From Pedobacter sp. PACM 27299 (GTDB lineage Bacteria; Bacteroidota; Bacteroidia; Sphingobacteriales; Sphingobacteriaceae), in NCBI RefSeq assembly GCF_001412655.1, contig NZ_CP012996.1:1550001-1614000 (forward strand): a stretch of DNA of 64,000 bases, in the 5' to 3' direction. The notes beneath the pieces are model-generated. The model made no database searches. It was not told the origin of the DNA and saw nothing but the letters and a program-made list of their open reading frames with translations. A program made the position numbers and the translations under genes. Positions 1-64,000 of the stretch are shown here, in pieces (within the stretch, counting starts at the first letter, position 1; every line of letters begins with the position of its first letter).

Positions 1-140
1 AGCTGCCTATCATTGCCATCACCGGGCAGATCAGCAGCGAATCGCATGAAAGATACCTTTCGGCTGGCTTAAATGATTACATCATTAAGCCCTTTACGGA
101 GTCTGAACTGATGGAGAAAATCCTCGATTACCTTAAATAG
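1..140 (+). CDS. Response regulator receiver (REC) domain, C-terminal end only
   Basis: Reading frame 3 is open from the window edge to a TAG at 138-140 and encodes about 45 residues that match the end of a CheY-like receiver domain: a beta4 strand (LPIIAITG), a helix, then LNDYIIKPF with the invariant Lys of the KPF motif, and a closing helix. The phospho-accepting Asp lies outside the window. Because the receiver sits at the very C-terminus, the protein could be a stand-alone regulator or the end of a hybrid histidine kinase; the upstream part would be needed to decide. Confidence 0.85.
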   Translation, partial: LPIIAITGQISSESHERYLSAGLNDYIIKPFTESELMEKILDYLK

Positions 141-328
141 ACTATAAATCAACCGCCAGGCAGATTTGCTTTGAAAATTACGCAACCGTTTGCAATGGTT
201 GATGCAAACGATTGTGTGCTTCCTCATGGTTTTGTCTTGGCTTTTTTTGGTTAATATTTTCTTACAATTGTGTAAAGACAACTGGACTGAATAGTTTGTC
301 CGCATGCTTAAACAAACCAAATATTGTT

Positions 329-2542
329 ATGAAAATTAAATACCAGGCGCGCTTTTTACTAGCCATATTGCTGTTGTCCAGTTCAGCGGCATTCGCCCAG
401 TTTAACCTAGTTCCATTACCTCAGCAGATCGTAACGGGAGAAGGTTCATTTCTAATTAAACCACAAACAAAAATATTTTATGAGAAAGGACTGAAGCAAC
501 AGGCAGAATTGCTAGTTTCAGCACTATCTCCAGCCACAGGATTTGATTTTGTATTGCTGGAGTCAAATACTACCCCTGTAAATGGCATCGCATTGCGTAT
601 TGGAAATTCAGGTTCTTCGAATAAAGAAAGCTATAAATTAACTGTCAGTAAAGACCTGATCAGCATTGTTGGAAACCACAGTGCAGGGGTATTTTATGGT
701 ATACAAACTTTAGTTCAAATGTTACCTCCGGAAGTTTACCATAAGGAACGTCAGAAAGCCGTAAAATGGGAAGTTAAAGCTTCGGTCATCACAGACGCAC
801 CATTATACCCATGGAGGGGCATGATGCTGGATGTTGCCCGTTATTTCTTCTCGAAAGAATATGTATTGAGGTTCATCGATATGATGGCGATGTACAAAAT
901 GAATACACTTCATTTTCACCTGACGGATGATTCTGGATGGAGAATAGAGATCAAAAAATACCCTAAGCTGACTACTGTTGGTGGCTTTAGTGGGGTTGGA
1001 TCAGATAGAAAAGGTGGATATTATACTCAGGAAGACCTGAAAGAAATGGTGGCCTATGGTCTGGCACGGAATGTAGACATTATTCCAGAATTGGAATTGC
1101 CCGCTCATGCACAGGCTGCTATTGCTGCTTATCCTTATTTATGCTGTACCGGAGAACAATATGATGTTCCAGGACAACACTTTATCAGTAAAGAGCTTTT
1201 ATGTGCAGGCAAGGACAGTACTTATGAATTTATTGAGCACATCATCAAAGAAACAGTGGCGTTATTTCCTTCAAAATACCTGCATATTGGTGGTGATGAA
1301 GCAGTGTATACGCGCTGGAAAGCCTGTCCGATATGCCAAAAGAAAAAAGCAGCACTTGGTCTGAAAACAGAAGAACAGCTGCGCCTTCATTTCAACCGCC
1401 GCGTTCAGAAAATCGCTGGCAAGTATGGAAAAACCATTGTTGGATGGGATGAGATTATTGAAGATGGTTTAGAAGATCAAGCAGTAGGCATGATCTGGCA
1501 TGATCCTAAAAAAGCATTTACAGCAGCTAAAGCCGGACATTATTCTGTGATGTCGTTAACCGGTTATTGTTATTTCGATGTGGCAGAAAGTGCCATTCCT
1601 GGTGAAATTAAAGCGGCAGGCTGGCTACCTCCAATCTCTTTGGAAAAAGTCTACCAGTTAAACCCAATGCTGGAAGGCATGGACGAAAAGTACCGTCCAT
1701 TGATCCTAGGTGCATCTGCTACTTTATGGGCGGATCAGTTCATTCATGGGACGATACTTCAGGAAATTCCGCTGATAAATGAAAACCGCTCGGAGAAATA
1801 TTTTGACTACCTGACCTTCCCAAGAATGTCTGCATTGGCAGAGGTTTTATGGACACCATTGGCCAGACAGCACTGGCAAGATTTCGAAAACCGCATGCGC
1901 AGTCAGTACAGTCGCTATGATGCTGCCGGGATCGGTTACCGCATGCCAGTGCCAAAATTAATCGGTCAGGAGAAAACTGCAGCAGGATTTTTGATCAAAT
2001 TAGAAAACCTGGTAGATGGAGCGGAGATTCGCTACACCACAGATGGCAGTCTGCCTAATGCATATTCGCCGGTTTATACGAAAGCGGTTGAGGTTAAGGA
2101 ATTGGCAGATTTCTATGCGATTACTGTATTGAACAGAAGTCAGTTTTCCCTACCCTTCTATTTCCCTGGTAAATATGAGCAGTTTAAAAAGTATGGGGAG
2201 CTGGTTGCCGAATGGAATCCTCAAAATGTTCCGGGGAAAGAATTTGGCCTGCTGGAAATGAATGGTGGTGGAAAAATCAGGGGCAATGGTACGTATGCAC
2301 TTCATTTCTGGTACACTGCTGGTGATTCACGTTTGGAGATTCAATCGATAACAGTTTATAAAAATGGGCTAAAGATCACAGAAGATGTGCACGATGGTTT
2401 CACAGGAACTGAAGCGAACAACAATAAGTATAGTTTCAAAATCGACAATTATGAAACGGGCGCTGTATTTACAATAAAAGCAAAGGTACGTGGTGATGTG
2501 GATGAGAGTACCAATGGGGTAGTGATGATCAAAAAGATCTAA
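329..2542 (+). CDS. Secreted beta-N-acetylhexosaminidase, GH20
   Basis: Exo-acting hydrolase removing terminal beta-GlcNAc or GalNAc, predicted periplasmic or outer-membrane. The ATG at 329 is preferred over the in-frame TTG at 212 because it begins a clean signal peptide (MKIKYQARFLLAILLLSSSA, cleavage after AFAQ). The 737-residue protein has a GH20b-type N-terminal domain (about 30-150), the GH20 barrel (about 160-500) with HFHLTDDSGW and the catalytic Asp-Glu pair in GGDEA (D323/E324), then a chitobiase C-terminal-like domain (RYTTDGSLP, about 575-625) and a further beta-rich tail found in Bacteroidota hexosaminidases. It is monocistronic and ends in a strong hairpin. A second GH20 lies at 29320, so two differently built enzymes probably serve different glycans or linkages. 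Confidence 0.95.
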   Translation: MKIKYQARFLLAILLLSSSAAFAQFNLVPLPQQIVTGEGSFLIKPQTKIFYEKGLKQQAELLVSALSPATGFDFVLLESNTTPVNGIALRIGNSGSSNKESYKLTVSKDLISIVGNHSAGVFYGIQTLVQMLPPEVYHKERQKAVKWEVKASVITDAPLYPWRGMMLDVARYFFSKEYVLRFIDMMAMYKMNTLHFHLTDDSGWRIEIKKYPKLTTVGGFSGVGSDRKGGYYTQEDLKEMVAYGLARNVDIIPELELPAHAQAAIAAYPYLCCTGEQYDVPGQHFISKELLCAGKDSTYEFIEHIIKETVALFPSKYLHIGGDEAVYTRWKACPICQKKKAALGLKTEEQLRLHFNRRVQKIAGKYGKTIVGWDEIIEDGLEDQAVGMIWHDPKKAFTAAKAGHYSVMSLTGYCYFDVAESAIPGEIKAAGWLPPISLEKVYQLNPMLEGMDEKYRPLILGASATLWADQFIHGTILQEIPLINENRSEKYFDYLTFPRMSALAEVLWTPLARQHWQDFENRMRSQYSRYDAAGIGYRMPVPKLIGQEKTAAGFLIKLENLVDGAEIRYTTDGSLPNAYSPVYTKAVEVKELADFYAITVLNRSQFSLPFYFPGKYEQFKKYGELVAEWNPQNVPGKEFGLLEMNGGGKIRGNGTYALHFWYTAGDSRLEIQSITVYKNGLKITEDVHDGFTGTEANNNKYSFKIDNYETGAVFTIKAKVRGDVDESTNGVVMIKKI

Positions 2543-2593
2543 CATCAATCTAATAGGAAGTACTTTGAGCTGTTAAATCATAACAAGGCCTTT

Positions 2594-2630
2594 AAAATTA
2601 TAAGGAGGGTATACACCTCCTTATAATTTT
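2594..2630. terminator. Bidirectional intrinsic terminator
   Basis: A perfect 15-bp inverted repeat (arms AAAATTATAAGGAGG and its complement, 7-nt loop) with A/T tails on both sides lies between convergent genes. It overlaps the stop codon of the minus-strand gene at 2621, so it can terminate both transcripts. Confidence 0.9.
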
Positions 2631-3664
2631 ACCTGTCGGATGATGTTTTTTACATTCAATTCAATAATATCCGTCATGGTTTCACATTCCAGATAATGCT
2701 CATCTTCAAAATGTGCTGCCATCCCTGATTTTAGCTTATTGGTGTTTTCAATAGTAGTTAATACATCTTCATTGGATACATCTCTTAAATCCGCTAAACG
2801 GTGACGTTCACTGCGTACCCGGTGTAGTATCGAGGATTTTTCCTCCTGCTGGTATTGCAGAAAAGTTTTATCAGTCAGCTGTTCCGTGCATAATTTCACA
2901 TAAGGGAAGTTCTCTTTAAAAAACTGCGGCAGGTATACCTTTAAATTGCCCTCATAGAATTGCTGGTCAAAATCTATGGCCCTGATTCTAAATTGAATAT
3001 CGTCAAAGTCTGGCGTAATCTGTACCACAAAATTATAGGCGCGCATATCTCCAAGGAGCATGACCAAACACCGCTCATTAAATTTCACGAACTCCTTTGC
3101 AATCCTCGTCTGGTTGTATTCCGGGTTGTGTAAATAGTTTTTTGCAAATACATCACCAGGGATTCCGGCAATATGTTCTTCAATCAGTGTTTCCCGATCT
3201 ACCAGGTAATTTACTTGATTTGGCGATAAGATTTCTTCCAGTTCCAGGCCATAAATCCGGGAAGCATCAGCTTTTTTTACATAGAAATAATCGTAAACAT
3301 CATTTAGGCGGTTCACAATCCGAATCCGGAAGGGATGGGTATTGCCGAAGGTGCAGTATTCAATCTTATCAATGTATTTGTGCTGCACAATACGCAGGTT
3401 CCCGGACGCTTTTAAGTTGGCATAAATCACTTTTAAACCATTATGTAGGTTTTCAATACGCTCTGAAGAATAAATCGGTCCTTCCCATAAAGTGTCTTTG
3501 CCGTATTTATCCATGAGCGGAAAGGACTCATCGAACATCATCAAATCATTATAACTAATCGGGAGCCTGGATTCCCGCTGGTAACTTCTCAGGTATTTCT
3601 GTAAGGCAGGGGAAACCGGAAAAGTCGGTTTCTTACGTGATATTTTTACATCATTATCTTCCAT
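2621..3664 (-). CDS. Hypothetical protein with protein-kinase-like fold signatures
   Basis: 347 residues, no signal peptide or membrane segment, so cytoplasmic. I do not recognise a named family. The order of motifs resembles kinase-like folds such as aminoglycoside phosphotransferase or HipA-type proteins: YFYVKKADAS (K130/K131) as a possible ATP-binding lysine strand, a hinge-like stretch around ETLIEEHIAGIPGD (158-171), GDMRAYNFV (D206, N211) resembling an HxDxxxxN catalytic loop with Gly in place of His, and RAIDFDQQ (D231, D233) resembling the metal-binding DFG/DFD. This assignment is inference from motif order only. The gene stands alone, divergent from the small gene at 3820 and convergent with the GH20 gene. 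Confidence 0.8.
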   Translation of the reverse strand: MEDNDVKISRKKPTFPVSPALQKYLRSYQRESRLPISYNDLMMFDESFPLMDKYGKDTLWEGPIYSSERIENLHNGLKVIYANLKASGNLRIVQHKYIDKIEYCTFGNTHPFRIRIVNRLNDVYDYFYVKKADASRIYGLELEEILSPNQVNYLVDRETLIEEHIAGIPGDVFAKNYLHNPEYNQTRIAKEFVKFNERCLVMLLGDMRAYNFVVQITPDFDDIQFRIRAIDFDQQFYEGNLKVYLPQFFKENFPYVKLCTEQLTDKTFLQYQQEEKSSILHRVRSERHRLADLRDVSNEDVLTTIENTNKLKSGMAAHFEDEHYLECETMTDIIELNVKNIIRQVKL

Positions 3665-3790
3665 GGATTCGTATTTACGCTCAATTTAGTGTTTTCTACA
3701 GGGAATCAGGCTATTCGGGACAATATTTGAATCGGTCTTATTTTAAGAGTTTTTTGTCTGAATGTTCCATTCTCTGGAATCTGCCAACCG

Positions 3791-3798
3791 TACTTTTG
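3791..3798 (+). promoter_or_regulatory. Bacteroidota -7 promoter element TACTTTTG
   Basis: Exact match to the TAnnTTTG consensus, 21 nt before the ATG at 3820. The -33 region (about 3764-3768, TTCC) is weak. It supports 3820, and not the upstream in-frame start at 3637, as the start of the next gene. Confidence 0.6.
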
Positions 3799-3819
3799 TC
3801 GTGTAAATCAACAATAACA

Positions 3820-4062
3820 ATGGCATCATTAAGAAAATACATCGTCGTAAAAGGAAGCCCAATTTTATTCCCCTCAGATCTGATTCATGCAGAAGTAGCT
3901 GGGCAGGATAACGTGGTGGAGAGTGCAGGTTTTTTCGTAATTGTAAAGGATAAAAAAGGTAAACGTGTAGTTTGTATTGGGGAAAGTACCTCTTTATCTA
4001 TAGCAAGTAAGCCGGAAATAGATCAGAAACTAATTGCACGCTACCTGGGGATTGACGATTAA
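3820..4062 (+). CDS. Small conserved-type hypothetical protein
   Basis: 80 residues (MASLRKYIVVKG...), cytoplasmic, mixed beta strands with charged turns (VKDKKGKRV). The open frame extends upstream to 3637, but the ATG at 3820 follows a good -7 element by 21 nt and the upstream residues overlap the divergent gene's promoter region, so the short version is chosen. I do not recognise the family. It is followed by a lipoprotein gene 64 nt downstream, perhaps in the same transcript. Confidence 0.7.
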   Translation: MASLRKYIVVKGSPILFPSDLIHAEVAGQDNVVESAGFFVIVKDKKGKRVVCIGESTSLSIASKPEIDQKLIARYLGIDD

Positions 4063-4126
4063 TTGATCTATAGAACTGAAAATATCACACAAAAACAATC
4101 ATAATTAATCATTTAAAAGCAACAAG

Positions 4127-4573
4127 ATGAAAAACAAATTTTTAGCCGTATTACTAGTGATCGCAGCTGCATTTACTGCCTGTAAAAAAGATAAAGTACA
4201 AGAACCTGAAGAAAATGTACTGCCAGCTGGAAAATACAGACTGATTGAAATGCAGCAAACTGATGCTGCCGGAAAAGATTCCGTAACCGTTAAATATCCG
4301 GTAAGCAGTTTAAGCCTGACCTTTGATCAGGAAAAACAGACCGCAAATGTTACGGGAAAACCAGAATTGCTGCAAATGACAGGAAGTTATAATGTCAAAG
4401 CTGATGGCAGCCTGACCGATGCGAAAGTTTCCACTTCCAGAAGTGTTCCTGGAGAAAACGATATGAATGTAGCAGGTCATTTAACCGCCGGAGAAAAATT
4501 TGAAGTAAAAGGGGGAACCATAATTATACATGCAAAAAACAAAGGTTACCTGGTTTTTAGTATGCAGAAGTAA
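4127..4573 (+). CDS. Lipoprotein, possibly META/HslJ-like
   Basis: 148 residues with a type II signal peptide and a lipobox ending FTAC (Cys19), followed by KKDK, so a lipid-anchored envelope protein. The mature part is beta-rich: a LxLTFDQE strand, then GSYNVKADGSLTDAKVSTSR, which is reminiscent of the META/HslJ fold (F..G.Y.....G.L.....ST), then a final strand pair. The META assignment is a weak resemblance; a lipocalin-like small barrel is the alternative. No partner is evident; the gene is followed by a terminator-type hairpin. Confidence 0.8.
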   Translation: MKNKFLAVLLVIAAAFTACKKDKVQEPEENVLPAGKYRLIEMQQTDAAGKDSVTVKYPVSSLSLTFDQEKQTANVTGKPELLQMTGSYNVKADGSLTDAKVSTSRSVPGENDMNVAGHLTAGEKFEVKGGTIIIHAKNKGYLVFSMQK

Positions 4574-4613
4574 TATAATAAAGAATTAGGGATTCTTTTT
4601 ATAATTACTGCAG

Positions 4614-4646
4614 ACAGCAGGCCTTAAGGCTTGCTGTTCTGTTTTT
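4614..4646 (+). terminator. Intrinsic terminator
   Basis: A 10-bp stem (ACAGCAGGCC / GGCTTGCTGT, one G-U pair) with a TTAA loop is followed by a T-rich stretch (TTCTGTTTTT). It ends the plus-strand lipoprotein gene and overlaps the stop codon of the convergent AraC gene at 4624. Confidence 0.75.
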
Positions 4647-5634
4647 CCAAAATATCGCCAGGCAATACCTGGAACATGTGCTTATAAACTTTGGCAAAAT
4701 AATTAGGGCTGCTATAGCCCAATTCATAAGCCACTTCCTGGACACTTGAAAAATTACCACTGCTTAAAAGCTGCTGTGCCAGTAACAGTTTCTCATTCAG
4801 GAAAAATTGATTTGGACTATCTTTTAATATCTTTTTGAAAAGTCCTTTATACTTTGAAACGGACATTTCTGCCATATCAGCCATCTTTTGTAGACCTGGA
4901 AATTCGGAGAGCAGGTTTGCCATCAGGTATTCAGAAGTTAAAAATATACGTTCTATATCCTGATTAGATAACTTATTGATAATCGGCTCAAACCTGCTGG
5001 CACGTTCTACCAGATAACCCAATAAATATAAAGCCGTACTTTTTAGCTTTAGCTCAAAAGAAGGGCTGGCAAAATCATGCTCCTTTAGCTGGCTGAGCAG
5101 TATTTTGCTCCTGCTATCGATATGGCTATAGAATAAAAGTGTGTTCTTAGACTCATCAAAAAGCAGGTTATTTGTTTCCAGATCCCTGGTAGATGCGGCC
5201 AGCTCTTTTAGGTGACCTTTATCAATAAATAACCTTAAACTATAGGAGCGCCTGCCTATTGGCGGCATGATGACACCTTTCATACTGCAGTCCATAAAAC
5301 CCATCCCCAGTTTAGCATGGTACCCGGCTTTATGAACGGTATTGCCAATAATGTGTGTGGTGATCTCGTCCCCAATGTCAAAATAAACCATATAATAGTT
5401 ATGGTCGGTAGGGATTCTGGTAATGGCTACAGGAACCTTAAAGGTCATATCCAGCAGCAGTACCGATAATCCTGGGGTCACCTCCAGAAATATGGAAGCT
5501 CCATCAGCAATGTTCCCGGGCATGGTTAAAATTTTATTGTCTTTTAGCGTTGCACCGATTCCATCCACAATTTGCTGCTGCCATTCCGGCCCAAGGGTAT
5601 AGTGGTAGAAAAATTCGATCCTTTCCTCGGTCAT
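4624..5634 (-). CDS. AraC-family transcriptional regulator (paralog 1)
   Basis: 336 residues. The C-terminal ~100 residues form a standard AraC DNA-binding domain: first helix-turn-helix at LQKMADMAEMSVSKYKGLFK, second at VQEVAYELGYSSPNYFAKVY ending in the family's typical F..V.P motif. The N-terminal ~220 residues are an unclassified sensor domain. Gene and N-terminus are clearly paralogous to the next gene upstream (shared FPG and SxxKYKxLFKKI blocks). It lies 2 nt downstream of that paralog's stop codon, so the two are almost certainly one transcript and may act as a pair or heteromer. Confidence 0.92.
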   Translation of the reverse strand: MTEERIEFFYHYTLGPEWQQQIVDGIGATLKDNKILTMPGNIADGASIFLEVTPGLSVLLLDMTFKVPVAITRIPTDHNYYMVYFDIGDEITTHIIGNTVHKAGYHAKLGMGFMDCSMKGVIMPPIGRRSYSLRLFIDKGHLKELAASTRDLETNNLLFDESKNTLLFYSHIDSRSKILLSQLKEHDFASPSFELKLKSTALYLLGYLVERASRFEPIINKLSNQDIERIFLTSEYLMANLLSEFPGLQKMADMAEMSVSKYKGLFKKILKDSPNQFFLNEKLLLAQQLLSSGNFSSVQEVAYELGYSSPNYFAKVYKHMFQVLPGDILEKQNSKP

Positions 5635-5636
5635 AT

Positions 5637-6617
5637 TTATAGTTGGCTAAGGTATTCTTTTGGGGGGACGCCAAATGCGTTTTTAAATTGCTCAATCAGG
5701 TGTGTGGAATTGAAAAAGCCAAATTTATCGGCAATTTCTCCAATGGTAAATTCACCAGTTTCCAGCATTTCTTTAGCATAAGAAAGCTTATTGCTTTGAA
5801 AAAATACATGCGGACTAATGCCGCTGATCTTTTTGAAAAGCTTTTTATACTTGGTTTCCGACATATTGGCTTCCCCGGCAAGGAAATGAATCCCCGGAAA
5901 TGCAGTTTCAATATGTGCAATCAGGTATGCCTGAGAACTGATAATATGAACTACATCTTCAGGAAATACCTGTTCAATGATGATTTCCTGATTGATGATC
6001 TGGTCCAGATAATCAGCGATAAGCCCATATATGGTGCCGGTAATATAGACGTCGTATAAAGGCCCGGAAGGAGGTACTTTTCTGAGTTCATTCATGAGCC
6101 ACCAGGCATGATTGCTCATCCGATCAAATCTGACAATGGTATTGAGCTCCGGATCAAAAATAGACTCTACAATTTGCTGGTGCTGTGGAATTCTGGAGAG
6201 GTATTGTTTCAATGCGGTTTTCTTAATGAAAATAGCAATCATATAGGTAGTAGCTCCCGCTTTCACCTGGAAATCACCGTTTAAATCTGCATCAAATATG
6301 CCAAGATTATATCCCCATCTTCCGGCAGATCTGGTGACCTCATTTAAAATGTGAATGGAATCGCCTTCGCTTAGGTTGAAATAGAGTCCTACAAAGTCCT
6401 TGCGTGTATTTCTTAACTTGTAGACGACATCTTGCCGATAGGTGACATCGATGATAAACGCAGACAGCTGATCATTGATCTGTAGGACATACCGGTTGCC
6501 TTGCTGTACCTCATCGGCGATGCGGATGTAGTTCGCCTCCACATAACCGTTTATTCCTGCGGCAAGTCCTGCAACCCAATCTAATTCTACACCATATTGG
6601 TGGATCACTTCCTTCAT
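5637..6617 (-). CDS. AraC-family transcriptional regulator (paralog 2)
   Basis: 326 residues, same architecture as the adjacent downstream paralog: long N-terminal domain of unknown ligand (about 1-220), then an AraC-type double helix-turn-helix (LAGEANMSETKYKKLFKKI and IGEIADKFGFFNSTHLIEQF). It is the first gene of the tandem pair. Its upstream region carries a run of imperfect 20-bp direct repeats (6704-6823) of the size expected for AraC half-site arrays, suggesting autoregulation or control of the divergent small gene at 6933. Sequence divergence between the two paralogs shows that the duplication is old. Confidence 0.92.
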   Translation of the reverse strand: MKEVIHQYGVELDWVAGLAAGINGYVEANYIRIADEVQQGNRYVLQINDQLSAFIIDVTYRQDVVYKLRNTRKDFVGLYFNLSEGDSIHILNEVTRSAGRWGYNLGIFDADLNGDFQVKAGATTYMIAIFIKKTALKQYLSRIPQHQQIVESIFDPELNTIVRFDRMSNHAWWLMNELRKVPPSGPLYDVYITGTIYGLIADYLDQIINQEIIIEQVFPEDVVHIISSQAYLIAHIETAFPGIHFLAGEANMSETKYKKLFKKISGISPHVFFQSNKLSYAKEMLETGEFTIGEIADKFGFFNSTHLIEQFKNAFGVPPKEYLSQL

Positions 6618-6703
6618 TTAAGATGCTCTTTAAGTTTTTGCACAACTAGATCAATCTTAACCCAAAGATAGTTTTTCCATTTAGTATCTTTTAAAAATTT
6701 AAC

Positions 6704-6823
6704 ATCCTGTTGATAGCCTAATATTTTTGATAATTTGTTAACCTTTCTGCCGATATGATGGTATTTCTGTCAATCTACTTGTGTTTTTATTGATCTGCTA
6801 ATTTTTCTGTCAGTCTGTTGATC
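6704..6823. repeat. Six imperfect 20-bp-phased direct repeats (candidate operator array)
   Basis: This is the main content of the 315-bp gene-free stretch 6618-6932. Units begin at 6704, 6724, 6744, 6764, 6784 and 6804, exactly 20 bp apart, with a loose consensus TTTCTGTCAATCTGYTTGAT. The clearest copies are 6764 (TTTCTGTCAATCTACTTG) and 6804 (TTTCTGTCAGTCTGTTGA); the units at 6704, 6724 and 6784 are more degenerate. 20 bp is about two helical turns, which puts every copy on one face of the DNA. The rest of the gap shows nothing else clear; no exact TAnnTTTG promoter was seen. Confidence 0.6.
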
Positions 6824-6932
6824 TCCAATGGCTTCAGCGGAGTTAGAAAGCTGGATTACATTTTTCATTCCTAAAAATAATATGTAATTTTCTACTTTAT
6901 AAATTAGCGACAGATTCTCCATCTTACATCTC

Positions 6933-7298
6933 ATGAAAAAAACAATGCGTTATCGGACATCCCTTGTTTTCCGTTTTAAAAAATGGCTAAGAGCTATGGT
7001 CATTCGCTGGAAAAAAAGAAATGAAGTAACTTCCAACCTAGAGAAGTTTCCTTTAATGGAATTTAAAGAAGTCGCATTGGTTAGGGCTGAGATCAATACC
7101 GGGATTGTTTTAGATGAAGCGTGTAATTATGCCGTGTATCCTGATCAAAAAGTGTATACTGTTTTTGAGAATATTGAAAAAGGTTTAAAATATGCCAGAC
7201 AAATCATCGAAGAGCGAAGAAATATTGAATGTATTCTTTATGGGATAGATCAAAGGGTATTGCATTGCGTGAATTGCGATAATTTTGAAGCATACTAA
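6933..7298 (+). CDS. Hypothetical protein
   Basis: 121 residues with a very basic N-terminus (MKKTMRYRTSLVFRFKKWLR, then RWKKR), which could be an amphipathic helix touching membrane or nucleic acid, followed by a mixed domain ending in a cysteine-containing tail (CILYGIDQRVLHCVNCDNF). No family recognised. A second in-frame ATG lies at 6945. It is divergent from the AraC pair across the 20-bp repeat array and may therefore be one of their targets. Its stop is only 8 nt from the end of the convergent secreted protein gene. Confidence 0.7.
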   Translation: MKKTMRYRTSLVFRFKKWLRAMVIRWKKRNEVTSNLEKFPLMEFKEVALVRAEINTGIVLDEACNYAVYPDQKVYTVFENIEKGLKYARQIIEERRNIECILYGIDQRVLHCVNCDNFEAY

Positions 7299-7306
7299 GG
7301 ATACTG

Positions 7307-7909
7307 TTATTCCAGCTTTCTCATTTTTGTCTTCAATGATTCCATTAAATCGCTGCATTTTAAGGTATACTGTTCTACCTGCTGATCGCTAAAATCTTCC
7401 AGATCAGTAAACGAGAGGACTAATTTCTTTTTGATGACCGGCATTTTAACTAATTTTTCTTTTTCCTGATCATAATAATTCCAGTTTCCGATGTATTGAT
7501 GAGTGATCAGATTTATGGAGGAATTTCCACTGCCATCATTTGCAGCATTTCCAAATTCGTACCTGCTCATGCTGATCAGTCTGATACTTTTGGTTTTTTT
7601 ATCGTATCGGAAGAAGCAAGTATATCCAGCTCTCATCCAGTTGTTGAAAAATTCAAAGCCATTTTCCATCGGCCTGATGCCGGTCATCACCAATTCAATG
7701 TTGTCAATTTCTTTGCTTTTGATCTCTTGAAAAGCCTGACTCGATAATTTACAAATGATCCTGGCAGCTGCTTTATCAAAAAAAATACTGTCAGGATGCT
7801 GATCTGCATCCAGGTCTTTAAGTAAGGTATCTGGTTTGAGCTCCTGTCCACAGCAAAAAGAAGCTAGGACCAGGGTAAACAAGATGGTAAGGAAGCTATG
7901 TTTTCTCAT
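7307..7909 (-). CDS. Hypothetical secreted protein
   Basis: 200 residues with a signal peptide (MRKHSFLTILFTLVLASFCC, then GQEL; the CC before G could be a lipobox-like site). Shortly after comes DLDADQHPDSIFF, resembling the Asp-rich calcium-binding loop of VCBS/FG-GAP proteins or the DxDGxxD loop seen in many secreted Bacteroidota proteins. The remainder is beta-strand rich with a helical C-terminus. No enzymatic motif is visible. It is a single gene, convergent with 6933. Confidence 0.75.
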   Translation of the reverse strand: MRKHSFLTILFTLVLASFCCGQELKPDTLLKDLDADQHPDSIFFDKAAARIICKLSSQAFQEIKSKEIDNIELVMTGIRPMENGFEFFNNWMRAGYTCFFRYDKKTKSIRLISMSRYEFGNAANDGSGNSSINLITHQYIGNWNYYDQEKEKLVKMPVIKKKLVLSFTDLEDFSDQQVEQYTLKCSDLMESLKTKMRKLE

Positions 7910-8005
7910 TTAATTCAGGTAGGCCATAAAAATAGGATGTTTATGGTGAAATATTCTTTTTATATCCGAAATTGCCCTCATAGATCCTTCTGATCTTATA
8001 TTTTG

Positions 8006-8923
8006 ATGGGCAGTAAAATTATTCGGTTTATTTTTTTCGGAAATTACTTCGTGGGCATACTGGCTGTTGCCTTAACGCTGGAAGCGACTATGCAGCTTAA
8101 ATTACCCTACAATTCCATCAATTATTATTTATTATTGTTTTTAGCACCAACCATTTATTATACCTACGCTTACCATAAAATGTCTGCGCAGCCCGTACCA
8201 AATAATCCAAGGAGTCTATGGTATTTCCGGCATAAAAATTTTATCAAATGGAGTCAGGTACTGCTGTTTACAGTGTGCCTAGGATTGGCAATAAGCCTGC
8301 TTTATCAGAATTGCCAGAATATCCTGAACCTGCCAGTCAATTACTGGCTCGCCATTGGCGTCATTGTTTTTGCAGGCGCTTTTTATTATGGCTTGCTGCC
8401 CAAATCTTTCCGGCAATTGAACCTGAGAAATACGGGCTGGCTAAAGGCTTTTGTGATTGGTTTTGTCTGGGCTTGCTGTGCCAATGTCATGCCGCTGATC
8501 ATGCTCAAAATAGAAACCGGTGTCGGTTATCATGATCCGCTGCTCTGGACCTGGTTGTTTATTAAAAACTGGATGTTCTGTACAGTGAATGCTATTATTT
8601 TCGACATAAAAGATTATCCTACAGATTCTAATAAACATTTGAAAACTTTTGTAGTTCAGTATGGCTTAAGAAAAACCATTTTTTACATCTTGATTCCGTT
8701 GTTAATTATTGGGATCATGGCCTTATTCATCTTTGTCAGTTATAAAGGCTTTGGGCCAATTCCATTTCTACTGAATTTATTGCCTTTCCTACTCACGATT
8801 TATATTGCTTATACGATGAGGCGTAGAAAAAACATCTTATATTATCTCATGGTGATTGATGGATTGATTTTGTTCAAAGCCATTTGCGGGATGCTGGCCA
8901 TGCAGTTTATGCCAATGCCTTAA
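8006..8923 (+). CDS. UbiA-like polytopic membrane protein, first Asp motif missing
   Basis: 305 residues, about eight or nine hydrophobic helices. The start is ATG 8006; a TTG immediately before it at 8003 is less likely. UbiA prenyltransferases carry two Asp-rich motifs. Here the second is recognisable as D200-IK-D203-YPT-D207 in a cytoplasmic loop and is followed by KxLxTFVVxYGLRKT, as in that family. The first motif (NDxxDxxxD) is not visible: the corresponding loop reads YHKMSAQPVPNNPRS. The protein is therefore a divergent or catalytically altered family member. A SAM methyltransferase gene follows 84 nt later, suggesting modification of a lipid or quinone-like product. No menaquinone genes are nearby. 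Confidence 0.8.
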   Translation: MGSKIIRFIFFGNYFVGILAVALTLEATMQLKLPYNSINYYLLLFLAPTIYYTYAYHKMSAQPVPNNPRSLWYFRHKNFIKWSQVLLFTVCLGLAISLLYQNCQNILNLPVNYWLAIGVIVFAGAFYYGLLPKSFRQLNLRNTGWLKAFVIGFVWACCANVMPLIMLKIETGVGYHDPLLWTWLFIKNWMFCTVNAIIFDIKDYPTDSNKHLKTFVVQYGLRKTIFYILIPLLIIGIMALFIFVSYKGFGPIPFLLNLLPFLLTIYIAYTMRRRKNILYYLMVIDGLILFKAICGMLAMQFMPMP

Positions 8924-8988
8924 ATTTATGTCAGCTTTAATCTATGCTCTTACTTTAATTTATGCTTCTGCTTTAATTTTATGGAATT
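8919..8988. repeat. Imperfect 18-bp tandem repeat
   Basis: Units begin at 8919 (16 bp, degenerate), 8935 (CTTTAATCTATGCTCTTA), 8953 (CTTTAATTTATGCTTCTG) and 8971 (CTTTAATTTTATGGAATT). They start inside the stop codon of the UbiA-like gene and fill most of the spacer to the methyltransferase gene. Each unit contains an ATG-like start but none opens a useful frame. Confidence 0.6.
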
Positions 8989-9007
8989 GTCTTAAACACG
9001 CGGATTG

Positions 9008-9685
9008 ATGAAGAACAACTACGATAAAATAGCACGTTATTATGATCTACTGAGTCGCCTGGTTTTCTTTAAATCACAGGTCAATGCACAGATTGATCAG
9101 CTTCGCTATCTTCCGGGAAAAGGGAGGATTCTGATTGTTGGAGGAGGCACAGGCTGGATTTTGGAGGAAATAGCTAAAGTTATTCCGGAAGGTTTACACC
9201 TGGTCTATGTGGAGATCTCCGCGAAGATGATGGCCTTATCAAAAGAAAGATCTGTTACCGGAAATACCGTTGAATTTGTAAACCTTGGAATTGAAGACTT
9301 TTCTACTGATCAACCTTTTGATGTGATCTGTACGCCTTTTTTATTTGATAATTTTGCAGAGGAAAACGCGGTAATGGTTTTTCATCATCTCGATTCAATG
9401 CTTAGGAATGGTGGCCTATGGTTTCATACGGATTTCGATTTAGCAGTAAATAAGGGGAGAGGCGATGTCCGGCAGCCCGATAATGGAGATTGGTGGAAAA
9501 CAGTTTTCTTAGCACTGATGTACCGGTTTTTTAAATTAGTAGCGAATGTGGAAGCATCGAAATTGATCAATATGAAGCCTTGTTTTGAGGCCGCGGACTA
9601 TAAGGTGCTGGAGCAAAAGCACTATTACAGAAAGTTCATTCAGAGTTTAGTACTGGAAAAATCAGGTCAAAAAAGTATAGATTAA
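9008..9685 (+). CDS. Class I SAM-dependent methyltransferase
   Basis: 225 residues, cytoplasmic. Motif I of the Rossmann fold is plain (ILIVGGGTGWIL, about 39-50), followed by an acidic strand end (VYVEIS) and a motif IV region (FDVICTPFLFDNF). Overall it resembles the UbiE/type-11 group. The start is ATG 9008 (a TTG sits directly before it). The pairing with a UbiA-like prenyltransferase homologue suggests, by inference, methylation of a prenylated or other lipid product; the substrate cannot be read from sequence. The C-terminal half (KLVANVEASKLINMK) is less conserved. Confidence 0.88.
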   Translation: MKNNYDKIARYYDLLSRLVFFKSQVNAQIDQLRYLPGKGRILIVGGGTGWILEEIAKVIPEGLHLVYVEISAKMMALSKERSVTGNTVEFVNLGIEDFSTDQPFDVICTPFLFDNFAEENAVMVFHHLDSMLRNGGLWFHTDFDLAVNKGRGDVRQPDNGDWWKTVFLALMYRFFKLVANVEASKLINMKPCFEAADYKVLEQKHYYRKFIQSLVLEKSGQKSID

Positions 9686-9787
9686 CAGTAATTCAGCTAC
9701 TCATTTCTCCCAATGCCGAAAACATGATAAGGAGGGCTTTGATTTTTTAGTCGTTTTTAATATAGTTAAATTGCGAACCATGATTAA

Positions 9788-10399
9788 CCTTATCAGGGCC
9801 CTGGTGATGATATCGATTTTCTAGAAATGCACGACAACCAGTATCCGGAAAAGATCCTAGAACGCCTATGGCAAACCCCTGCTACAATGGTACATTCCTG
9901 GGGTTGGCATTCGACAGATTATAACTGGAAATCAGCGACAGAAATGTTCGGCTATCTGGTCAGCAATGCGGCAAAGGGAGGTAATTACCTATTAAATGTT
10001 GGGCCAATGCCAGATGGTAGAATGCCGGCGGCGGCCATTCATCGCCTCCGGGAAATGGGTGGCTGGCTGGTTGCCAATGGCGCAGCAATTTACGATACGC
10101 AGCCACTGAAAGATATGGCTGCACCTGCAGGTGTGGTGTTCACTGAATCCAAAAGGAATAAAGGAGATAGAATCGTATTTGCCAGCATCATTAAACCTTT
10201 AACTTCCGGGGAACTGAGCTTGCCATTTACGGCGTCATCAGTGATCAACTGCGAGATTTTAGAAACCGGTCAACCAATTGAATTTACAGTAGAAACATCA
10301 GGTAAATCATTAAAAATCAAGTTGAATAAGGCGCAGTCGCAAATGACAGATGGTATTCCCGTAATCCAGCTGCGGTTAAAAGCAATAGAAGATAAATAG
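9788..10399 (+). pseudogene. GH29 alpha-L-fucosidase relic, 5' part deleted
   Basis: The open frame encodes only the C-terminal third of a GH29 fucosidase: PGDDIDFLEMHDNQ, the HSWGW segment, GGNYLLNVGPMPDG (a family signature) and the C-terminal beta-sandwich. Homology continues upstream of the ATG at 9827 as far as 9788, where an in-frame TAA (9785) is met, and the preceding ~100 bp show no fucosidase sequence. The barrel with the nucleophile Asp (the WFDGDW-type motif) and the signal peptide are gone, so no active enzyme can be made. It is distinct from the intact GH29 at 31031 (homologous but clearly divergent), so it is not a recent copy of that gene. Confidence 0.85.
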
Positions 10400-10403
10400 G
10401 AAT

Positions 10404-10425
10404 TTAAATATAATTGTATATTTAA
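10404..10425. repeat. Perfect AT-rich inverted repeat
   Basis: TTAAATATA-ATTG-TATATTTAA: 9-bp perfect arms with a 4-bp spacer, 4 bp after the fucosidase relic and 29 bp before the next start codon. It lacks G-C pairs and a T run, so an operator is more likely than a terminator. Confidence 0.5.
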
Positions 10426-10454
10426 CCTTATACCAATGCAGCTCTTAGGCGTAA

Positions 10455-11147
10455 ATGATTATGAAAACTTCTACAAATGATCCGTTTGAGTTAGACACTT
10501 GTATCAGAGGCTTGAGTATATTAATGTCCTCTGTTCATTCAGATTTCTATGAATTTGTTTATTACCTCACCTTTAAAAAAGCTTTTAGGCAATATTACAG
10601 CGAATTTAATGACCCTTGGGAGCTGCCAATCGAAGACGGTAATTTCTTCGATGAGGTAGACGATCCCTTTGTTCAAAGCTGTTTAAAAGCATTTACAAAA
10701 ATAGGCGAGACCAAAGCTGAATTGAATGCCTGGTTTGGAATTGATGAGTATGAAGATGGGCAAACTGCGAAGTATGTTTTTGAAGGGATGCGGTTTAAAC
10801 CTTATCAGTCGTTTTATAAGCGTGCTAAAAGCTACAAAAAGCTTAAATTATGTTACGAACGTTCTCTGGCAGAGTTTATTCACAGCTTATTTTTATATGC
10901 CTGTGCATTCACTGCACAGCGCAATAAAGTTCCCCTATTGCTAAAAAAACAGTTTAACTTACCCAATGATGAGGCTTTTAGATTACTCAATCGGGATGAT
11001 GATCAGGTGGCTTTATTAATCGGCTTGATGAAGGAGTTGAAAAAAATCCTGAATGAGCTTCGTTTACTGATTTATACTCCAAACATCGCTGTTAAAATGC
11101 AGTCGGGTAAATCCAATGTAGATTCAAAAGGGGCGAATAAAAAATAA
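10455..11147 (+). CDS. Hypothetical cytoplasmic protein
   Basis: 230 residues (a second in-frame ATG at 10461 gives 228), largely alpha-helical, acidic in the N-terminal half (IEDGNFFDEVDDPF) and basic in the middle (SFYKRAKSYKKLK), with a hydrophobic helix (FIHSLFLYACAFTA) and a lysine-rich tail. No signal peptide and no recognised family. It is preceded by the perfect inverted repeat at 10404-10425, which may control it. Its neighbours give no functional hint. Confidence 0.75.
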   Translation: MIMKTSTNDPFELDTCIRGLSILMSSVHSDFYEFVYYLTFKKAFRQYYSEFNDPWELPIEDGNFFDEVDDPFVQSCLKAFTKIGETKAELNAWFGIDEYEDGQTAKYVFEGMRFKPYQSFYKRAKSYKKLKLCYERSLAEFIHSLFLYACAFTAQRNKVPLLLKKQFNLPNDEAFRLLNRDDDQVALLIGLMKELKKILNELRLLIYTPNIAVKMQSGKSNVDSKGANKK

Positions 11148-11337
11148 ACTTTTGCCCTTATGCTGTAAAAGGCCTTTCTAAAATTCCTACAAACAATGTG
11201 TAGATTAATTTGGTTGTATTGACAATTCAAATGCAGCAGAGAAGTTTACGGTATGAGTTATTAGATTCTTGCCTTATTTCAATAAATTTTGATAAACTTT
11301 AATCTGTTTACTTGCATGTATTTGAAGCTTGTAAAAT

Positions 11338-11367
11338 ATGAAGGAGTTTAAAGGTAAACACCTTCAT
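11338..11367. promoter_or_regulatory. Inverted repeat upstream of PAS-domain gene
   Basis: ATGAAGGAGTTTA-AAGG-TAAACACCTTCAT forms a 12-bp stem with a single A-A mismatch, 45 bp before the start codon at 11413. No T run follows, so it is either an operator or a 5'-UTR hairpin. The rest of the 265-bp spacer (11148-11412) holds nothing else that I can identify. Confidence 0.5.
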
Positions 11368-11412
11368 GCTATGGCAGGCAGTATGTTCCAGGATTGATTA
11401 AGATAAATCAAG

Positions 11413-13164
11413 ATGAAAAGTGTTAAGGCTCCACATTCAGATGTCACTTTTGAAAAGCAACTTAAAGCCTATCAGAAAAGAATTTCCAACATCCTGGAAA
11501 GCTTTACAGATGCATTTTTTGAAGTAGACAACGATTGGATCGTTACCTATTGGAATAAAGAAGCAGAGCGGATACTGATGATGGCCAGAAAAAATATTAT
11601 TGGCAAAAATCTATGGGAAGTATACAGTAACGCCATTCCACTTAAATTTTACAAAGAATACCATCGTGCAGTAGCAGAAAATACAGCCGTCCGTTTCCAG
11701 GAATATTTCGAACCACAGCAATCCTGGTTTGAGGTCGCTGCGTTCCCTTCCGGTGAAGGATTATCCGTTTATTTTAAAGACATTACCGCTCATAAAAATG
11801 CCACTGAGCAGCTTGAAAAGGAAAAACAGCGGTATATCGATTTATTTAACCTGAGCCCACTTCCTCAATGGGTATATGATCAGGAAACACTCGCTTTTTT
11901 GGATGTGAATGAAGCTGCATTAAAGTTTTATGGTTATACGCGTCGTCAGTTTTTAAAAATGACGATTCAGGACGTTCGTCCTGTGGAAGACCGGGATTTA
12001 CAGCAGGGAGAAGTCATTAAAGCACTCAATATAGGAGATATTGGCCAGTCGATCACACGTCATTGTAAGAAGAACGGGGATTTAGTCTATGTAACTGTAG
12101 AAAGTAATGAGGTGCAATTTAATGATGTGACCGCTTGTTTGGCATTAGTGATCGACCGTACGGAACAAATTATGGCAGAATATGCTTTGTCCAGAAGCGA
12201 ACAAAGATTTAAAGCCATGGTACAGAATGGATCGGACCTGATTACCATCTTAGATGCCAGAGGAGTGTATAAATATGTAAGTCCGGCTGCAATGGCTATT
12301 TTGGGCGTTGATCCCGAGCAGTTGTTAGGGAAACGACTTTTTGATTTTATTCATCAGGAAGACCGTCAGGAAACGCAGCACAGTTTCGATCGGATCAAAA
12401 AACATAAACAGATCCACTTGCGTTCATTTCGCTTTAAAAATAAACAAGGGAATTACCGCTGGATAGAAATGATTATTACCAATATGATGGATGACCCGGC
12501 AGTACAGGGGCTGGTCTGCAATTCAAGGGACATCACAGAGGGTATCGAAAACAAAAGAAAAATTGCCGAGAGTATTGGGCGCTACAATATTGTCTCTAAA
12601 GCCACTAGTGATGTGATCTGGGACTGGAATATGGAAACAGACAGTATCCTTTGGAACAAAGGTTTAAAAGAAGTTTTTGGCTATGACCAAACTGAAAATA
12701 ATCGGACTTGGTTTCTGGAACGCATCCACCCGGAAGATATCACGATGGTATTGCGGGAATTTAAATTACTCACAACCAATAAAAAGACCAGGTTAAAACT
12801 GGAGTACCGCTATCGCTGTGCAGATGGAAGCTATAAATCAGTATTAGACCGTTCTTTTGTTGTATTTGATACCAAAGGAAAACCCACACGTATGATTGGT
12901 TCCATGCAGGATATTACTGAAAGAATCAACCATACTAAGGCAATAGAAGCTCAAAACAGTCAATTAAGAGAAATCGCCTGGATCCAGTCTCATGACATCA
13001 GAGCGCCCTTAGCCCGGATTATGGGTTTAGTAGAACTCCTACAGGCGTATTCTTCAGATCAGGTCTTAAAAGAATATATCGACCATTTAAAATCATCTTC
13101 CGATGAGTTGGACAAAGTCATCAGATCGATCATGAAAAATGCGGACCACCAATCCCTAGATTGA
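11413..13164 (+). CDS. Four-PAS sensor protein ending in a DHp domain, no ATPase domain
   Basis: 583 residues, cytoplasmic. Four PAS/PAC modules follow one another (about 10-130, 135-255, 255-380 and 385-505), each with the usual tail before a short linker (FKDITAHK, VIDRTEQI, SRDITEGI, MQDITERI). The C-terminal 70 residues are a dimerisation and phosphotransfer domain with an H-box, SHDIRAPLARIMG (H527), but the protein ends at SIMKNADHQSLD, before any HATPase N, G1 or G2 box. It thus cannot autophosphorylate by itself. PAS proteins ending in this way recur in Sphingobacteriaceae, so this is probably natural and not a truncation; it may receive phosphate from, or dimerise with, another kinase. 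No response regulator is adjacent. Confidence 0.88.
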   Translation: MKSVKAPHSDVTFEKQLKAYQKRISNILESFTDAFFEVDNDWIVTYWNKEAERILMMARKNIIGKNLWEVYSNAIPLKFYKEYHRAVAENTAVRFQEYFEPQQSWFEVAAFPSGEGLSVYFKDITAHKNATEQLEKEKQRYIDLFNLSPLPQWVYDQETLAFLDVNEAALKFYGYTRRQFLKMTIQDVRPVEDRDLQQGEVIKALNIGDIGQSITRHCKKNGDLVYVTVESNEVQFNDVTACLALVIDRTEQIMAEYALSRSEQRFKAMVQNGSDLITILDARGVYKYVSPAAMAILGVDPEQLLGKRLFDFIHQEDRQETQHSFDRIKKHKQIHLRSFRFKNKQGNYRWIEMIITNMMDDPAVQGLVCNSRDITEGIENKRKIAESIGRYNIVSKATSDVIWDWNMETDSILWNKGLKEVFGYDQTENNRTWFLERIHPEDITMVLREFKLLTTNKKTRLKLEYRYRCADGSYKSVLDRSFVVFDTKGKPTRMIGSMQDITERINHTKAIEAQNSQLREIAWIQSHDIRAPLARIMGLVELLQAYSSDQVLKEYIDHLKSSSDELDKVIRSIMKNADHQSLD

Positions 13165-13212
13165 AATAACTACTTCTTATCCTACATCAATGCATAAGCG
13201 TTAAAGCTAGGG

Positions 13213-13220
13213 TATCTTTG
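13213..13220 (+). promoter_or_regulatory. -7 promoter element TATCTTTG
   Basis: Exact TAnnTTTG match 47 bp before the first possible ATG of the pirin gene (13268) and 104 bp before the preferred one (13325). Confidence 0.55.
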
Positions 13221-13324
13221 TATATCATAATTATTCGCTCCGGATCATACTAAGATTTTGTTCAGGAATGAGCTCAATTAAAATCTGGCAGTTGAATCAA
13301 TATGGTATAAAAAAGGTGAAGATA

Positions 13325-14197
13325 ATGAAAAAGGTAATTGAAAAAATCGTGACAAATTCTGGCAGACCACACATGGTTGGTGATGGGTTTAGGGTATTTA
13401 ATTATATCCCGGGAGCAGGTATTCCTCAGGAGAGAATCAGCCCGTTTTTACTCCTGGATTTTAATCCTGAATATGATTTTGGCCCTTCAAGTCACGTAAG
13501 AGGTGTTGGCGTCCATCCACATAAAGGTTTTGAAACGGTAACGATTGCTTATAAAGGAACGGTAGCGCATCACGACAGTACAGGTAGCCATGGCGTAATC
13601 AATTCTGGTGATGTACAATGGATGACTGCGGGTAACGGTATTTTACATAAAGAGTACCATGAAGAAGCATTTTCTAAAAGAGGCGGTCCTTTTGAAATGG
13701 TGCAGTTATGGGTAAATCTTCCTAAAAAAGATAAATCTGTAGCGCCGCATTACCAGGAGTTAACTGCTGTGGGAATGGGGAAACTGGAATTGCCGGATGC
13801 TGCAGGGCTAGTCAATGTGATTGCCGGAAATTTTAATGGAATCGCAGGTCCTGCTCAAACTTATAGTCCGGTAAATCTGTTTGATATAAAACTGAAAGAA
13901 GGTGGGACGGTTAGTACCAAGGTTTCCGCTATTCATAATACCGCTTTATTAGTGGTAAATGGTAGTGTTGAAGTAAACGGAGAACGTGTAGGAGAACATA
14001 ATTTTGTATTATTTGGAAATGAAGGAGAAGAAATTCAGCTGAAAGCCAATCAGGATAGTGTGATCTTACTGATGAGTGGAGCGCCTTTGAATGAACCAAT
14101 CGTGAGCTATGGCCCATTTGTGATGAATACAGATGAAGAGATCAGTCAGGCGATTGTGGATTTCAATATGGGTAAATTCGGAGAATTGGCTGATTAA
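13325..14197 (+). CDS. Pirin family protein
   Basis: 290 residues, a two-domain cupin of the pirin/quercetin 2,3-dioxygenase-like family. The N-terminal cupin holds the metal ligands in HPHKGFETVT (HxH plus Glu) and the following GDVQWMTAGNGILHKEY segment; the second cupin is at about 200-275. Iron-bound pirins act as redox-sensitive regulators or have dioxygenase activity; which one applies is unknown. The in-frame ATG at 13268 would add 19 residues with no family counterpart, and is nearer to the promoter, so the start remains somewhat open. A GNAT gene follows 16 nt later, probably cotranscribed. Confidence 0.92.
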   Translation: MKKVIEKIVTNSGRPHMVGDGFRVFNYIPGAGIPQERISPFLLLDFNPEYDFGPSSHVRGVGVHPHKGFETVTIAYKGTVAHHDSTGSHGVINSGDVQWMTAGNGILHKEYHEEAFSKRGGPFEMVQLWVNLPKKDKSVAPHYQELTAVGMGKLELPDAAGLVNVIAGNFNGIAGPAQTYSPVNLFDIKLKEGGTVSTKVSAIHNTALLVVNGSVEVNGERVGEHNFVLFGNEGEEIQLKANQDSVILLMSGAPLNEPIVSYGPFVMNTDEEISQAIVDFNMGKFGELAD

Positions 14198-14213
14198 TCA
14201 AAATTTTAAGGTT

Positions 14214-14507
14214 ATGAATGAGGAATATGTAAGTCTTCCCCTGGTTAAAAACCCGGAAGCAAACCGTTTTGAACTGAAAGTAGGGGAGTATACTGCATTT
14301 ATCGAGTATAAAGAACGCGATAAAAAGATCTGGTTAATCCATACGGAATCGCCTGAAGAGTTGCAGGGGAAAGGCGCCACTACAGCAATAATTGAAAAAA
14401 CTTTGGCTTATATAGAAGACCATGGTTATAAATTGATCCCTTTGTGTCCAATGGTGGCTGCCTATCTCAAACGGCATCCGGACTGGAATAGGGTGGTAGT
14501 TGCTTAA
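14214..14507 (+). CDS. GNAT-like N-acetyltransferase, short NATD1/COG2388 type
   Basis: 97 residues. The compact fold has the acetyl-CoA-binding stretch PEELQGKGATTAIIEKTL (the Q/RxxGxG/A loop) and the family ending LIPLCPMVAAYLKRHPDW. Members of this small acetyltransferase family have no well-defined substrate. The start ATG 14214 is chosen because upstream in-frame residues belong to the overlapping end of the pirin gene and do not match the family. Probably in one transcript with pirin, ended by the hairpin at 14531. Confidence 0.85.
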   Translation: MNEEYVSLPLVKNPEANRFELKVGEYTAFIEYKERDKKIWLIHTESPEELQGKGATTAIIEKTLAYIEDHGYKLIPLCPMVAAYLKRHPDWNRVVVA

Positions 14508-14530
14508 AATATTCCTAAATATGAATGATA

Positions 14531-14570
14531 AAACAGCCCGGAAATTCTGATTGCCGGGCTGTTTTATTTG
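14531..14570. terminator. Intrinsic terminator, bidirectional
   Basis: An 11-bp GC-rich stem (AAACAGCCCGG / CCGGGCTGTTT, 12-nt loop) is followed by TTTATTTG. It lies between the convergent GNAT genes at 14507 and 14609. Confidence 0.85.
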
Positions 14571-14608
14571 TATCAATTCTTTTAGTTAAGGATAAGTTTG
14601 TGAATTAC

Positions 14609-15145
14609 TTATTGGCCTAACCAATCGGCTTTACTGATTTCAAACCAGTCACATTTTATCCCTTCATGGTCGAAATGACCGGTGATTTTTAATCCTGATT
14701 TTTGTAAGGCATGGCGTGATCCTGCATTTTCAGCATGTGCCATGGCATATACCGTTCCCAGATTCATTTCTTCAAATGCGTATTTTAAGGACGCTTTAGC
14801 TGATTCTGTCGCATAGCCCTTGCCCCAATGTTCCTTTAAAAAGCGGTAGCCCACCTCATAAAAATGGTTGCGGTCATTTATTGGACTGGTAATAAACTTC
14901 AAACCTCCCCAACCTACAAATTCATGGCTTTCCTTGTCAACAACTGCCCATCGGCCAATGCCATTGGTTAGATATTGTTCCCTGATAAAACGAATATTGT
15001 CTTCCGACTCACTGATGTCTTTAAAAGGTTTATTGCCCAGATACTTGTGTACTTCCGGATCGGAATCCATCTTGAACATCAAAGGCGCGTCTGCCAGGGT
15101 AATTGCTCTTAAAATAATACGGTCGGTTTCTACAAAAATCTCCAT
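14609..15145 (-). CDS. GNAT N-acetyltransferase, RimJ/RimL-like
   Basis: 178 residues. It opens with the RimJ/L-type strand FVETDRIILRAITLADAPLMF, contains the acetyl-CoA loop HWGKGYATESAKASLKYAF (about 115-135), and ends with the ENAGSRHALQKSGLK motif typical of ribosomal-protein or small-molecule acetyltransferases of this group. The substrate is unknown; most such genes are annotated only to family. It is a single gene convergent with the pirin-GNAT pair. Confidence 0.9.
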   Translation of the reverse strand: MEIFVETDRIILRAITLADAPLMFKMDSDPEVHKYLGNKPFKDISESEDNIRFIREQYLTNGIGRWAVVDKESHEFVGWGGLKFITSPINDRNHFYEVGYRFLKEHWGKGYATESAKASLKYAFEEMNLGTVYAMAHAENAGSRHALQKSGLKITGHFDHEGIKCDWFEISKADWLGQ

Positions 15146-15299
15146 GTTGATATAAAATAATATCCTTTACCTAAGGCTTAGGTCTCAGTATTTGCAAAAT
15201 TGCTCAATACTTTAGAATTATAAAAGCTTTGAATTTATTTATAAATAATTGTTAAGAGTATAGTTTAAAGACTAAAATATTCTTATTATTGATCTTTGT

Positions 15300-15839
15300 A
15301 TGACCATGAAATCAAAAAAGATAACTACGCAACGTCTTTATTTACTTCCGTTTACGCTTCAAATGGCCAGAGAGATCATGGATGGTCAATTTACTTCTTT
15401 ATTCGCACTCGGGATAAAACCTGGAGCAGGCTGGCCGGATGAAGCGCTGCTGGAATGTTTACCGAGAATCATTGCGAATCTGGAAAAAGTACCGGAACCT
15501 TCTGGTTTTGAGTCCTGGATGATTATTGATAAAAGTAGTAAATCGTTGATTGGTGATGCAGGATTTAAAGGACTTCCGAATGCGGATGGAATCGTAGACC
15601 TTGGTTACGCCATTGTGGCTGCCGAAAGGCGTAAAGGCTATGCTGCTGAAGCTGCCGAGGGACTAATTAAATGGGCTTTTAAGCAGCCTGAAGTAAAGAT
15701 GATTACTGCGCTCTGTGAGCACGTCAATGAAGGCTCTACAAAAACGCTGACCAATCTGGGTTTCTACCAGAAGTTTATCAGAGAAGAGATGATCCACTGG
15801 TTTTTACTCCGTGAGCCTAATAAAAAAGTATTGCAGTAA
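15300..15839 (+). CDS. GNAT N-acetyltransferase
   Basis: 179 residues, RimJ/RimL-like: N-terminal ITTQRLYLLPFTLQMAREI, acetyl-CoA loop AERRKGYAAEAAEGLIKWAF (about 108-127) and the C-terminal VNEGSTKTLTNLGFYQ. Within 1.7 kb this is the third acetyltransferase, but sequences differ enough that they are not recent duplicates. A near-consensus -7 element (GATCTTTG, one mismatch) ends only 2 nt before the ATG, so the transcript may be nearly leaderless. A second in-frame ATG is at 15306. Confidence 0.9.
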   Translation: MTMKSKKITTQRLYLLPFTLQMAREIMDGQFTSLFALGIKPGAGWPDEALLECLPRIIANLEKVPEPSGFESWMIIDKSSKSLIGDAGFKGLPNADGIVDLGYAIVAAERRKGYAAEAAEGLIKWAFKQPEVKMITALCEHVNEGSTKTLTNLGFYQKFIREEMIHWFLLREPNKKVLQ

Positions 15840-15900
15840 AAAAACGGGATAGTCATCTGCAAATTGATCCACTACCCCGCCGAGAATTAGAATTAGGAAA

Positions 15901-17427
15901 TTATAAAGTTTTAGGAGAATATACTTTGATTTGTCCATCGCCTTCACTGCTCACCAGCAGCAGGCTTTTTTTAGTCGGGCTATTTTTCGCGGCAATGAAA
16001 AGCACACCTTCAGGTGCATCTCCGGTTTTTAGCAATTGAAGAAAGACCGGCTTTGCAGGACTGCTCACATCATATACTGCCACTGCATCCGCTCTTTCCA
16101 TCCCCACAAAAGCGATTTTCTTGCTGCCCATACTGCCAATTGCAATGCCTTCTGGTTCTACACTTTTATCGTCACTTCTGGTCTCGTCATAAAAGCCTGC
16201 TGCGATGGTTTTTACATCCAGTTCATTTTTACTATCGTATACCTGCATTCCGGTATTGCCATTCCATGCGCTGAAAGAACGGGCCCCAAAAGAATACAGT
16301 TCGTCATAATCGCCATCTCCATCTGTATCACCTAAAGTGGTCGTGATATTTAACCTGCCCAGCTGCTCATCTTTTTTCAGCAAACTTGCATTAGGAAAGG
16401 CTGTCGGGTCTAAAACAATGCTTTTGTCTTTGATCCGCTGTAGCTCAGAAAAGCCGCCATATTCTCTGGCATCGCCTTCATTAGCCGTAAACAGATAAGG
16501 GATACCTCCAGATTCTACCAGGCCAATGGCATCAGGAAGGTACATGCCTTTCACTTTCCATTTTCCCAAAATGGTCGCATTGTCTTTATCACTGGGATCA
16601 ATTTCATTGCCATCCAGGTTATAATCTTTAAAACCTAAAGGGAAAATATCGGTAATCGTTTTGCTGTCAATATTAATTTTGGCGATCGCATTGTTTTCCT
16701 GTAAGGTCACCCAGGCTGTTTTTGAATCCTCAGAAACAGTGATGTATTCCGGTTCAATCCCTTTCAGGAAGTCATTTCCAGGTCCAAATACACGGAAACC
16801 TTTACTCATCAATGCAGCCTTCTGACCGGTAAAAGCGGAGAAATCAATGGTGTTTACGGCATAATTATTAGCCACCGAGATAATTGAAACCGTCCCTGCG
16901 GGATCAACAGTATACGCATCATTAGGTTCTCCTTCATTGGCAGATAAAATGTATTTGCCATCGGGACTGAAGGTGACCATATCCGGTAAAGCACCTACGC
17001 TGACTACTTTGATCTCGGAATAGTCGCTGGTTTTAAAAACCACTACTTTTCCGTTTTCCTGTTTATTGGTAGATTCTATCGCGGCAGCAAGTTTTCCGTC
17101 ATGGACACTCACACTGTTCACCAATCCACCATAAGGGGCCACAGGAATGCTGCCAATGCTTTTCATGGCGGCAGGATCTTTAAAATCGATCACTTCAATT
17201 CTATTATTGCCCTCGGTATTGTTGACTACAAATAAGCGATTGGTACTCGGATCGAAAGCCGTAATTTCTGCAGCTCCTGCTCCTCCGACGGTATAACTAC
17301 CGATTTCAGCAAAAGTACCTGCATCTTCATTGACGATCACTTCTGGGATTTCCTCGGTCGGGGTACCCGCTTTTTTACAGCCCAGGGCCGCAATTAATAG
17401 TAAACCAAATAGTAAGTTTTTATTCAT
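15901..17427 (-). CDS. Choice-of-anchor I family beta-propeller lipoprotein
   Basis: 508 residues. The ATG at 17427 gives a proper lipoprotein signal (MNKNLLFGLLLIAALGC, Cys17); an upstream in-frame start at 17457 would only lengthen the N-region. The mature protein is a repetitive beta-propeller with the family's hallmark phrases VVNNTEGNNRIEVIDF, LPDMVTFSPDGKYILSANEGEPN and GARSFSAWNG. These propellers are found at the surface of many bacteria, sometimes fused to phosphatase or nuclease domains; no catalytic site is known for the propeller alone. The aspartate-rich loop DTDGDGDYD may bind calcium. Monocistronic. Confidence 0.92.
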   Translation of the reverse strand: MNKNLLFGLLLIAALGCKKAGTPTEEIPEVIVNEDAGTFAEIGSYTVGGAGAAEITAFDPSTNRLFVVNNTEGNNRIEVIDFKDPAAMKSIGSIPVAPYGGLVNSVSVHDGKLAAAIESTNKQENGKVVVFKTSDYSEIKVVSVGALPDMVTFSPDGKYILSANEGEPNDAYTVDPAGTVSIISVANNYAVNTIDFSAFTGQKAALMSKGFRVFGPGNDFLKGIEPEYITVSEDSKTAWVTLQENNAIAKINIDSKTITDIFPLGFKDYNLDGNEIDPSDKDNATILGKWKVKGMYLPDAIGLVESGGIPYLFTANEGDAREYGGFSELQRIKDKSIVLDPTAFPNASLLKKDEQLGRLNITTTLGDTDGDGDYDELYSFGARSFSAWNGNTGMQVYDSKNELDVKTIAAGFYDETRSDDKSVEPEGIAIGSMGSKKIAFVGMERADAVAVYDVSSPAKPVFLQLLKTGDAPEGVLFIAAKNSPTKKSLLLVSSEGDGQIKVYSPKTL

Positions 17428-17641
17428 ATCAAGCGTTTTAGGGATAGATTTCCTCAAAGGTATCTGCTGGATATAAGCAATCGTTAAGTTTTACGTTATG
17501 ATATTGTTAACCGTTTCGCCTCGTAATACTCTGTTTTTGAGTAGAATTTTTAAAACTTAATCTCCCGGTTTTGCGTTATCAAAATAATTTAAAAGCTTTC
17601 TGTTCATTTAATGGTAAATCCTTGACTAAATTTTGATATAT

Positions 17642-19573
17642 ATGAACAATGCGCTTACTAGTGATTCTGGCGATTTCTACACAGGGACAGATTTTCAAAA
17701 CTTCTTTAAAGTATCTTCACAGTCGGTGGTTTTCAAAGCAAATGCTCCTGATTTTACCATTTTAGCGGTAAGCGATCAATTTGTAGACATTGTTTTAAAA
17801 CCCCGTAAAGCACTATTAGGCCAAAAATTCTTTGATGTTTTTCCGGCGAAGGCAAAAAATAATTACAGCAGAGTGCTGGCTTTTAAAGCCTTGGAAAAGA
17901 TGCTGCTGGTTAAGAAAAGAGTAGATCTTCCGATTTATATATATGATGTGTATTCCAGTGAAACCGGTAAAATGGAGCCTTTATACTGGTCGAACTCCAA
18001 TCAGCCGGTACTGGATGTGGATGGTAATGTAGCTTACATCATCAATACAACAGCCAATGTGACGGCACAAGTCATGTTGAAAGAAATGGCAAGCAGCTCA
18101 GCAGAAAAACTGCTGGAAGAACAGCAGGAGCGGTTACATAAGATGTTTATGAAAGCGCCGATTGGTATGGCACTTTATGCGAAAGATCATTTTGTGATAG
18201 AATATGCCAATGAGGCAATTTGTAAGATGTGGGGAAAAGGAGGGCCTTTAGAGGTGATGGGGCAGTCTGTTTTTGAGCTGCTGCCTTCTATGCTGGATTT
18301 CGGTTACCGGGAAATTTTTGAACGCGTCATTTCCAATGCGGAGTCTTATCAGGGCAGGGAATCGCCAGTCAAATTTGAGCGTGATGGCGTATTGGAGACT
18401 TTCTATTTTGACCTGAACCTGGAACCGGTTTTTGGGAAAGGACAGGAAGTCACCGGTTTGTTATCCGTGGTCAATAATGTGACAGGAAAGGTACTTGCCA
18501 GGAAAACAATTGAAAACGCGGAAGAGCGACTTCGTCTGGCTTCAGAAGCCACGGGGATTGCGAGCTGGGACCTTGATCTCCAAACCAAAGAGATCATTTA
18601 TTCACCAAGTCTGGCGGATTTATTTGGGATGCCTGGGAAAACTGATCTCAGCTTCACTGAGCTCAGGGCAATCATTCATCCTGAGGATAAAATGATTGTG
18701 GAACAAGCTTTTGAAAATGCATTGCTTTCCGGAAAATATAATTATCAGGCTAGAATAGCCAGGCCTGATCAAATTATTTATTGGATTAAAGTAATCGGAA
18801 AGGTGATTTTTAATGACCAGGGGACGCCGGTAAGGATGTTAGGTACAGTAATGGACATTACGGAAAGCAAACAGGAAGAATTGCAGAAAAACGACTTTAT
18901 TGCGATTGCCAGTCATGAGCTCAAAACACCTTTAACCTCTTTAAAAGCGTATGCACAATTGCTGAAATCCAGTAAGGCTGCTACCGACCCCGGATTTGTA
19001 AAAAGTGTAGGAGTGAGAATTGAAGGGCAGATCAATAAAATGACTAAACTGGTCTATAGCTTCCTGGACTTATCAAAAATTGAAACCAATAAGACCGAGC
19101 TGACAAAAGAACTGTTCGATGTCAATGAACTGATTAAAGAAGTGATCAACGATTACTTATTCCAGGAAAAAAACCATCCCATTGTATTTGATGCAGTAGC
19201 ACTGCCCATGATTTATGCCGATAAACATAAAATAACACAAGTGATTGATAATCTGATCAGTAATGCCATCAAATATTCGCCGAAAGGGGGGGAGGTCATC
19301 GTGAATGCAGCACTGCAAAATGAAGAGGTGCTGGTTTCCGTGGAAGACCATGGGATTGGAATCGACAACAATCACCTGCATAAAATCTTTGACCGATTCT
19401 ATAGGATTGATGATTTACAAGTGAAAAATGCCTCAGGTTTTGGGATTGGATTGTACCTCTGCGCCGATATTATAGCAAGGCATCATGGAGAAATCGGACT
19501 GGAAAGTGAGCCTGGCAAAGGAAGTAGGTTTTTTTTCACCTTGCCAGTTGATGCTCCTTCAAAAATCCAATAG
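17642..19573 (+). CDS. PAS-domain sensor histidine kinase
   Basis: 643 residues from ATG 17642 (a TTG at 17633 is less likely). No membrane segments, so a soluble sensor. Three PAS-type domains (about 15-140, 165-285 and 290-415, the last ending VMDITESK) precede HisKA with the phospho-accepting histidine in IASHELKTPLTSL (H425) and a complete HATPase: N box DNLISNAIKYSP, G1 VEDHGIGID, F box IFDRFYRID and G2 GFGIGLYL. It is thus competent for autophosphorylation, in contrast with the PAS protein at 11413. No response regulator is adjacent, so the partner is unknown. Confidence 0.95.
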   Translation: MNNALTSDSGDFYTGTDFQNFFKVSSQSVVFKANAPDFTILAVSDQFVDIVLKPRKALLGQKFFDVFPAKAKNNYSRVLAFKALEKMLLVKKRVDLPIYIYDVYSSETGKMEPLYWSNSNQPVLDVDGNVAYIINTTANVTAQVMLKEMASSSAEKLLEEQQERLHKMFMKAPIGMALYAKDHFVIEYANEAICKMWGKGGPLEVMGQSVFELLPSMLDFGYREIFERVISNAESYQGRESPVKFERDGVLETFYFDLNLEPVFGKGQEVTGLLSVVNNVTGKVLARKTIENAEERLRLASEATGIASWDLDLQTKEIIYSPSLADLFGMPGKTDLSFTELRAIIHPEDKMIVEQAFENALLSGKYNYQARIARPDQIIYWIKVIGKVIFNDQGTPVRMLGTVMDITESKQEELQKNDFIAIASHELKTPLTSLKAYAQLLKSSKAATDPGFVKSVGVRIEGQINKMTKLVYSFLDLSKIETNKTELTKELFDVNELIKEVINDYLFQEKNHPIVFDAVALPMIYADKHKITQVIDNLISNAIKYSPKGGEVIVNAALQNEEVLVSVEDHGIGIDNNHLHKIFDRFYRIDDLQVKNASGFGIGLYLCADIIARHHGEIGLESEPGKGSRFFFTLPVDAPSKIQ

Positions 19574-19580
19574 CAATAGG

Positions 19581-20164
19581 TTATGCCATTACAAAAACAG
19601 TCATGTTTTTTGGACCATGGGCACCAAGGACTAATGACTGCTCAATATCGGCAGTCTTTGAAGGACCGGCGATGAAAGCACCAAAACCATAATGGGAATT
19701 TGAAATTTGTTGATAAGCTTCCTGCATATTGGATAAAATATCTTTTTATGAACTAATACCACTAGCTGCTGACAAATAAAAGGGATCACCCGCTGTCCCA
19801 TAAGCGACTCCGTTACCCAAAGTGCTGCATTTTCTGCTACCCCAAAATGGGCTTTAATAATGGCCACATCTACGTCCTCATAACTAGGAGGAGGAAGGTC
19901 CTGCCAGTCTTTTTCAGTCAGTTCAGCCAACTCGGGAATAGTGGATATCACCCTTGGAAGGCCACTAAACTTTGTTTTAATCAAGCCAATCAGCTCCTCA
20001 TAGTCTTTAACAGGATACATCATTCCGCCAATTCCATCTAATACGCTGCCAAACATGGCCAGAGGATCAGGATACTGAGCCAAACCGGTTAAATCTGGAG
20101 GTAAAACGGTTAAAGCAGGCTGGTTTTCTTTAACGCATGCAAGGATCTGTGCTCTGCTACTCAT
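19581..20164 (-). pseudogene. lutC: lutC, lactate utilization protein C, interrupted by a -1 frameshift
   Basis: LutC is the small subunit of the LutABC L-lactate oxidation complex. The frame from ATG 20164 reads a normal LutC (IPELAELTEKDWQDL, GVAENAALWVTE) to VLVHKK, then goes out of register. The -1 frame immediately continues with DILSNMQEAYQQISNSHYGF, GPSKTADIEQSLVLGAHGP and a stop at 19581, the classic LutC ending. Together they give the expected length of about 194 residues. The shift is at an A5 run on the coding strand (19743-19747): six As would restore the frame. A sequencing error, a real mutation, or slippage at AAA-AAG are all possible. It overlaps the lutB stop by 8 nt. Confidence 0.9.
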
Positions 20165-21533
20165 TGTTGTTCTTTTTATACCATTCACGAAAAGACTGTT
20201 GGGGAGGCGCCGGCATATCACGCTGCGTATACCAGGCATTTAACTTATTATTCACTAGAAAAGGCATATTTTTCATCACCCAACGGCCCGATTTTCCAGC
20301 ATTTCTATATATGTAAGGATGGGAAAGGGTAAATTCCATCGCCTTCATGGCTATGGTCTTTTTAGGATCTGCATAGCCTTCCTTTACAATGACTTGCCTC
20401 CATTTGTAAAGCTGTTCATGAATGTTGATTTTCACCGGGCATACATTGGTGCAGGAACCGCATAAGGTAGATGCGAAAGGTAAGTCTGCATATTGTTTCA
20501 TGTTCAGGTTAGGCGCTAAAATCGCACCTATTGGGCCAGCAATGGCAGTATGGTAACTATGGCCGCCACTTCTGCGGTATACCGGACAAGTATTCATACA
20601 GGCACCACAGCGGATACATTTTAGGGAGTTGCGAAAATCTGCTCTTCCCAGCTGCTGGGTACGTCCGTTATCTACTAGGATCAGGTGCATTTCCTGTCCT
20701 TTTCTAGGCGTTCGGAAATGACTGGAATAAGTAGTAATCGGCTGGCCGGTAGCACTTCTGGCTAAAAGCCTTAAAAATACGCTTAGATTTGCCCTTTTTG
20801 GGATGATCTTTTCAATCCCCATACAGGCAATATGGACTTCAGAAAGATGTGCGCCCATATCGGCATTGCCTTCATTGGTACAGACTACAAATTCGCCGGT
20901 TTCAGCAATCGCGAAATTGACTCCGGTGATGGCCGCTCTTCTGGTCAGGAACTTCTCCCGAAGGTGTACCCTGGCTGCTGCGGTCAATAATTGCGGGTCG
21001 GAAGCGCCTTTAGGAGTTCCTAAATGTTCATGGAACAATTCCCCGATTTCTTCTTTTTTCTTGTGGATACAAGGCAGTACAATATGGCTTGGCGGTTCTT
21101 CGGCCAGCTGCACAATGCGCTCGCCAAGGTCGGTATCAATCACCTCCACTCCGTTTTGGTGTAAATATTCATTCAGATGGCATTCTTCAGTCAGCATAGA
21201 CTTACTTTTAACCATTCTGCTGATTTCTTTTGATTTTAATATAGAGAGGACAATTTGATTGTGCTCCGCAGCATCGGCAGCCCAATGTACGATCACACCG
21301 TTCTGCTGTGCATTGCTTTCGAATTCTGAAAGGTAATCGTGGAGATTGGACAATACATTGTCCTTAATCTGAGAAGCATTTTCTCTCAGCGCCTCCCATT
21401 CAGAAAGGGTATTTGCTGCTTTATCTCGCTTCGCACGTACGAACCATAAGGTCTCATCATGCCAGTCTACACGGGCTTCATCCTGATTGAAAATATCAGC
21501 TAATGCGGCGTGGTCCTTGTTTCCTTTAATCAT
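20157..21533 (-). CDS. lutB: Lactate utilization iron-sulfur protein LutB
   Basis: 458 residues, the iron-sulfur core subunit of LutABC, oxidising L-lactate to pyruvate. An N-terminal LUD domain (about 60-290, including EEPPSHIVLPCIHKKKEEIG) is followed by two cysteine clusters, CIRCGACMNTCPVYRRSGG and LCGSCTNVCPVKI, each able to bind a 4Fe-4S cluster, and a C-terminal helical region. Gene order lutA-lutB-lutC with a 29-nt gap after lutA and an 8-nt overlap into lutC is the standard operon. The nearest regulator is the LacI gene that starts divergently beyond lutA. Confidence 0.95.
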   Translation of the reverse strand: MIKGNKDHAALADIFNQDEARVDWHDETLWFVRAKRDKAANTLSEWEALRENASQIKDNVLSNLHDYLSEFESNAQQNGVIVHWAADAAEHNQIVLSILKSKEISRMVKSKSMLTEECHLNEYLHQNGVEVIDTDLGERIVQLAEEPPSHIVLPCIHKKKEEIGELFHEHLGTPKGASDPQLLTAAARVHLREKFLTRRAAITGVNFAIAETGEFVVCTNEGNADMGAHLSEVHIACMGIEKIIPKRANLSVFLRLLARSATGQPITTYSSHFRTPRKGQEMHLILVDNGRTQQLGRADFRNSLKCIRCGACMNTCPVYRRSGGHSYHTAIAGPIGAILAPNLNMKQYADLPFASTLCGSCTNVCPVKINIHEQLYKWRQVIVKEGYADPKKTIAMKAMEFTLSHPYIYRNAGKSGRWVMKNMPFLVNNKLNAWYTQRDMPAPPQQSFREWYKKNNNE

Positions 21534-21562
21534 TTCTTAAATCTGCGTTAAAATTTACCGGA

Positions 21563-22303
21563 TTATACTTCTTCTGCATTCAGAATTTCTGCAATGTGCA
21601 GCACTTTTACCTGGCTATTCTGGCGGCGTAAAATACCTTCCATGTGCATCAAACAAGACATGTCTGCTGCCGTGATGTACTGTGCGCCATGATTGAGGTG
21701 GTCTGCTACACGGTCTTTGCCCATTTTGACAGATACCGCTTCCTCTGCGACGCAGAAAGTTCCGCCAAATCCACAGCATTCGTCCGGGCGGCTTAATTCT
21801 ACCAGTTCCAGGTCTTTCACCATGTTTAACAATTGACGGGGTTTAGAAAACGGAGGAGCCACTAATTCTGTCATTTGAGACATCATCAAGCCCCTTTGTC
21901 CATGGCAGCTTTGATGCATGCCTACTTTGTACGGGAAACGTGCAGTTAGCTTTTCTACCTTTAAGATATCAGTCAGGAATTCCGTGAGCTCATATACTTT
22001 TTTACGTACACTGTTTGCTTTTTCCGCCTGTCCATCGCTATGTAAATGGTCTTTTATATGTAAAACGCAGCTCCCGGAAGGAGAAACGATATAGTCGAAC
22101 GCTGCAAAGTTATCAATGAAAAGTTCGTTGCAGCCAGTCGTCAGGTGTTCAAATCCTGAATTTGCCATCGGCTGTCCACAGCAGGTTTGCTGTAAAGGAT
22201 AACTGACTTTAACACCTAACTTTTGAAGGAGTTTTAAAGTGGCAATTGCTGCATTTGGGTAAAACTGGTCAATGTAGCAAGGAATGAAAAGGCCAACGGT
22301 CAT
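21563..22303 (-). CDS. lutA: Lactate utilization protein LutA, (Fe-S)-binding CCG protein
   Basis: 246 residues with two cysteine-rich CCG domains: QQTCCGQPMANSG (about 38-50) and RPDECCGFGGTFCV (about 174-187), as in LutA and glycolate oxidase iron-sulfur subunits. It opens with GLFIPCYIDQFYP, the usual first conserved block. First gene of lutABC. The 196-bp region upstream contains the LacI-type palindrome at 22423, shared with the divergent lacI gene, so lactate oxidation may be co-controlled with the glycan locus; lactate could arise from deoxy-sugar breakdown (inference). Confidence 0.95.
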   Translation of the reverse strand: MTVGLFIPCYIDQFYPNAAIATLKLLQKLGVKVSYPLQQTCCGQPMANSGFEHLTTGCNELFIDNFAAFDYIVSPSGSCVLHIKDHLHSDGQAEKANSVRKKVYELTEFLTDILKVEKLTARFPYKVGMHQSCHGQRGLMMSQMTELVAPPFSKPRQLLNMVKDLELVELSRPDECCGFGGTFCVAEEAVSVKMGKDRVADHLNHGAQYITAADMSCLMHMEGILRRQNSQVKVLHIAEILNAEEV

Positions 22304-22422
22304 AACAGAGAATTTAAGCTAAGAAAGCCGGAAGTTATCGCTTTTGATGGAATTTAGGGCACTATCGGTAATTACGCTTAATATATTGCCAAAATAACGG
22401 AGGAGAGCCACTTTCTGTAATT

Positions 22423-22438
22423 TTATGAAAACGTTTTC
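22423..22438. promoter_or_regulatory. LacI-type operator palindrome
   Basis: ATGAAAACGTTTTCAT is a perfect 16-bp palindrome with the central CG typical of LacI-family operators. It lies 62 bp before lacI and 120 bp before lutA on the other strand. A second, weaker inverted repeat, ACTGAA-AA-TTCAGT, is at 22479-22492 just before the lacI ATG. Confidence 0.75.
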
Positions 22439-22499
22439 ATTTTATGGAAGAAATGACTAGCTTGCCTGTGTTTAATTTACTGAAAATTCAGTTTTATAG

Positions 22500-23534
22500 A
22501 TGAATAAGGATAAAAAACCGCAGCAAAACACCATTCTTGACATCGCGGAAGCGTTGAAACTTTCTCCGGCAACGATTTCAAGGGCGCTGAATAATCACCC
22601 CTATGTAAAGGAGAAAACGAAAAGCGATGTATTAAAAATGGCGGCGCAGCTGGGTTATAGAAGGAACCAGATGGCTTCTGGATTAAGGAGCAATAAAACG
22701 CATACTGTTGGACTCATTGTTCCGCGGATCTCCATGTTTTTTCATGCCGAAGTGATCACTACCATTCAAAACGCATTGCATAAACACGGCTATAACCTGA
22801 TCATTTGCCAGTCTAACGACCTGCTCAGCATGGAGGAAGAACTCGCAGATATCCTGTATGCCTCCAGAGTGGATGCAATGATCGTTGCCTGTACATTACA
22901 AGCGACAGATTTTACTCATTTTGATAAGCTGGTGAACAGCGGAATTCCCGTGATTTTCTACGATCGAGTGCCCCTCAATTCCTATCCGGTAACCTATATT
23001 AAAGGAGATGATTTTCGCGGGGGATATCTGGCTACTTCTCATTTGATAGAAACGGGAAGTGAGCGTATTGCTCATATTTCCGGAAAATTAATTTCTAATC
23101 TTTACCAGGATCGTACCGCAGGTTTCTTCAAAGCAATGGAACAACATCAGCTGCCAGTGCGTGAAGAATGGGTTTTTCATCAGGAACTTACCCATGAGAA
23201 CGCTAAAGAAGCGATGGCGAAACTATTTTCAGGAGCGGTAGTTCCAGATGCTTTATTTACTGCAAATGATGTGACAGCCATTGCAGCGTTGGAATATGCG
23301 AAGGAAAATGGAATCCGCGTACCCCAGGACCTGAAAATTATCGGGTATTCAAATGATCCGAGAACCTCGATCATTACTCCGGCTTTATCCACGATAGAAC
23401 AGTATCCTGCCAAGGTAGGACAAAAAATAGTAGAAGTGTTGATCGATCAATTGAAAAATGGAGATCACCGATTAGAGCTGGAAAAAAAGCCTTACGTGAT
23501 TCCTGTGGATTTGATCAGAAGGATGTCTTCTTAA
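22500..23534 (+). CDS. LacI-family transcriptional regulator
   Basis: 344 residues. N-terminal LacI helix-turn-helix and hinge (ILDIAEALKLSPATISRAL, GYRRNQMASGLRS, about 12-66), then the periplasmic-binding-protein-like effector domain (HTVGLIVPRISMFF; DALFTANDVTAIAALEYA; SNDPRTSIITPALSTIEQ). It heads the uronate catabolic cluster GH88-kduI-DUF4861-kduD-sulfatase-GH20, starting 86 nt before GH88, and carries its own perfect operator upstream. By analogy with KdgR-like LacI regulators in uronate pathways, the inducer is probably a uronate intermediate such as KDG (inference). Confidence 0.95.
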   Translation: MNKDKKPQQNTILDIAEALKLSPATISRALNNHPYVKEKTKSDVLKMAAQLGYRRNQMASGLRSNKTHTVGLIVPRISMFFHAEVITTIQNALHKHGYNLIICQSNDLLSMEEELADILYASRVDAMIVACTLQATDFTHFDKLVNSGIPVIFYDRVPLNSYPVTYIKGDDFRGGYLATSHLIETGSERIAHISGKLISNLYQDRTAGFFKAMEQHQLPVREEWVFHQELTHENAKEAMAKLFSGAVVPDALFTANDVTAIAALEYAKENGIRVPQDLKIIGYSNDPRTSIITPALSTIEQYPAKVGQKIVEVLIDQLKNGDHRLELEKKPYVIPVDLIRRMSS

Positions 23535-23620
23535 TAAATAACAGATAAATAAATAGTAGTACGCCCAATAAAAGCAACCCAAATAAATTAAATATAAATT
23601 TTGAACCAAACCAGTAGATT

Positions 23621-24817
23621 ATGCGGAAGCTCGTAGTTTTTTTAAGTCTTTTAATGATGAACAGTATGGCGCTGTTCGCTCAAAATGCTCCGGCAAAAGA
23701 GGGAATGCGTCAATTAATTGATGATCAGTTTAAATTTGCCGATCAGCAGTATAAGGTGCTCAGCAAAAATGTTCCGGCAGATGTAATGCCTCAAACTTAC
23801 AATGCCGAAAAAAACAAGGTACAAACCAGTGATACCAAATGGTGGTGTAGTGGCTTTTATCCAGGTACTTTATTCTATATCTATGAGTATACCAAAGATC
23901 CTGAAATCCTTGCTGAAGCTACTGCCAGACTAGGTATTCTGGAAAAAGAAAAGCACTACACCGGAAACCATGACCTTGGTTTTATGATGTACTGCAGCTT
24001 TGGTAATGCTTACCGCATCACTAAAAACCCGAGTTACAAAGCAACGATAGACACTTCAGCGGCTTCCCTGACTACGAGATATCACCCTGGGGCAAAAGTA
24101 ATTCAGTCCTGGAATTCCAGCAAAAAATGGGGCGGACCAGTTATTATTGACAACATGATGAACCTGGAATTGTTAAGCTGGGTATCCGACCATGGTGGTG
24201 ATAAAAAATTCAAAGAAGTGGCGATTGCACATGCCAACACCACTTTAGAAAACCATTTCCGTCCGGATTTCAGCTCTTATCATGTGATAGATTATGACAT
24301 GAAAACAGGTAAAGTGATGCACAAGCAAACGGCACAAGGCGCTGCAGATTCTTCTGCATGGAGCAGAGGCCAGAGTTGGGGACTGTATGGATACACCATG
24401 ATGTACCGTTTTACTAAAGATAAACGCTATCTGGATCAAGCTAGAAATATTGCTAAATTCACTTTAAACCACCCTAATATGCCGAAAGACCTGGTTCCTT
24501 ACTGGGATTTTGATGCACCAGGTATTCCAAATACTTATCGTGATGCTTCTGCAGCAGCTGTAAATGCTTCTGCATTATTAGAGCTGGCACAGTATGTTAA
24601 TAAAAAAGAACGCAAAACTTATTTGGATGCCGCAGAGAAAATGATCCGTTCCCTGGCCTCTGATACGTATCGTGCGAAATTAGGAGAGAATGGTGGTTTT
24701 CTTTTGATGCATAGCGTAGGTTCTATTCCGCATAAAACGGAAATTGATGTGCCTTTAACGTATGCAGATTATTACTTTCTGGAAGCGTTACACCGCTATA
24801 AAAATTGGTACTTGTAG
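23621..24817 (+). CDS. Unsaturated glucuronyl hydrolase, GH88
   Basis: 398 residues, secreted to the periplasm (signal peptide MRKLVVFLSLLMMNSMALFA, then QN). The protein is an alpha6/alpha6 barrel. The two conserved acidic residues of GH88 are visible: HDLGFM (D118) and the catalytic VIIDNMMNLELL (D177), by alignment to the Bacillus enzyme's D88 and D149. GH88 enzymes hydrate the double bond of 4,5-unsaturated uronate at the non-reducing end of lyase products, releasing the uronate that KduI and KduD then process; those genes follow directly. Substrates include chondroitin, heparin and hyaluronan disaccharides or gellan and xanthan fragments; the sulfatases and GH20 beside it favour a sulfated glycosaminoglycan. 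Confidence 0.95.
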   Translation: MRKLVVFLSLLMMNSMALFAQNAPAKEGMRQLIDDQFKFADQQYKVLSKNVPADVMPQTYNAEKNKVQTSDTKWWCSGFYPGTLFYIYEYTKDPEILAEATARLGILEKEKHYTGNHDLGFMMYCSFGNAYRITKNPSYKATIDTSAASLTTRYHPGAKVIQSWNSSKKWGGPVIIDNMMNLELLSWVSDHGGDKKFKEVAIAHANTTLENHFRPDFSSYHVIDYDMKTGKVMHKQTAQGAADSSAWSRGQSWGLYGYTMMYRFTKDKRYLDQARNIAKFTLNHPNMPKDLVPYWDFDAPGIPNTYRDASAAAVNASALLELAQYVNKKERKTYLDAAEKMIRSLASDTYRAKLGENGGFLLMHSVGSIPHKTEIDVPLTYADYYFLEALHRYKNWYL

Positions 24818-24972
24818 GCAATACTGTTAATTAAATAGTCCAATGATCAGTTAAAAAAAGACGTGATCCTACTGAAAAGGGAGCACACATTAAATATTAA
24901 AATACAGAATGACCATAATACTTGTCTGAAATTGAAACAGGCAATAGCAAACAGATGATTAAAAAGAATACA

Positions 24973-25815
24973 ATGGAAACATATTTTGACAGCAGGTTCG
25001 CGCTGAGCCCAAAGGAAGGAAAACAATTAGATACTCAAGGATTACGTGATAATTTCCTGATGGAAAAGCTTTTTGAAGCAGATGCCATTCATTTAACCTT
25101 ATCTCATTTCGACAGGTATATTGCCGGTGGTGTAATGCCCGTAAAAGAAACGGTTCTTTTGTCCAACCCAGAAAATCTAAAAGCCAATTATTTCCTGGAA
25201 AGAAGAGAGCTGGGCATCATCAACGTAGGTGGTAAGGGCAGTATAGTTGCCGACGGCACTACTTACGAATTGGAGTATAAAGAAGCTTTGTACCTGGGAA
25301 AAGGTACAAAAGAAGTGAGTTTCTCTTCTGCTGATGCAAATGCACCAGCTAAATTTTACATCAATTCTGCACCAGCACACCATACTTACCCTTCCAAGAA
25401 AGTTTCTAAAGCGGAAGCAGAAGTGGTAGAATTGGGTTCTCCGGCAACAGCCAACCACAGGGTGATCAATAAACTGATCGTAAACAGTGTATTGCCTACT
25501 TGTCAGCTGCAAATGGGCATGACAGAATTGAAAAGTGGCAGTGTTTGGAATACCATGCCAGCACATACCCACGACCGTAGGATGGAAGTTTACTTCTATT
25601 TTGAAGTGCCGGAAGGACAAAGTGTGTGTCATTTCATGGGCCAGCCTCAGGAAACCAGACATATATGGATGCAGAATGAACAAGCCGTTATTTCACCAAA
25701 CTGGTCAGTGCATTCCGGAGCAGGAACGAGCAATTATACCTTCATCTGGGGAATGGCAGGTGAAAACCTGGATTATGGCGATATGGACCATTGCGCCATT
25801 ACTGAATTGAGATAA
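24973..25815 (+). CDS. kduI: 5-dehydro-4-deoxy-D-glucuronate isomerase
   Basis: 280 residues, the usual KduI length. It isomerises 4-deoxy-L-threo-5-hexosulose uronate to 3-deoxy-D-glycero-2,5-hexodiulosonate in the cytoplasm. The cupin metal site is visible in [15 protein letters not shown] (two His and Glu) and near the C-terminus [15 protein letters not shown] 24973 ([16 protein letters not shown]) matches family starts; in-frame ATG 24955 and TTG 24922 would add residues with no counterpart. It follows GH88 and precedes DUF4861 and kduD in one evident operon. Confidence 0.95.
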
Positions 25816-25830
25816 AAGAAAAACCAAAAG

Positions 25831-25860
25831 AACAGGCTGTGCTTAAATCCACAGCCTGTT
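25831..25860 (+). other. Intra-operon hairpin between kduI and DUF4861
   Basis: A perfect 11-bp stem (AACAGGCTGTG / CACAGCCTGTT, 8-nt loop) without a following T run. It is more likely an mRNA-stability or partial-termination element that sets different expression of the flanking genes than a full terminator. Confidence 0.55.
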
Positions 25861-25879
25861 TCTATAAACTGTATGAAAC

Positions 25880-27019
25880 ATGAAAAAGATTCTCCTGGTT
25901 TTATGGGCATGCGCCAGCTTACCCGCTGCGCTTAATGCACAAACTAAGCATTTGAAGGCTACCATCAGCATTCAGAACACTGCCACGCAGAAAAGAACCG
26001 CTGCAGTGACCGCCATACCCTGGCAAAATGTACTTTCCAAATTTCCTGCAGTAGATACAGCAAACTTTAAGGTGCTGAATGCAGCGCAGAAGGAAGTTCC
26101 TTTTCAATTGGAATATAAAGGATTAACAAGCCCGCAAAACTTGCTGGTACAATTAGATGTGCCGGCAAATGGAACGGTTAAATTGACCATTGTTCCTGGA
26201 AAAGCACAGAAACCAGTACAAAAAACTTTCGGCAGGTACATTCCTGAGCGTAAAGATGATTTTGCCTGGGAAAATGATAAAGTAGCTTTCCGTATGTACG
26301 GAAAAGCACTGGAAAGTACCCCTAAAGAAAATGCCTATGGCATTGATGTGTGGGGGAAAAGAGTAACCAGAATGGTGTTGAACGAGCGCTATAAAAGAGG
26401 TAAATACCATGAAGATCTTGGTGATGGTAACGATTACTACCATGTAGGCCTGACTTTAGGTGGCGGTGATATTGCGCCGATCTCCGGTGATAAAATCTAT
26501 TATCCTTTAAATTACCGTACCTGGAAAATATTAGATCAAGGTGCATTGCGTTTCACTTTTCAATTGAGTTATGAAAACTGGGACGTCGCTGGGAAATTAG
26601 TGAAAGTAACGAAAACGATATCTCTGGATGCAGGTTCTCATTTGAATAGGGTAGCCGCAAACTATGAATATCCAGGTGGTGGTGATTTACCAGTGGTAGT
26701 CGGAATCATCAAAAGAGCAGAGCCCGGTGCTTTATTACTAAACGAGAGAAATGGCGTAATGGGCTATTGGGAGCCTAAACATGGCGAAGATGGTACCATG
26801 GGGATCGGTGTGATTTTATCAGATCCTAAACTGCAGATGAGGGTGACCAAAGAGCAGCTGCTGGCAGAAACAACTGCAAAAAATGCGGAGCCAGTCGTGT
26901 ATTATAATGGCGCAGCATGGGATAAAGCAGGAGAAATTACGACTGCAGAGGCCTGGTTTGCCTACCTGAATAATTTTAAAAAATCATTAGAACAGCCTTT
27001 AAAGGTAACCGTTCAATAA
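25880..27019 (+). CDS. Secreted DUF4861 protein
   Basis: 379 residues with a signal peptide (MKKILLVLWACASLPAALNA, then QT). DUF4861 proteins are beta-sandwich proteins that repeatedly occur beside KduI, KduD and GH88/GH105 genes in Bacteroidota uronate loci. A role as carbohydrate-active enzyme or binding protein is widely suspected but I know of no firm activity. Visible conserved blocks are AYGIDVWGKRV, DLGDGNDYYHVGLTLGGG and GVMGYWEPKHGEDG. It is the third structural gene of the operon, between the two isomerase and reductase steps, suggesting it acts on the same substrate in the periplasm. Confidence 0.88.
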   Translation: MKKILLVLWACASLPAALNAQTKHLKATISIQNTATQKRTAAVTAIPWQNVLSKFPAVDTANFKVLNAAQKEVPFQLEYKGLTSPQNLLVQLDVPANGTVKLTIVPGKAQKPVQKTFGRYIPERKDDFAWENDKVAFRMYGKALESTPKENAYGIDVWGKRVTRMVLNERYKRGKYHEDLGDGNDYYHVGLTLGGGDIAPISGDKIYYPLNYRTWKILDQGALRFTFQLSYENWDVAGKLVKVTKTISLDAGSHLNRVAANYEYPGGGDLPVVVGIIKRAEPGALLLNERNGVMGYWEPKHGEDGTMGIGVILSDPKLQMRVTKEQLLAETTAKNAEPVVYYNGAAWDKAGEITTAEAWFAYLNNFKKSLEQPLKVTVQ

Positions 27020-27045
27020 GTCTTATTTTATAAAAACATCGTCAA

Positions 27046-27816
27046 ATGTCGGTACTGAATTTATTTAATTTAAAAGGTAAAATAGCCCTGGTTACAGGCT
27101 GTAAACGTGGGATTGGAAAAGCAATGGCAGAAGCATTAGCAGAAGCTGGAGCAGATATTATTGGCGTATCCGCCAGCCTGGAATTGGAAAACTCCGCAGT
27201 GGAGCAATCGGTAAAAGCATTAGGTCGCAATTTCAGCGCCTACCAATGTGATTTTAATGACCGCAATTCACTGAAAACATTTATTGAAAAAGTGAAAACT
27301 GCACACCCTGTCATTGATATTCTAGTGAATAATGCAGGAACAATTTTGAGAAAACCTATCGCCGAACATCCAGATGAATATTGGGATGAAGTGATTGCTG
27401 TGAATCAAACCGCACCATTTATCCTGACTCGTGAGATCGGAAAAGAAATGATTTTGAGAGGATCAGGAAAAGTAATCTTTACCGCTTCTTTATTGACTTT
27501 TCAGGGTGGAATCACGGTTCCAGGTTATGCGGCCAGTAAAGGTGCTGTAGGGCAGCTAACGAAAGCTTTTGCGAATGAATGGGCCAGCAAAGGGGTTAAT
27601 GTGAATGCAATTGCACCCGGTTATATTTCCACAGACAATACCACTGCTTTAAGGGCAGATCAAGATAGAAGCCGCTCAATTATGGAACGTATTCCCGCAG
27701 GAAGATGGGGGGAAGCGGAAGACTTTAAGGGGCCTACTGTATTTCTGGCTTCCGAAGCCTCTAACTATATGCACGGTACAGTGATGACTGTTGATGGTGG
27801 ATGGATGGGGAGGTAA
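27046..27816 (+). CDS. kduD: 2-dehydro-3-deoxy-D-gluconate 5-dehydrogenase (SDR)
   Basis: 256 residues, classical short-chain dehydrogenase. NAD(P)-binding TGCKRGIGKAMAEAL (about 17-31), NNAG (about 93-96), the catalytic Ser in FTASLLTFQ, Tyr-Lys in YAASKGAVGQL and the IAPGYISTDNT block all match KduD, which reduces 3-deoxy-D-glycero-2,5-hexodiulosonate to KDG. Its stop (TAA 27814-27816) is one base from the sulfatase ATG, and the sulfatase's Shine-Dalgarno lies within its last codons, so the two are translationally coupled. The KDG kinase and aldolase needed downstream are not in the window. Confidence 0.93.
   Translation: MSVLNLFNLKGKIALVTGCKRGIGKAMAEALAEAGADIIGVSASLELENSAVEQSVKALGRNFSAYQCDFNDRNSLKTFIEKVKTAHPVIDILVNNAGTILRKPIAEHPDEYWDEVIAVNQTAPFILTREIGKEMILRGSGKVIFTASLLTFQGGITVPGYAASKGAVGQLTKAFANEWASKGVNVNAIAPGYISTDNTTALRADQDRSRSIMERIPAGRWGEAEDFKGPTVFLASEASNYMHGTVMTVDGGWMGR
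27807..27813 (+). promoter_or_regulatory. Unusually strong Shine-Dalgarno GGGGAGG
   Basis: It sits within the last codons of kduD, 4 nt before the sulfatase ATG (27818). Strong Shine-Dalgarno sites are rare in this window and phylum, so it supports ATG 27818 as the start, and not the in-frame ATG at 27791. Confidence 0.6.
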
Positions 27817-27817
27817 A

Positions 27818-29284
27818 ATGAAAAAATCTAATCTATTTCGGCTGCTCCTTTGGGGCAGCCCATTTTTATTGGTCATATCGCTGAACGCAAATGCTCAGCA
27901 AAAGAAAAATGACCGCCCAAATGTGATCATCATTAATATGGATGATATGGGCTATGGAGATACGGAGCCTTATGGGATGACCGGTATTCCAACACCAAAT
28001 TTCAATAGGGCAGCTTCCGAAGGAATGCGGCTCACACATTTCAATGCCGCACAAGCGGTATGCAGCCCCTCCAGGGCAGCACTCCTCACCGGATGTTACC
28101 CAAACAGGTTAAGTCTGGCCCATGCTTTAAGTCCGGAAGCAAAAATCGCATTAAATACTTCTGAAGAAACCATTGCCTCTATCTTGAAAAAATCAGGATA
28201 CAAAACGGCGATGCTCGGAAAATGGCACCTGGGCTCAAAAGCACCATTTCTGCCTACCTATTTTGGCTTTGATAGTTTTTATGGCCTTCCTTATTCCCAT
28301 GATATGTGGCCTGTTGGTTACGATGGAAAACCATTGGATTCCTCAACTTACAGAGGGAAATACCCGAGATTGCCGATTTTAGACGGTGAGAACGTGGTTG
28401 CTTATAATGATAACCTGGAAGATCAGGGGAAATTAACCGGGACTTTCACTAAGAAAGCAGTCGAGTTTATTACGGACCATCAGAAAGATCCTTTCTTTTT
28501 ATACCTGGCACAGCCGATGCCTCATGTGCCTTTAGCAGCGTCAAAAGCTTTCAGAGGAAAGAGTGAACTGGGCATTTTTGGCGATGTGATCATGGAGCTA
28601 GATTGGTCAATTGGAGAAATTATGAAAACGCTGGACCGTTATAAATTATCGGAAAACACGATTTTGATCATTACCAGCGACAACGGGCCATGGCTCAATT
28701 TTGGCGATAATGCCGGTTCTTCCGGAGGCTTCCGTGAAGGAAAAGGAACTGCATGGGATGGCGGAACACGCGTTCCGTGTCTGATCAGGTGGCCCGGAAG
28801 CATTCCCGCAGGGAGCCTCAGCTCTCAATTAATGGTCAACATAGATCTGTTACCTACGATTGCTACCCTCACAAAAGCGAAATTACCAGCGCTTAAAATT
28901 GATGGGATGGACTTTTCCGCTGTACTGACAGGTAAATCAAGTAAAGGTCCGAGGGAAGTTTTTTACTACTATTATGATGTCAATAACCTAAAAGCAGTGC
29001 GCTACAAAAACTGGAAATTAGTGTTTCCGCATAGTTCCAGAGCATATACCGGTAGTTTGCCTGGTAAAGGCGGTTATCCTGGCCCGGCACCAGATGTAAA
29101 GGTGAAAATGGCTTTGTATAACCTTTCTCATGACCCTGCTGAGCAATATGACGTTCAGGAAAATTATCCTGAAATGCTAAAGCAAATACAGGTTTATGCC
29201 GAAGAGGCAAGGGTGGATCTTGGTGATGAGCTGACAAATAGAAAAGGAGCGAACAGAAGGCCAGCGGGAAAAGTATCCCCATAA
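27818..29284 (+). CDS. Secreted arylsulfatase-type sulfatase (S1 family)
   Basis: 488 residues. Signal peptide ends at NANAQ. The N-terminal metal site INMDDMGYGDTEPYG and the formylglycine motif VCSPSRAALLTG (C82 in CxPxR) identify an active type I sulfatase; Cys is converted to formylglycine by a maturase that is not in this window. Other conserved parts are LGKWHLGS, YLAQPMPHVPL and ITSDNGPWLNFGDN. Family S1 removes sulfate from sugars; with GH88, kduI/D and GH20 in the same operon, a 6-O- or 4-O-sulfated HexNAc or uronate residue of a glycosaminoglycan is the likely target (inference). Confidence 0.93.
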   Translation: MKKSNLFRLLLWGSPFLLVISLNANAQQKKNDRPNVIIINMDDMGYGDTEPYGMTGIPTPNFNRAASEGMRLTHFNAAQAVCSPSRAALLTGCYPNRLSLAHALSPEAKIALNTSEETIASILKKSGYKTAMLGKWHLGSKAPFLPTYFGFDSFYGLPYSHDMWPVGYDGKPLDSSTYRGKYPRLPILDGENVVAYNDNLEDQGKLTGTFTKKAVEFITDHQKDPFFLYLAQPMPHVPLAASKAFRGKSELGIFGDVIMELDWSIGEIMKTLDRYKLSENTILIITSDNGPWLNFGDNAGSSGGFREGKGTAWDGGTRVPCLIRWPGSIPAGSLSSQLMVNIDLLPTIATLTKAKLPALKIDGMDFSAVLTGKSSKGPREVFYYYYDVNNLKAVRYKNWKLVFPHSSRAYTGSLPGKGGYPGPAPDVKVKMALYNLSHDPAEQYDVQENYPEMLKQIQVYAEEARVDLGDELTNRKGANRRPAGKVSP

Positions 29285-29319
29285 AAAACATCATTAGTAA
29301 ATTTTAACCAGCATACCTC

Positions 29320-30972
29320 ATGATGAAATTGAAAATTAAAGCAGTGTCCAGTTTTTCTTTTATGCTGTTTGCCGTACTTTTTATTTTGAGTCCGAATCAA
29401 ACGACAGCTCAGGATAATTGTCCTATTATACCCTTGCCTATAAGTGCTGTAAAGGGCGATGGCAGTTTTTTACTACAGGTAAATACACCTTTAGTATTAA
29501 ATGATGAGGCCTTAAAACCGATCGCACAATACCTGCAGACAGAGCTGCTAAAGTCGCAGTACCTACCCATTAGCATTCAGCCAAGCGCAGGGAAATTACC
29601 TGCTATAAAACTGGTGCTTTCCCCGAAAAAGAAAATCGGATCAGAAGCTTATGCGCTGGACATCAATGGTGATGGCATTACCATCATTGCTAAAGATATT
29701 CCGGGTGCCTTTTATGGTGCAACCTCCTTGATGCAACTGATCAGACAAGTAAAAAGAGTTAAAGGAAGTTTAAGCCTGCATGCCTGGAAAATAGAAGATC
29801 AGCCTGCTTATGGTTGGAGAGGCTTTATGCTGGATGAATCTAGGTTCTTCTTCGGAATGGAAAAGGTAAAGTCAATCATCGACTGGATGGCCTTTTATAA
29901 ATTAAATAAACTGCATTGGCATCTGACCGACGAGCCGGCCTGGCGTTTAGAGATCAAGAAATACCCGAAATTGAGCTTGATTGGTGGTATTGGCGACTTT
30001 AGGACTGAATTTACACCAGCACAATATTATACCCAGGAGCAAATAAAGGAAGTGGTGGCCTATGCCGCGCTGCGTTTCATCACCGTAATTCCTGAAATTG
30101 ATATGCCAGGACATGCTACGGCAGCCAATAAAGCCTATCCTGAATTTAGTGGGGGCGGTGGACCTGGTCATCCGGAATTTACTTTTAATCCTGGTAAAGA
30201 AGGGACTTATGCCTATCTAACCAATATTTTAAAGGAAACTAATGTTTTATTTCCTTCCGCAATGATCCACCTCGGTGGTGATGAAGTGAGTTATGGCAAC
30301 CATAAATGGGCAACGGATCCTGAGATTATCGCTTTGATGCAAAGTAAAAATCTTGCCGGTACTAAGGAGGTGGAAACTTATTTTATGAAACGAATGGCGG
30401 ATTCTGTGTACCAGATGAATGCTAAACTGCTGGTTTGGGATGAGATGGCAGAAGCCGGACTACCGAAAGATAAAACCATTATTTTCTGGTGGCGCCATGA
30501 CCAGCCACAGGTTTTAAAGCAAGCATTGAGCAAAGGATATGAAACGGTATTGTGTCCTAGATTGCCATTGTACTTCGATTTTGTACAGGACAGCACGCAT
30601 AATAATGGGCGCAAATGGAGCAAGTTGTACAACCCTATAGAAAGCGTATATTCTTTTTCAGCAGATCATTATCAATCACAAACGGTGACTAAAAACCAGA
30701 TCCTGGGGATTCAAGCCAACCTTTGGACGGAAACTGTTCCTAATAATCAGCGATTGGAATACCTGCTTTTTCCCAGGATTTCTGCGCTGGCAGAAGCAGC
30801 TTGGTCTACGAAAGCAGGAAAGAATTTTCCGGCATTCATGGAACGTTTAAAAGGACATTTTGCCCTTTATGAGCAAGCGGGGATTTATTATTATGATCCG
30901 ACAAATCCAGGGAAATATCCGGAGCCGGTAAAGCTGGGTAAAAGCGCTAAACGCTTTGATACTGGCGACTAA
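29320..30972 (+). CDS. Secreted beta-N-acetylhexosaminidase, GH20
   Basis: 550 residues. Signal peptide to about residue 31 (QTTAQ). The GH20b domain (about 35-155) precedes the catalytic barrel with LHWHLTDEPAWRLEIKKYP, IPEIDMPGHA and the catalytic pair in HLGGDEVSYG (D321/E322). It is shorter than the GH20 at 329: the C-terminal chitobiase-like and extra beta domains are absent. Last gene of the LacI-headed operon, 35 nt after the sulfatase, so it probably removes the desulfated GalNAc or GlcNAc exposed by that enzyme. A strong terminator follows. Confidence 0.95.
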   Translation: MMKLKIKAVSSFSFMLFAVLFILSPNQTTAQDNCPIIPLPISAVKGDGSFLLQVNTPLVLNDEALKPIAQYLQTELLKSQYLPISIQPSAGKLPAIKLVLSPKKKIGSEAYALDINGDGITIIAKDIPGAFYGATSLMQLIRQVKRVKGSLSLHAWKIEDQPAYGWRGFMLDESRFFFGMEKVKSIIDWMAFYKLNKLHWHLTDEPAWRLEIKKYPKLSLIGGIGDFRTEFTPAQYYTQEQIKEVVAYAALRFITVIPEIDMPGHATAANKAYPEFSGGGGPGHPEFTFNPGKEGTYAYLTNILKETNVLFPSAMIHLGGDEVSYGNHKWATDPEIIALMQSKNLAGTKEVETYFMKRMADSVYQMNAKLLVWDEMAEAGLPKDKTIIFWWRHDQPQVLKQALSKGYETVLCPRLPLYFDFVQDSTHNNGRKWSKLYNPIESVYSFSADHYQSQTVTKNQILGIQANLWTETVPNNQRLEYLLFPRISALAEAAWSTKAGKNFPAFMERLKGHFALYEQAGIYYYDPTNPGKYPEPVKLGKSAKRFDTGD

Positions 30973-30985
30973 TCTGATCAAAAAT

Positions 30986-31020
30986 GCCCCTGCATCAGGA
31001 AATCGTTCCGATGCAGGGGC
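30986..31020. terminator. Intrinsic terminator, bidirectional
   Basis: A perfect 11-bp GC-rich stem (GCCCCTGCATC / GATGCAGGGGC, 13-nt loop), flanked by AAAA on the left and TTGTACTATTTT on the right, closes the uronate operon on the plus strand and the GH29 gene on the minus strand. Confidence 0.85.
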
Positions 31021-31030
31021 TTGTACTATT

Positions 31031-32881
31031 TTATAAGTTACTTTCTATTGCACCTACTTTTTCACGGTATAAATCAACCGGTCCGTCTAATAACACGGCA
31101 ATTACGGTTAGTTTTTTATCCAATCGATCTTCAGGAACAGGGATGTAAACAATTCCAGGAACTGAGCTCCAATATAGTTTATTGTAAATCTCTGGCTCCA
31201 TCATGGTTCCTTCTCCCACAATTCTGATTCTGCTGATCTTATTTTTGATGCCTTTCAAAGCAATCGGGCCTGTTGGCTTGCCTTCTACAAATAGGAATAA
31301 GGTTTGTTTATCAGCAGATAAAGCACTTTTTCCTTGATAATGTCCTTCAGGAAGCCCTTTGGTGGTCTTATATAAACTTTCTGAATTTTTAGTGATCCAG
31401 TTGTAAAGGGTAGGAGATAGGCTTTTCTTTTCTGTTTCCATTCCCAATCCATCTATGGTTAGTTTTGTAGTTAAGAAAGGGTTATTTCCATCATGAATGG
31501 CACTGGCAATTTGTAAAATCTGATCCTGATCATTGCTGTTTTTTTGAGGAGTTATTGCGGCAGTTACCACAGTTTTTTCTGCCAATCTGATCGGTTCATT
31601 GAATTGAATCGCAATCACGGTCACATCTTGATCTGCTGCGTTTTCGGGGATTTTCAAGCTCAGGTTATTGCCGTCTTTTTTATAGCTCAGCAATTCGGAA
31701 CTACCCACAATTTTCGCCGACTTAACTTTGGAAAGTACCCCATTCAAGTTGAATATTCCACCATTTGGCGCCCAATCTGCATATAGATACAAGGTTTTCT
31801 TATCCTTAGAAAGACTGGTTTTTCCATTGAAATGTTCTGCAGGAATTCCTGCACGTGTACCGTAGATCGCTTCTCCATGTTTGCTGGTCCAGCGGGCAAG
31901 ACCTTTTAATACGGCTACTTGCTGCTGCGGAATTGTTCCATCAGCTTTAGGACCGATATCCAGCAGCAAATTTCCACCCATACTGATACAATCTACTAAG
32001 GTTCGGATGATCATGTTTGGTGATTTATACTTATTGTCATAAGGCTGATAGCCCCAGGAATCATTAATTGTATAACACAGTTCCCAATAATCTCCGGCTG
32101 GTTTTACCACTGGAATTCCCTGTTCCGGTGTTTCATAATCACCATGGTGGTTCAGGCGTGAATTGATGATAATATCTGAATTGTAACTACGTAGGTTTTT
32201 AAGCACTTTTTGCGCCTGCCATTCTTCGCCATTGTGCTCCCAATCTCCATCAAACCAAATCAAATCCGGTTTGAAGTTCGCAGAAAGCTCATTGAGCTGC
32301 TGCTGGTAGTAGTTAAGAAAAGTATTCCATCTTTTCGGCGCTTCTTTCAATAGATACCTTTTATGTTCTCTGGTAAACACATCATAGTCGTTGTAACTCC
32401 AGTCTGGTAAAGAAAAATAAAGCCCGGTTTTTAATCCAGAAGCTTTTAATGCCTTCACAAAGGGGCTAATCAGGTCTTTTTTTGCAGCACTATGTTTAAT
32501 AGTAGTGGTGGCATTTGGTGCTTTAGTGTCCCATAAAGAAACGCCGTCATGGTGTTTTGTAGTGATGACCGAATATTTGGCACCACTTTCTTTGATCAGT
32601 TTTACCCATTCTTCAGGTTGATATTTGGAGGCATTAAAGCCATCCAATTGTTTCATATAATTATCGTGGTTGATGTAGTTGTTGAAAAATGCCCAGGATT
32701 CTGAAATCCCATTTACCGAATAAACACCCCAATGGATAAATATTCCAAGTTTGGCATCGGTAAACCATTCCATTTTTTTGGTGTTGGCAGTAGTTTTTTC
32801 TTTTGAGCTGTTCTCCTGTGCAATGCTGGCTGTTAAAGACAGACAAAAAAATAAGGCAGACAGTAAGGTCTTTTTGTTCAT
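31031..32881 (-). CDS. Secreted alpha-L-fucosidase, GH29, with duplicated C-terminal domain
   Basis: 616 residues. Signal peptide to SIAQ (about 22). The GH29 barrel (about 30-350) has GIFIHWGVYSV, TTKHHDGVSLWDT, the nucleophile in IWFDGDWEH (D211), and GGNLLLDIGPKADG. The usual single C-terminal beta-sandwich appears twice: one copy around 350-450 (HGEAIYGTRAG, LSKDKKTLYLY, DVTVIAIQFNEPI) and a second around 500-610 (NSESLYKTTKG, LSADKQTLFLF, KLTVIAVLLDGPV). Substrate linkage cannot be predicted. It faces the GH20 gene and lies downstream of an AraC regulator on the same strand, which may control it. Confidence 0.95.
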   Translation of the reverse strand: MNKKTLLSALFFCLSLTASIAQENSSKEKTTANTKKMEWFTDAKLGIFIHWGVYSVNGISESWAFFNNYINHDNYMKQLDGFNASKYQPEEWVKLIKESGAKYSVITTKHHDGVSLWDTKAPNATTTIKHSAAKKDLISPFVKALKASGLKTGLYFSLPDWSYNDYDVFTREHKRYLLKEAPKRWNTFLNYYQQQLNELSANFKPDLIWFDGDWEHNGEEWQAQKVLKNLRSYNSDIIINSRLNHHGDYETPEQGIPVVKPAGDYWELCYTINDSWGYQPYDNKYKSPNMIIRTLVDCISMGGNLLLDIGPKADGTIPQQQVAVLKGLARWTSKHGEAIYGTRAGIPAEHFNGKTSLSKDKKTLYLYADWAPNGGIFNLNGVLSKVKSAKIVGSSELLSYKKDGNNLSLKIPENAADQDVTVIAIQFNEPIRLAEKTVVTAAITPQKNSNDQDQILQIASAIHDGNNPFLTTKLTIDGLGMETEKKSLSPTLYNWITKNSESLYKTTKGLPEGHYQGKSALSADKQTLFLFVEGKPTGPIALKGIKNKISRIRIVGEGTMMEPEIYNKLYWSSVPGIVYIPVPEDRLDKKLTVIAVLLDGPVDLYREKVGAIESNL

Positions 32882-33006
32882 AGAATTGGTTGGTTTCTTT
32901 TGTTTTTGCGTGTTAAGCGTGTGATAATTTGCTGTTTTTTTAATGTATTACTGGTGCTGTTTTTTATCTTTTTCATCTTCCGATGTGCCTACGGCAGATC
33001 AACGTT

Positions 33007-33876
33007 TTATTTCTGCAGATAAGATTTTTGGTAATTTAACGGGCTCTTTCCGGTAATGATTTTAAAGTGTTTGTGAAAGCTGGCAAAGTTGTGAAACCCA
33101 CTTTCATAGCAGATCTGCTTTACATTCATGCTGTCCTCAATCAGCAATTTGCAAGCATGACCCACCCTGATTTCAGAGATAAACTGGGTGTAAGTTTTCC
33201 GGGTTCTTGACTTAAAATACCGGCAAAATGAATTCGGACTGATGTTGGCTACGGCAGCCATTTCTTCCATCTGGATTTTTCTTTTGAAATTCGCCAGCGA
33301 ATAATTGTAAATCGCATTGATGCGGTCGTTTTCAATCTCCTCGAAGTCATGTCGGAAGCCAATAGAAGATAGTAATTCATGCTGCGTACAGTTTTCAATG
33401 GCCAGCAATGCTTCCATTAAAAGAATAATCCGCTTGGATCCTTCAGAGAGTAAAATGGATTCAATGATCTCCCCGATCACTTTTTTCGCTTTGTCTGAAA
33501 TTTGAATTCCTCGCTGTGCTTTTTCCAGGATTAGCTTTAAGGCCTTGTTTTCCGGTAGGTTTAAGAAATGATTTCCCCAGAAGTTTTCGCAGAAATGAAC
33601 AACAACAACATCTGCATTTTCCTGTTCCTCTGCCAGGAAATAGCTGTCGTCGAATCTCCAGTAATGAGGGAGGTGTGCACCGATCAATACCACGTCTCCA
33701 GATCTGAAACGCTTGATGCTGTCGCCAATAAATTGGGTGCCATTTCCTTTCTTAAAATAGATCAATTCCACTTCTGCATGGTAATGCCAGCGGTTGTTGA
33801 TGTAAGGGACTTTGTCTCTCCTTGCACTAAATGAATTCACAAGGTTGTTTGAAACTTTGAGTAATTGTGGCTTCAT
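33007..33876 (-). CDS. AraC-family regulator with N-terminal cupin
   Basis: 289 residues. The N-terminal half is a cupin sensor (YINNRWHYHAEVELIYFKKG, GDVVLIGAHLPHYW), usually sugar-binding in this family. The C-terminal half has both AraC helix-turn-helices (MEEMAAVANISPNSFCRYFK and VKQICYESGFHNFASFHKHF). It lies 125 bp upstream of the GH29 gene on the same strand and is divergent from the second sulfatase (221-bp spacer), so it is the probable local regulator of fucosidase and sulfatase, separate from the LacI unit. Confidence 0.93.
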   Translation of the reverse strand: MKPQLLKVSNNLVNSFSARRDKVPYINNRWHYHAEVELIYFKKGNGTQFIGDSIKRFRSGDVVLIGAHLPHYWRFDDSYFLAEEQENADVVVVHFCENFWGNHFLNLPENKALKLILEKAQRGIQISDKAKKVIGEIIESILLSEGSKRIILLMEALLAIENCTQHELLSSIGFRHDFEEIENDRINAIYNYSLANFKRKIQMEEMAAVANISPNSFCRYFKSRTRKTYTQFISEIRVGHACKLLIEDSMNVKQICYESGFHNFASFHKHFKIITGKSPLNYQKSYLQK

Positions 33877-34058
33877 AAAATTTGGTTAGGTCAGGCTAAA
33901 TTTATAAAAATCTTTCATAAATACCTTGTAATATCAACAATACACAAATTAACGCCAATATTGCTGAATGACTTGGGGCCGATAAAGCCGGTTAAAACAT
34001 CAGGTATAACGAATTCAGGATAATTAGTTTAGAATAAACCATATTTCATAAAAACTGA

Positions 34059-34066
34059 TAACTTTG
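34059..34066 (+). promoter_or_regulatory. -7 promoter element TAACTTTG
   Basis: Exact TAnnTTTG match 31 bp before the sulfatase ATG at 34098, within the AraC-sulfatase divergent spacer. No clear TTTG at -33, which fits an activator-dependent promoter. Confidence 0.6.
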
Positions 34067-34097
34067 GTTTTAACACACAACAACAACCTGAACCAAC

Positions 34098-36206
34098 ATG
34101 ATGAAAAGAACCTGGAGGACCACAATAATGGTCTTTATGCTTCCAATTGCAGTTATTCCAACAAGCGTTAAAGCTCAAAATCAACAAAACAAACAAAGCC
34201 CTGTTGCCCCGAATATCATTTTCATTTTAACGGATGACATGGGCTATGGAGATCTTGGTGTTTTCTTCCAAAATCAACGTAAACAGCATAAAAGCCTGCC
34301 TTATCAATTGACACCAAATCTGGACCAGATGGCTGCTTCCGGAGCGAAATTCACAAACCAATATAGCAATGCCCCAGTATGTGCACCTTCTCGTGCCTCT
34401 TTTATAACGGGCATGAATCAGGGAAATGCGAGTGTCAGAGACAATCAGTTTGATAAGCAAATTGAAAATAACCATACCATTGCCAATATGTTGAAAAGTG
34501 CAGGATATGCCACCGCTGCAGTAGGTAAATGGGGCTTACAAGGGGAAACAAAAGAGGAGCCAAACTGGCCTGCTCATCCTTCAAAACGAGGATTTGATCA
34601 GTTTTTCGGCTATATGAGACATGCAGACGGACACGAGCATTATCCTTTTGAAGGCCTTTACAGAGGTAAAAAAGAAGTGTACGACAACTATACCAATGTG
34701 GCTGCTGACCTGAGTAAAAGCTATACGACAGATTTATGGACCGCTTATGCGAAGAAATGGATCGCAGAACATGAGCAGGGTAAATCAGCAAAACAACCGT
34801 TTTTTATGTTCCTGGCCTATGATGCGCCACATGCAGTTTTAGAGTTGCCAACTCAGGCTTACCCTGCAGGTGCAGGATTAAAAGGCGGTGTACAGTGGAC
34901 AGGGAAAAAGGGGGCCATGATCAATACGGCCTCCGGTGAAATTGATACGTATGTGCATCCCGATTATACAAACGCGACTTACGATGATGATCAAAACCTG
35001 AATACTCCTGAAAAGCCCTGGCCAGATACTTACAAGCGTTATGCTACTGCCAACCGAAGAATTGATGATGCGATCGGTGATGTAATGCAGCTTTTAAAAG
35101 ACCTGAAGATCGATGAAAATACACTGGTGGTTTTTAGTTCTGATAATGGACCTTCTATAGAATCTTATCTGCCGAAAGGGTATGTACCCAACAGCCCTGA
35201 GTTTTTTGGAAGTTTCGGTCCTTTTGATGGGATCAAAAGAGACGTTTGGGAAGGTGGACTGAGAATGCCCGTACTGGTACGCTGGCCTTCAAAAATTAAT
35301 CCCGGACAAACGATTGCTTTACCCAGTATGCTGTCTGACTGGATGCCTACTTTTGCGGAAGCCGCCAATATTCCTGCGCCAGCAAGGTTAGATGGCGTGT
35401 CTTTGCTGCCCAGCTTAACCGGTAAGGGTAAGCAGGAGCAAGGGCAGGTGTATATAGAATATAAAGAAGGTGGGAATACGCCGGATTTCAAAGAATTTGA
35501 AGCCAGTAGAAGGGGCAGGAAACGCAACCAGATGCAAATGATTCGTATTGGCGATCTGGCTGGCGTACGCTATAATATTAAATCTGCGGACGATGATTTC
35601 GAAATCTATGATGTGGTCAAAGACCCGAAAGAAACGACTAATCTGGGCGGAAATCCAGCATATCGCAGTTTGCAGGACAAAATGAAAACAAAAGTTCTGC
35701 AAAGTAGAAAAGTAGATGCGGAGGCACCTCGTCCTTATGATACAGCACTGATTCCAGGTGTAAATCCTGCAGGCAAAATAACCCCGGGAATGAGCTGGAA
35801 GTTATTTAAAGGGGATTTCAAATGGGTGGTTACCGAAAAAGGAAGAATTCCATTGCAAAAAGGAAGTACAAGCAGCCTGGAAAATCATAAAACTCCTAAA
35901 ATTTCTGGAATGATGTTATATGAAGCCTGGTTTAAAGCGCCGAAAGACGGTGAATATACCTTCTCCTTAGTAAGTAACGGAAAAGCTTATCTGCGTTTGC
36001 ATGAAGCGGAATTGCTGGATGCGGATTATGACTATTCGCCGGGAAAAGAAATCACTGCTACTGTAAAATTAAAAGCCGGATATCATCCAATCAAAATCTA
36101 CGCTAAGCAAGAACAGGGAAAGGCAATATCGTTGCGCTTAAAGCAAAAAGAAGCTGGAGCTAACTGGCAGAATATGAGCGGTAATAATCTTTTTAGCGTA
36201 AAATAA
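34098..36206 (+). CDS. Secreted sulfatase with C-terminal PA14-like domain
   Basis: 702 residues. Signal peptide to VKAQ (about 27). Sulfatase domain (about 35-560): LTDDMGYGDLGVFF metal site, formylglycine motif VCAPSRASFITG (C95 in CxPxR), VGKWGLQG and FSSDNGPSIES. The C-terminal ~110 residues (YEAWFKAPKDGEYTFSLVSN ... AGYHPIKIYAKQ) look like a PA14 or related beta-sandwich, a fold often used for carbohydrate binding, so the enzyme may be tethered to its polymer. At 702 residues it is longer than plain sulfatases (about 450-550). Divergent from AraC; no gene follows in the transcript. Confidence 0.93.
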   Translation: MMKRTWRTTIMVFMLPIAVIPTSVKAQNQQNKQSPVAPNIIFILTDDMGYGDLGVFFQNQRKQHKSLPYQLTPNLDQMAASGAKFTNQYSNAPVCAPSRASFITGMNQGNASVRDNQFDKQIENNHTIANMLKSAGYATAAVGKWGLQGETKEEPNWPAHPSKRGFDQFFGYMRHADGHEHYPFEGLYRGKKEVYDNYTNVAADLSKSYTTDLWTAYAKKWIAEHEQGKSAKQPFFMFLAYDAPHAVLELPTQAYPAGAGLKGGVQWTGKKGAMINTASGEIDTYVHPDYTNATYDDDQNLNTPEKPWPDTYKRYATANRRIDDAIGDVMQLLKDLKIDENTLVVFSSDNGPSIESYLPKGYVPNSPEFFGSFGPFDGIKRDVWEGGLRMPVLVRWPSKINPGQTIALPSMLSDWMPTFAEAANIPAPARLDGVSLLPSLTGKGKQEQGQVYIEYKEGGNTPDFKEFEASRRGRKRNQMQMIRIGDLAGVRYNIKSADDDFEIYDVVKDPKETTNLGGNPAYRSLQDKMKTKVLQSRKVDAEAPRPYDTALIPGVNPAGKITPGMSWKLFKGDFKWVVTEKGRIPLQKGSTSSLENHKTPKISGMMLYEAWFKAPKDGEYTFSLVSNGKAYLRLHEAELLDADYDYSPGKEITATVKLKAGYHPIKIYAKQEQGKAISLRLKQKEAGANWQNMSGNNLFSVK

Positions 36207-36282
36207 CGGGCTTTAATCATTTCTAAAGAAGATTATGCCATAAAAAAGTGAGTTTAAACTTTCATTTAACCAAAAAGTTAAT

Positions 36283-36290
36283 TACATTTG
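36283..36290 (+). promoter_or_regulatory. -7 promoter element TACATTTG
   Basis: Exact TAnnTTTG match with no protein start closely downstream; the predicted RNA start is about 36296, leading into two hairpins and a T run. The -33 position has only TTT, so it is moderate. Confidence 0.5.
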
Positions 36291-36295
36291 AGCTT

Positions 36296-36364
36296 ACCCT
36301 TTCGAGGGTATGTTTTTCATAGGTAGATGTAGGGTCGGAAATTTATTTCCGATCCTTTTTTTTT
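36296..36364 (+). ncRNA. Candidate small RNA of about 70 nt
   Basis: The predicted transcript holds a 6-bp hairpin closed by a UUCG tetraloop (TACCCT-TTCG-AGGGTA, 36294-36309), a short linker, and a 12-bp terminator hairpin (AGGGTCGGAAAT / ATTTCCGATCCT, TT loop, 36331-36356) followed by nine Ts. It begins at the TAnnTTTG element just described and ends before the separate ubiX promoter (36427). I do not match it to a known RNA family. The alternative is a long 3' UTR and terminator of the sulfatase gene ending 125 bp upstream. Confidence 0.4.
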
Positions 36365-36426
36365 ACGACTGTTTTTAGTCGGTTTTCCATCTACACTCAT
36401 TCCATACATCGTATTTGTTTTAACTT

Positions 36427-36434
36427 TATCTTTG
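36427..36434 (+). promoter_or_regulatory. -7 promoter element TATCTTTG
   Basis: Exact match only 8 bp before the ubiX ATG, so the ubiX mRNA is predicted to have an extremely short leader or none. Confidence 0.6.
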
Positions 36435-36442
36435 CTGCTGCT

Positions 36443-37009
36443 ATGGATAAGAAGAAAATCATTGTTGCCATTACCGGAGCCAGCGGCTCGATCTACGCGA
36501 AACTACTGCTTGATAATTTAATGACCCTTTCTGATCAGGTGGAGACGGTAGCTGTAGTGATGTCGGACAATGCGAAGGAAGTATGGCGGTTCGAACTCGG
36601 CAACGAAGACTACGATCGATACCCTTACAAATTCTACCCGAAAATGGACTTCAATGCTCCTTTCGCTTCGGGCTCCGCAAAATTTGACACTATGATTATC
36701 ATTCCATGTTCGATGGGAACCCTTGGCAGAATCGCCCACGGCATCTCCAACGACCTCATCAGCAGAGCAGCCGACGTGGTCTTAAAAGAACGCAGAAAAT
36801 TGATCGCTGTAGTGCGTGATACCCCTTTCAGCCTCATTCACATCAATAATCTGAAAATCGTAACCGAAGCTGGCGGCATCATTTGTCCGGCAAGTCCCTC
36901 GTTTTATTCCCTGCCAAAAACCATTGAAGCGGTCGCACAAACGGTCGTTAGCCGGGTCATCGACCTTGCCGGTCTCCGTCAGGATAGTTACCGCTGGAAT
37001 GAGGAATAA
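36443..37009 (+). CDS. ubiX: Flavin prenyltransferase UbiX
   Basis: 188 residues. UbiX joins a dimethylallyl group to FMN to make prenylated FMN, the cofactor of UbiD-type decarboxylases. The N-terminal flavin-binding AITGASGSIYAKLLLDNL, the central IIPCSMGTLGRIAHGISNDL and RAADVVLKERRKLIAVVRDTPFS blocks are diagnostic. No ubiD partner is present here. The promoter (TATCTTTG) almost touches the start codon. The next gene, mtaB, has its own promoter 54 bp on, so the two need not be co-regulated. Confidence 0.96.
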   Translation: MDKKKIIVAITGASGSIYAKLLLDNLMTLSDQVETVAVVMSDNAKEVWRFELGNEDYDRYPYKFYPKMDFNAPFASGSAKFDTMIIIPCSMGTLGRIAHGISNDLISRAADVVLKERRKLIAVVRDTPFSLIHINNLKIVTEAGGIICPASPSFYSLPKTIEAVAQTVVSRVIDLAGLRQDSYRWNEE

Positions 37010-37024
37010 TCTCAGCTAAAACCT

Positions 37025-37032
37025 TATCTTTG
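37025..37032 (+). promoter_or_regulatory. -7 promoter element TATCTTTG
   Basis: Exact TAnnTTTG match 31 bp upstream of the mtaB ATG; identical octamer to the ubiX promoter. Confidence 0.6.
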
Positions 37033-37063
37033 CGCATTCTCAAAGAAATTTTATAAGGGCTAA

Positions 37064-38383
37064 ATGAAGAAGGTTGCATTTTATACACTAGGTTGTAAGT
37101 TAAATTTTTCAGAAACTTCAACAATAGGAAGGTTATTTACCGATGCCGGATATGCGGTGGTGGATTTTACAGCTGGGGCGGATGTATATGTAATCAATAC
37201 CTGCTCTGTAACGGAGCATGCCGATAAGAAATGCCGGAAGGTAGTTAAGGAGGCCCTGAAATATTCTCCGAATGCTTATGTAACGATTGTAGGCTGCTAT
37301 GCACAGCTGAAACCAGTAGAAATTGCTGAAATTGAAGGTGTGGATATGGTATTGGGTGCTGCAGAGAAATTCCGTATTGTAGAATATATCTCTGATCTGA
37401 CGAAACTTCCAAAGGCCGTTATTCATCAGCAAAACATAGAAAAAGTAAACCATAATTTTATTGCAGCTTATTCGATCGGGGACAGAACACGTACTTTCCT
37501 GAAAGTTCAGGACGGCTGTGATTATCCTTGTACTTATTGTACAATTCCTTTGGCACGTGGTGGCAGTCGCAGTGATACCATCGAAAACGTAGTCAACAGA
37601 GCCACACAGATCGCGGAAAGCGGCGTGAAAGAAATCGTGCTTACTGGTGTAAACCTGGGCGATTTCGGGATCAGAGATGGGCAGAGAGAAGATAAATTCT
37701 TCGACCTGGTAAAAGCCCTGGATGAAGTAGAAGGAATCGAAAGAATCCGCATCTCTTCCATCGAACCCAACCTGCTTAGCAATGAGATCATTGAATTTGT
37801 AGCTACTTCAAAAAGATTTGTACCCCATTTCCATATTCCATTACAATCTGGTTCTAACAAGATCCTGGGGCTAATGAAAAGACGTTATCAAAGAGAACTA
37901 TATACTGAACGCGTAGCCAAAATAAAAGCATTAATTCCAAATTGCTGTATCGGTGTAGATGTGATTGTCGGTTTCCCTGGAGAAACGCATGAAGATTTTC
38001 TGGACACCTATCAGTTCCTGAATGAACTGGATATTTCTTACTTACACGTATTTACTTATTCTGAACGTGAGCAAACCGCTGCAGCAGAAATGAAAGGTGT
38101 GGTTGCTGGAAGTACCAGAGCCGACCGCAGTAAAATGCTCCACATCTTATCGGATAAAAAACGCAGGGCTTTCTATCAGTCTCAGATTGGTACCGTAGGC
38201 GAAGTGCTATTCGAAGACGATCAGAAAGATGGTTTCATGCATGGTTTCACGAAAAACTATGTGAAAGTAAAAGCAAAATACGACCCGGTTATGGTGAATG
38301 AGATTAAAAGAGTGAAATTGCTTGAACTTACTGCTGATGGTGAAGTAGAAGTTGCAGAAAGCGAAGAAGTTTTAGCTCATTAA
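37064..38383 (+). CDS. mtaB: tRNA N6-threonylcarbamoyladenosine(37) methylthiotransferase MtaB
   Basis: 439 residues. A radical-SAM enzyme that converts t6A37 to ms2t6A37 in tRNAs. N-terminal UPF0004 domain with cysteines in TLGCKLN, INTCSV and VGCYAQ for the auxiliary cluster; radical-SAM motif CDYPCTYC (C152, C156, C159); C-terminal TRAM domain (about 375-435). The shape and length match MtaB, not MiaB or RimO. First gene of a probable mtaB-lgt-IMPase transcript (gaps of 32 and 10 nt). Confidence 0.95.
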   Translation: MKKVAFYTLGCKLNFSETSTIGRLFTDAGYAVVDFTAGADVYVINTCSVTEHADKKCRKVVKEALKYSPNAYVTIVGCYAQLKPVEIAEIEGVDMVLGAAEKFRIVEYISDLTKLPKAVIHQQNIEKVNHNFIAAYSIGDRTRTFLKVQDGCDYPCTYCTIPLARGGSRSDTIENVVNRATQIAESGVKEIVLTGVNLGDFGIRDGQREDKFFDLVKALDEVEGIERIRISSIEPNLLSNEIIEFVATSKRFVPHFHIPLQSGSNKILGLMKRRYQRELYTERVAKIKALIPNCCIGVDVIVGFPGETHEDFLDTYQFLNELDISYLHVFTYSEREQTAAAEMKGVVAGSTRADRSKMLHILSDKKRRAFYQSQIGTVGEVLFEDDQKDGFMHGFTKNYVKVKAKYDPVMVNEIKRVKLLELTADGEVEVAESEEVLAH

Positions 38384-38415
38384 TCTTATATTCGCATAAA
38401 AACCTTTCTAAAAGT

Positions 38416-39570
38416 ATGTTTCCAACTGTATCCCATTTTATAGAATATCTTTTCGGTGTTCAGATACCTCTTCCATTCAATACCTTCGGTGTTTTTGTAG
38501 CTTTAGCTTTCATTGCAGGTTATTGGGCATTTACAGAAGAATTTAAACGTAAAGAATCTTTGGGGATCATCCATCCGATCAAGAAATACATTACTGTAGG
38601 AAAACCTGCTACTAGCTTAGAACTCTTCTATAACGGTGTGTTCGGCTTCCTGATTGGGTATAAACTGGTTTACGCATTACTGAATTATAAGCTGTTTGTG
38701 AGCGATGCCCAAACGGTATTGCTCTCTACAAAAGGCAGTATTTTAGGCGGTCTGTTCTTTGCAGGCCTATTTGCGTACTGGGATCATAAAGAGAAAAATA
38801 GAGTTAAATTATCAGCACCAAAAACGGTAGAAGTGATCCAGCATCCTTATGAGCTGATGGGCAATATGATTGTCTGGGCAGCAGTATGGGGATTCCTTGG
38901 TGCGAAAATATTTGATAACCTGGAGCATTGGGATACATTTGTACAAGATCCAATTGGTGGATTGCTGTCTTTCAGTGGATTGACCTTTTATGGTGGATTG
39001 ATTTGCGGTGGTGCTGCGGTATTATACATTGCTAAAAAGAACAATATTAAGGTATTGCACATGCTGGACATTGGCGGTCCGGGAATGATGCTGGCTTATG
39101 CTGTTGGTCGTATCGGCTGTCAGATGTCAGGAGACGGAGATTGGGGGATCGACAACCTGAATCCTAAACCAGTAAGCTGGCTGCCGGATTGGTTATGGGC
39201 CTATACTTATCCTAATAACGTGGCAAATGAAGGGGTTCCAATCCCTGGCTGTGTCGGTAAATTCTGCCATGAACTGGCAAATCCGGTGTATCCAACCCCA
39301 ATTTATGAGGTGATCGTTTGCTTTATCTTATTTTTAATCCTTTGGAAAGTCCGCACCAGAATTAAAATTCCTGGTATGATGTTTGGAATTTACCTGATGT
39401 TGAATGGTCTGGAAAGATTCTTTATCGAATTGATCCGTGTCAATACCAAATACGATGTAGCTGGCATCCGCTTTACTCAGGCAGAATTGATTTCCAGCAT
39501 ATTATTTCTATCCGGTTTGCTGCTGGTTTTGTATTCTGTGAAGAATAAAGAAAAGCTTGCGAACTATTAA
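38416..39570 (+). CDS. lgt: Prolipoprotein diacylglyceryl transferase
   Basis: 384 residues, about seven or more membrane helices, inner membrane. Lgt transfers diacylglycerol from phosphatidylglycerol to the lipobox Cys of prolipoproteins, of which this window alone encodes at least eight. The GRIGCQMSGDGDWG segment corresponds to the family's essential signature, and FYGGLICGG to the HGGLxG region. It is longer than the E. coli enzyme (about 290), as is common in Bacteroidota, because of extra sequence between helices (38560-38870 and 39170-39290). Confidence 0.95.
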   Translation: MFPTVSHFIEYLFGVQIPLPFNTFGVFVALAFIAGYWAFTEEFKRKESLGIIHPIKKYITVGKPATSLELFYNGVFGFLIGYKLVYALLNYKLFVSDAQTVLLSTKGSILGGLFFAGLFAYWDHKEKNRVKLSAPKTVEVIQHPYELMGNMIVWAAVWGFLGAKIFDNLEHWDTFVQDPIGGLLSFSGLTFYGGLICGGAAVLYIAKKNNIKVLHMLDIGGPGMMLAYAVGRIGCQMSGDGDWGIDNLNPKPVSWLPDWLWAYTYPNNVANEGVPIPGCVGKFCHELANPVYPTPIYEVIVCFILFLILWKVRTRIKIPGMMFGIYLMLNGLERFFIELIRVNTKYDVAGIRFTQAELISSILFLSGLLLVLYSVKNKEKLANY

Positions 39571-39580
39571 AATTTAAGAT

Positions 39581-40369
39581 TTGAATTACGAATTACTTTG
39601 TTCTAAAGTTGTAGCTATAGCCCGTTTAACCGGTAATTTTATCCGCAAGGAGTCCATGAATTTTGACGCGAATGCGGTAGAAATTAAAGGTTTGAACGAC
39701 CTGGTCTCTTACGTCGATAAAAATGCCGAAAGGCAATTGGTGAGGAATCTGGTAAAATTGATTCCAGAGGCTGGCTTTATCACAGAGGAGGAGACTTTAA
39801 ATACTACTGGTGCAGTTTTCAACTGGATTATTGACCCTTTAGACGGGACCACAAACTTTATCCATGGATTGCCAACGTATGCGATCAGCATTGCCCTTTA
39901 TGAGGATGGACAGCCGGTGATTGGTGTCGTTTATGAAATCAACAGGGGAGAGATGTTCTCTACTTACAAAGGTGGAGCTGCTTACCTGAACAATAAAGAA
40001 ATCTCGGTATCTAAACGTACTTCTTTAAGCGAAACATTGATAGGAACTGGTTTTCCATACTATCAGTTCGATAAGCAGGAGGCCTACATGCAATTGCTGT
40101 CAGAAATGATGCGAAGCTGTCATGGTTTAAGAAGGATTGGCTCGGCGGCCACCGATTTAGCTTATGTGGCTTGCGGTAGGTTTGATGGCTTTTTTGAATA
40201 CAACCTGAATTCCTGGGATGTGGCTGCAGGTGCCTACCTGGTGCAGCAGGCAGGAGGGAGTATCTTGAATTTCTCTGGCGGTGCCGAGTTTATTCAGCAG
40301 CGTGAGATCCTGGCAACGAATGGCCATATTGATGGAGAGCTGCTGGCGATTATGGAAAGACACTTCTAA
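39581..40369 (+). CDS. Inositol monophosphatase family protein
   Basis: 262 residues, Mg-dependent phosphatase of the SuhB/IMPase family. Metal-site motifs are all present: EEET (about 68-71), WIIDPLDGTTNFIHGLP (about 82-98) and NSWDVAAGAYLVQQAGG (about 208-224). The start is TTG 39581: the in-frame codon two places upstream is a stop (TAA 39575), and the next ATG (39656) would remove the conserved first helix. It sits 10 nt after lgt. Substrate could be inositol-1-phosphate, another sugar phosphate or 3'-phosphoadenosine-type nucleotide; not decided by sequence. Confidence 0.93.
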   Translation: MNYELLCSKVVAIARLTGNFIRKESMNFDANAVEIKGLNDLVSYVDKNAERQLVRNLVKLIPEAGFITEEETLNTTGAVFNWIIDPLDGTTNFIHGLPTYAISIALYEDGQPVIGVVYEINRGEMFSTYKGGAAYLNNKEISVSKRTSLSETLIGTGFPYYQFDKQEAYMQLLSEMMRSCHGLRRIGSAATDLAYVACGRFDGFFEYNLNSWDVAAGAYLVQQAGGSILNFSGGAEFIQQREILATNGHIDGELLAIMERHF

Positions 40370-40390
40370 AGCAGGATCATTTTAAAATGA

Positions 40391-40443
40391 CATATCAAAG
40401 AAAAGGCCTTGATTGATAAAATCAAGGCCTTTTCTTTGATATG
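40391..40443. terminator. Very long perfect hairpin terminator, bidirectional
   Basis: Arms of 24 bp (40391-40414 and 40420-40443), perfect complementarity, 5-nt loop. The core GGCCTTGATT / AATCAAGGCC is followed by TTTTCTTTGA in either direction. It lies between the convergent IMPase and nfu genes. Confidence 0.85.
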
Positions 40444-40453
40444 CTGTTATGGC

Positions 40454-41005
40454 TTATAAAGCTTCAGATACTACTTCTTTCACTTCAGGAACCATACGCT
40501 GTAATAAATTCTGGATACCAGATTTTAACGTAATGGTAGAAGATGGACATCCACTGCATGAACCTCTAAGTTCTACAGTAACCACACCTTCATCAAATGA
40601 TTTATAGCTGATTGCACCACCATCCTGCTCCACTGCCGGACGAACATAGTCGTGCAGGATTTGCTGGATTTTGATTTCGATATCTGTTCCGGTGAATGCT
40701 GGAGCAGCTTCGTCAGTTTCTTCTTTGATTTTATATTCTGATTCTACTGCACCTTTTACGAATTCTTTCAGGATTGGCTCAATATCAGCCCATTCTGCAT
40801 CTTCCGTCTTGGTAATGGTGACAAAGTTACTCGCAAAAAAAACGCCGTTTACAAAGTTGAACTTGAACAGTTCCTTTGCAAAAGGAGATAGCTCAGCACT
40901 CTCTTTAGTCGCAAAATCTTCACTGCCGTTGATCAATAATTTATTGACCATGAATTTCATGGTGGCAGGGTTAGGGGTTTGTTCTGTATATACGTTGATC
41001 GTCAT
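40454..41005 (-). CDS. NifU-like iron-sulfur scaffold (Nfu)
   Basis: 183 residues. N-terminal Nfu domain (TEQTPNPATMKFMVNK, about 7-90) and C-terminal NifU domain with the cluster-binding CxxC in RGSCSGCPSSTITLK (about 148-162), preceded by VRPAVEQDGGAI. It carries and delivers 4Fe-4S clusters to target enzymes such as the LutB and MtaB types seen here. Single gene with its own -7 element upstream. Confidence 0.93.
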   Translation of the reverse strand: MTINVYTEQTPNPATMKFMVNKLLINGSEDFATKESAELSPFAKELFKFNFVNGVFFASNFVTITKTEDAEWADIEPILKEFVKGAVESEYKIKEETDEAAPAFTGTDIEIKIQQILHDYVRPAVEQDGGAISYKSFDEGVVTVELRGSCSGCPSSTITLKSGIQNLLQRMVPEVKEVVSEAL

Positions 41006-41020
41006 TGTCTTTTTTTCTTA

Positions 41021-41028
41021 CAAAAATA
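41021..41028 (-). promoter_or_regulatory. -7 promoter element TATTTTTG (minus strand)
   Basis: Exact TAnnTTTG match 15 bp upstream of the nfu ATG on the minus strand. Confidence 0.55.
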
Positions 41029-41082
41029 AATAATTCAAAGCTGCAAATTACGGTATCGATGTCTGTTTTAGGTCATTAATTC

Positions 41083-42429
41083 CTAGAAGACACCGGTGTA
41101 GTTAAATGGCGTAATTTTCTTCAATTCTGCTTTTATGGTGTCGCTTACCGCTAAACCATCAATAAAGGTGGCCATAGTGTCTGCTGTGATCTTTTGGTTG
41201 GTACGTGTCAGGTCTTTTAAAGCCTCGTAAGGGTTCGGGTAAGCCTCTCTTCTCAACACGGTTTGAATCGCTTCTGCAACCACTGCCCAGTTGTTTTCCA
41301 GGTCAGCTGCAATCGCATCATTGTTCAGGATGATTTTGTTTAATCCTTTAAGCGTAGAAGCCATCGCAATTACAGTATGTGCCATAGGAACACCTACATT
41401 TCTCAATACCGTAGAATCGGTCAAGTCTCTTTGTAAACGGGAGATTGGTAATTTTGCGGCGAAGAATTCGAATAAAGCATTTGCCAATCCTGCATTTCCT
41501 TCTGCATTTTCAAAATCAATCGGATTTACTTTATGCGGCATGGCCGATGAACCTACTTCTCCTTCTTTAATTCTTTGTTTAAAGTAGTTTTTAGAGATGT
41601 ATGCCCAAATGTCGCGATCAAGATCAATAATGATGTTGTTGATGCGTTTCAAAGCATCACATTGTGCCGCAAACTGATCGTAATGTTCAATCTGAGTGGT
41701 GTGCTGTGCACGTGACAACCCCAATACTTCATTAACGAAGTTATTAGAGAAATCTACCCAGTTTACATTTGGATAAGCAATGTGGTGTGCGTTGAAATTA
41801 CCTGTAGCACCGCCAAATTTTGCGCTGTTAGGGATATTTTTTAAATTGTTTAACTGAATTTCCAGACGTTCTGCAAATACCAGGAACTCTTTACCCAATT
41901 TAGTAGGCGAAGCAGGTTGTCCGTGCGTAAATGCCAATAATGGAACAGCTGCCCATTCTGTGGCCAGTTCTTTAATCTTGCTGATTAAATTGCTGATATT
42001 TGGGTAATAGACTTCATTTAAGGCCAGCTTAAACGTATATGGAATAGCAGTGTTGTTGATGTCCTGAGAAGTCAATCCAAAATGGATAAATTCTTTGTAA
42101 TCCTGGAAGCCTAAATCATCAAATTGTTTTTTGATGAAATATTCAACCGCCTTCACATCATGGTTGGTTACTTTTTCAGTGTTTTTAATCTCCTGAGCAT
42201 GTACATCTGAGAATTGCTCATGAATCAGACGCAGTTTACTGTAATTGGATTTATCAAATTTCGCTAATCCAGGTAGTTCTATTTCACATAGTGAAATGAA
42301 ATACTCTACTTCCACATATACCCTGTATTTAATTAAGGCAGATTCAGAAAAGTACTTAGACAGGCTTTCAGTTGTATTTCTATAACGGCCATCTATTGGA
42401 GATATAGCTTGTAATGGTGATAAATTCAT
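41083..42429 (-). CDS. purB: Adenylosuccinate lyase
   Basis: 448 residues. Catalyses two fumarate-releasing steps of purine synthesis (SAICAR to AICAR and adenylosuccinate to AMP). The superfamily signature GSSAMPHKVNPIDFENAEGN (about 280-300), TTQIEHYDQFA and N-terminal SPIDGRYR all fit the E. coli-like PurB subgroup. Single gene; a near-consensus -7 element (TAACTTCG, one mismatch) is found at 42454-42461 on the same strand. Confidence 0.96.
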   Translation of the reverse strand: MNLSPLQAISPIDGRYRNTTESLSKYFSESALIKYRVYVEVEYFISLCEIELPGLAKFDKSNYSKLRLIHEQFSDVHAQEIKNTEKVTNHDVKAVEYFIKKQFDDLGFQDYKEFIHFGLTSQDINNTAIPYTFKLALNEVYYPNISNLISKIKELATEWAAVPLLAFTHGQPASPTKLGKEFLVFAERLEIQLNNLKNIPNSAKFGGATGNFNAHHIAYPNVNWVDFSNNFVNEVLGLSRAQHTTQIEHYDQFAAQCDALKRINNIIIDLDRDIWAYISKNYFKQRIKEGEVGSSAMPHKVNPIDFENAEGNAGLANALFEFFAAKLPISRLQRDLTDSTVLRNVGVPMAHTVIAMASTLKGLNKIILNNDAIAADLENNWAVVAEAIQTVLRREAYPNPYEALKDLTRTNQKITADTMATFIDGLAVSDTIKAELKKITPFNYTGVF

Positions 42430-42516
42430 GGATATTAAGATTGTTTACAGCCGCGAAGTTACGTATTATTAGCCGTTTTTGGGAATGGAAGGCGCGCTAA
42501 TTGAAGTTCAGGGCAT

Positions 42517-42552
42517 AAAAAAAGGCTTTGGAATAGTCCAAAGCCTTTTTTT
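42517..42552. terminator. Intrinsic terminator
   Basis: 16-bp perfect stem (AAAAAAAGGCTTTGGA and complement, ATAG loop) with A and T runs. It lies 16 bp beyond the stop of the small lipoprotein gene, in the direction of its transcription. Confidence 0.85.
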
Positions 42553-42568
42553 ATGAAGTTAATTAAAA

Positions 42569-42781
42569 CTAGTGAGCAGCTGGTTTAGCAGCTTCAGTAG
42601 TAGTTTTAACAACTGTATCTTTTACAGTAGAATCAACAACGTTAGTATCAACTGTAGTTACAACAGCACCTGAGTCAGTTAATGTAGTGTCAGTTGATTC
42701 ACCTTTTTTTTCTGATGAACAAGCTGCTACTGATAAAGTGATTGCTAATGCTGCGAAACCTAATTTAAATGCGTTTTTCAT
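42569..42781 (-). CDS. Small Thr/Val-rich lipoprotein, copy 1
   Basis: 70 residues from ATG 42781 (the frame is open to 42880 but the upstream part spans the promoter motif). Signal peptide II MKNAFKLGFAALAITLSVAA with lipobox Cys21, then SSEKKGEST and a low-complexity Thr/Val/Asp tail (TTVDTNVVDSTVKDT) ending in EAAKPAAH. The first ~56 residues are identical to the product of the neighbouring gene at 43041; only the extreme C-termini differ. Most likely a surface or periplasmic envelope lipoprotein without a folded domain. The upstream GGGTTACC-N14-GTATTAAT motif links it to the ECF sigma operon. Confidence 0.85.
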   Translation of the reverse strand: MKNAFKLGFAALAITLSVAACSSEKKGESTDTTLTDSGAVVTTVDTNVVDSTVKDTVVKTTTEAAKPAAH

Positions 42782-42818
42782 TATATTTTGTTTAAATGTT
42801 AAATAATCAATTTTGTAG

Positions 42819-42848
42819 ATTAATACCCTATATCCGAAAAGGTAACCC
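42819..42848 (-). promoter_or_regulatory. Candidate ECF-sigma promoter, GGGTTACC-N14-GTATTAAT
   Basis: On the minus strand GGGTTACC (42848-42841), 14-nt spacer, GTATTAAT (42826-42819), 37 bp before the lipoprotein ATG. The same bipartite element with identical spacing precedes the second lipoprotein and the ECF sigma gene, while the spacers differ between all three. Confidence 0.65.
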
Positions 42849-42987
42849 AGGTAATCCAATTTATTTTTATTTTTTTTCAAACTTTTTTTTCAAGGCCTGA
42901 AATCAGGGAGAAAGTGGTTATTTGGTGATTACTTTCCATTTTACGCCTGGTAATACCTGCTGATTTAGGGCAGCAAAATATAAATGC

Positions 42988-43027
42988 AACAAAAAAGGTG
43001 CTGGAGAAATCCAGCACCTTTTTTGTT
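42988..43027. terminator. Intrinsic terminator
   Basis: 18-bp stem (core AAAAAAGGTGCTGGA and complement) closed by a GAAA tetraloop with flanking T run, 13 bp beyond the stop of lipoprotein copy 2. Confidence 0.85.
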
Positions 43028-43040
43028 TAGCCTTTTGAGC

Positions 43041-43256
43041 TTATTTTTTAGTTACAGTGTCAGTAGCAACAGTAGTAGTTTTTACAGTAGTATCTTTTAC
43101 TGTAGAATCAACAACGTTAGTATCAACTGTAGTAACAACAGCACCTGAATCAGTTAATGTAGTATCAGTTGATTCACCTTTTTTTTCTGATGAACAAGCT
43201 GCTACTGATAAAGTGATTGCTAAAGCTGCAAAGCCTAATTTAAATGCGTTTTTCAT
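43041..43256 (-). CDS. Small Thr/Val-rich lipoprotein, copy 2
   Basis: 71 residues. Same signal peptide and lipobox (LSVAAC) and identical sequence to copy 1 through about residue 56, then TVKTTTVATDTVTKK in place of the Ala/Pro tail. Each copy has its own terminator and its own GGGTTACC-N14-GTATTAAT element, so they are expressed as separate short mRNAs. Function unknown; small abundant lipoproteins under an envelope-stress sigma factor are known in other phyla (for example Lpp-like), which makes an envelope-stabilising or sensing role a reasonable guess. Confidence 0.85.
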   Translation of the reverse strand: MKNAFKLGFAALAITLSVAACSSEKKGESTDTTLTDSGAVVTTVDTNVVDSTVKDTTVKTTTVATDTVTKK

Positions 43257-43292
43257 TATAAGTCTATTTTAAATAATTAATTAATTTTGCAG

Positions 43293-43322
43293 ATTAATAC
43301 CTGAAAGATTAAAAGGTAACCC
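43293..43322 (-). promoter_or_regulatory. Candidate ECF-sigma promoter, GGGTTACC-N14-GTATTAAT
   Basis: On the minus strand GGGTTACC (43322-43315), 14-nt spacer, GTATTAAT (43300-43293), 36 bp before the ATG of lipoprotein copy 2. It lies back to back with the sigma gene's copy, 112 bp apart. Confidence 0.65.
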
Positions 43323-43434
43323 GTTCAATTCAAAAAAAAATAAAATATTTTTATTTGACGAATTTGGATCTGCAGACGTTATGTTAAGGTATTAGGGAAA
43401 GATCAGAAAAAAGTATTTTTTTTTGGTTAACATT

Positions 43435-43464
43435 GGGTTACCATTCACGTATAAATGTATTAAT
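43435..43464 (+). promoter_or_regulatory. Candidate ECF-sigma autoregulatory promoter, GGGTTACC-N14-GTATTAAT
   Basis: GGGTTACC (43435-43442), 14-nt spacer, GTATTAAT (43457-43464), only 2 bp before the GTG start of the sigma gene. The closeness to the start codon is odd for a -10 box: it implies a leaderless message, a downstream non-standard start, or an operator role here. Confidence 0.6.
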
Positions 43465-43466
43465 TG

Positions 43467-44033
43467 GTGAGTAATAAGTTAAGCAGTTCAGTTCCAACAG
43501 ATAGAGAGGTAGTTTTAGGGATACTAAATGACTCGGAAGATACGCTAAATAAACTGTACACCGGATATTTTCCGATGGTATTGCAGTTTATCCTGAATAA
43601 TAACGGTGATGAGGATGATGCAAAAGACGTGTATCAGGAAGGAATCATCGTATTATACAATAAAATAAAGGGCGGAAATTTTGAATTGAGCAGTAAACTA
43701 AAGACCTATATATACTCAGTTTGCAGAAGGATTTGGTTGAAGAAACTTTCCCAGGAAAGCCGGAAAACCAATAACATCTCGGATTTTGAGGATATCATGG
43801 CAGTAGAGGTAGATTTGGAGCAGCATGAAGAAAAAGATCAGCAGTTTGATAAAATGAACGATGCACTTCTTCATCTTGGTGAACCTTGCAAGACCATTAT
43901 TCAGGATTTTTACATCAACGGTCTGTCTATGCAGGACATTTGTGAGAAATTTGGCTATACCAATACGGATAATGCCAAAACTCAAAAATATAAATGCTTA
44001 CAAAGGCTGAAGAAATTGTTTTTTCAAGTTTAA
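43467..44033 (+). CDS. ECF-type RNA polymerase sigma factor
   Basis: 188 residues, sigma-70 family group 4. Region 2 (YTGYFPMVLQFILNNNGDED to YIYSVCRRIWLKKL, about 29-95) and region 4 (PCKTIIQDFYINGLSMQDICEKFGYTNTDNAKTQKYKCLQRL, about 135-185) are present; no region 3. There is no ATG: the frame is closed by TAA at 43461, leaving TTG 43464 or GTG 43467 as the only usable starts before region 2. It is followed 7 nt later by the membrane anti-sigma/protease gene, a pairing typical of ECF sigma factors and their regulators. Confidence 0.9.
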   Translation: MSNKLSSSVPTDREVVLGILNDSEDTLNKLYTGYFPMVLQFILNNNGDEDDAKDVYQEGIIVLYNKIKGGNFELSSKLKTYIYSVCRRIWLKKLSQESRKTNNISDFEDIMAVEVDLEQHEEKDQQFDKMNDALLHLGEPCKTIIQDFYINGLSMQDICEKFGYTNTDNAKTQKYKCLQRLKKLFFQV

Positions 44034-44040
44034 AGGTGAT

Positions 44041-45129
44041 ATGAGAAACGAGATTGAGTTAGAGGGTATAATTGAAGATTATTTAAATGGTAAGCTTTCT
44101 GAGACAGAAAGAGTAGCTTTTGAGCAGCTTCGCAAGAACGATCCAACGGTGGATCATAAAGTAGTTGCGCATAAAGTTTTTCTGGATTCTTTAGGAGAGT
44201 ATGCCAATAAAATGGATTTAAAAGCGAAAATGGATCGCGCCCATGCAGAGATTGATGTGGAGAGCTTAACAGAAGCGTTAAGACCTCATCCTTCCCGTAT
44301 CATCAACTTATGGAGAAAAAATAAAGCAGCGATCGCCGTTGCCGCCTCTTTCATCCTTTTAACAATTGTGACCGTTTATTCTATCCAGCAAAACACCAAA
44401 CAGATTGGTAGTGTTGAACTGGTCAGCAGAGAATTAACGAAAATTAAAAATTCTCAAAGCAGCCTGATCAGGATCATCAATTCTAAAAATACACCTAAAA
44501 ATGTGAAACCTGCTAATTTTGGAGGAACAGGCTTTGCATTAACCGCCAACGGTTACTTACTGACCAATCTGCATGTAGTAGATGGTGCTGATTCTGTATA
44601 TGTTCAGGATAGTAAAGGTGATTCTTATAAAGCTAAAGTAGTCAGAACAGATTCTCAGTACGATTTGGCCATTCTAAAAATTACAGATCGTTCATTCAGC
44701 TCGCTTTCTAACCTTCCTTACCGATTGAAACAAAGCGGAATAGGGATGGGGGATGTGGTGTATACTTTAGGGTTCCCTAAAGATGATGCCGTATTTGGCG
44801 AAGGTTATGTGAGCTCAAAAACAGGTTATAATGGAGATACGACACAATATCAGGTAGCAATTCCTGTAAACCCGGGAAATAGCGGTGGTCCTTTATTAGA
44901 CCATCAGGGAAACATCATCGGTGTCATCTCTGCGAAAGAGAAACAAGTAGATGGTGCAACGTTTGCGATTAAATCAAAATATATTCAAGAGGCTTTAAAC
45001 TCTATTCCTAATGATTCTTTAGGTAAAAAAGTAGCCTTCAATAAAAGAAATTCTTTGCAAGGCCTGAGCAGAAATAAACAGGTGCAGAAAATACAGGATT
45101 ATGTGTTCATGATCAAAGTATACAAATAG
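44041..45129 (+). CDS. Membrane-anchored trypsin-like (HtrA-type) protease with anti-sigma-like N-terminus
   Basis: 362 residues. The cytoplasmic part (1-94) begins IIEDYLNGKLSETERVAFEQ, the helical opening common to Bacteroidota anti-sigma factors. A single membrane helix follows (about 96-115, AAIAVAASFILLTIVTVYSI). The periplasmic part is an S1C serine protease with a complete triad: LTNLHVV (H178), YDLAILKI (D208) and PGNSGGPL (S281). No PDZ domain is present, unlike DegP or DegS. Its position 7 nt after an ECF sigma gene suggests that it binds and restrains the sigma factor inside while its protease domain senses or cleaves outside. That coupling is inferred. A terminator follows. Confidence 0.88.
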   Translation: MRNEIELEGIIEDYLNGKLSETERVAFEQLRKNDPTVDHKVVAHKVFLDSLGEYANKMDLKAKMDRAHAEIDVESLTEALRPHPSRIINLWRKNKAAIAVAASFILLTIVTVYSIQQNTKQIGSVELVSRELTKIKNSQSSLIRIINSKNTPKNVKPANFGGTGFALTANGYLLTNLHVVDGADSVYVQDSKGDSYKAKVVRTDSQYDLAILKITDRSFSSLSNLPYRLKQSGIGMGDVVYTLGFPKDDAVFGEGYVSSKTGYNGDTTQYQVAIPVNPGNSGGPLLDHQGNIIGVISAKEKQVDGATFAIKSKYIQEALNSIPNDSLGKKVAFNKRNSLQGLSRNKQVQKIQDYVFMIKVYK

Positions 45130-45150
45130 AATTCTATTTTAAATGATTGT

Positions 45151-45190
45151 AAGACCCTACAGCTGATCTCGCTGTAGGGTCTTCTTTTTT
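45151..45190 (+). terminator. Intrinsic terminator
   Basis: 13-bp perfect stem (AAGACCCTACAGC / GCTGTAGGGTCTT, 7-nt loop) followed by CTTTTTT, closing the sigma-protease operon. Confidence 0.9.
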
Positions 45191-45274
45191 AAGCCATTTT
45201 TCCTGAGTTCTTTCTTAAAAATTCCTAGTTTTATATTAAAGCGGATTTAATAACGAAGACCTAATTGTAAAAGC

Positions 45275-46222
45275 ATGGATTTTGGAAAGGTTACCACAGA
45301 TGAACTTCAAAGAATAGATTTTAGCCTGCCAGCTGATGGCGAGCAAACTGCGCTGACTTTATCCGGTAAACCTGCAGCAAAAACACCAGCTTTTTATGTG
45401 GGCTGCGCGAAATGGGGTAGAAAAGAATGGGTAAATATGATCTATCCCCCAAAGACTAAAGAGGCCAATTTTTTGGATGAATATGTGAAGCATTTTAATG
45501 CAATCGAACTAAATGCTGTTTTCTATAGTCTGCCAAAGCCGGAGCAAATCAGGAAATGGAAAGAAAAGGCAGCCCTGAATTCCAAGAATGGGTTTCTTTT
45601 CTGTCCGAAGTTTTCTCAGTCCATTACTCATATGAAAAGGCTAAAGGGCGCAGAAGAAGTCACGGATGTATTCCTCTCTGGTATCTCGGAATTCGGCGAA
45701 TACCTCGGGCCCTGTTTTCTCCAGATGGGAGATAATTTTGGACCAAAAAACAAAGATGTTTTAACCTCCTATCTCGAATCCCTGCCCGCAGATTTATCCA
45801 TGTTTGTAGAACTTAGAAATCCGGAATGGTTTTCGCAGGAAAGCAATAGGAAACCGCTTTTTGAAGGGTTAGCCAGGTTAAATAAAGGAGCTGCCATTAC
45901 TGATGCTAGCGGCAGAAGGGACGTGATCCATATGGAACTAACCATTCCCGAAGTATTCATCCGCTTTGTAGGGAATGGCGCGGAGTTTAAAGCCTCAGAT
46001 GAAGCCCGAATTGATGAATGGGTGAAACGCATTAAAATATGGCTGGACCTTGGATTGGAGAAGGTTTATTTCTTTTTACACCAGCACGATGAAAAGGATA
46101 CCCCAATTATTGCCAATTATACGATTAAAGCATTTAATAAGCATTTGGGCAGTAAGATTCCGGAAATCAATTTCCTTGGCGGGAAAGATGGAGAAATTAC
46201 AAAAGACCCACAATTATTCTAA
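45275..46222 (+). CDS. DUF72 domain protein
   Basis: 315 residues, TIM-barrel-like DUF72 (YecE) family of unknown function. Characteristic blocks are FYVGCAKWGRKEW at the start of the domain (about 40-52), HFNAIELNAVFYSLPKPEQI, LFCPKFSQSITH, VELRNPEWF and VYFFLHQHDEKDTP. The first ~38 residues (KVTTDELQRIDFSLP) are an extension before the domain. No export signal. No exact promoter seen upstream; the peroxiredoxin gene 53 bp downstream has its own. Confidence 0.9.
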   Translation: MDFGKVTTDELQRIDFSLPADGEQTALTLSGKPAAKTPAFYVGCAKWGRKEWVNMIYPPKTKEANFLDEYVKHFNAIELNAVFYSLPKPEQIRKWKEKAALNSKNGFLFCPKFSQSITHMKRLKGAEEVTDVFLSGISEFGEYLGPCFLQMGDNFGPKNKDVLTSYLESLPADLSMFVELRNPEWFSQESNRKPLFEGLARLNKGAAITDASGRRDVIHMELTIPEVFIRFVGNGAEFKASDEARIDEWVKRIKIWLDLGLEKVYFFLHQHDEKDTPIIANYTIKAFNKHLGSKIPEINFLGGKDGEITKDPQLF

Positions 46223-46231
46223 AAAGTATAC

Positions 46232-46239
46232 TAAATTTG
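46232..46239 (+). promoter_or_regulatory. -7 promoter element TAAATTTG
   Basis: Exact TAnnTTTG match 36 bp upstream of the peroxiredoxin ATG. Confidence 0.6.
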
Positions 46240-46275
46240 TAGATATTATAATTTATACCCTAAAACCACACAATT

Positions 46276-46911
46276 ATGAGTTTAAGAATAGGGGACGTAG
46301 CGCCCAACTTTAAAGCAGAAACTTCTATCGGGAACATCGATTTTTATGAATTCTTAGGAGATAGCTGGGGTGTTTTATTCTCTCATCCGGCGGATTATAC
46401 TCCGGTATGTACCACTGAACTTGGTCGTACCGCTTCTCTAAAAGGTGAATTCGAAAAAAGAAATGTAAAAGTACTGGCCTTAAGCGTAGATTCAGCAGAA
46501 TCACATAAAGGATGGATCAAGGATATCAATGAAACACAAAATACCAATGTAGAGTTCCCAATCATTGCGGATGAAGATAAAAAGATCGCAGATCTTTATG
46601 ATATGATCCACCCAAATGCTTCGGAAACTTTAACTGTACGCTCTTTATTTGTGATTTCGCCAGATAAAAAAGTGAAATTAATGTTGACTTACCCAGCTTC
46701 TACCGGAAGAAATTTTGATGAAGTATTGAGGGTAATTGATTCTTTACAGCTGACCGCTAAATATAGTGTTGCTACGCCAGCAGATTGGAAAGATGGTGAT
46801 GATGTAGTCGTCATGAACAGCATCAAAACTGAAGATATTCCTGCAAAATTCCCAAAAGGACATAGAGAAATTAAACCTTATTTAAGAATGACACCACAGC
46901 CAAATAAATAG
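46276..46911 (+). CDS. Peroxiredoxin, Prx6 (1-Cys) type
   Basis: 211 residues, the length of Prx6-group enzymes. Peroxidatic cysteine in HPADYTPVCTTELGRTA (C45); the Prx6 C-terminal extension (DWKDGDDVVVMNSIKTEDIP, then YLRMTPQP) is present, and no resolving Cys is seen in it. It reduces hydrogen peroxide and organic peroxides in the cytoplasm. Single gene with its own promoter and terminator. Confidence 0.95.
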   Translation: MSLRIGDVAPNFKAETSIGNIDFYEFLGDSWGVLFSHPADYTPVCTTELGRTASLKGEFEKRNVKVLALSVDSAESHKGWIKDINETQNTNVEFPIIADEDKKIADLYDMIHPNASETLTVRSLFVISPDKKVKLMLTYPASTGRNFDEVLRVIDSLQLTAKYSVATPADWKDGDDVVVMNSIKTEDIPAKFPKGHREIKPYLRMTPQPNK

Positions 46912-46942
46912 CTGTTCGTTAATTCCTATCTGGTTATTTGAT

Positions 46943-46983
46943 GAAAACTCCCCAAAAATCGTCTGGATTTTTGGGGAGTTTTC
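46943..46983. terminator. Intrinsic terminator, bidirectional
   Basis: 18-bp perfect stem (core ACTCCCCAAAAATC / GATTTTTGGGGAGT, 5-nt loop) with AT-rich flanks, between the convergent peroxiredoxin and GT117 genes. Confidence 0.85.
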
Positions 46984-47024
46984 TATTTTACTCGTATGGA
47001 TTTGTTTAGAAAGCTGGGGAGCAA

Positions 47025-50000
47025 TTAGCCGATGGACCTCGTAAATAGGCTTTCATAATGATTGTATTTTGTTTTAAGTTCCTTGCTGAGCTCCAGCTGC
47101 TGGTGGTCCCTGCTCATCTCCTCCAATCCATTGATGATAGATAAGCCCACCTGTATATCTCTTAAGCGCCTTCTTTGCTGTTCCGGTTCCAGCGAAGAGA
47201 TATATTGCAGTTCCAGATCTAAAAAGGAAAGCGTTTGTTTAGCCATCAAACTTGCCTGCTGTACATCTTTTAGTTCATAAAAAATTCTGATGGTATTGAA
47301 CCTGTTGATGGTATCCTGGATAGTATAAGTTTTCAGAGGCAGATCTTTAGCGCTTTTTTTCATGACTGCCATTGCCTGCTCAGGTTTAGCTGCCAAAATC
47401 AGGTTAGTAGCCAATGTATTGTGAAAAGTCCAGGTAGTTTCTGCAATGGATCTGCTTTCAATATCCAGGTATTTTGCAGTTTTGAAGCCAGAAAAGTTCA
47501 TTTTATTCATCACATTGTCGTACATCACTGCTGTATTGGTCACCTGTGATTTATCGCGTTCATCTTTAGGGTCTGTTTTTAATGGCAATAAACGGTAAGC
47601 ATAACCTTCTAAATACAGGTATTTTTCTAAGCCAATATAGGTATCCGGAGATACGGAAGTGGCGAAATATATCGGTCTTTCCCAGTTGTTGTTTACCAGA
47701 ATATCGTACATCGCCAGATCCGCTTTACCGATAAAGCTTTTATCAACCTTCCATTCCATTTGAGCGGTAACTTTGTCTTTATCTGCTGATTTAATGGTGT
47801 TTGTTTTGACCAGCTGATCAGCATCAATACTCATTTTAAGTTGCTTAGTCGGCAGGATATTTTCAAAAGATCCATCACTCATCTGTAATTTATCCTCCTT
47901 ATTGTCGGAAGTAAGTACGGTTAACAGTTCTTTTAATTCCACACTATCGGTGATGCCGTAATCCACATAAGGAATATAATCACGTACGCCTTGCTGGTAT
48001 TTCTCAGGAGCCATCGCAATAGGCAGTGCGGCAGATTTGTTCTGCGGTCTTTTCAATTGATTGATGAAATCGCCATCGCTTAAGAATTGAATGCAAATCA
48101 CGCGAACATCGGTTCTGATGCCTTCCACCTCTTGTGCATACCATAATGGATAGGTATCGTTATCTGCATTGGTAAATAAAATCGCGTTTGGCGCACAGGA
48201 ATTCAGGTAGTTTGCCGCCCAGTCTCTTGCTGTAGTTTTGCCGGAACGGTCATGATCATCCCAGCCCTGTACTGCCATTAAAGTAGGCGCAATCAATAAT
48301 CCGGCCAGCGCGGCAACCATCAGACTCATTTTTTGAGGTACAAAGCGTGACAGTAATTCTTTGATCGCCAATACGCCGAAACCTATAAAGATGCAGAAGG
48401 CATAGAAAGAGCCGACATACGTATAATCACGCTCTCTTGGCTGCAATGGATCCTGATTTAAATAGAGAATGATGGCCAGGCCTGTGAAAAAGAATAGCGT
48501 CCCAATGACTAAGGTCGCTGGTTTGTTTTTTTTATAAAGAAAGAGCAATCCAGCCATTCCCAATAGGAAAGGTAAGCCAAAGAGCACATTGTGGCCTTTA
48601 TTTTCTTGTATAGATGGAGGAAGTTTTGCTTGTGAACCAAGTCTGATGGCATCTAAGGGCTTAATTCCAGAAAGCCAGTTGCCATCTTCCAGATTACCAT
48701 GCCCCTGAATGTCGTTTTGGCGGCCAACAAAGTTCCAGAAGAAATAACGCATATACATGAAACCTACCTGATAAGAACTGAAAAAACTAAGGTTGTCGGC
48801 CATGGTTGGAGATTGCCCTTTTTCCATTCCCATCCATTGCTGGTAGAAATTTTCATGGTTGGGTTTTCCACTGTACATCCTTGGGAAAAGCATGTTTTTG
48901 TCGTATTCAACTTTAAAGGATTTTCCCGATTCCTCATATTTAGAGCTGCCTTTACGGTATTGTGTGCCGTTTTCTTTAAAGTCGGTTTGCTTGGCATCAA
49001 ATGTTTTTCCGTACAGTAATGGGGTTTCACCATAATTGGTACGGCCGAGGTAACTGTATAGGGAAAATGGGTTGTCGGGATTAGAGAGGTTGATACTTGG
49101 CTTGGCATTCGCCCGGATTAAGATAATGAAATAGGAACTGAAGCCGAAAATAATAAAGGCCAGACAAAGTAAACTCAGGTTTAAATGATGATTACGATGT
49201 TGGATGGAGTAATAAATGCCGTAACTGATCGAACCGATCAATAGTAAAATAAAGGCTATAGCGCCATAACCGAAACTAAATCCTAGCGTGTTGACAAAGA
49301 AAAGATCGAATTTAGCAGCGATCAGGACCAGGTACTGCACAATCACAATTTGTACAAAGCCTACAATCAGACAGGCAATAGCAAAGGCTTTTAATGTGCC
49401 AAACCAGCTGACTTTTTTTGTGGTTTTGAAATAATAAACCAATACAATGGCAGGAATGGTCAGTAAACTTAATAAGTGTGCACCGATGGATAAGCCCACA
49501 AGAAAAGAAATGAAAATCAACCAGCGGTTGTCCATGCTTTTTTCCCATTTCAATATCGCCCAGAATACGATGGCTGTGAAGAGGGTAGATAAGGCATATA
49601 CCTCGGATTCTACCGCTGAAAACCAAAACGTATCGGAAAAAGTATAGGCTAAAGCGCCTACAACGCCAGCCGCAATCACGCCAAGCATTTCCAGTTTGGT
49701 TTTTTCTTTGGAATATAGTTTGGAGGCCATCGCGGTGATGGTCCAGTAAAGGAACATAATGGTGGCTCCACTGAATAGTACCGAGCTGAAATTTACCCAA
49801 TAAGCGATTTTGGCAGTGTCGCCCATGGCGAGTAAGGAGAATAATTTGCCGATCATTAAGAACAATGGGGCTCCGGGTTGGTGGCCTACTTGAATTTTAG
49901 CACTGGCTGCGATGAACTCTCCACAATCCCAGAAACTGACGGTCGGTTCCATCGTCAGCCAATACACAAGGCTTGCAATTCCAAAAAGGAGAAAGCCTAC

Positions 50001-50030
50001 CAGGTTGTTGATGCGGCAATAATTTTTCAT
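47025..50030 (-). CDS. DUF2723 / GT117-type membrane glycosyltransferase-like protein
   Basis: 1001 residues. The N-terminal ~600 residues hold a dozen or so membrane helices of a GT-C-like fold, opening with the family's signature VSFWDCGEFIAASAKIQVGH (about 31-50), where Asp-Glu correspond to the catalytic acidic motif in GT-C enzymes. The C-terminal ~350 residues are soluble, with tetratricopeptide-like helices near the end (ILAAKPEQAMAVMKKSAKDL). The family is listed as GT117 in CAZy; its members are thought to use lipid-linked sugar donors and modify proteins or lipids, but the acceptor here is unknown. Single gene. Confidence 0.9.
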   Translation of the reverse strand: MKNYCRINNLVGFLLFGIASLVYWLTMEPTVSFWDCGEFIAASAKIQVGHQPGAPLFLMIGKLFSLLAMGDTAKIAYWVNFSSVLFSGATIMFLYWTITAMASKLYSKEKTKLEMLGVIAAGVVGALAYTFSDTFWFSAVESEVYALSTLFTAIVFWAILKWEKSMDNRWLIFISFLVGLSIGAHLLSLLTIPAIVLVYYFKTTKKVSWFGTLKAFAIACLIVGFVQIVIVQYLVLIAAKFDLFFVNTLGFSFGYGAIAFILLLIGSISYGIYYSIQHRNHHLNLSLLCLAFIIFGFSSYFIILIRANAKPSINLSNPDNPFSLYSYLGRTNYGETPLLYGKTFDAKQTDFKENGTQYRKGSSKYEESGKSFKVEYDKNMLFPRMYSGKPNHENFYQQWMGMEKGQSPTMADNLSFFSSYQVGFMYMRYFFWNFVGRQNDIQGHGNLEDGNWLSGIKPLDAIRLGSQAKLPPSIQENKGHNVLFGLPFLLGMAGLLFLYKKNKPATLVIGTLFFFTGLAIILYLNQDPLQPRERDYTYVGSFYAFCIFIGFGVLAIKELLSRFVPQKMSLMVAALAGLLIAPTLMAVQGWDDHDRSGKTTARDWAANYLNSCAPNAILFTNADNDTYPLWYAQEVEGIRTDVRVICIQFLSDGDFINQLKRPQNKSAALPIAMAPEKYQQGVRDYIPYVDYGITDSVELKELLTVLTSDNKEDKLQMSDGSFENILPTKQLKMSIDADQLVKTNTIKSADKDKVTAQMEWKVDKSFIGKADLAMYDILVNNNWERPIYFATSVSPDTYIGLEKYLYLEGYAYRLLPLKTDPKDERDKSQVTNTAVMYDNVMNKMNFSGFKTAKYLDIESRSIAETTWTFHNTLATNLILAAKPEQAMAVMKKSAKDLPLKTYTIQDTINRFNTIRIFYELKDVQQASLMAKQTLSFLDLELQYISSLEPEQQRRRLRDIQVGLSIINGLEEMSRDHQQLELSKELKTKYNHYESLFTRSIG

Positions 50031-50096
50031 GATGTGAGGTTTAATTTATGGTTAATCAAAAATAACCAAATCATTAAAGGATAGTCATTTAGAATT

Positions 50097-50122
50097 GTTA
50101 AAGTATGTTAAAGAATGTTAAA
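50097..50122. repeat. Three GTTAAA units in 10-bp phase
   Basis: GTTAAA occurs at 50097, 50107 and 50117, exactly one helical turn apart, 67-92 bp upstream of the GT117 start (reading TTTAAC on its strand). Possible regulator site or UP-like element. The remainder of the 241-bp spacer 50031-50271 shows nothing clear. Confidence 0.4.
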
Positions 50123-50271
50123 TTTTGTCGGATGATGTGGAGCAAGGAACCGGTGATCATCAACAAGAAAGAGCTCATGTTGGGAAAGTAATAAATGATT
50201 TAGAAGAAGAAATGGGGAGTATTAAGAAGAGAAATAGGGGTGTATTAAGAAAGGAGATGGAGAAATTGCCT

Positions 50272-51453
50272 TTAGTAATGTTCCTCAATATGGGCATCAA
50301 TCACCAGATACCCTTGTTTTTTACTCTGCGTAAAGATTAAAAAACGATGTTGATCAGGTTTGATCTTATATTTTTTGACCAGCTGTTCGGCTTTATCACG
50401 GTAATTTCTGGCAATCACATTTCCTCTCAGGTCTTTTTCTTTTTTAAGATCCGCAGGGGCCAAAAGGCCATTGATTTTAAATCTTCTTCCAGGAAAATCG
50501 CTGATCACCTTTGAAGAGGTATAGAGCTGTGTTTGTGAATGAAGTTTCTGCAGGCCATATCTGCTGGCAATCAGGTTGAATGCGCCTCCTTTTAACAACG
50601 CGGTATCGGGCTCGTATAAGTATTCCTGTAAATCCATTTCTGGAATTTCGGCTGCTGTATCTTCTTCTCCTTTGAAAAAAATAAAGCTTTTTTCCTGCTC
50701 ATTTAGAGTTGTACACACAATTTTTACTTGTTCAGAAGGTTCATTTTCTACCAGCCAAAGCAACTCTTTACACTCATTTTTTACACTAACTATGTGGATT
50801 TCGCTTACGTTTTTTAGTTCCTTTAATCCGGCACTTAGGTCGAGTAAAGGGGCAGTTTTAATGATGATTCTTTTAGATTTCGACATCAAAAGATCCAGGT
50901 GTTCCACCACATTGGGTGTACAGTCTTTGAGCATAAACACCTTGCCTATGCTGCTTCTTCTGGCAGGATCGACGTAAATATTGTCGAATGTGATCTTGTT
51001 TTCCTGAAGATAGGCAATACCATCCAGGGCTAAGAATGTCATGTTAGCTTGTTTTAGCACTTGCGCATTGTGCGATGCAATTTCAGAAAGTTCCGGATAG
51101 AGCTCACAATGAGTGACTGATTTTAATTTCCGGGCAAAGAAAAGACTGTCTACGCCAAAACCACCAGTCAGGTCTATTAGACTTTCTCCAATCGTTAAAC
51201 CCGATTTATAGGCGGCTGTACTTTCCGAAGAACATTGTTCAATGGAGAGTAATGCTGGATAGTAAATCAGTTCCTGCTGATACCAGGTAGGAAGTTTTTT
51301 GACGCTTTTCTGTTTCGCGGCAATCTGGTTGGCCAGTTCTTTAGAACTGACCTCCGGAAATGGACTTTTAGCCATAGCAATGGTAAATACATCCCCATTT
51401 AAATGGTTATTGATATATTCCTGTACTGCTGGGGCTAAAATATTTTTATTCAA
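50272..51453 (-). CDS. Class I SAM-dependent methyltransferase with THUMP-like C-terminal domain
   Basis: 393 residues. Rossmann motif I LIDLTGGFGVDSLFFARK (about 92-109), ELYPELSEIASHN as motif II, and FDNIYVDPARRS (about 156-167), where DPAR replaces the more common DPPY. The C-terminal third (SDFPGRRFKINGLLAPADLKK, ARNYRDKAEQLVKKYKIKP) is the THUMP-like domain associated with this family; an RNA substrate is presumed. The start is TTG 51453, as no ATG fits before the conserved N-terminus. It lies 10 bp after aspartate kinase in the same transcript. Confidence 0.85.
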   Translation of the reverse strand: MNKNILAPAVQEYINNHLNGDVFTIAMAKSPFPEVSSKELANQIAAKQKSVKKLPTWYQQELIYYPALLSIEQCSSESTAAYKSGLTIGESLIDLTGGFGVDSLFFARKLKSVTHCELYPELSEIASHNAQVLKQANMTFLALDGIAYLQENKITFDNIYVDPARRSSIGKVFMLKDCTPNVVEHLDLLMSKSKRIIIKTAPLLDLSAGLKELKNVSEIHIVSVKNECKELLWLVENEPSEQVKIVCTTLNEQEKSFIFFKGEEDTAAEIPEMDLQEYLYEPDTALLKGGAFNLIASRYGLQKLHSQTQLYTSSKVISDFPGRRFKINGLLAPADLKKEKDLRGNVIARNYRDKAEQLVKKYKIKPDQHRFLIFTQSKKQGYLVIDAHIEEHY

Positions 51454-51463
51454 TGGAATTGAT

Positions 51464-52741
51464 TTAGGTACTAGGGTTGCGGTCTTTCATTACAATCTGA
51501 CAAGTGTGTCTGCTTTTAACTTCCAGCAAAATGCTTTTATTAACGGTCACACGATCAATTGTTTCCTGGTTGTAATACCTGATGGTAACCAGTTCTAGAC
51601 CCGTATTGTATTTTACTTTGTACTGAACGGAAAGCTCCTCAATCAGTTTTTGTAATTTTTCAGGATCCTCATCAATACTCACTGAAAAACTGATCGCTGA
51701 GTTGAGCATCGTATTGATCTTCACTTTATGCTTATGGAAAAGACTGAAAATATCACTCAGGTTTTCTTCAATAATGAAAGAGAAATCTTTAGGGAAAATA
51801 GAAATCAGCACCTGCTGTACCTTGAAAATGAAAGAAGGAACCGGCAATTGGTTTTCTGCATTCGTAATGTCCGTTCCTTCGGCTTCCGGATGAAGGAACG
51901 AGCGCACAAAAAGTGGAATGTTTTTATTCTGGATGGGTTTAATTGTTTTCGGGTGGATCACTGTTGCCCCATAATAAGCCAGCTCAATGGCGTCATGATA
52001 GGACAGTTGGGGGATACGTTCCGTTTCGTCAAACCATTTTGGATCTGCGTTTAAAACGCCTGGAACATCTTTCCAGATGGTTAAAGAATCCGCATTCAGG
52101 CAGGAAGAGAAAATTGCTGCCGAATAATCGGAACCTTCACGACCTAAGGTAGTGGTGAAATTTTCGCTGGTACCTCCAATAAACCCTTGTGTTACACCAA
52201 TGAAATGATCCAGCAAAGGCAAGAGTTCCTGCTGTACTGCTGCTTCTGTTTTCTCCCAGTTTACATTTCCTTCACGGTAATTATTATCGGTTTGGATAAA
52301 ATTACGGGCATCCAGCCATTTGGCCTTTAGACCAGTTTCTGCCAAATACGCAGCAACGATTTTAGTAGAAATGACTTCTCCGATCGACACGATCTGATCG
52401 TAGATATAATCCGGACTATCTGTGATTTCTTCTTCTATCAGCCAGTCTATCTCGACAAAAGTATTGGCTACATCATTGTAAATCGGGTGCTGGTGATCCG
52501 GAAAAAGATCGCCTATAATGTTGAAATGATAAGCTTTTACAGCTTCAAAAATTTCATGAACCTTGTCTTCTTCCCCGTTTAGGTAAGCTTTATAAAGGTC
52601 TTCAAGTTTATTGGTCATCTTGCCCATGGCAGAAATGACGATCAATAGTTTTTCTTTAGGGTAGCGGCTAACAATTTGCGCAAGGTTGATGACGCCTGCT
52701 GCATCTTTCACAGAGGCGCCTCCAAATTTGAATACGAGCAT
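51464..52741 (-). CDS. lysC: Aspartate kinase
   Basis: 425 residues, monofunctional. Catalyses the ATP-dependent phosphorylation of aspartate, the first step to lysine, threonine, methionine and diaminopimelate. N-terminal VFKFGGASVKDAAGV (KFGG nucleotide-binding motif), GFIGGTSENFTTTLGREGSDYSA in the active site, and two C-terminal ACT domains (about 300-415), which usually bind feedback amino acids. It starts 2 nt after the stop of the lipoprotein gene upstream and precedes the THUMP-like methyltransferase, an unusual set of operon partners. Confidence 0.93.
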   Translation of the reverse strand: MLVFKFGGASVKDAAGVINLAQIVSRYPKEKLLIVISAMGKMTNKLEDLYKAYLNGEEDKVHEIFEAVKAYHFNIIGDLFPDHQHPIYNDVANTFVEIDWLIEEEITDSPDYIYDQIVSIGEVISTKIVAAYLAETGLKAKWLDARNFIQTDNNYREGNVNWEKTEAAVQQELLPLLDHFIGVTQGFIGGTSENFTTTLGREGSDYSAAIFSSCLNADSLTIWKDVPGVLNADPKWFDETERIPQLSYHDAIELAYYGATVIHPKTIKPIQNKNIPLFVRSFLHPEAEGTDITNAENQLPVPSFIFKVQQVLISIFPKDFSFIIEENLSDIFSLFHKHKVKINTMLNSAISFSVSIDEDPEKLQKLIEELSVQYKVKYNTGLELVTIRYYNQETIDRVTVNKSILLEVKSRHTCQIVMKDRNPST

Positions 52742-52743
52742 AG

Positions 52744-53559
52744 TTATTTTGTCGGACTTAGTAAAGTATTTGGCCTGGCAATGGTTTTTAAGTCGCTGAA
52801 AGGAATGATCAATTCAGTGCTGCCATAAGCGTAGGCCTTAATTTCGTATGGGTTGTAAAGGAATTTTAATCCTTCTTTAGTAATCGTAAAATTGCGGTTC
52901 AGGTCGAACTTGTCATTTTCAAAGAAATAGTTGTCTTTAAGGCTTGCCGTCGGACTTAATTTCTCGTTTTTTCTGAAAATCTTTTCCCCAATGGCTACCA
53001 GCTGAGGCATACTGCCTTCATTGATCAGTGATTCCAGGGTGATTTCCTGTAAGGTTTTTGGGTTGATGTTCCAGTATACCATGGCGCTGTTTGGATGGGC
53101 ACCACCTGCATAATTGACCAGGCTATGCTCCAATCCTAAATAATCCGGCTGATCCGTTAATACCTTTGTTTCGGCATCTATAAACCAAGCTGCTGCAGTA
53201 CCTTCTGTATCCCTCAGGTTTTCATAATTTTTCACAAAAGTACTCGCTACCTGCTGGTAAGTCTGGTCTTTTTTCTCATCAGGATTGATCATGGCCTCCA
53301 CCGTTTTTTGTTCCAGCAGCTGGTTGAGTTTCGGATCTGAAAAGACAGGATAAACAATACGAACATAAGTGGTATCCGTACTCTTTGTCTTCGCCGAAGG
53401 ATTGGGTTTGCTGAAAACTTTGAGGCTGTCGTATTTAAAACTCAGTCCATCATTAGCAGACGTCTCCACAAGTGTGGAATCTTCCTGGTCATTTGCTTTT
53501 TTCTCACTCTGGCAAGCTGCAAAGCTTAAGGCCACTAGTAATATTGCTAATTTTTTCAT
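52744..53559 (-). CDS. Lipoprotein with DUF4163/DUF3298-type (RsiV-like) domain
   Basis: 271 residues. Signal II MKKLAILLVALSFAAC (Cys16). The mature part follows the DUF4163 plus DUF3298 order: VRIVYPVFSDPKLNQLLEQK, then LGLEHSLVNYAGGAHPNSAM (the conserved GGAHP motif) and KFLYNPYEIKAYAYGSTELIIPFSDL at the end. This fold is shared with the sensor domain of the anti-sigma factor RsiV, which binds lysozyme; here it is simply lipid-anchored, with no anti-sigma part. First gene of the operon with lysC and the THUMP-like methyltransferase. Confidence 0.9.
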   Translation of the reverse strand: MKKLAILLVALSFAACQSEKKANDQEDSTLVETSANDGLSFKYDSLKVFSKPNPSAKTKSTDTTYVRIVYPVFSDPKLNQLLEQKTVEAMINPDEKKDQTYQQVASTFVKNYENLRDTEGTAAAWFIDAETKVLTDQPDYLGLEHSLVNYAGGAHPNSAMVYWNINPKTLQEITLESLINEGSMPQLVAIGEKIFRKNEKLSPTASLKDNYFFENDKFDLNRNFTITKEGLKFLYNPYEIKAYAYGSTELIIPFSDLKTIARPNTLLSPTK

Positions 53560-53735
53560 CTGCTATTGATTTAAAGGTTTTCTATTATTGATTTAAAGGC
53601 TTTTATGATTTCATTGATAAAATTCATATACTCAGGAAAACTCAGTCAAGATCTGAGTTTTTTAAGACCTAATTTTTGATCCCGAAAGCCGCATTTTTAT
53701 TTTTAAGACTGCTTTTTATTGTTCAGCCGGCTTTT

Positions 53736-54200
53736 TTATTTTTCAAGCTGTTCCTTTGAAAAAGAGCCATTCAGCCATTCCGGATCCAGTTGCGCTTCAT
53801 ACTTTTTATAAAAGTTGATCGCTGGTTCATTCCAGTCCAGCACCTGCCAGTTCATGCCATTAAAATTCTTGTCTTTAGCCTCTTTCATTACTCTTTCGAA
53901 AAGTAATTTTCCGATGCCTTTGCCTCTGTAGCTTTCCGTAACGATGAAATCTTCCAGGTATAATCTGCAGCCCTTCCAGGTAGAATATCTGGTGTAATAT
54001 AGTGCAAAGCCGATAATCAGCTGGTCGTTCTCTACTACGAAAGCATTCCATACCGGATTGTAGCCAAAACCAGCATCTTCAAATTCTGCTAAAGTTACGG
54101 TTACTTCTTCCGGTGCTTTTTCATATAAGGCCAGTTCTTGAATTAATTCTAATAAGCGCGGACAATCCTGCTGTGTGGCCACTCTGATGTTTATATTCAT
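53736..54200 (-). CDS. GNAT acetyltransferase, diamine/spermidine N-acetyltransferase-like
   Basis: 154 residues. Typical SAT-like pattern: IRVATQQDCPRLLELIQELA at the start, YLEDFIVTESYRGKGIGKLL (acetyl-CoA loop RGKGIG, about 88-107), and WQVLDWNEPAINFYKKYEA near the end, as in diamine acetyltransferases and thialysine acetyltransferase. The start codon overlaps the yggS stop by one base, so the pair is translationally coupled. The true substrate is not determined by sequence. Confidence 0.9.
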   Translation of the reverse strand: MNINIRVATQQDCPRLLELIQELALYEKAPEEVTVTLAEFEDAGFGYNPVWNAFVVENDQLIIGFALYYTRYSTWKGCRLYLEDFIVTESYRGKGIGKLLFERVMKEAKDKNFNGMNWQVLDWNEPAINFYKKYEAQLDPEWLNGSFSKEQLEK

Positions 54201-54892
54201 TATGCTTCCTCTTTCCAGTGTTTAATTTTTCTTTTTCCAAAGATATTGCTGCCCACGCGAACCATGGTACTGCCTGCTTCAATAGCGAGTTTATAGTCTC
54301 CAGACATACCCATCGAAAGCTCTTTAAAGCTGTCGTCTTTTCTAAAGAAACTCACTTTGATGCCATCAAAAAGTACTTTCAGTTCTGTGAATTCATCTAG
54401 TGTTTGCTTCTCCTGCGCATTGTTGCTGGCGATGCCCATTAAACCGGTAATACGCACGTTTTTCATCGCTGCAAACTCTTCTGAACGCAGTAAATCAATC
54501 GCTTCATCATAGCCTAAACCGAATTTAGTATCCTCGTCAGCAATATAAATCTGTAGTAAACAATCGATCACTCTTTTGTTTTTTCCGGCTTGTTTGTTGA
54601 TCTCGATCAACAATTTCAGGCTGTCTACCGATTGGATCAGGCTGATAAAAGGGGCAATGTATTTTACCTTATTGGTTTGTAAATGGCCTATTAGATGCCA
54701 TTCAATGTCTTTTGGAAGTTCGGCTTGTTTTTCTACCAGCTCCTGCACAATGTTTTCTCCAAACACCCTTTGTCCGGCGTTATAAGCCTCCAGAACAGCT
54801 GAGGCATCCTGGTATTTTGAAACGGCGATCAATTGCACCGGAACCTCGTCCAATTCGTTTTTATATTTTAATAAGTTATCTGCTATACTCAT
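54200..54892 (-). CDS. YggS/PROSC family pyridoxal phosphate homeostasis protein
   Basis: 230 residues, single-domain alanine-racemase-like TIM barrel that binds PLP without known catalysis. The PLP lysine is in LIAVSKYQDASAV; GENIVQELVEK, EWHLIGHLQTNKVKYI and LSMGMSGDYKLAIEAGSTMVRVGSNIFGKR are the family blocks. It buffers PLP and influences amino-acid metabolism. First gene of a two-gene unit with the GNAT gene and divergent from the DUF4296 lipoprotein gene. Confidence 0.95.
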   Translation of the reverse strand: MSIADNLLKYKNELDEVPVQLIAVSKYQDASAVLEAYNAGQRVFGENIVQELVEKQAELPKDIEWHLIGHLQTNKVKYIAPFISLIQSVDSLKLLIEINKQAGKNKRVIDCLLQIYIADEDTKFGLGYDEAIDLLRSEEFAAMKNVRITGLMGIASNNAQEKQTLDEFTELKVLFDGIKVSFFRKDDSFKELSMGMSGDYKLAIEAGSTMVRVGSNIFGKRKIKHWKEEA

Positions 54893-54899
54893 TTATCAG

Positions 54900-54907
54900 T
54901 ATTTTTG
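54900..54907 (+). promoter_or_regulatory. -7 promoter element TATTTTTG
   Basis: Exact TAnnTTTG match 56 bp upstream of the DUF4296 ATG at 54964, right beside the divergent yggS start. Confidence 0.5.
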
Positions 54908-54963
54908 GTAAAATTAAGAACCTTAGCGAACTTTGGCTAAGAAATAATGATGTTTTAAGCATA

Positions 54964-55482
54964 ATGAGAAACTTTTTATATATACTATCCTTTTTTTTAC
55001 TGTTTTCTGCCTGTAAACCGGGGATTCCTAAAGACATCATCCAACCGGATAAAATGCCGGATGTATTGAGTGATATCCATGTAGTAGATGGATATGTATC
55101 TGCGATTCCGGTACTGGACTCTGCAAAAAAGGTGGCCAGTTCATTCTACAAAGGGATTTATACGAAATATGGGATTGACTCTGCGGTTTTAGCGAAGAGC
55201 ATGACCTATTATAACAACAATCCTCAGCTGCTGGCCGACATCTATACCAAGGTGGTAGATGATTTAAGCAAACAAAAGGATGTCATTACGAAAGCAGACT
55301 CACTGAAAAACGAGAAAAATAAATTAGAATTACAGTTAAAACTGTCGGCAGATTCCATCGCTAAGAAATCACCGGATTATAAGATCCGCTTCTTGCTGAA
55401 GGATACTACTAGCCTGCAGGATACCACGAAAAAGGCTATGGAATTCATCCAGCCGAAGCTGGTTTTTAAGTACCCAAATTAG
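54964..55482 (+). CDS. DUF4296 lipoprotein
   Basis: 172 residues from ATG 54964 (the frame extends upstream through yggS, but this ATG begins a proper type II signal, MRNFLYILSFFLLFSAC, Cys17). The domain covers IIQPDKMPDVLSDIHVVDGY through a helical region with the conserved SFYKGIYTKYGIDSAVLAKSMTYYNNNP, followed by a lysine-rich coiled-coil-like tail. DUF4296 lipoproteins are widespread in Bacteroidota with no known function; they often neighbour DNA or lipoprotein-processing genes. It is 10 bp upstream of mutS2, probably one transcript. Confidence 0.88.
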   Translation: MRNFLYILSFFLLFSACKPGIPKDIIQPDKMPDVLSDIHVVDGYVSAIPVLDSAKKVASSFYKGIYTKYGIDSAVLAKSMTYYNNNPQLLADIYTKVVDDLSKQKDVITKADSLKNEKNKLELQLKLSADSIAKKSPDYKIRFLLKDTTSLQDTTKKAMEFIQPKLVFKYPN

Positions 55483-55492
55483 AATTATAAGT

Positions 55493-57865
55493 ATGTTATA
55501 TCCGGAGAATTGTTTAGAGCGTTTGGGTTTCAGTGAGGTCCGACAACTTATACATAAGCACTGTTTGAGTCCGATGGGACAGCAAATGGTGGATAAAATG
55601 CAGGTCATGACGAAGTATGACCAGATCAATAAATTTCTGCGTCAAACTCATGAATTTAAAAGTATCCTGGAAAATCAGGAGCCGCTGCAGATCAGTACAT
55701 TTTTTGACATTAAATCTTTAGCCGATAAAATTAAAGTAGAAGGCACTTACCTGGTAGAGGAAGAACTGCATCAGATGTCTGCTTCCCTGGTTACGGTATT
55801 TTCAGTACTTCGCTTTTTTGAAGAAAGAAAAGAAGTATATCCGAATCTGGAAGCTTTATTGGAACACCTTCCGGTAGAGAAAAATATCCTGAAAAGAATT
55901 GAAATGGTGCTGGACCCGAAAGGGAAAATCAAGCCCAATGCTTCTAGTACCTTGCAGCAGATTATTGGTGATATCGCCAAGGCAGAGCAGGATGTCAGAA
56001 AGCGGATGGATTCCATTTATAAAACCGCAGTTGGCAACAATTGGGTAGCTGATGGCAGTTTAACCATCAGGGATGGCAGGATGTGTATTCCTATCCTCGC
56101 TGAGAATAAAAGAAAACTTAAAGGTTTCATTCATGATGAGTCTGCTTCCGGGCAAACCGTTTATATGGAGCCGGAAGAAGTGTTTACACTGAACAATAAG
56201 CTGCGCGACCTGGAATTTGACAAGCGTAGAGAGATCATCAAGATCCTGATTGCGCTGACCACAGATTTAAGGCCTTATACGCCTTTATTGTTATCGTACC
56301 ATGGCTTCCTGACTAAGTTAGACTTTGTGCGTGCCAAGGCTTTGTTTTCTATTGATATCGAGGCTGATATGCCAGTATTGGTAAAAGAAGCCAGACTGAA
56401 ACTGATCAATGCGAGGCATCCGCTCTTATATCTTTCTTTTAAGGAGGATAAAAAGACGGTAGTTCCTTTAAATGTGCACATGACTGATGAGCTGAGGATT
56501 GTCCTGGTTTCCGGTCCGAATGCGGGTGGAAAGTCGGTTTGTATGAAAACTGTTGGTTTATTACAGCTAATGGTACAATCGGGTTTGCTGATTCCTGTAC
56601 ATGAATCCAGTGAAGTTGGGATTTTTGAAAACATATTTGCCGACATTGGTGATGACCAGTCCATTGAGAGTGATTTAAGTACTTACAGTGCGCATTTAAC
56701 CAAAATGAGGCATTTTGTAGCGCATGCAACGCCGAAAACAATGGTGCTGATTGATGAGTTTGGTACAGGTACCGATCCTCAGTTTGGTGGGCCAATGGCA
56801 GAAGCAGTATTGGAAGTGTTAAACAACAAGAAAGTGAGGGGAGTAATTACCACCCACTATTCGAACCTGAAACTTTTCGCTGGCAATACTCCGGGCTTGG
56901 AAAATGCTTCTATGCTGTTTGATAATGACCGTATGAAGCCAATGTATGTATTGGAACTGGGTAAACCAGGAAGTTCTTATGCTTTTGAAATTGCCCAGAA
57001 TATTGGTCTGCAGAAAGAAGTGCTGGAACTGGCAAGGGCAAAAACCGGTACCAATCAGAACCGCATTGACAGCTTACTGGTAGATTTAGAAAGAGAGAAA
57101 AAGCAGATTTATGATACCAAACTACATTTATCTAACCAGCAGAATAAAGTGAAAAATCTGGTTGCTGAAAATGAAAAGCTGAAACTGTTTTTAGATGAAA
57201 ATAAAAAGGTGCTGATCAAAGAAGCGAAACTGGAAGCCCAGGCGATCATTAAAAACGCCAATAAACTGGTAGAAAATACCATTGCAGAGATTAAAGACAA
57301 GCAGGCTGATAAAATCGTCACTAAACAGCTGCGTCAGAACCTACAAAAGGTATTGGTGCAAAATCAGGTGAAAGAAGAAAAGAAACCTGAGGTTACAGTG
57401 GCTTTAAATACGCCGATACAAGTTGGAGATTGGGTGCAGTTGAACAATAGTGAAACTACCGGACAGGTGTTGGAAATCAACAGAGACAACCTGGTGGTCG
57501 CGTTAGGAGATTTACGTTCTGTTTTGAAGAAAAACAGAGTGTACAAGATCAGTAATAAGCAGGCTAAAAAGGCGGTCCAAAATAACTCTTATACGGGCAG
57601 CATTTCTGAGGCAATTGGCAATTTTACGGCTGAATTGGATCTTCGTGGTATGCGTGGTGAGAATGCTTTGCATGAGGTGGAGAAATACCTGGACAAGTCG
57701 ATCATGCTGGGTTTTCCATTCATCAAAATTATCCATGGAAAAGGGGACGGTATCCTTAGGAAACTGATTCGTGAATACCTGAGGAAATACAGTCAGGTGA
57801 ACCGAGTAGAAGATGAACATGCCGATCGTGGTGGTGATGGAATTACCTACGTGTATTTCAATTAG
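55493..57865 (+). CDS. mutS2: Endonuclease MutS2 / ribosome-rescue ATPase
   Basis: 790 residues. Domains: MutS core and lever (about 10-320), ABC-type ATPase with Walker A GPNAGGKS (341-348), signature region and Walker B/D-loop MVLIDEFGTGTDP, a coiled-coil segment (about 510-630), a KOW-like segment (PIQVGDWVQL), and the C-terminal Smr nuclease domain (LDLRG 715-719, HGKGDG). MutS2 proteins lack the mismatch-recognition domain of MutS; they have been linked to suppression of recombination and, more recently, to splitting collided ribosomes. Cotranscribed with the DUF4296 lipoprotein. Confidence 0.96.
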   Translation: MLYPENCLERLGFSEVRQLIHKHCLSPMGQQMVDKMQVMTKYDQINKFLRQTHEFKSILENQEPLQISTFFDIKSLADKIKVEGTYLVEEELHQMSASLVTVFSVLRFFEERKEVYPNLEALLEHLPVEKNILKRIEMVLDPKGKIKPNASSTLQQIIGDIAKAEQDVRKRMDSIYKTAVGNNWVADGSLTIRDGRMCIPILAENKRKLKGFIHDESASGQTVYMEPEEVFTLNNKLRDLEFDKRREIIKILIALTTDLRPYTPLLLSYHGFLTKLDFVRAKALFSIDIEADMPVLVKEARLKLINARHPLLYLSFKEDKKTVVPLNVHMTDELRIVLVSGPNAGGKSVCMKTVGLLQLMVQSGLLIPVHESSEVGIFENIFADIGDDQSIESDLSTYSAHLTKMRHFVAHATPKTMVLIDEFGTGTDPQFGGPMAEAVLEVLNNKKVRGVITTHYSNLKLFAGNTPGLENASMLFDNDRMKPMYVLELGKPGSSYAFEIAQNIGLQKEVLELARAKTGTNQNRIDSLLVDLEREKKQIYDTKLHLSNQQNKVKNLVAENEKLKLFLDENKKVLIKEAKLEAQAIIKNANKLVENTIAEIKDKQADKIVTKQLRQNLQKVLVQNQVKEEKKPEVTVALNTPIQVGDWVQLNNSETTGQVLEINRDNLVVALGDLRSVLKKNRVYKISNKQAKKAVQNNSYTGSISEAIGNFTAELDLRGMRGENALHEVEKYLDKSIMLGFPFIKIIHGKGDGILRKLIREYLRKYSQVNRVEDEHADRGGDGITYVYFN

Positions 57866-57877
57866 TTAAACATATTC

Positions 57878-57913
57878 AGGACATTGCTTGTTATCATAAT
57901 AAAGCAATGTCCT
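57878..57913 (+). promoter_or_regulatory. Hairpin abutting a start codon
   Basis: A perfect 12-bp stem (AGGACATTGCTT / AAGCAATGTCCT, 12-nt loop) ends exactly one base before ATG 57914. It lies 13 bp after the mutS2 stop and lacks a T run, so it may hide the initiation region of the next gene or stop only part of the transcription. Confidence 0.55.
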
Positions 57914-59011
57914 ATGAAAATATTGATGATCAGTGCTTTGGCGGTTTTGCTGAGCACTGCTGCTTGTAAAAAAAGCAAATCTACGAGCGTTGATGCGCCG
58001 CTTCCTGATGCCGCATTGAAAACAAAAGTGCTGACTGGCGGTTTAGCCTTTCCCTGGGAAATTATCTATGGCCCTGATCAGCAATTGTGGATCACAGAAA
58101 GGGGAGGGAAGATCAGCAGGATTAATCCTCAAACTGGGGTCGTCACCCTTTTACATAATATTTCTGAAGTCGTTTCTACTGGAGAAGGCGGTTTGCTGGG
58201 CATGGTGCTCGACCCTAATTTCGCCACAAATCCTTATGTGTATGTGGTCTATGATTATGGCTCAGGGAACAACTACCGCGAAAAAGTAGTCCGCTTTACC
58301 TATAGTAATGGTGCCTTGACTGCTCCATTCACGATTATCGATCAAATTCCTGCCTCCAGTATCCATAACGGCTCCAGACTAATGATCAGCAAGGATCAAA
58401 AATTATTCATTACGACAGGTGATGCCAGTAATGCTGCCAATGCGCAGAATAAAAACTCCTTATCCGGAAAAATCCTCCGGTTGAATCTGGATGGCAGCAT
58501 TCCTGCTGATAATCCTATTGCAAATAATCCTTTATGGAGCTTTGGCCACCGCAATCCTCAGGGATTGATCCAGGTAGGAGATAAAATTTATGCTTCAGAA
58601 CATGGACCCAATAATGATGATGAAGTCAATCTGATCCTCAAAGGCCGTAATTACGGCTGGCCAAATGTGGAAGGTTTTTGCAACCTCCCCGCTGAACAGA
58701 GCTTTTGCAGTGCCAATGATGTGGTGGAACCTTTGTTTGCCTGGACACCTACCATCGCTACTTCCAGTCTTTCTTATTACAATTCAGATTATATCCCACA
58801 ATGGAAAAACTCGTTATTGCTGTTGAGTTTGAAGGGAACCAAGCTTACACAGCTGAGTTTAAATGCTGCTGGGGATAAGATTGAGGAGACTAAAGATTTT
58901 CTAGTCAACCAGTTTGGACGCCTTCGTGCCATTTGTCAATCTCCGGAAGGAAAGCTCTATCTGACCACCAGCAATGGTGGGGATGATAAAATTATAGAAA
59001 TCGCCAAATAA
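57914..59011 (+). CDS. PQQ-dependent sugar dehydrogenase (GDH/sorbosone type) lipoprotein
   Basis: 365 residues from ATG 57914: MKILMISALAVLLSTAAC is a type II signal with Cys18. In-frame TTG 57884 would give an implausible N-terminus inside the hairpin. The mature part is a six-bladed propeller of the soluble glucose/sorbosone dehydrogenase family: LAFPWEIIYGPDQQLWITER, GGLLGMVLDPNF, IPASSIHNGSRLMIS, WSFGHRNPQGL and EHGPNNDDEVN. These oxidise aldose sugars with PQQ in the periplasm; PQQ synthesis genes are not in the window, so the cofactor may be scavenged. Confidence 0.93.
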   Translation: MKILMISALAVLLSTAACKKSKSTSVDAPLPDAALKTKVLTGGLAFPWEIIYGPDQQLWITERGGKISRINPQTGVVTLLHNISEVVSTGEGGLLGMVLDPNFATNPYVYVVYDYGSGNNYREKVVRFTYSNGALTAPFTIIDQIPASSIHNGSRLMISKDQKLFITTGDASNAANAQNKNSLSGKILRLNLDGSIPADNPIANNPLWSFGHRNPQGLIQVGDKIYASEHGPNNDDEVNLILKGRNYGWPNVEGFCNLPAEQSFCSANDVVEPLFAWTPTIATSSLSYYNSDYIPQWKNSLLLLSLKGTKLTQLSLNAAGDKIEETKDFLVNQFGRLRAICQSPEGKLYLTTSNGGDDKIIEIAK

Positions 59012-59059
59012 ATTGTTCGAAGACGATTTATACTATAATTTAGTAGCAAAACCATATAT

Positions 59060-59761
59060 ATGATCAACAAAGTAGTTTCGGGTGCTGATGAAGCCATCAG
59101 CGATATAGAGAATGGGAATACCCTGATGCTCGGCGGTTTTGGGCTTTGCGGGATTCCTGAGAATTGCATTACCGCCCTGGTAAAAAGGGGTGTTAAAGAT
59201 TTAACATGTATATCTAATAATGCTGGGGTAGATGATTTTGGCATCGGCCTGATGCTGCAAAAACGCCAGGTAAAAAAAATGATTTCTTCTTATGTAGGCG
59301 AGAACGCAGAATTTGAGCGTCAATTGCTGAGCGGCGAGCTGGAAGTTGAACTGATTCCTCAGGGCACGCTGGCCACCAGATGCATGGCTGCCGGATACGG
59401 AATGCCTGCAATTTTTACCCCTGCCGGGGTAGGCACAGAAGTAGCCGAAGGCAAAGAAGTCAGGAACTTTAATGGTAAAGATTACCTGATGGAATATGCT
59501 TTTGATGCAGATTTTGCCATAGTAAAAGCATGGAAAGGGGATACTGCCGGTAATTTGATCTTTAGATCGACGAGCAGGAACTTTAATCCGGTAATGGCCA
59601 TGGCAGGGAAAATCACCATTGCAGAAGTGGAAGAGCTGGTAGAAGCGGGGGAGCTGGATCCAGATCAGATTCATACGCCAGGTGTATTCGTTCACCGCAT
59701 TTTTCAAGGCGCCAATTATGAAAAAAGAATTGAGCAGCGTACAGTTAGAACAAAAAAATAA
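59060..59761 (+). CDS. scoA: 3-oxoacid CoA-transferase, subunit A
   Basis: 233 residues. Type I CoA-transferase alpha subunit with the glycine-rich [16 protein letters not shown] (about 18-33) and [21 protein letters not shown]. Together with the next gene it forms a heterodimer moving CoA between succinyl-CoA and a 3-oxoacid such as acetoacetate, or between acetyl-CoA and a short-chain acid. Subunit B follows 8 nt later. The ScoA label rests on overall resemblance; AtoD is the close alternative. Confidence 0.93.
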
Positions 59762-59769
59762 TCATTTAT

Positions 59770-60429
59770 ATGTTGGATAAAGACGGAATTGCGAAACGTA
59801 TCGCAAGAGAAATTAAAGATGGTTTTTATGTGAATTTAGGGATTGGTATTCCTACACTAGTGGCCAATTATATTCCAGAAGGCATCAATGTGGTGCTGCA
59901 GTCGGAGAATGGATTGCTGGGAATGGGCCCTTTTCCTTTTGAAGGAGAGGAGGATGCTGACCTGATAAATGCTGGAAAGCAAACGATCACCACTTTGCCG
60001 GGTTCTTCTATATTTGATTCGGCCCTAAGTTTCGGCATGATCAGAAGTCAGAAGATTGACCTGACGATTTTAGGCGCTATGGAGGTTTCAGAGAATGGCG
60101 ATATCGCCAACTGGAAGATTCCTGGGAAAATGGTAAAAGGAATGGGTGGTGCCATGGATCTGGTGGCTTCTGCAAAGAATATCATTGTGGCCATGCAGCA
60201 CGTCAATAAAGCAGGAGAAAGTAAGTTATTGCCAAATTGCACTTTGCCGCTGACAGGTGTAAAATGTATCAAGAAAATCGTCACAGAAATGGCGGTGCTG
60301 GATGTATTGCCTGGAGGTGGATTTAAACTGATCGAAAGAGCACCAGGGGTAAGTGTGGATTACATCAGACAAGCTACAACGGGTAAGTTATTTGCGGATG
60401 ATGACGTGCCAGAGATGATTTTAAGCTAA
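59770..60429 (+). CDS. scoB: 3-oxoacid CoA-transferase, subunit B
   Basis: 219 residues. Beta subunit with the catalytic glutamate in VLQSENGLLGMGPFPFEGEE (E46), and LPGSSIFDSALSFGMIR, GAMEVSENGDIANWKIPGK and MVKGMGGAMDL, all conserved in SCOT-type enzymes. The pair is a separate operon, ended by the terminator at 60467. No ketone-body or beta-oxidation genes are adjacent, so the physiological acid is unknown. Confidence 0.94.
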   Translation: MLDKDGIAKRIAREIKDGFYVNLGIGIPTLVANYIPEGINVVLQSENGLLGMGPFPFEGEEDADLINAGKQTITTLPGSSIFDSALSFGMIRSQKIDLTILGAMEVSENGDIANWKIPGKMVKGMGGAMDLVASAKNIIVAMQHVNKAGESKLLPNCTLPLTGVKCIKKIVTEMAVLDVLPGGGFKLIERAPGVSVDYIRQATTGKLFADDDVPEMILS

Positions 60430-60466
60430 GACTAAAACAAAGATATCTGATAAGGATATCCTATAA

Positions 60467-60501
60467 AACAAAAAGGGACGCTTCTGGCGTCCCTTTTTGT
60501 T
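60467..60501. terminator. Intrinsic terminator, bidirectional
   Basis: 15-bp perfect stem (AACAAAAAGGGACGC / GCGTCCCTTTTTGTT, 5-nt loop) between the CoA-transferase genes and the convergent uridine kinase gene, touching the latter's stop codon at 60501. Confidence 0.9.
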
Positions 60502-61148
60502 TACTCTGCTTTGTGTTTGCAGTATTTTACTTTTAAATCTGCAGAGATTTCCTCTGTAATTTTGATGATGTCATCAGGAGTATTGAAATTGTTGGTGATC
60601 AATTGATCACAAGTCTCCCTATAAGGTAATAAGAACTCTTTATAGGCAGGAACCACGTGGTTGTGCCATTTATAAGTTACATCCTCTTCCGGATATCCTC
60701 TTTCCATACCATCGCGTTTAATGCGGCGAGCTAAAGCAACAGATTCTTCTGCTTCTACAAAGATGCGGTGGTCTAATAACGCTGCGATTTCTTTGAAATG
60801 CAGAATGAAAAGCCCCTCTACAATAATGATTGGAGCAGGATTGATTTCCAGAATTTTAGTGATGGCCAAAGGATTGTTGAAGTTGTATTCCTTTTTATAA
60901 ATCACTTCTCCTTTGATCAATTTCTTAATGTCCAAAAGGAATTGCTGATCATCAATGGTTGATGGCAGGTCGAAATTGTAAAGTTTGTTTTCTTCCTGGC
61001 TCAATTCGCCCACAGGAATATAATAGTCATCCTGAGAAACCAGGGTTACTTCATCGTTCTTAAAATGATGTAAGAAACAATTTAAAAAAAAGGTTTTACC
61101 GGAACCACTTCCCCCCGCAATACCAATGATAAATGGCTTATTGTTCAT
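60501..61148 (-). CDS. udk: Uridine kinase family protein
   Basis: 215 residues. P-loop GIAGGSGSGKTFF (about 9-21), QDDYYIP as the nucleoside-contacting motif, the phosphate-side YDLPSTID-like block (FDLPSTIDDQQFLLDIK), EGLFILH and the lid-type ALARRIKRDGMERGYPEEDV match Udk, which phosphorylates uridine and cytidine. ATG 61148 is preferred over the in-frame GTG 61160. Its start overlaps the end of the LysM gene by 11 nt, so both are probably translated from one mRNA. Confidence 0.92.
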   Translation of the reverse strand: MNNKPFIIGIAGGSGSGKTFFLNCFLHHFKNDEVTLVSQDDYYIPVGELSQEENKLYNFDLPSTIDDQQFLLDIKKLIKGEVIYKKEYNFNNPLAITKILEINPAPIIIVEGLFILHFKEIAALLDHRIFVEAEESVALARRIKRDGMERGYPEEDVTYKWHNHVVPAYKEFLLPYRETCDQLITNNFNTPDDIIKITEEISADLKVKYCKHKAE

Positions 61149-62390
61149 TATCTTGTCCACCGTACGTTAAATTACAAAAAAATCTTTTATCTATAGCACC
61201 CAACGCGTCCGCTACTGCTTTAGTCATCACAATGATCACATCTTTAGTAGATTCATTTTCGGTGAATTTACCCACTACCTTCGCAAAGGTAGACCTGTTG
61301 CTCATCGGGTTGGTAATTTTCATAACCGTTCCAATTGGCGCACTGCGATGTAATACTAACATTTTTGAGGGGTCAAGATCTGGATCTGCAATCCATATTC
61401 CTGTTCCTTTTTCGTCCATTTGGTTTAAGCCGTATCTACTGGCTGGCAACCTTAATGACGGATTTTTTATAGAGTTCAAAGTATCCACAGGATTCTCCGC
61501 CTGGTGGTTCGCAGAGGGAACTGGTTTTTGTGGGTATTGTCCTTTGATCAGTAATTTCTGACCCACTCTTAGAGAGTAACCGGTCAGGTTATTTTTAGCT
61601 TTTACCTGATCCATTGATAACTTGTAACGGGTGGCAATGGAGTAAAGCGTTTCGTTAGAGGCTACGGTATGTTCGATAAAGTCTTCTGAACTATTGTCAG
61701 GAACATTGACTGCTGCGGGTTGGTTTTGAACTGCTGCAGCTGGGTTCGGTTGTTTTTTCGGGAAAATAGGAATCAGAATTTCTTCTTTCTTCTTCGTATC
61801 TGCAGGAACTGTTTTTTCTGTTTTAACTGGCTGCTGAGCAACAACTGCTGGGGCAACGGTTGCTGGTGTTGTGGTTTGCTCAGTTTCTACACCCTCATTT
61901 GCCGGCATTTTTAAAACTTGTCCGATAGAAAGGTTGATGGTTTTGAGGTTGTTGATTTTTTTGATCTCCTCCACTGTGGTGCTGTATTTCTTCGCCAGCA
62001 TGCCCAGGTTTTCTTTTTCTGAATGGTATGTTCTATGAAAATGCCATCAGGATCTGTGTTTTCATTCTTTTTCGGAATAACATTTTTATGGGCTGCATTT
62101 ACTGGATTTTTCTCCGCTGCAGGTCCAGTGAAAGGGATATTGGTAGGTACTTTAATGATGACACCGATCTGGAGGAACTTGTTGTCATTGAAAGTCATGA
62201 TGTCTTTCGGTGTCACATTATATCTTCTGCCGATGGCGTAATAAGTGTCTTTGGCAGCTACCTCATGGATAATTAACTTTTTGCCATTCCGGTTTTCTAC
62301 TCCTATAGAATCCCTTGTATTGGTATTGGCATTGGCAGTGGGTAGTTTTAAAAGCACTGCAAATAACGATACTATATAATATTTATACAT
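61138..62390 (-). pseudogene. LysM-repeat peptidoglycan-binding protein, interrupted by a -1 frameshift
   Basis: Two overlapping frames together encode one ~417-residue exported protein: signal peptide (MYKYYIVSLFAVLLKLPTAN), LysM 1 (HEVAAKDTYYAIGRRYNVTP), LysM 2, LysM 3 (HTVASNETLYSIATRYKLSM), and a C-terminal DPBB/RlpA-like domain (VLHRSAPIGTVMKITNPMSN). The break lies inside LysM 2: frame one reads IEHTIQKKK then nonsense, while the -1 frame continues ENLGMLAKKYSTTVEEIKKI. The cause is an A5 run on the coding strand (62014-62018) where six As would restore the frame. Everything else is intact, so an assembly error or recent mutation is likely. It overlaps udk by 11 nt. Confidence 0.88.
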
Positions 62391-62529
62391 TAATGTCTCT
62401 GTTAAATTTAATGAGCAATTATACGAATAATAAAAGAAAGCGGGAATTTTGAATATTTAACGTCGATTCCAAAGGGGTATTGTCTGTCAAAATAACATTT
62501 TTCAAAACCATTTAATTTTCGTGTTGTTG

Positions 62530-62546
62530 TATAGGCAAATCCTATA
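62530..62546. promoter_or_regulatory. OxyR-like operator half upstream of dps
   Basis: TATAGGCAAATCCTATA: a 6-bp inverted repeat with the ATAG-N7-CTAT core of OxyR sites, 28 bp before the dps ATG. Only one of the two half-elements of a full OxyR site is evident. Confidence 0.55.
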
Positions 62547-62574
62547 ATCGGACAAAAATAAAACAATATATACT

Positions 62575-63054
62575 ATGGACGCAAAAGAAATCAGTTTAAA
62601 TGAAAAAGAAGTGAAACCTGTAGTGGACATGCTGAATGACTATCTGGCTAATTATCACGTACATTACCAGAAATTAAGAGGTTGTCACTGGAATGTAAAA
62701 GGTCAGAACTTCTTCACTTTACACATTAAATTTGAAGAATTATATACCAATGCCCAGTTAACGATTGATGAAATTGCCGAGCGTGTCCTTACTTTAGGTA
62801 AACCACCGCATAGCCGTTTCGCAGACTATATTAAAGAATCTACACTTAAAGAAGTGAATACCATTGGCATGAAAGACATGGATATGGTAGAAGAGATTCT
62901 AGCTGATATGGCGCATCTTATTCAGCTGGAACGCGAACTGTTGGATGCTACTGCGAATGCAGGCGATGATGGTACGAACGACATGGTGAACAGATTCATG
63001 CAGTTTAAAGAGAAAAATACCTGGATGTTACGTTCATTCTGCGGTAAAAAATAA
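62575..63054 (+). CDS. dps: Dps-type DNA-protection ferritin
   Basis: 159 residues. A four-helix dodecamer-forming ferritin that oxidises and stores iron using hydrogen peroxide and shields DNA. The inter-subunit ferroxidase residues are visible in GCHWNVKGQNFFTLHIKFEELY (His, then His/Glu further on) and AQLTIDEIAERVLTLG. Its N-terminus (MDAKEISLNEKEV) is short, so direct DNA binding is uncertain. The upstream inverted repeat (62530-62546) suggests peroxide-dependent control. Confidence 0.95.
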   Translation: MDAKEISLNEKEVKPVVDMLNDYLANYHVHYQKLRGCHWNVKGQNFFTLHIKFEELYTNAQLTIDEIAERVLTLGKPPHSRFADYIKESTLKEVNTIGMKDMDMVEEILADMAHLIQLERELLDATANAGDDGTNDMVNRFMQFKEKNTWMLRSFCGKK

Positions 63055-63080
63055 CTGATCATTCCTCCTAATGGTCTTAC

Positions 63081-63115
63081 AGCCACTTCCAGCATATTCA
63101 GGCAGTGGCTTTTTT
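63081..63115. terminator. Intrinsic terminator
   Basis: A stem AGCCACT / AGTGGCT (plus CC/GG after a mismatch) with a 10-nt inner loop, followed by six Ts, ends dps. It lies just before the stop of the convergent regulator gene. Confidence 0.75.
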
Positions 63116-63119
63116 ATGC

Positions 63120-64000
63120 TTAAAGTTCTGGATTGGTAAATTGCTGCAGGTAGCTGTGCGGGGTAGTTCCTTTCTGTTTTTTAAACTCGTAGAAAAAAGA
63201 ACTGCGGGAGGAGAATCCAGCTTCAGAACCTAAGCCATCCAGACTATATTGTTTATGGTGTTTACTTTGCAGCTGTGCTAAAATGTAGTTGACGCGATAA
63301 GTATTGATGAAATGACTGAAATTTTGCTGGAAGTATAAGTTGAGCAAATGTGATAGGGTATGCGAACTTACTTTGAACATCTGTGCCAATTGCGCCAGTG
63401 ACAATTTCTTCTGGCGGTAGGGGTGATGTTCTTCCAGATAAGCAATGATGCTTTCTTTCGACAGCTGTGCTTCCTCTCTTTTTTTATGGTAAGCGCCCAC
63501 GATCTTTTTTAGGGTAGTGATTTTTATGTTCAGGTAAGAAGCAATTAGCTCCAAAGGAATCCGTGTGGCATGATGCGGGTAGTTGTTTAAAAAGTCTGCA
63601 TATTTATCTGATGCGGTGCCGATCCGGAAGAATACAGACCTGTGGTGTGCGATCTTATAATAAAGCTCCATTACTTTCCTCATCACAATGTGCATTTCAG
63701 GGAAGTTTGTCGACAGCTTTTCCAGATCATCTACATGTATGCCGAGCAGCAAAGCGTCTTCTGCCGCTTTAATGTCTTCCGTAGCAGGAACAACCCCATA
63801 AATTCCTTCTATGGCAGATACAAATTCACCCTGTACACAAATGAAACTGGTGATGACTTGTTTTCCGGAAGTAGCCTCTCCGGTTAGAATGCCTTCAATA
63901 ATAAAGTATACAAAATAGCTGTAATCTCCTTTTCGCAACAAGTATTCATTCTTTTTTACACGAATTTCATAACAGCTTTCAGCGAGCTGCGCCTTTGCAG
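63120..64000 (-). CDS. Crp/Fnr-type regulator fused to an AraC DNA-binding domain (5' end outside window)
   Basis: The frame stays open to the window edge (residues YEIRVKKNEYLLRKGDYSYF precede the first in-window TTG at 63941), so the N-terminus is missing. Visible parts: a cyclic-nucleotide-binding-like beta-roll (EYLLRKGDYSYFVYFIIEG, about the first 110 residues), a Crp-style second domain with a winged-helix-like motif (RIPLELIASYLNIKITTLKK), and then a full AraC-type domain (LAQLAQMFKVSSHTLSHLLN; LGSEAGFSSRSSFFYEFKKQ). Having both a Crp-like and an AraC helix-turn-helix in one chain is unusual. Target genes and ligand are unknown. Confidence 0.88.
   Translation of the reverse strand, partial: AKAQLAESCYEIRVKKNEYLLRKGDYSYFVYFIIEGILTGEATSGKQVITSFICVQGEFVSAIEGIYGVVPATEDIKAAEDALLLGIHVDDLEKLSTNFPEMHIVMRKVMELYYKIAHHRSVFFRIGTASDKYADFLNNYPHHATRIPLELIASYLNIKITTLKKIVGAYHKKREEAQLSKESIIAYLEEHHPYRQKKLSLAQLAQMFKVSSHTLSHLLNLYFQQNFSHFINTYRVNYILAQLQSKHHKQYSLDGLGSEAGFSSRSSFFYEFKKQKGTTPHSYLQQFTNPEL

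Follow-up and report, generated by a model that had tools for sequence, protein, structure and literature searches.

The window, a stretch of 64,000 nucleotides of DNA, contains an ECF sigma factor gene followed by the gene of a protease-bearing partner, together with two divergent small lipoprotein genes. The sigma/partner operon and each lipoprotein gene are preceded by the same bipartite box, which is an evolutionarily fixed promoter-like element, kept before the same cell-surface genes across several families. The overall picture that we favour, and hold to be probable, is an envelope-stress regulon that would be read by this sigma factor and held in check by a protease-fused membrane inhibitor.

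The promoter-like box in the window and in the host genome

A preliminary description of this DNA had reported three exact copies of the box, GGGTTACC-N14-GTATTAAT, with spacers that differ in sequence, and all of this has been confirmed. The predicted promoter of the sigma/partner operon (43435..43464, plus strand) ends 2 nt 5' of the GTG start codon at 43467. The predicted promoters of the proximal and distal lipoprotein genes (43293..43322 and 42819..42848, both minus strand) lie 36 and 37 nt from the respective ATG. At up to three mismatches the window contains four sites; 100 dinucleotide shuffles gave a mean of 0.48 and never reached four.

The host genome (6,147,290 bases) holds three exact sites, all in the window, one site with one mismatch and one with two, while 0.005 exact and 0.22 one-mismatch sites are expected from the base composition of the window. 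Three exact copies in 6.15 Mb are not a product of chance. Sites with three mismatches have been discarded as background because, at this limit, the box is rarer in the genome than the reversed-pattern control (44 versus 73 sites). At genome position 4,544,495 the 7+7 pattern has a one-mismatch site within an open frame of 510 codons, which was also taken as chance. The 36 genomes of the genus together have 105 sites with at most one mismatch, compared with 14 for the reversed pattern. The near-exact sites are not randomly placed, and orthologous sigma loci do carry the motif (see below), and so neither of two findings that the preliminary description had set against its own proposal, random placement through the genome and absence from those loci, was obtained. 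Its caution that the duplicated lipoprotein genes leave two independent promoters holds for the window but has been overcome by the relatives.

Box consensus

The consensus of the box is GGGTTAC-N15/16-GTATTAA between 7-mers, equal to N14/15 in the 8-mer counting of the preliminary description. Across 118 sigma promoters, which were picked by N14 spacing and at most one mismatch, GGGTTAC and GTATTAA are near-constant, partly as a result of that selection, and position 8 of either box is free to vary. The pair of 8-mers in the preliminary description thus comes down to a pair of 7-mers. In the 8-mer counting, the spacing before sigma genes is 14 in 118 loci and 15 in 7. The two boxes do not have the symmetry of a palindromic operator. 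Directly 3' of the -35 box, the sequence is ATT(T/C) at the sigma genes and usually TTTT at the lipoprotein genes.

Compared with the SigW-type promoters of B. subtilis (TGAAAC...CGTA), the box shares the T-run after the -35 element, at the lipoprotein genes, and GTA in the -10 element, but has TAC in place of AAC and a spacer shorter by ~2 nt. A review (PMC8103513) gives AAC in the -35 and CGT in the -10 element as hallmarks of the early studied ECF promoters. The box departs from both, with TAC in 118/118 sigma promoters and a C before the GT of the -10 element in 32 of the 118. The AAC/CGT pair is a hallmark of the studied ECF members and does not define the protein family.

The sigma gene and its orthologous loci

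The sigma gene (43467..44033, plus strand) encodes 188 aa from its GTG and matches Pfam Sigma70_r2 and TIGR02937 above cut-off; regions 2 and 4 of a sigma factor are both present. The open reading frame as listed is 189 aa long and begins at TTG 43464; its protein scores 31.7 bits with PF04542 (cut-off 24) and 84.8 with TIGR02937 (cut-off 42.9, residues 27-184 of 189). A clear orthologue, with at least 78% identity, is present in 34 of the 35 other genomes of the genus, the exception being G014.

For the box scan 163 sigma loci were fetched and 135 with distinct start regions were kept, and the best GGGTTAC/GTATTAA pair was scored in -110..+20 at N13-N15 in the 8-mer counting (N14-N16 between 7-mers). 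The sigma clade comprises 126 loci with at least 42% identity to the sigma factor of the window; the remaining nine (L159-L167) are distant. The box precedes sigma in 125 of the 126 clade loci, exactly in 117, with one mismatch in seven and two in one, counts that are non-independent trials as the loci are related to each other. Partner presence in the clade loci was compiled with 19 loci from the family-wide search and L187 left out, and by a pattern search, which gave 94 of the 104 loci tried. The single clade locus without a box at the usual place, L158, nevertheless has the sigma gene, a protease-fused partner and the conserved region-4 helix. A site with three mismatches lies ~135 nt upstream at this locus.

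Among the nine distant loci, one has a match with two mismatches (L165, a sigma locus without the fused partner) and eight have four or more. In three of the distant loci, L159-L161, the box is absent and the partner differs, having no protease domain. The region-4 helix of sigma is near-fixed in the clade rows shown (GYTN.[DE]NAK.QKYKCL.RLK), L158 included, and differs in the distant relatives. The presence of the same box before sigma and before its putative targets is compatible with a predicted autoregulation.

Distribution across genomes

A search of 151 genomes of the family detected the partner in 136, from 20 of 25 genera. One of the 15 genomes first scored without it, G202, has the partner split over contigs, giving 137 genomes with and 14 without. 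Exact box sites occur in 131 of the 151 genomes, and only seven reversed-control sites occur in all 151 together. The exact box is present in 131/137 genomes with the partner and in 0/14 without it (Fisher p 2e-15, a test on non-independent genomes, with several of the 14 partner-less ones small or incomplete). G065, which lacks both partner and exact box, is assembled as one contig of 4.3 Mb at 99% completeness. Of six partner-less genomes searched at a looser cut-off, four gave protease-domain matches only and two gave none; the other eight were scored by the family-wide search. Six family genomes that have the partner lack an exact box site.

In G014, a genome of the same genus, neither sigma nor partner was found at the cut-offs used, and the box is nonetheless kept before two regulon genes (L277, L306). 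The locus may have been lost from this 620-contig assembly, it may be truly lost, or another sigma factor may read the box. Across the phylum, 34 of 395 genomes have a partner match at E <=1e-50. Twenty-nine of these are in families f1, f25, f29 and f30, three of them aligning only from residue 41-82 on, and the five in families f36 and f43 span little beyond the protease. Named partner-bearing records include Pedobacter, Niabella and Chitinophagaceae, and the closest named relatives of the partner protein are from Pedobacter, with 99% identity at best.

The conservation, fixed spacing, asymmetry and co-occurrence with the partner agree with the proposal of the preliminary description that an ECF-type promoter element is common to the sigma operon and the adjoining lipoprotein genes. 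Judged from sequence, the box is highly likely to be a promoter read by this sigma factor. Another regulator, whether activator or repressor, could instead use the box as an operator and co-regulate these genes. The -35 core TTAC, which departs from the usual AAC, the retention of the box in G014 without sigma, and the purely sequence-based assignment as a promoter would all fit an operator. Its strict asymmetry, its fixed spacing, its position just upstream of starts and its co-occurrence with the partner gene of the sigma factor argue against one, as does the window, where no other regulator gene is found between the neighbouring genes, and we regard an operator as very improbable.

Lipoprotein genes and predicted unlinked targets

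The proximal lipoprotein gene (43041..43256, minus strand) encodes 71 aa with a signal peptide and a lipobox ending in ...SVAAC, and the distal gene (42569..42781, minus strand), its tandem duplicate, encodes 70 aa. The hairpin search placed an intrinsic terminator-like hairpin of 18 pairs after the proximal gene (42988..43027, minus strand) and one of 13 pairs after the partner gene (45151..45183, plus strand); the region has four such hairpins, where 2.0 are expected from shuffles. By eye, GGCTTTGG and CCAAAGCC can be seen to pair in a further hairpin, which has a T run, near 42521-42550, after the distal gene.

Upstream sequence of 700 nt or more is available for 122 loci, and 115 of these have a small divergent ORF that encodes a lipobox. 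The box, at up to two mismatches and within 110 nt, precedes 183 of 200 divergent lipoprotein ORFs and is absent from 17 in the same search; the reversed control gave 0. It ends 29-47 nt before the ATG in 176 of the 183, and up to four box-bearing lipoprotein copies are found in tandem in the genus. The two proteins of the window resemble the PG1828 family lipoproteins (NF050142) in being short lipoproteins with a partial profile match, at 44.4 and 43.9 bits below the cut-off of 50. They differ in gene context, since a related sigma gene within ~1.5 kb is missing from 27 of 30 fetched NF050142 loci. A link to a SigH-PG1828 pairing in Porphyromonas, which we had presumed from locus-tag numbers, was dropped, as only three of the 30 loci have a related sigma gene nearby and all three come from the module described here.

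The locus had been described as a self-contained regulon, and this no longer holds, as the box is also found elsewhere, where the genes behind it encode a DUF4349 lipoprotein, a ~450-aa membrane protein and other products. Twenty-six off-locus sites were read, namely all 25 sites with at most one mismatch from the genus set and the two-mismatch site of the host genome of the window, and 24 of them precede genes judged to be envelope-related. Twelve are located before a DUF4349-type lipoprotein gene, four before further small lipoprotein genes, three before the ~450-aa membrane protein gene, three before the gene of a ~100-aa protein that is itself followed by a DUF72 gene, one before a DUF2459 protein gene and one before the gene of a 106-aa protein. 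The names DUF4349 and DUF2459 are from Pfam, and the ~100-aa, DUF2459 and 106-aa proteins were judged to be membrane proteins by eye. The other two sites, L123 inside an open frame and L128 with the nearest ORF 325 nt away, were taken as chance.

In the reverse test, the box at up to two mismatches was found upstream of 30/30 DUF4349 orthologues (30 of the 36 genomes searched have one), 15 of the boxes being exact, 14 with one mismatch and one with two; the reversed control never had fewer than three. For the 452-aa membrane protein family, which has matches in seven of the 36 genomes, the box is present with at most one mismatch at seven of eight matches, and the eighth is a partial paralogue. 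A DUF72 gene also follows the operon in the window (45275-46222). At L113, L125 and L134 it is the box-bearing gene of the ~100-aa membrane protein that precedes a DUF72-looking gene.

The partner protein

Only 7 nt separate the sigma stop codon from the partner gene (44041..45129, plus strand). Pfam, model and fold searches divide its product into a helical N-terminal domain that is putatively anti-sigma-like, a predicted transmembrane helix and an S1C/HtrA protease. The trypsin-like domain PF13365 scores 88.3 bits (cut-off 27.6), and the catalytic triad H178, D208 and S281 is invariant in 31/31 relatives. The best matches among solved structures include MucD and DegS without PDZ. A PDZ match was not found in Pfam and ~40 residues follow the protease domain; with the DegS equivalog TIGR02038 the partner scores 69.3, below the cut-off of 422.95.

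In the structure model (mean pLDDT 73), residues 2-79 contain helices, a long helix occupies residues 84-118 and a helical stalk residues 125-147, and the protease begins at residue 159. The helix 84-118 is read as a membrane span between the two domains, in a model whose pLDDT drops under 50 in a large part of 99-156, which takes in some of the membrane helix. The last ~15 residues of the protein (KxQDYVFMxKVY) are among its most conserved stretches, and the C terminus is modelled as a helix and a strand after the protease domain. The conserved C terminus could be a built-in regulatory peptide.

The N-terminal domain modelled alone is helical with a pLDDT of 87. Its fold search returned 3hug chains in four of 15 rows, including the first, at non-significant E values of 5-10. 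As 3hug is the complex of the anti-sigma factor RslA with a sigma domain, the matched chains could be either protein and the rows are only a hint of anti-sigma kinship. Weak zf-HC2 matches occur in 6 of 31 partner relatives (best E 0.004) and not in the partner of the window, and searching solved structures by sequence with this domain returned no meaningful match.

The partner might instead be an ordinary membrane-bound protease that is co-transcribed with sigma, with the sigma factor controlled by something else. The database names are in keeping with this: in the partner search 7,999 proteins were scored, of which 1,724 pass 1e-20, and among the 120 matches listed the named ones are serine protease, protease Do or S1C/trypsin-like peptidase. 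A significant anti-sigma match for the partner was not obtained either. On the other hand, the gene sits at the usual position of an anti-sigma gene and the helical domain precedes one predicted membrane helix. In addition, the L159-L161 partners have an N-terminus that looks similar by eye and have no protease. We regard an ordinary protease as rather improbable; the partner probably functions as an anti-sigma factor.

Proposed mechanism and relation to known systems

The mechanism that we propose for the sigma factor and its inhibitor is as follows. The N-terminal helical domain of the partner would tether sigma at the membrane. The HtrA/DegS-type domain of the same chain, predicted to be periplasmic, would sense faulty envelope proteins or lipoproteins, and partner activity, in the form of self-cleavage or of a shape change followed by intramembrane proteolysis, would release sigma. 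Freed sigma would transcribe its own operon including the partner gene, each of the small divergent lipoprotein genes on its own, and the unlinked envelope genes (the DUF4349 lipoprotein and the ~450-aa membrane protein). Because the partner gene is in the operon, induction would also replenish the inhibitor. That self-cleavage is the release step is a tentative proposal, somewhat short of an even chance.

The closest likeness is to the sigmaE-RseA-DegS system of E. coli. Both have an ECF sigma factor, a membrane partner in the operon, an HtrA-family protease domain and, as predicted here, lipoprotein or envelope targets, and autoregulation is a likely further parallel. The system described here differs in that the inhibitor-like domain and the protease form one polypeptide, without PDZ, and in its GGGTTAC/GTATTAA promoter. 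DegS itself is described in a review (PMC8103513). The partner may be a single-chain RseA-DegS with its own site-1 protease, which cuts itself in response to faulty envelope proteins or the lipoproteins of the regulon; together with a box on the sigma start codon, induction would then favour the inhibitor or a leaderless sigma message. Taken as a whole, this fuller scheme is less likely than not. A flavobacterial ECF-type promoter class, as set out in a transcription start study (PMC9723704), is similar by description in belonging to Bacteroidota and in including a sigma/anti-sigma operon, and differs in that its targets include type IX secretion components.

If true, the proposed mechanism would give a regulatory role to proteins that are now named only "serine protease", and a fused inhibitor-protease could let a single protein both sense stress and set sigma free. 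Bacteroidota have many ECF sigma factors and few defined promoters. Published figures are 50 ECF sigma factors in B. thetaiotaomicron (PMC12596196), no ECF promoter defined in that species as of 2020 (PMC7366714), and a recognised class I anti-sigma factor beside only 6% of Bacteroidetes ECFs (PMC7406223). To this the present analysis adds a sharp ECF consensus, a regulon that several families have kept and a proposed single-protein sensor that lends itself to testing. Listings of open-licence papers showed no earlier account of the box promoter or of an anti-sigma factor fused to HtrA; a large ECF reclassification may already list the sigma group.

The 5' end of the sigma gene

The GTG start of sigma is conserved in 30 loci of the genus, and the upstream TTG is not conserved there. 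In the clade box set the start codons are GTG in 110, TTG in 8 and ATG in 6. In 97 of the 125 clade loci that have it, the box stops 1-2 nt short of the start codon, and in 25 it lies 6-16 nt ahead of that codon; two more boxes abut the start codon by the reading of the script and one is unassigned. With the box of the window ending 2 nt before the conserved GTG, a transcription start 5-8 nt after the box, as the preliminary description expected, would lose the sigma start codon, a consequence that it had missed, and at most loci the sigma transcript would thus be leaderless or lack its start codon. The flavobacterial study (PMC9723704) places its main box at -12 to -5. With the same geometry, +1 would here fall on the last letter of the sigma GTG, and a start 2 nt earlier would give a leaderless sigma mRNA, a class that makes up 5.5% of mRNAs in F. 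psychrophilum in that study.

This arrangement could mean that the box gives an anti-sigma-only transcript, with RNA starting in codons 1-3, the partner translated and sigma not. The autogenous promoter would then be pure negative feedback, and sigma would be made from an upstream promoter. The 97 boxes that end 1-2 nt before the start codon and the +1 predicted from the flavobacterial geometry (PMC9723704) fit such a transcript. A second box upstream of sigma in 35 of the 126 loci, mostly 64-70 nt before the start, could supply a sigma-coding RNA. Yet the 25 boxes at 6-16 nt allow the RNA to include the start codon, a shift of the start by 2 nt is enough for the leaderless mRNA noted above, and the window has no second box before sigma at up to two mismatches. 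An anti-sigma-only transcript is unlikely, in our view. Where the distal second box is present (for example L139, L047 and L049), its spacing is N15.

The first 16 codons of sigma (43467..43514, plus strand) show low synonymous variation in the comparison of genus genes. Over 59 genus-level genes the value is 0.20 for codons 2-16 and 0.69 for the rest of the gene, the second lowest of 168 overlapping windows along it, and the same codons in three other genes give 0.48-0.59. The nucleotides in the first sigma codons therefore seem to matter beyond the encoded protein. In the genus, the conserved stretch extends well into the sigma gene, which is not the case in the rest of the family.
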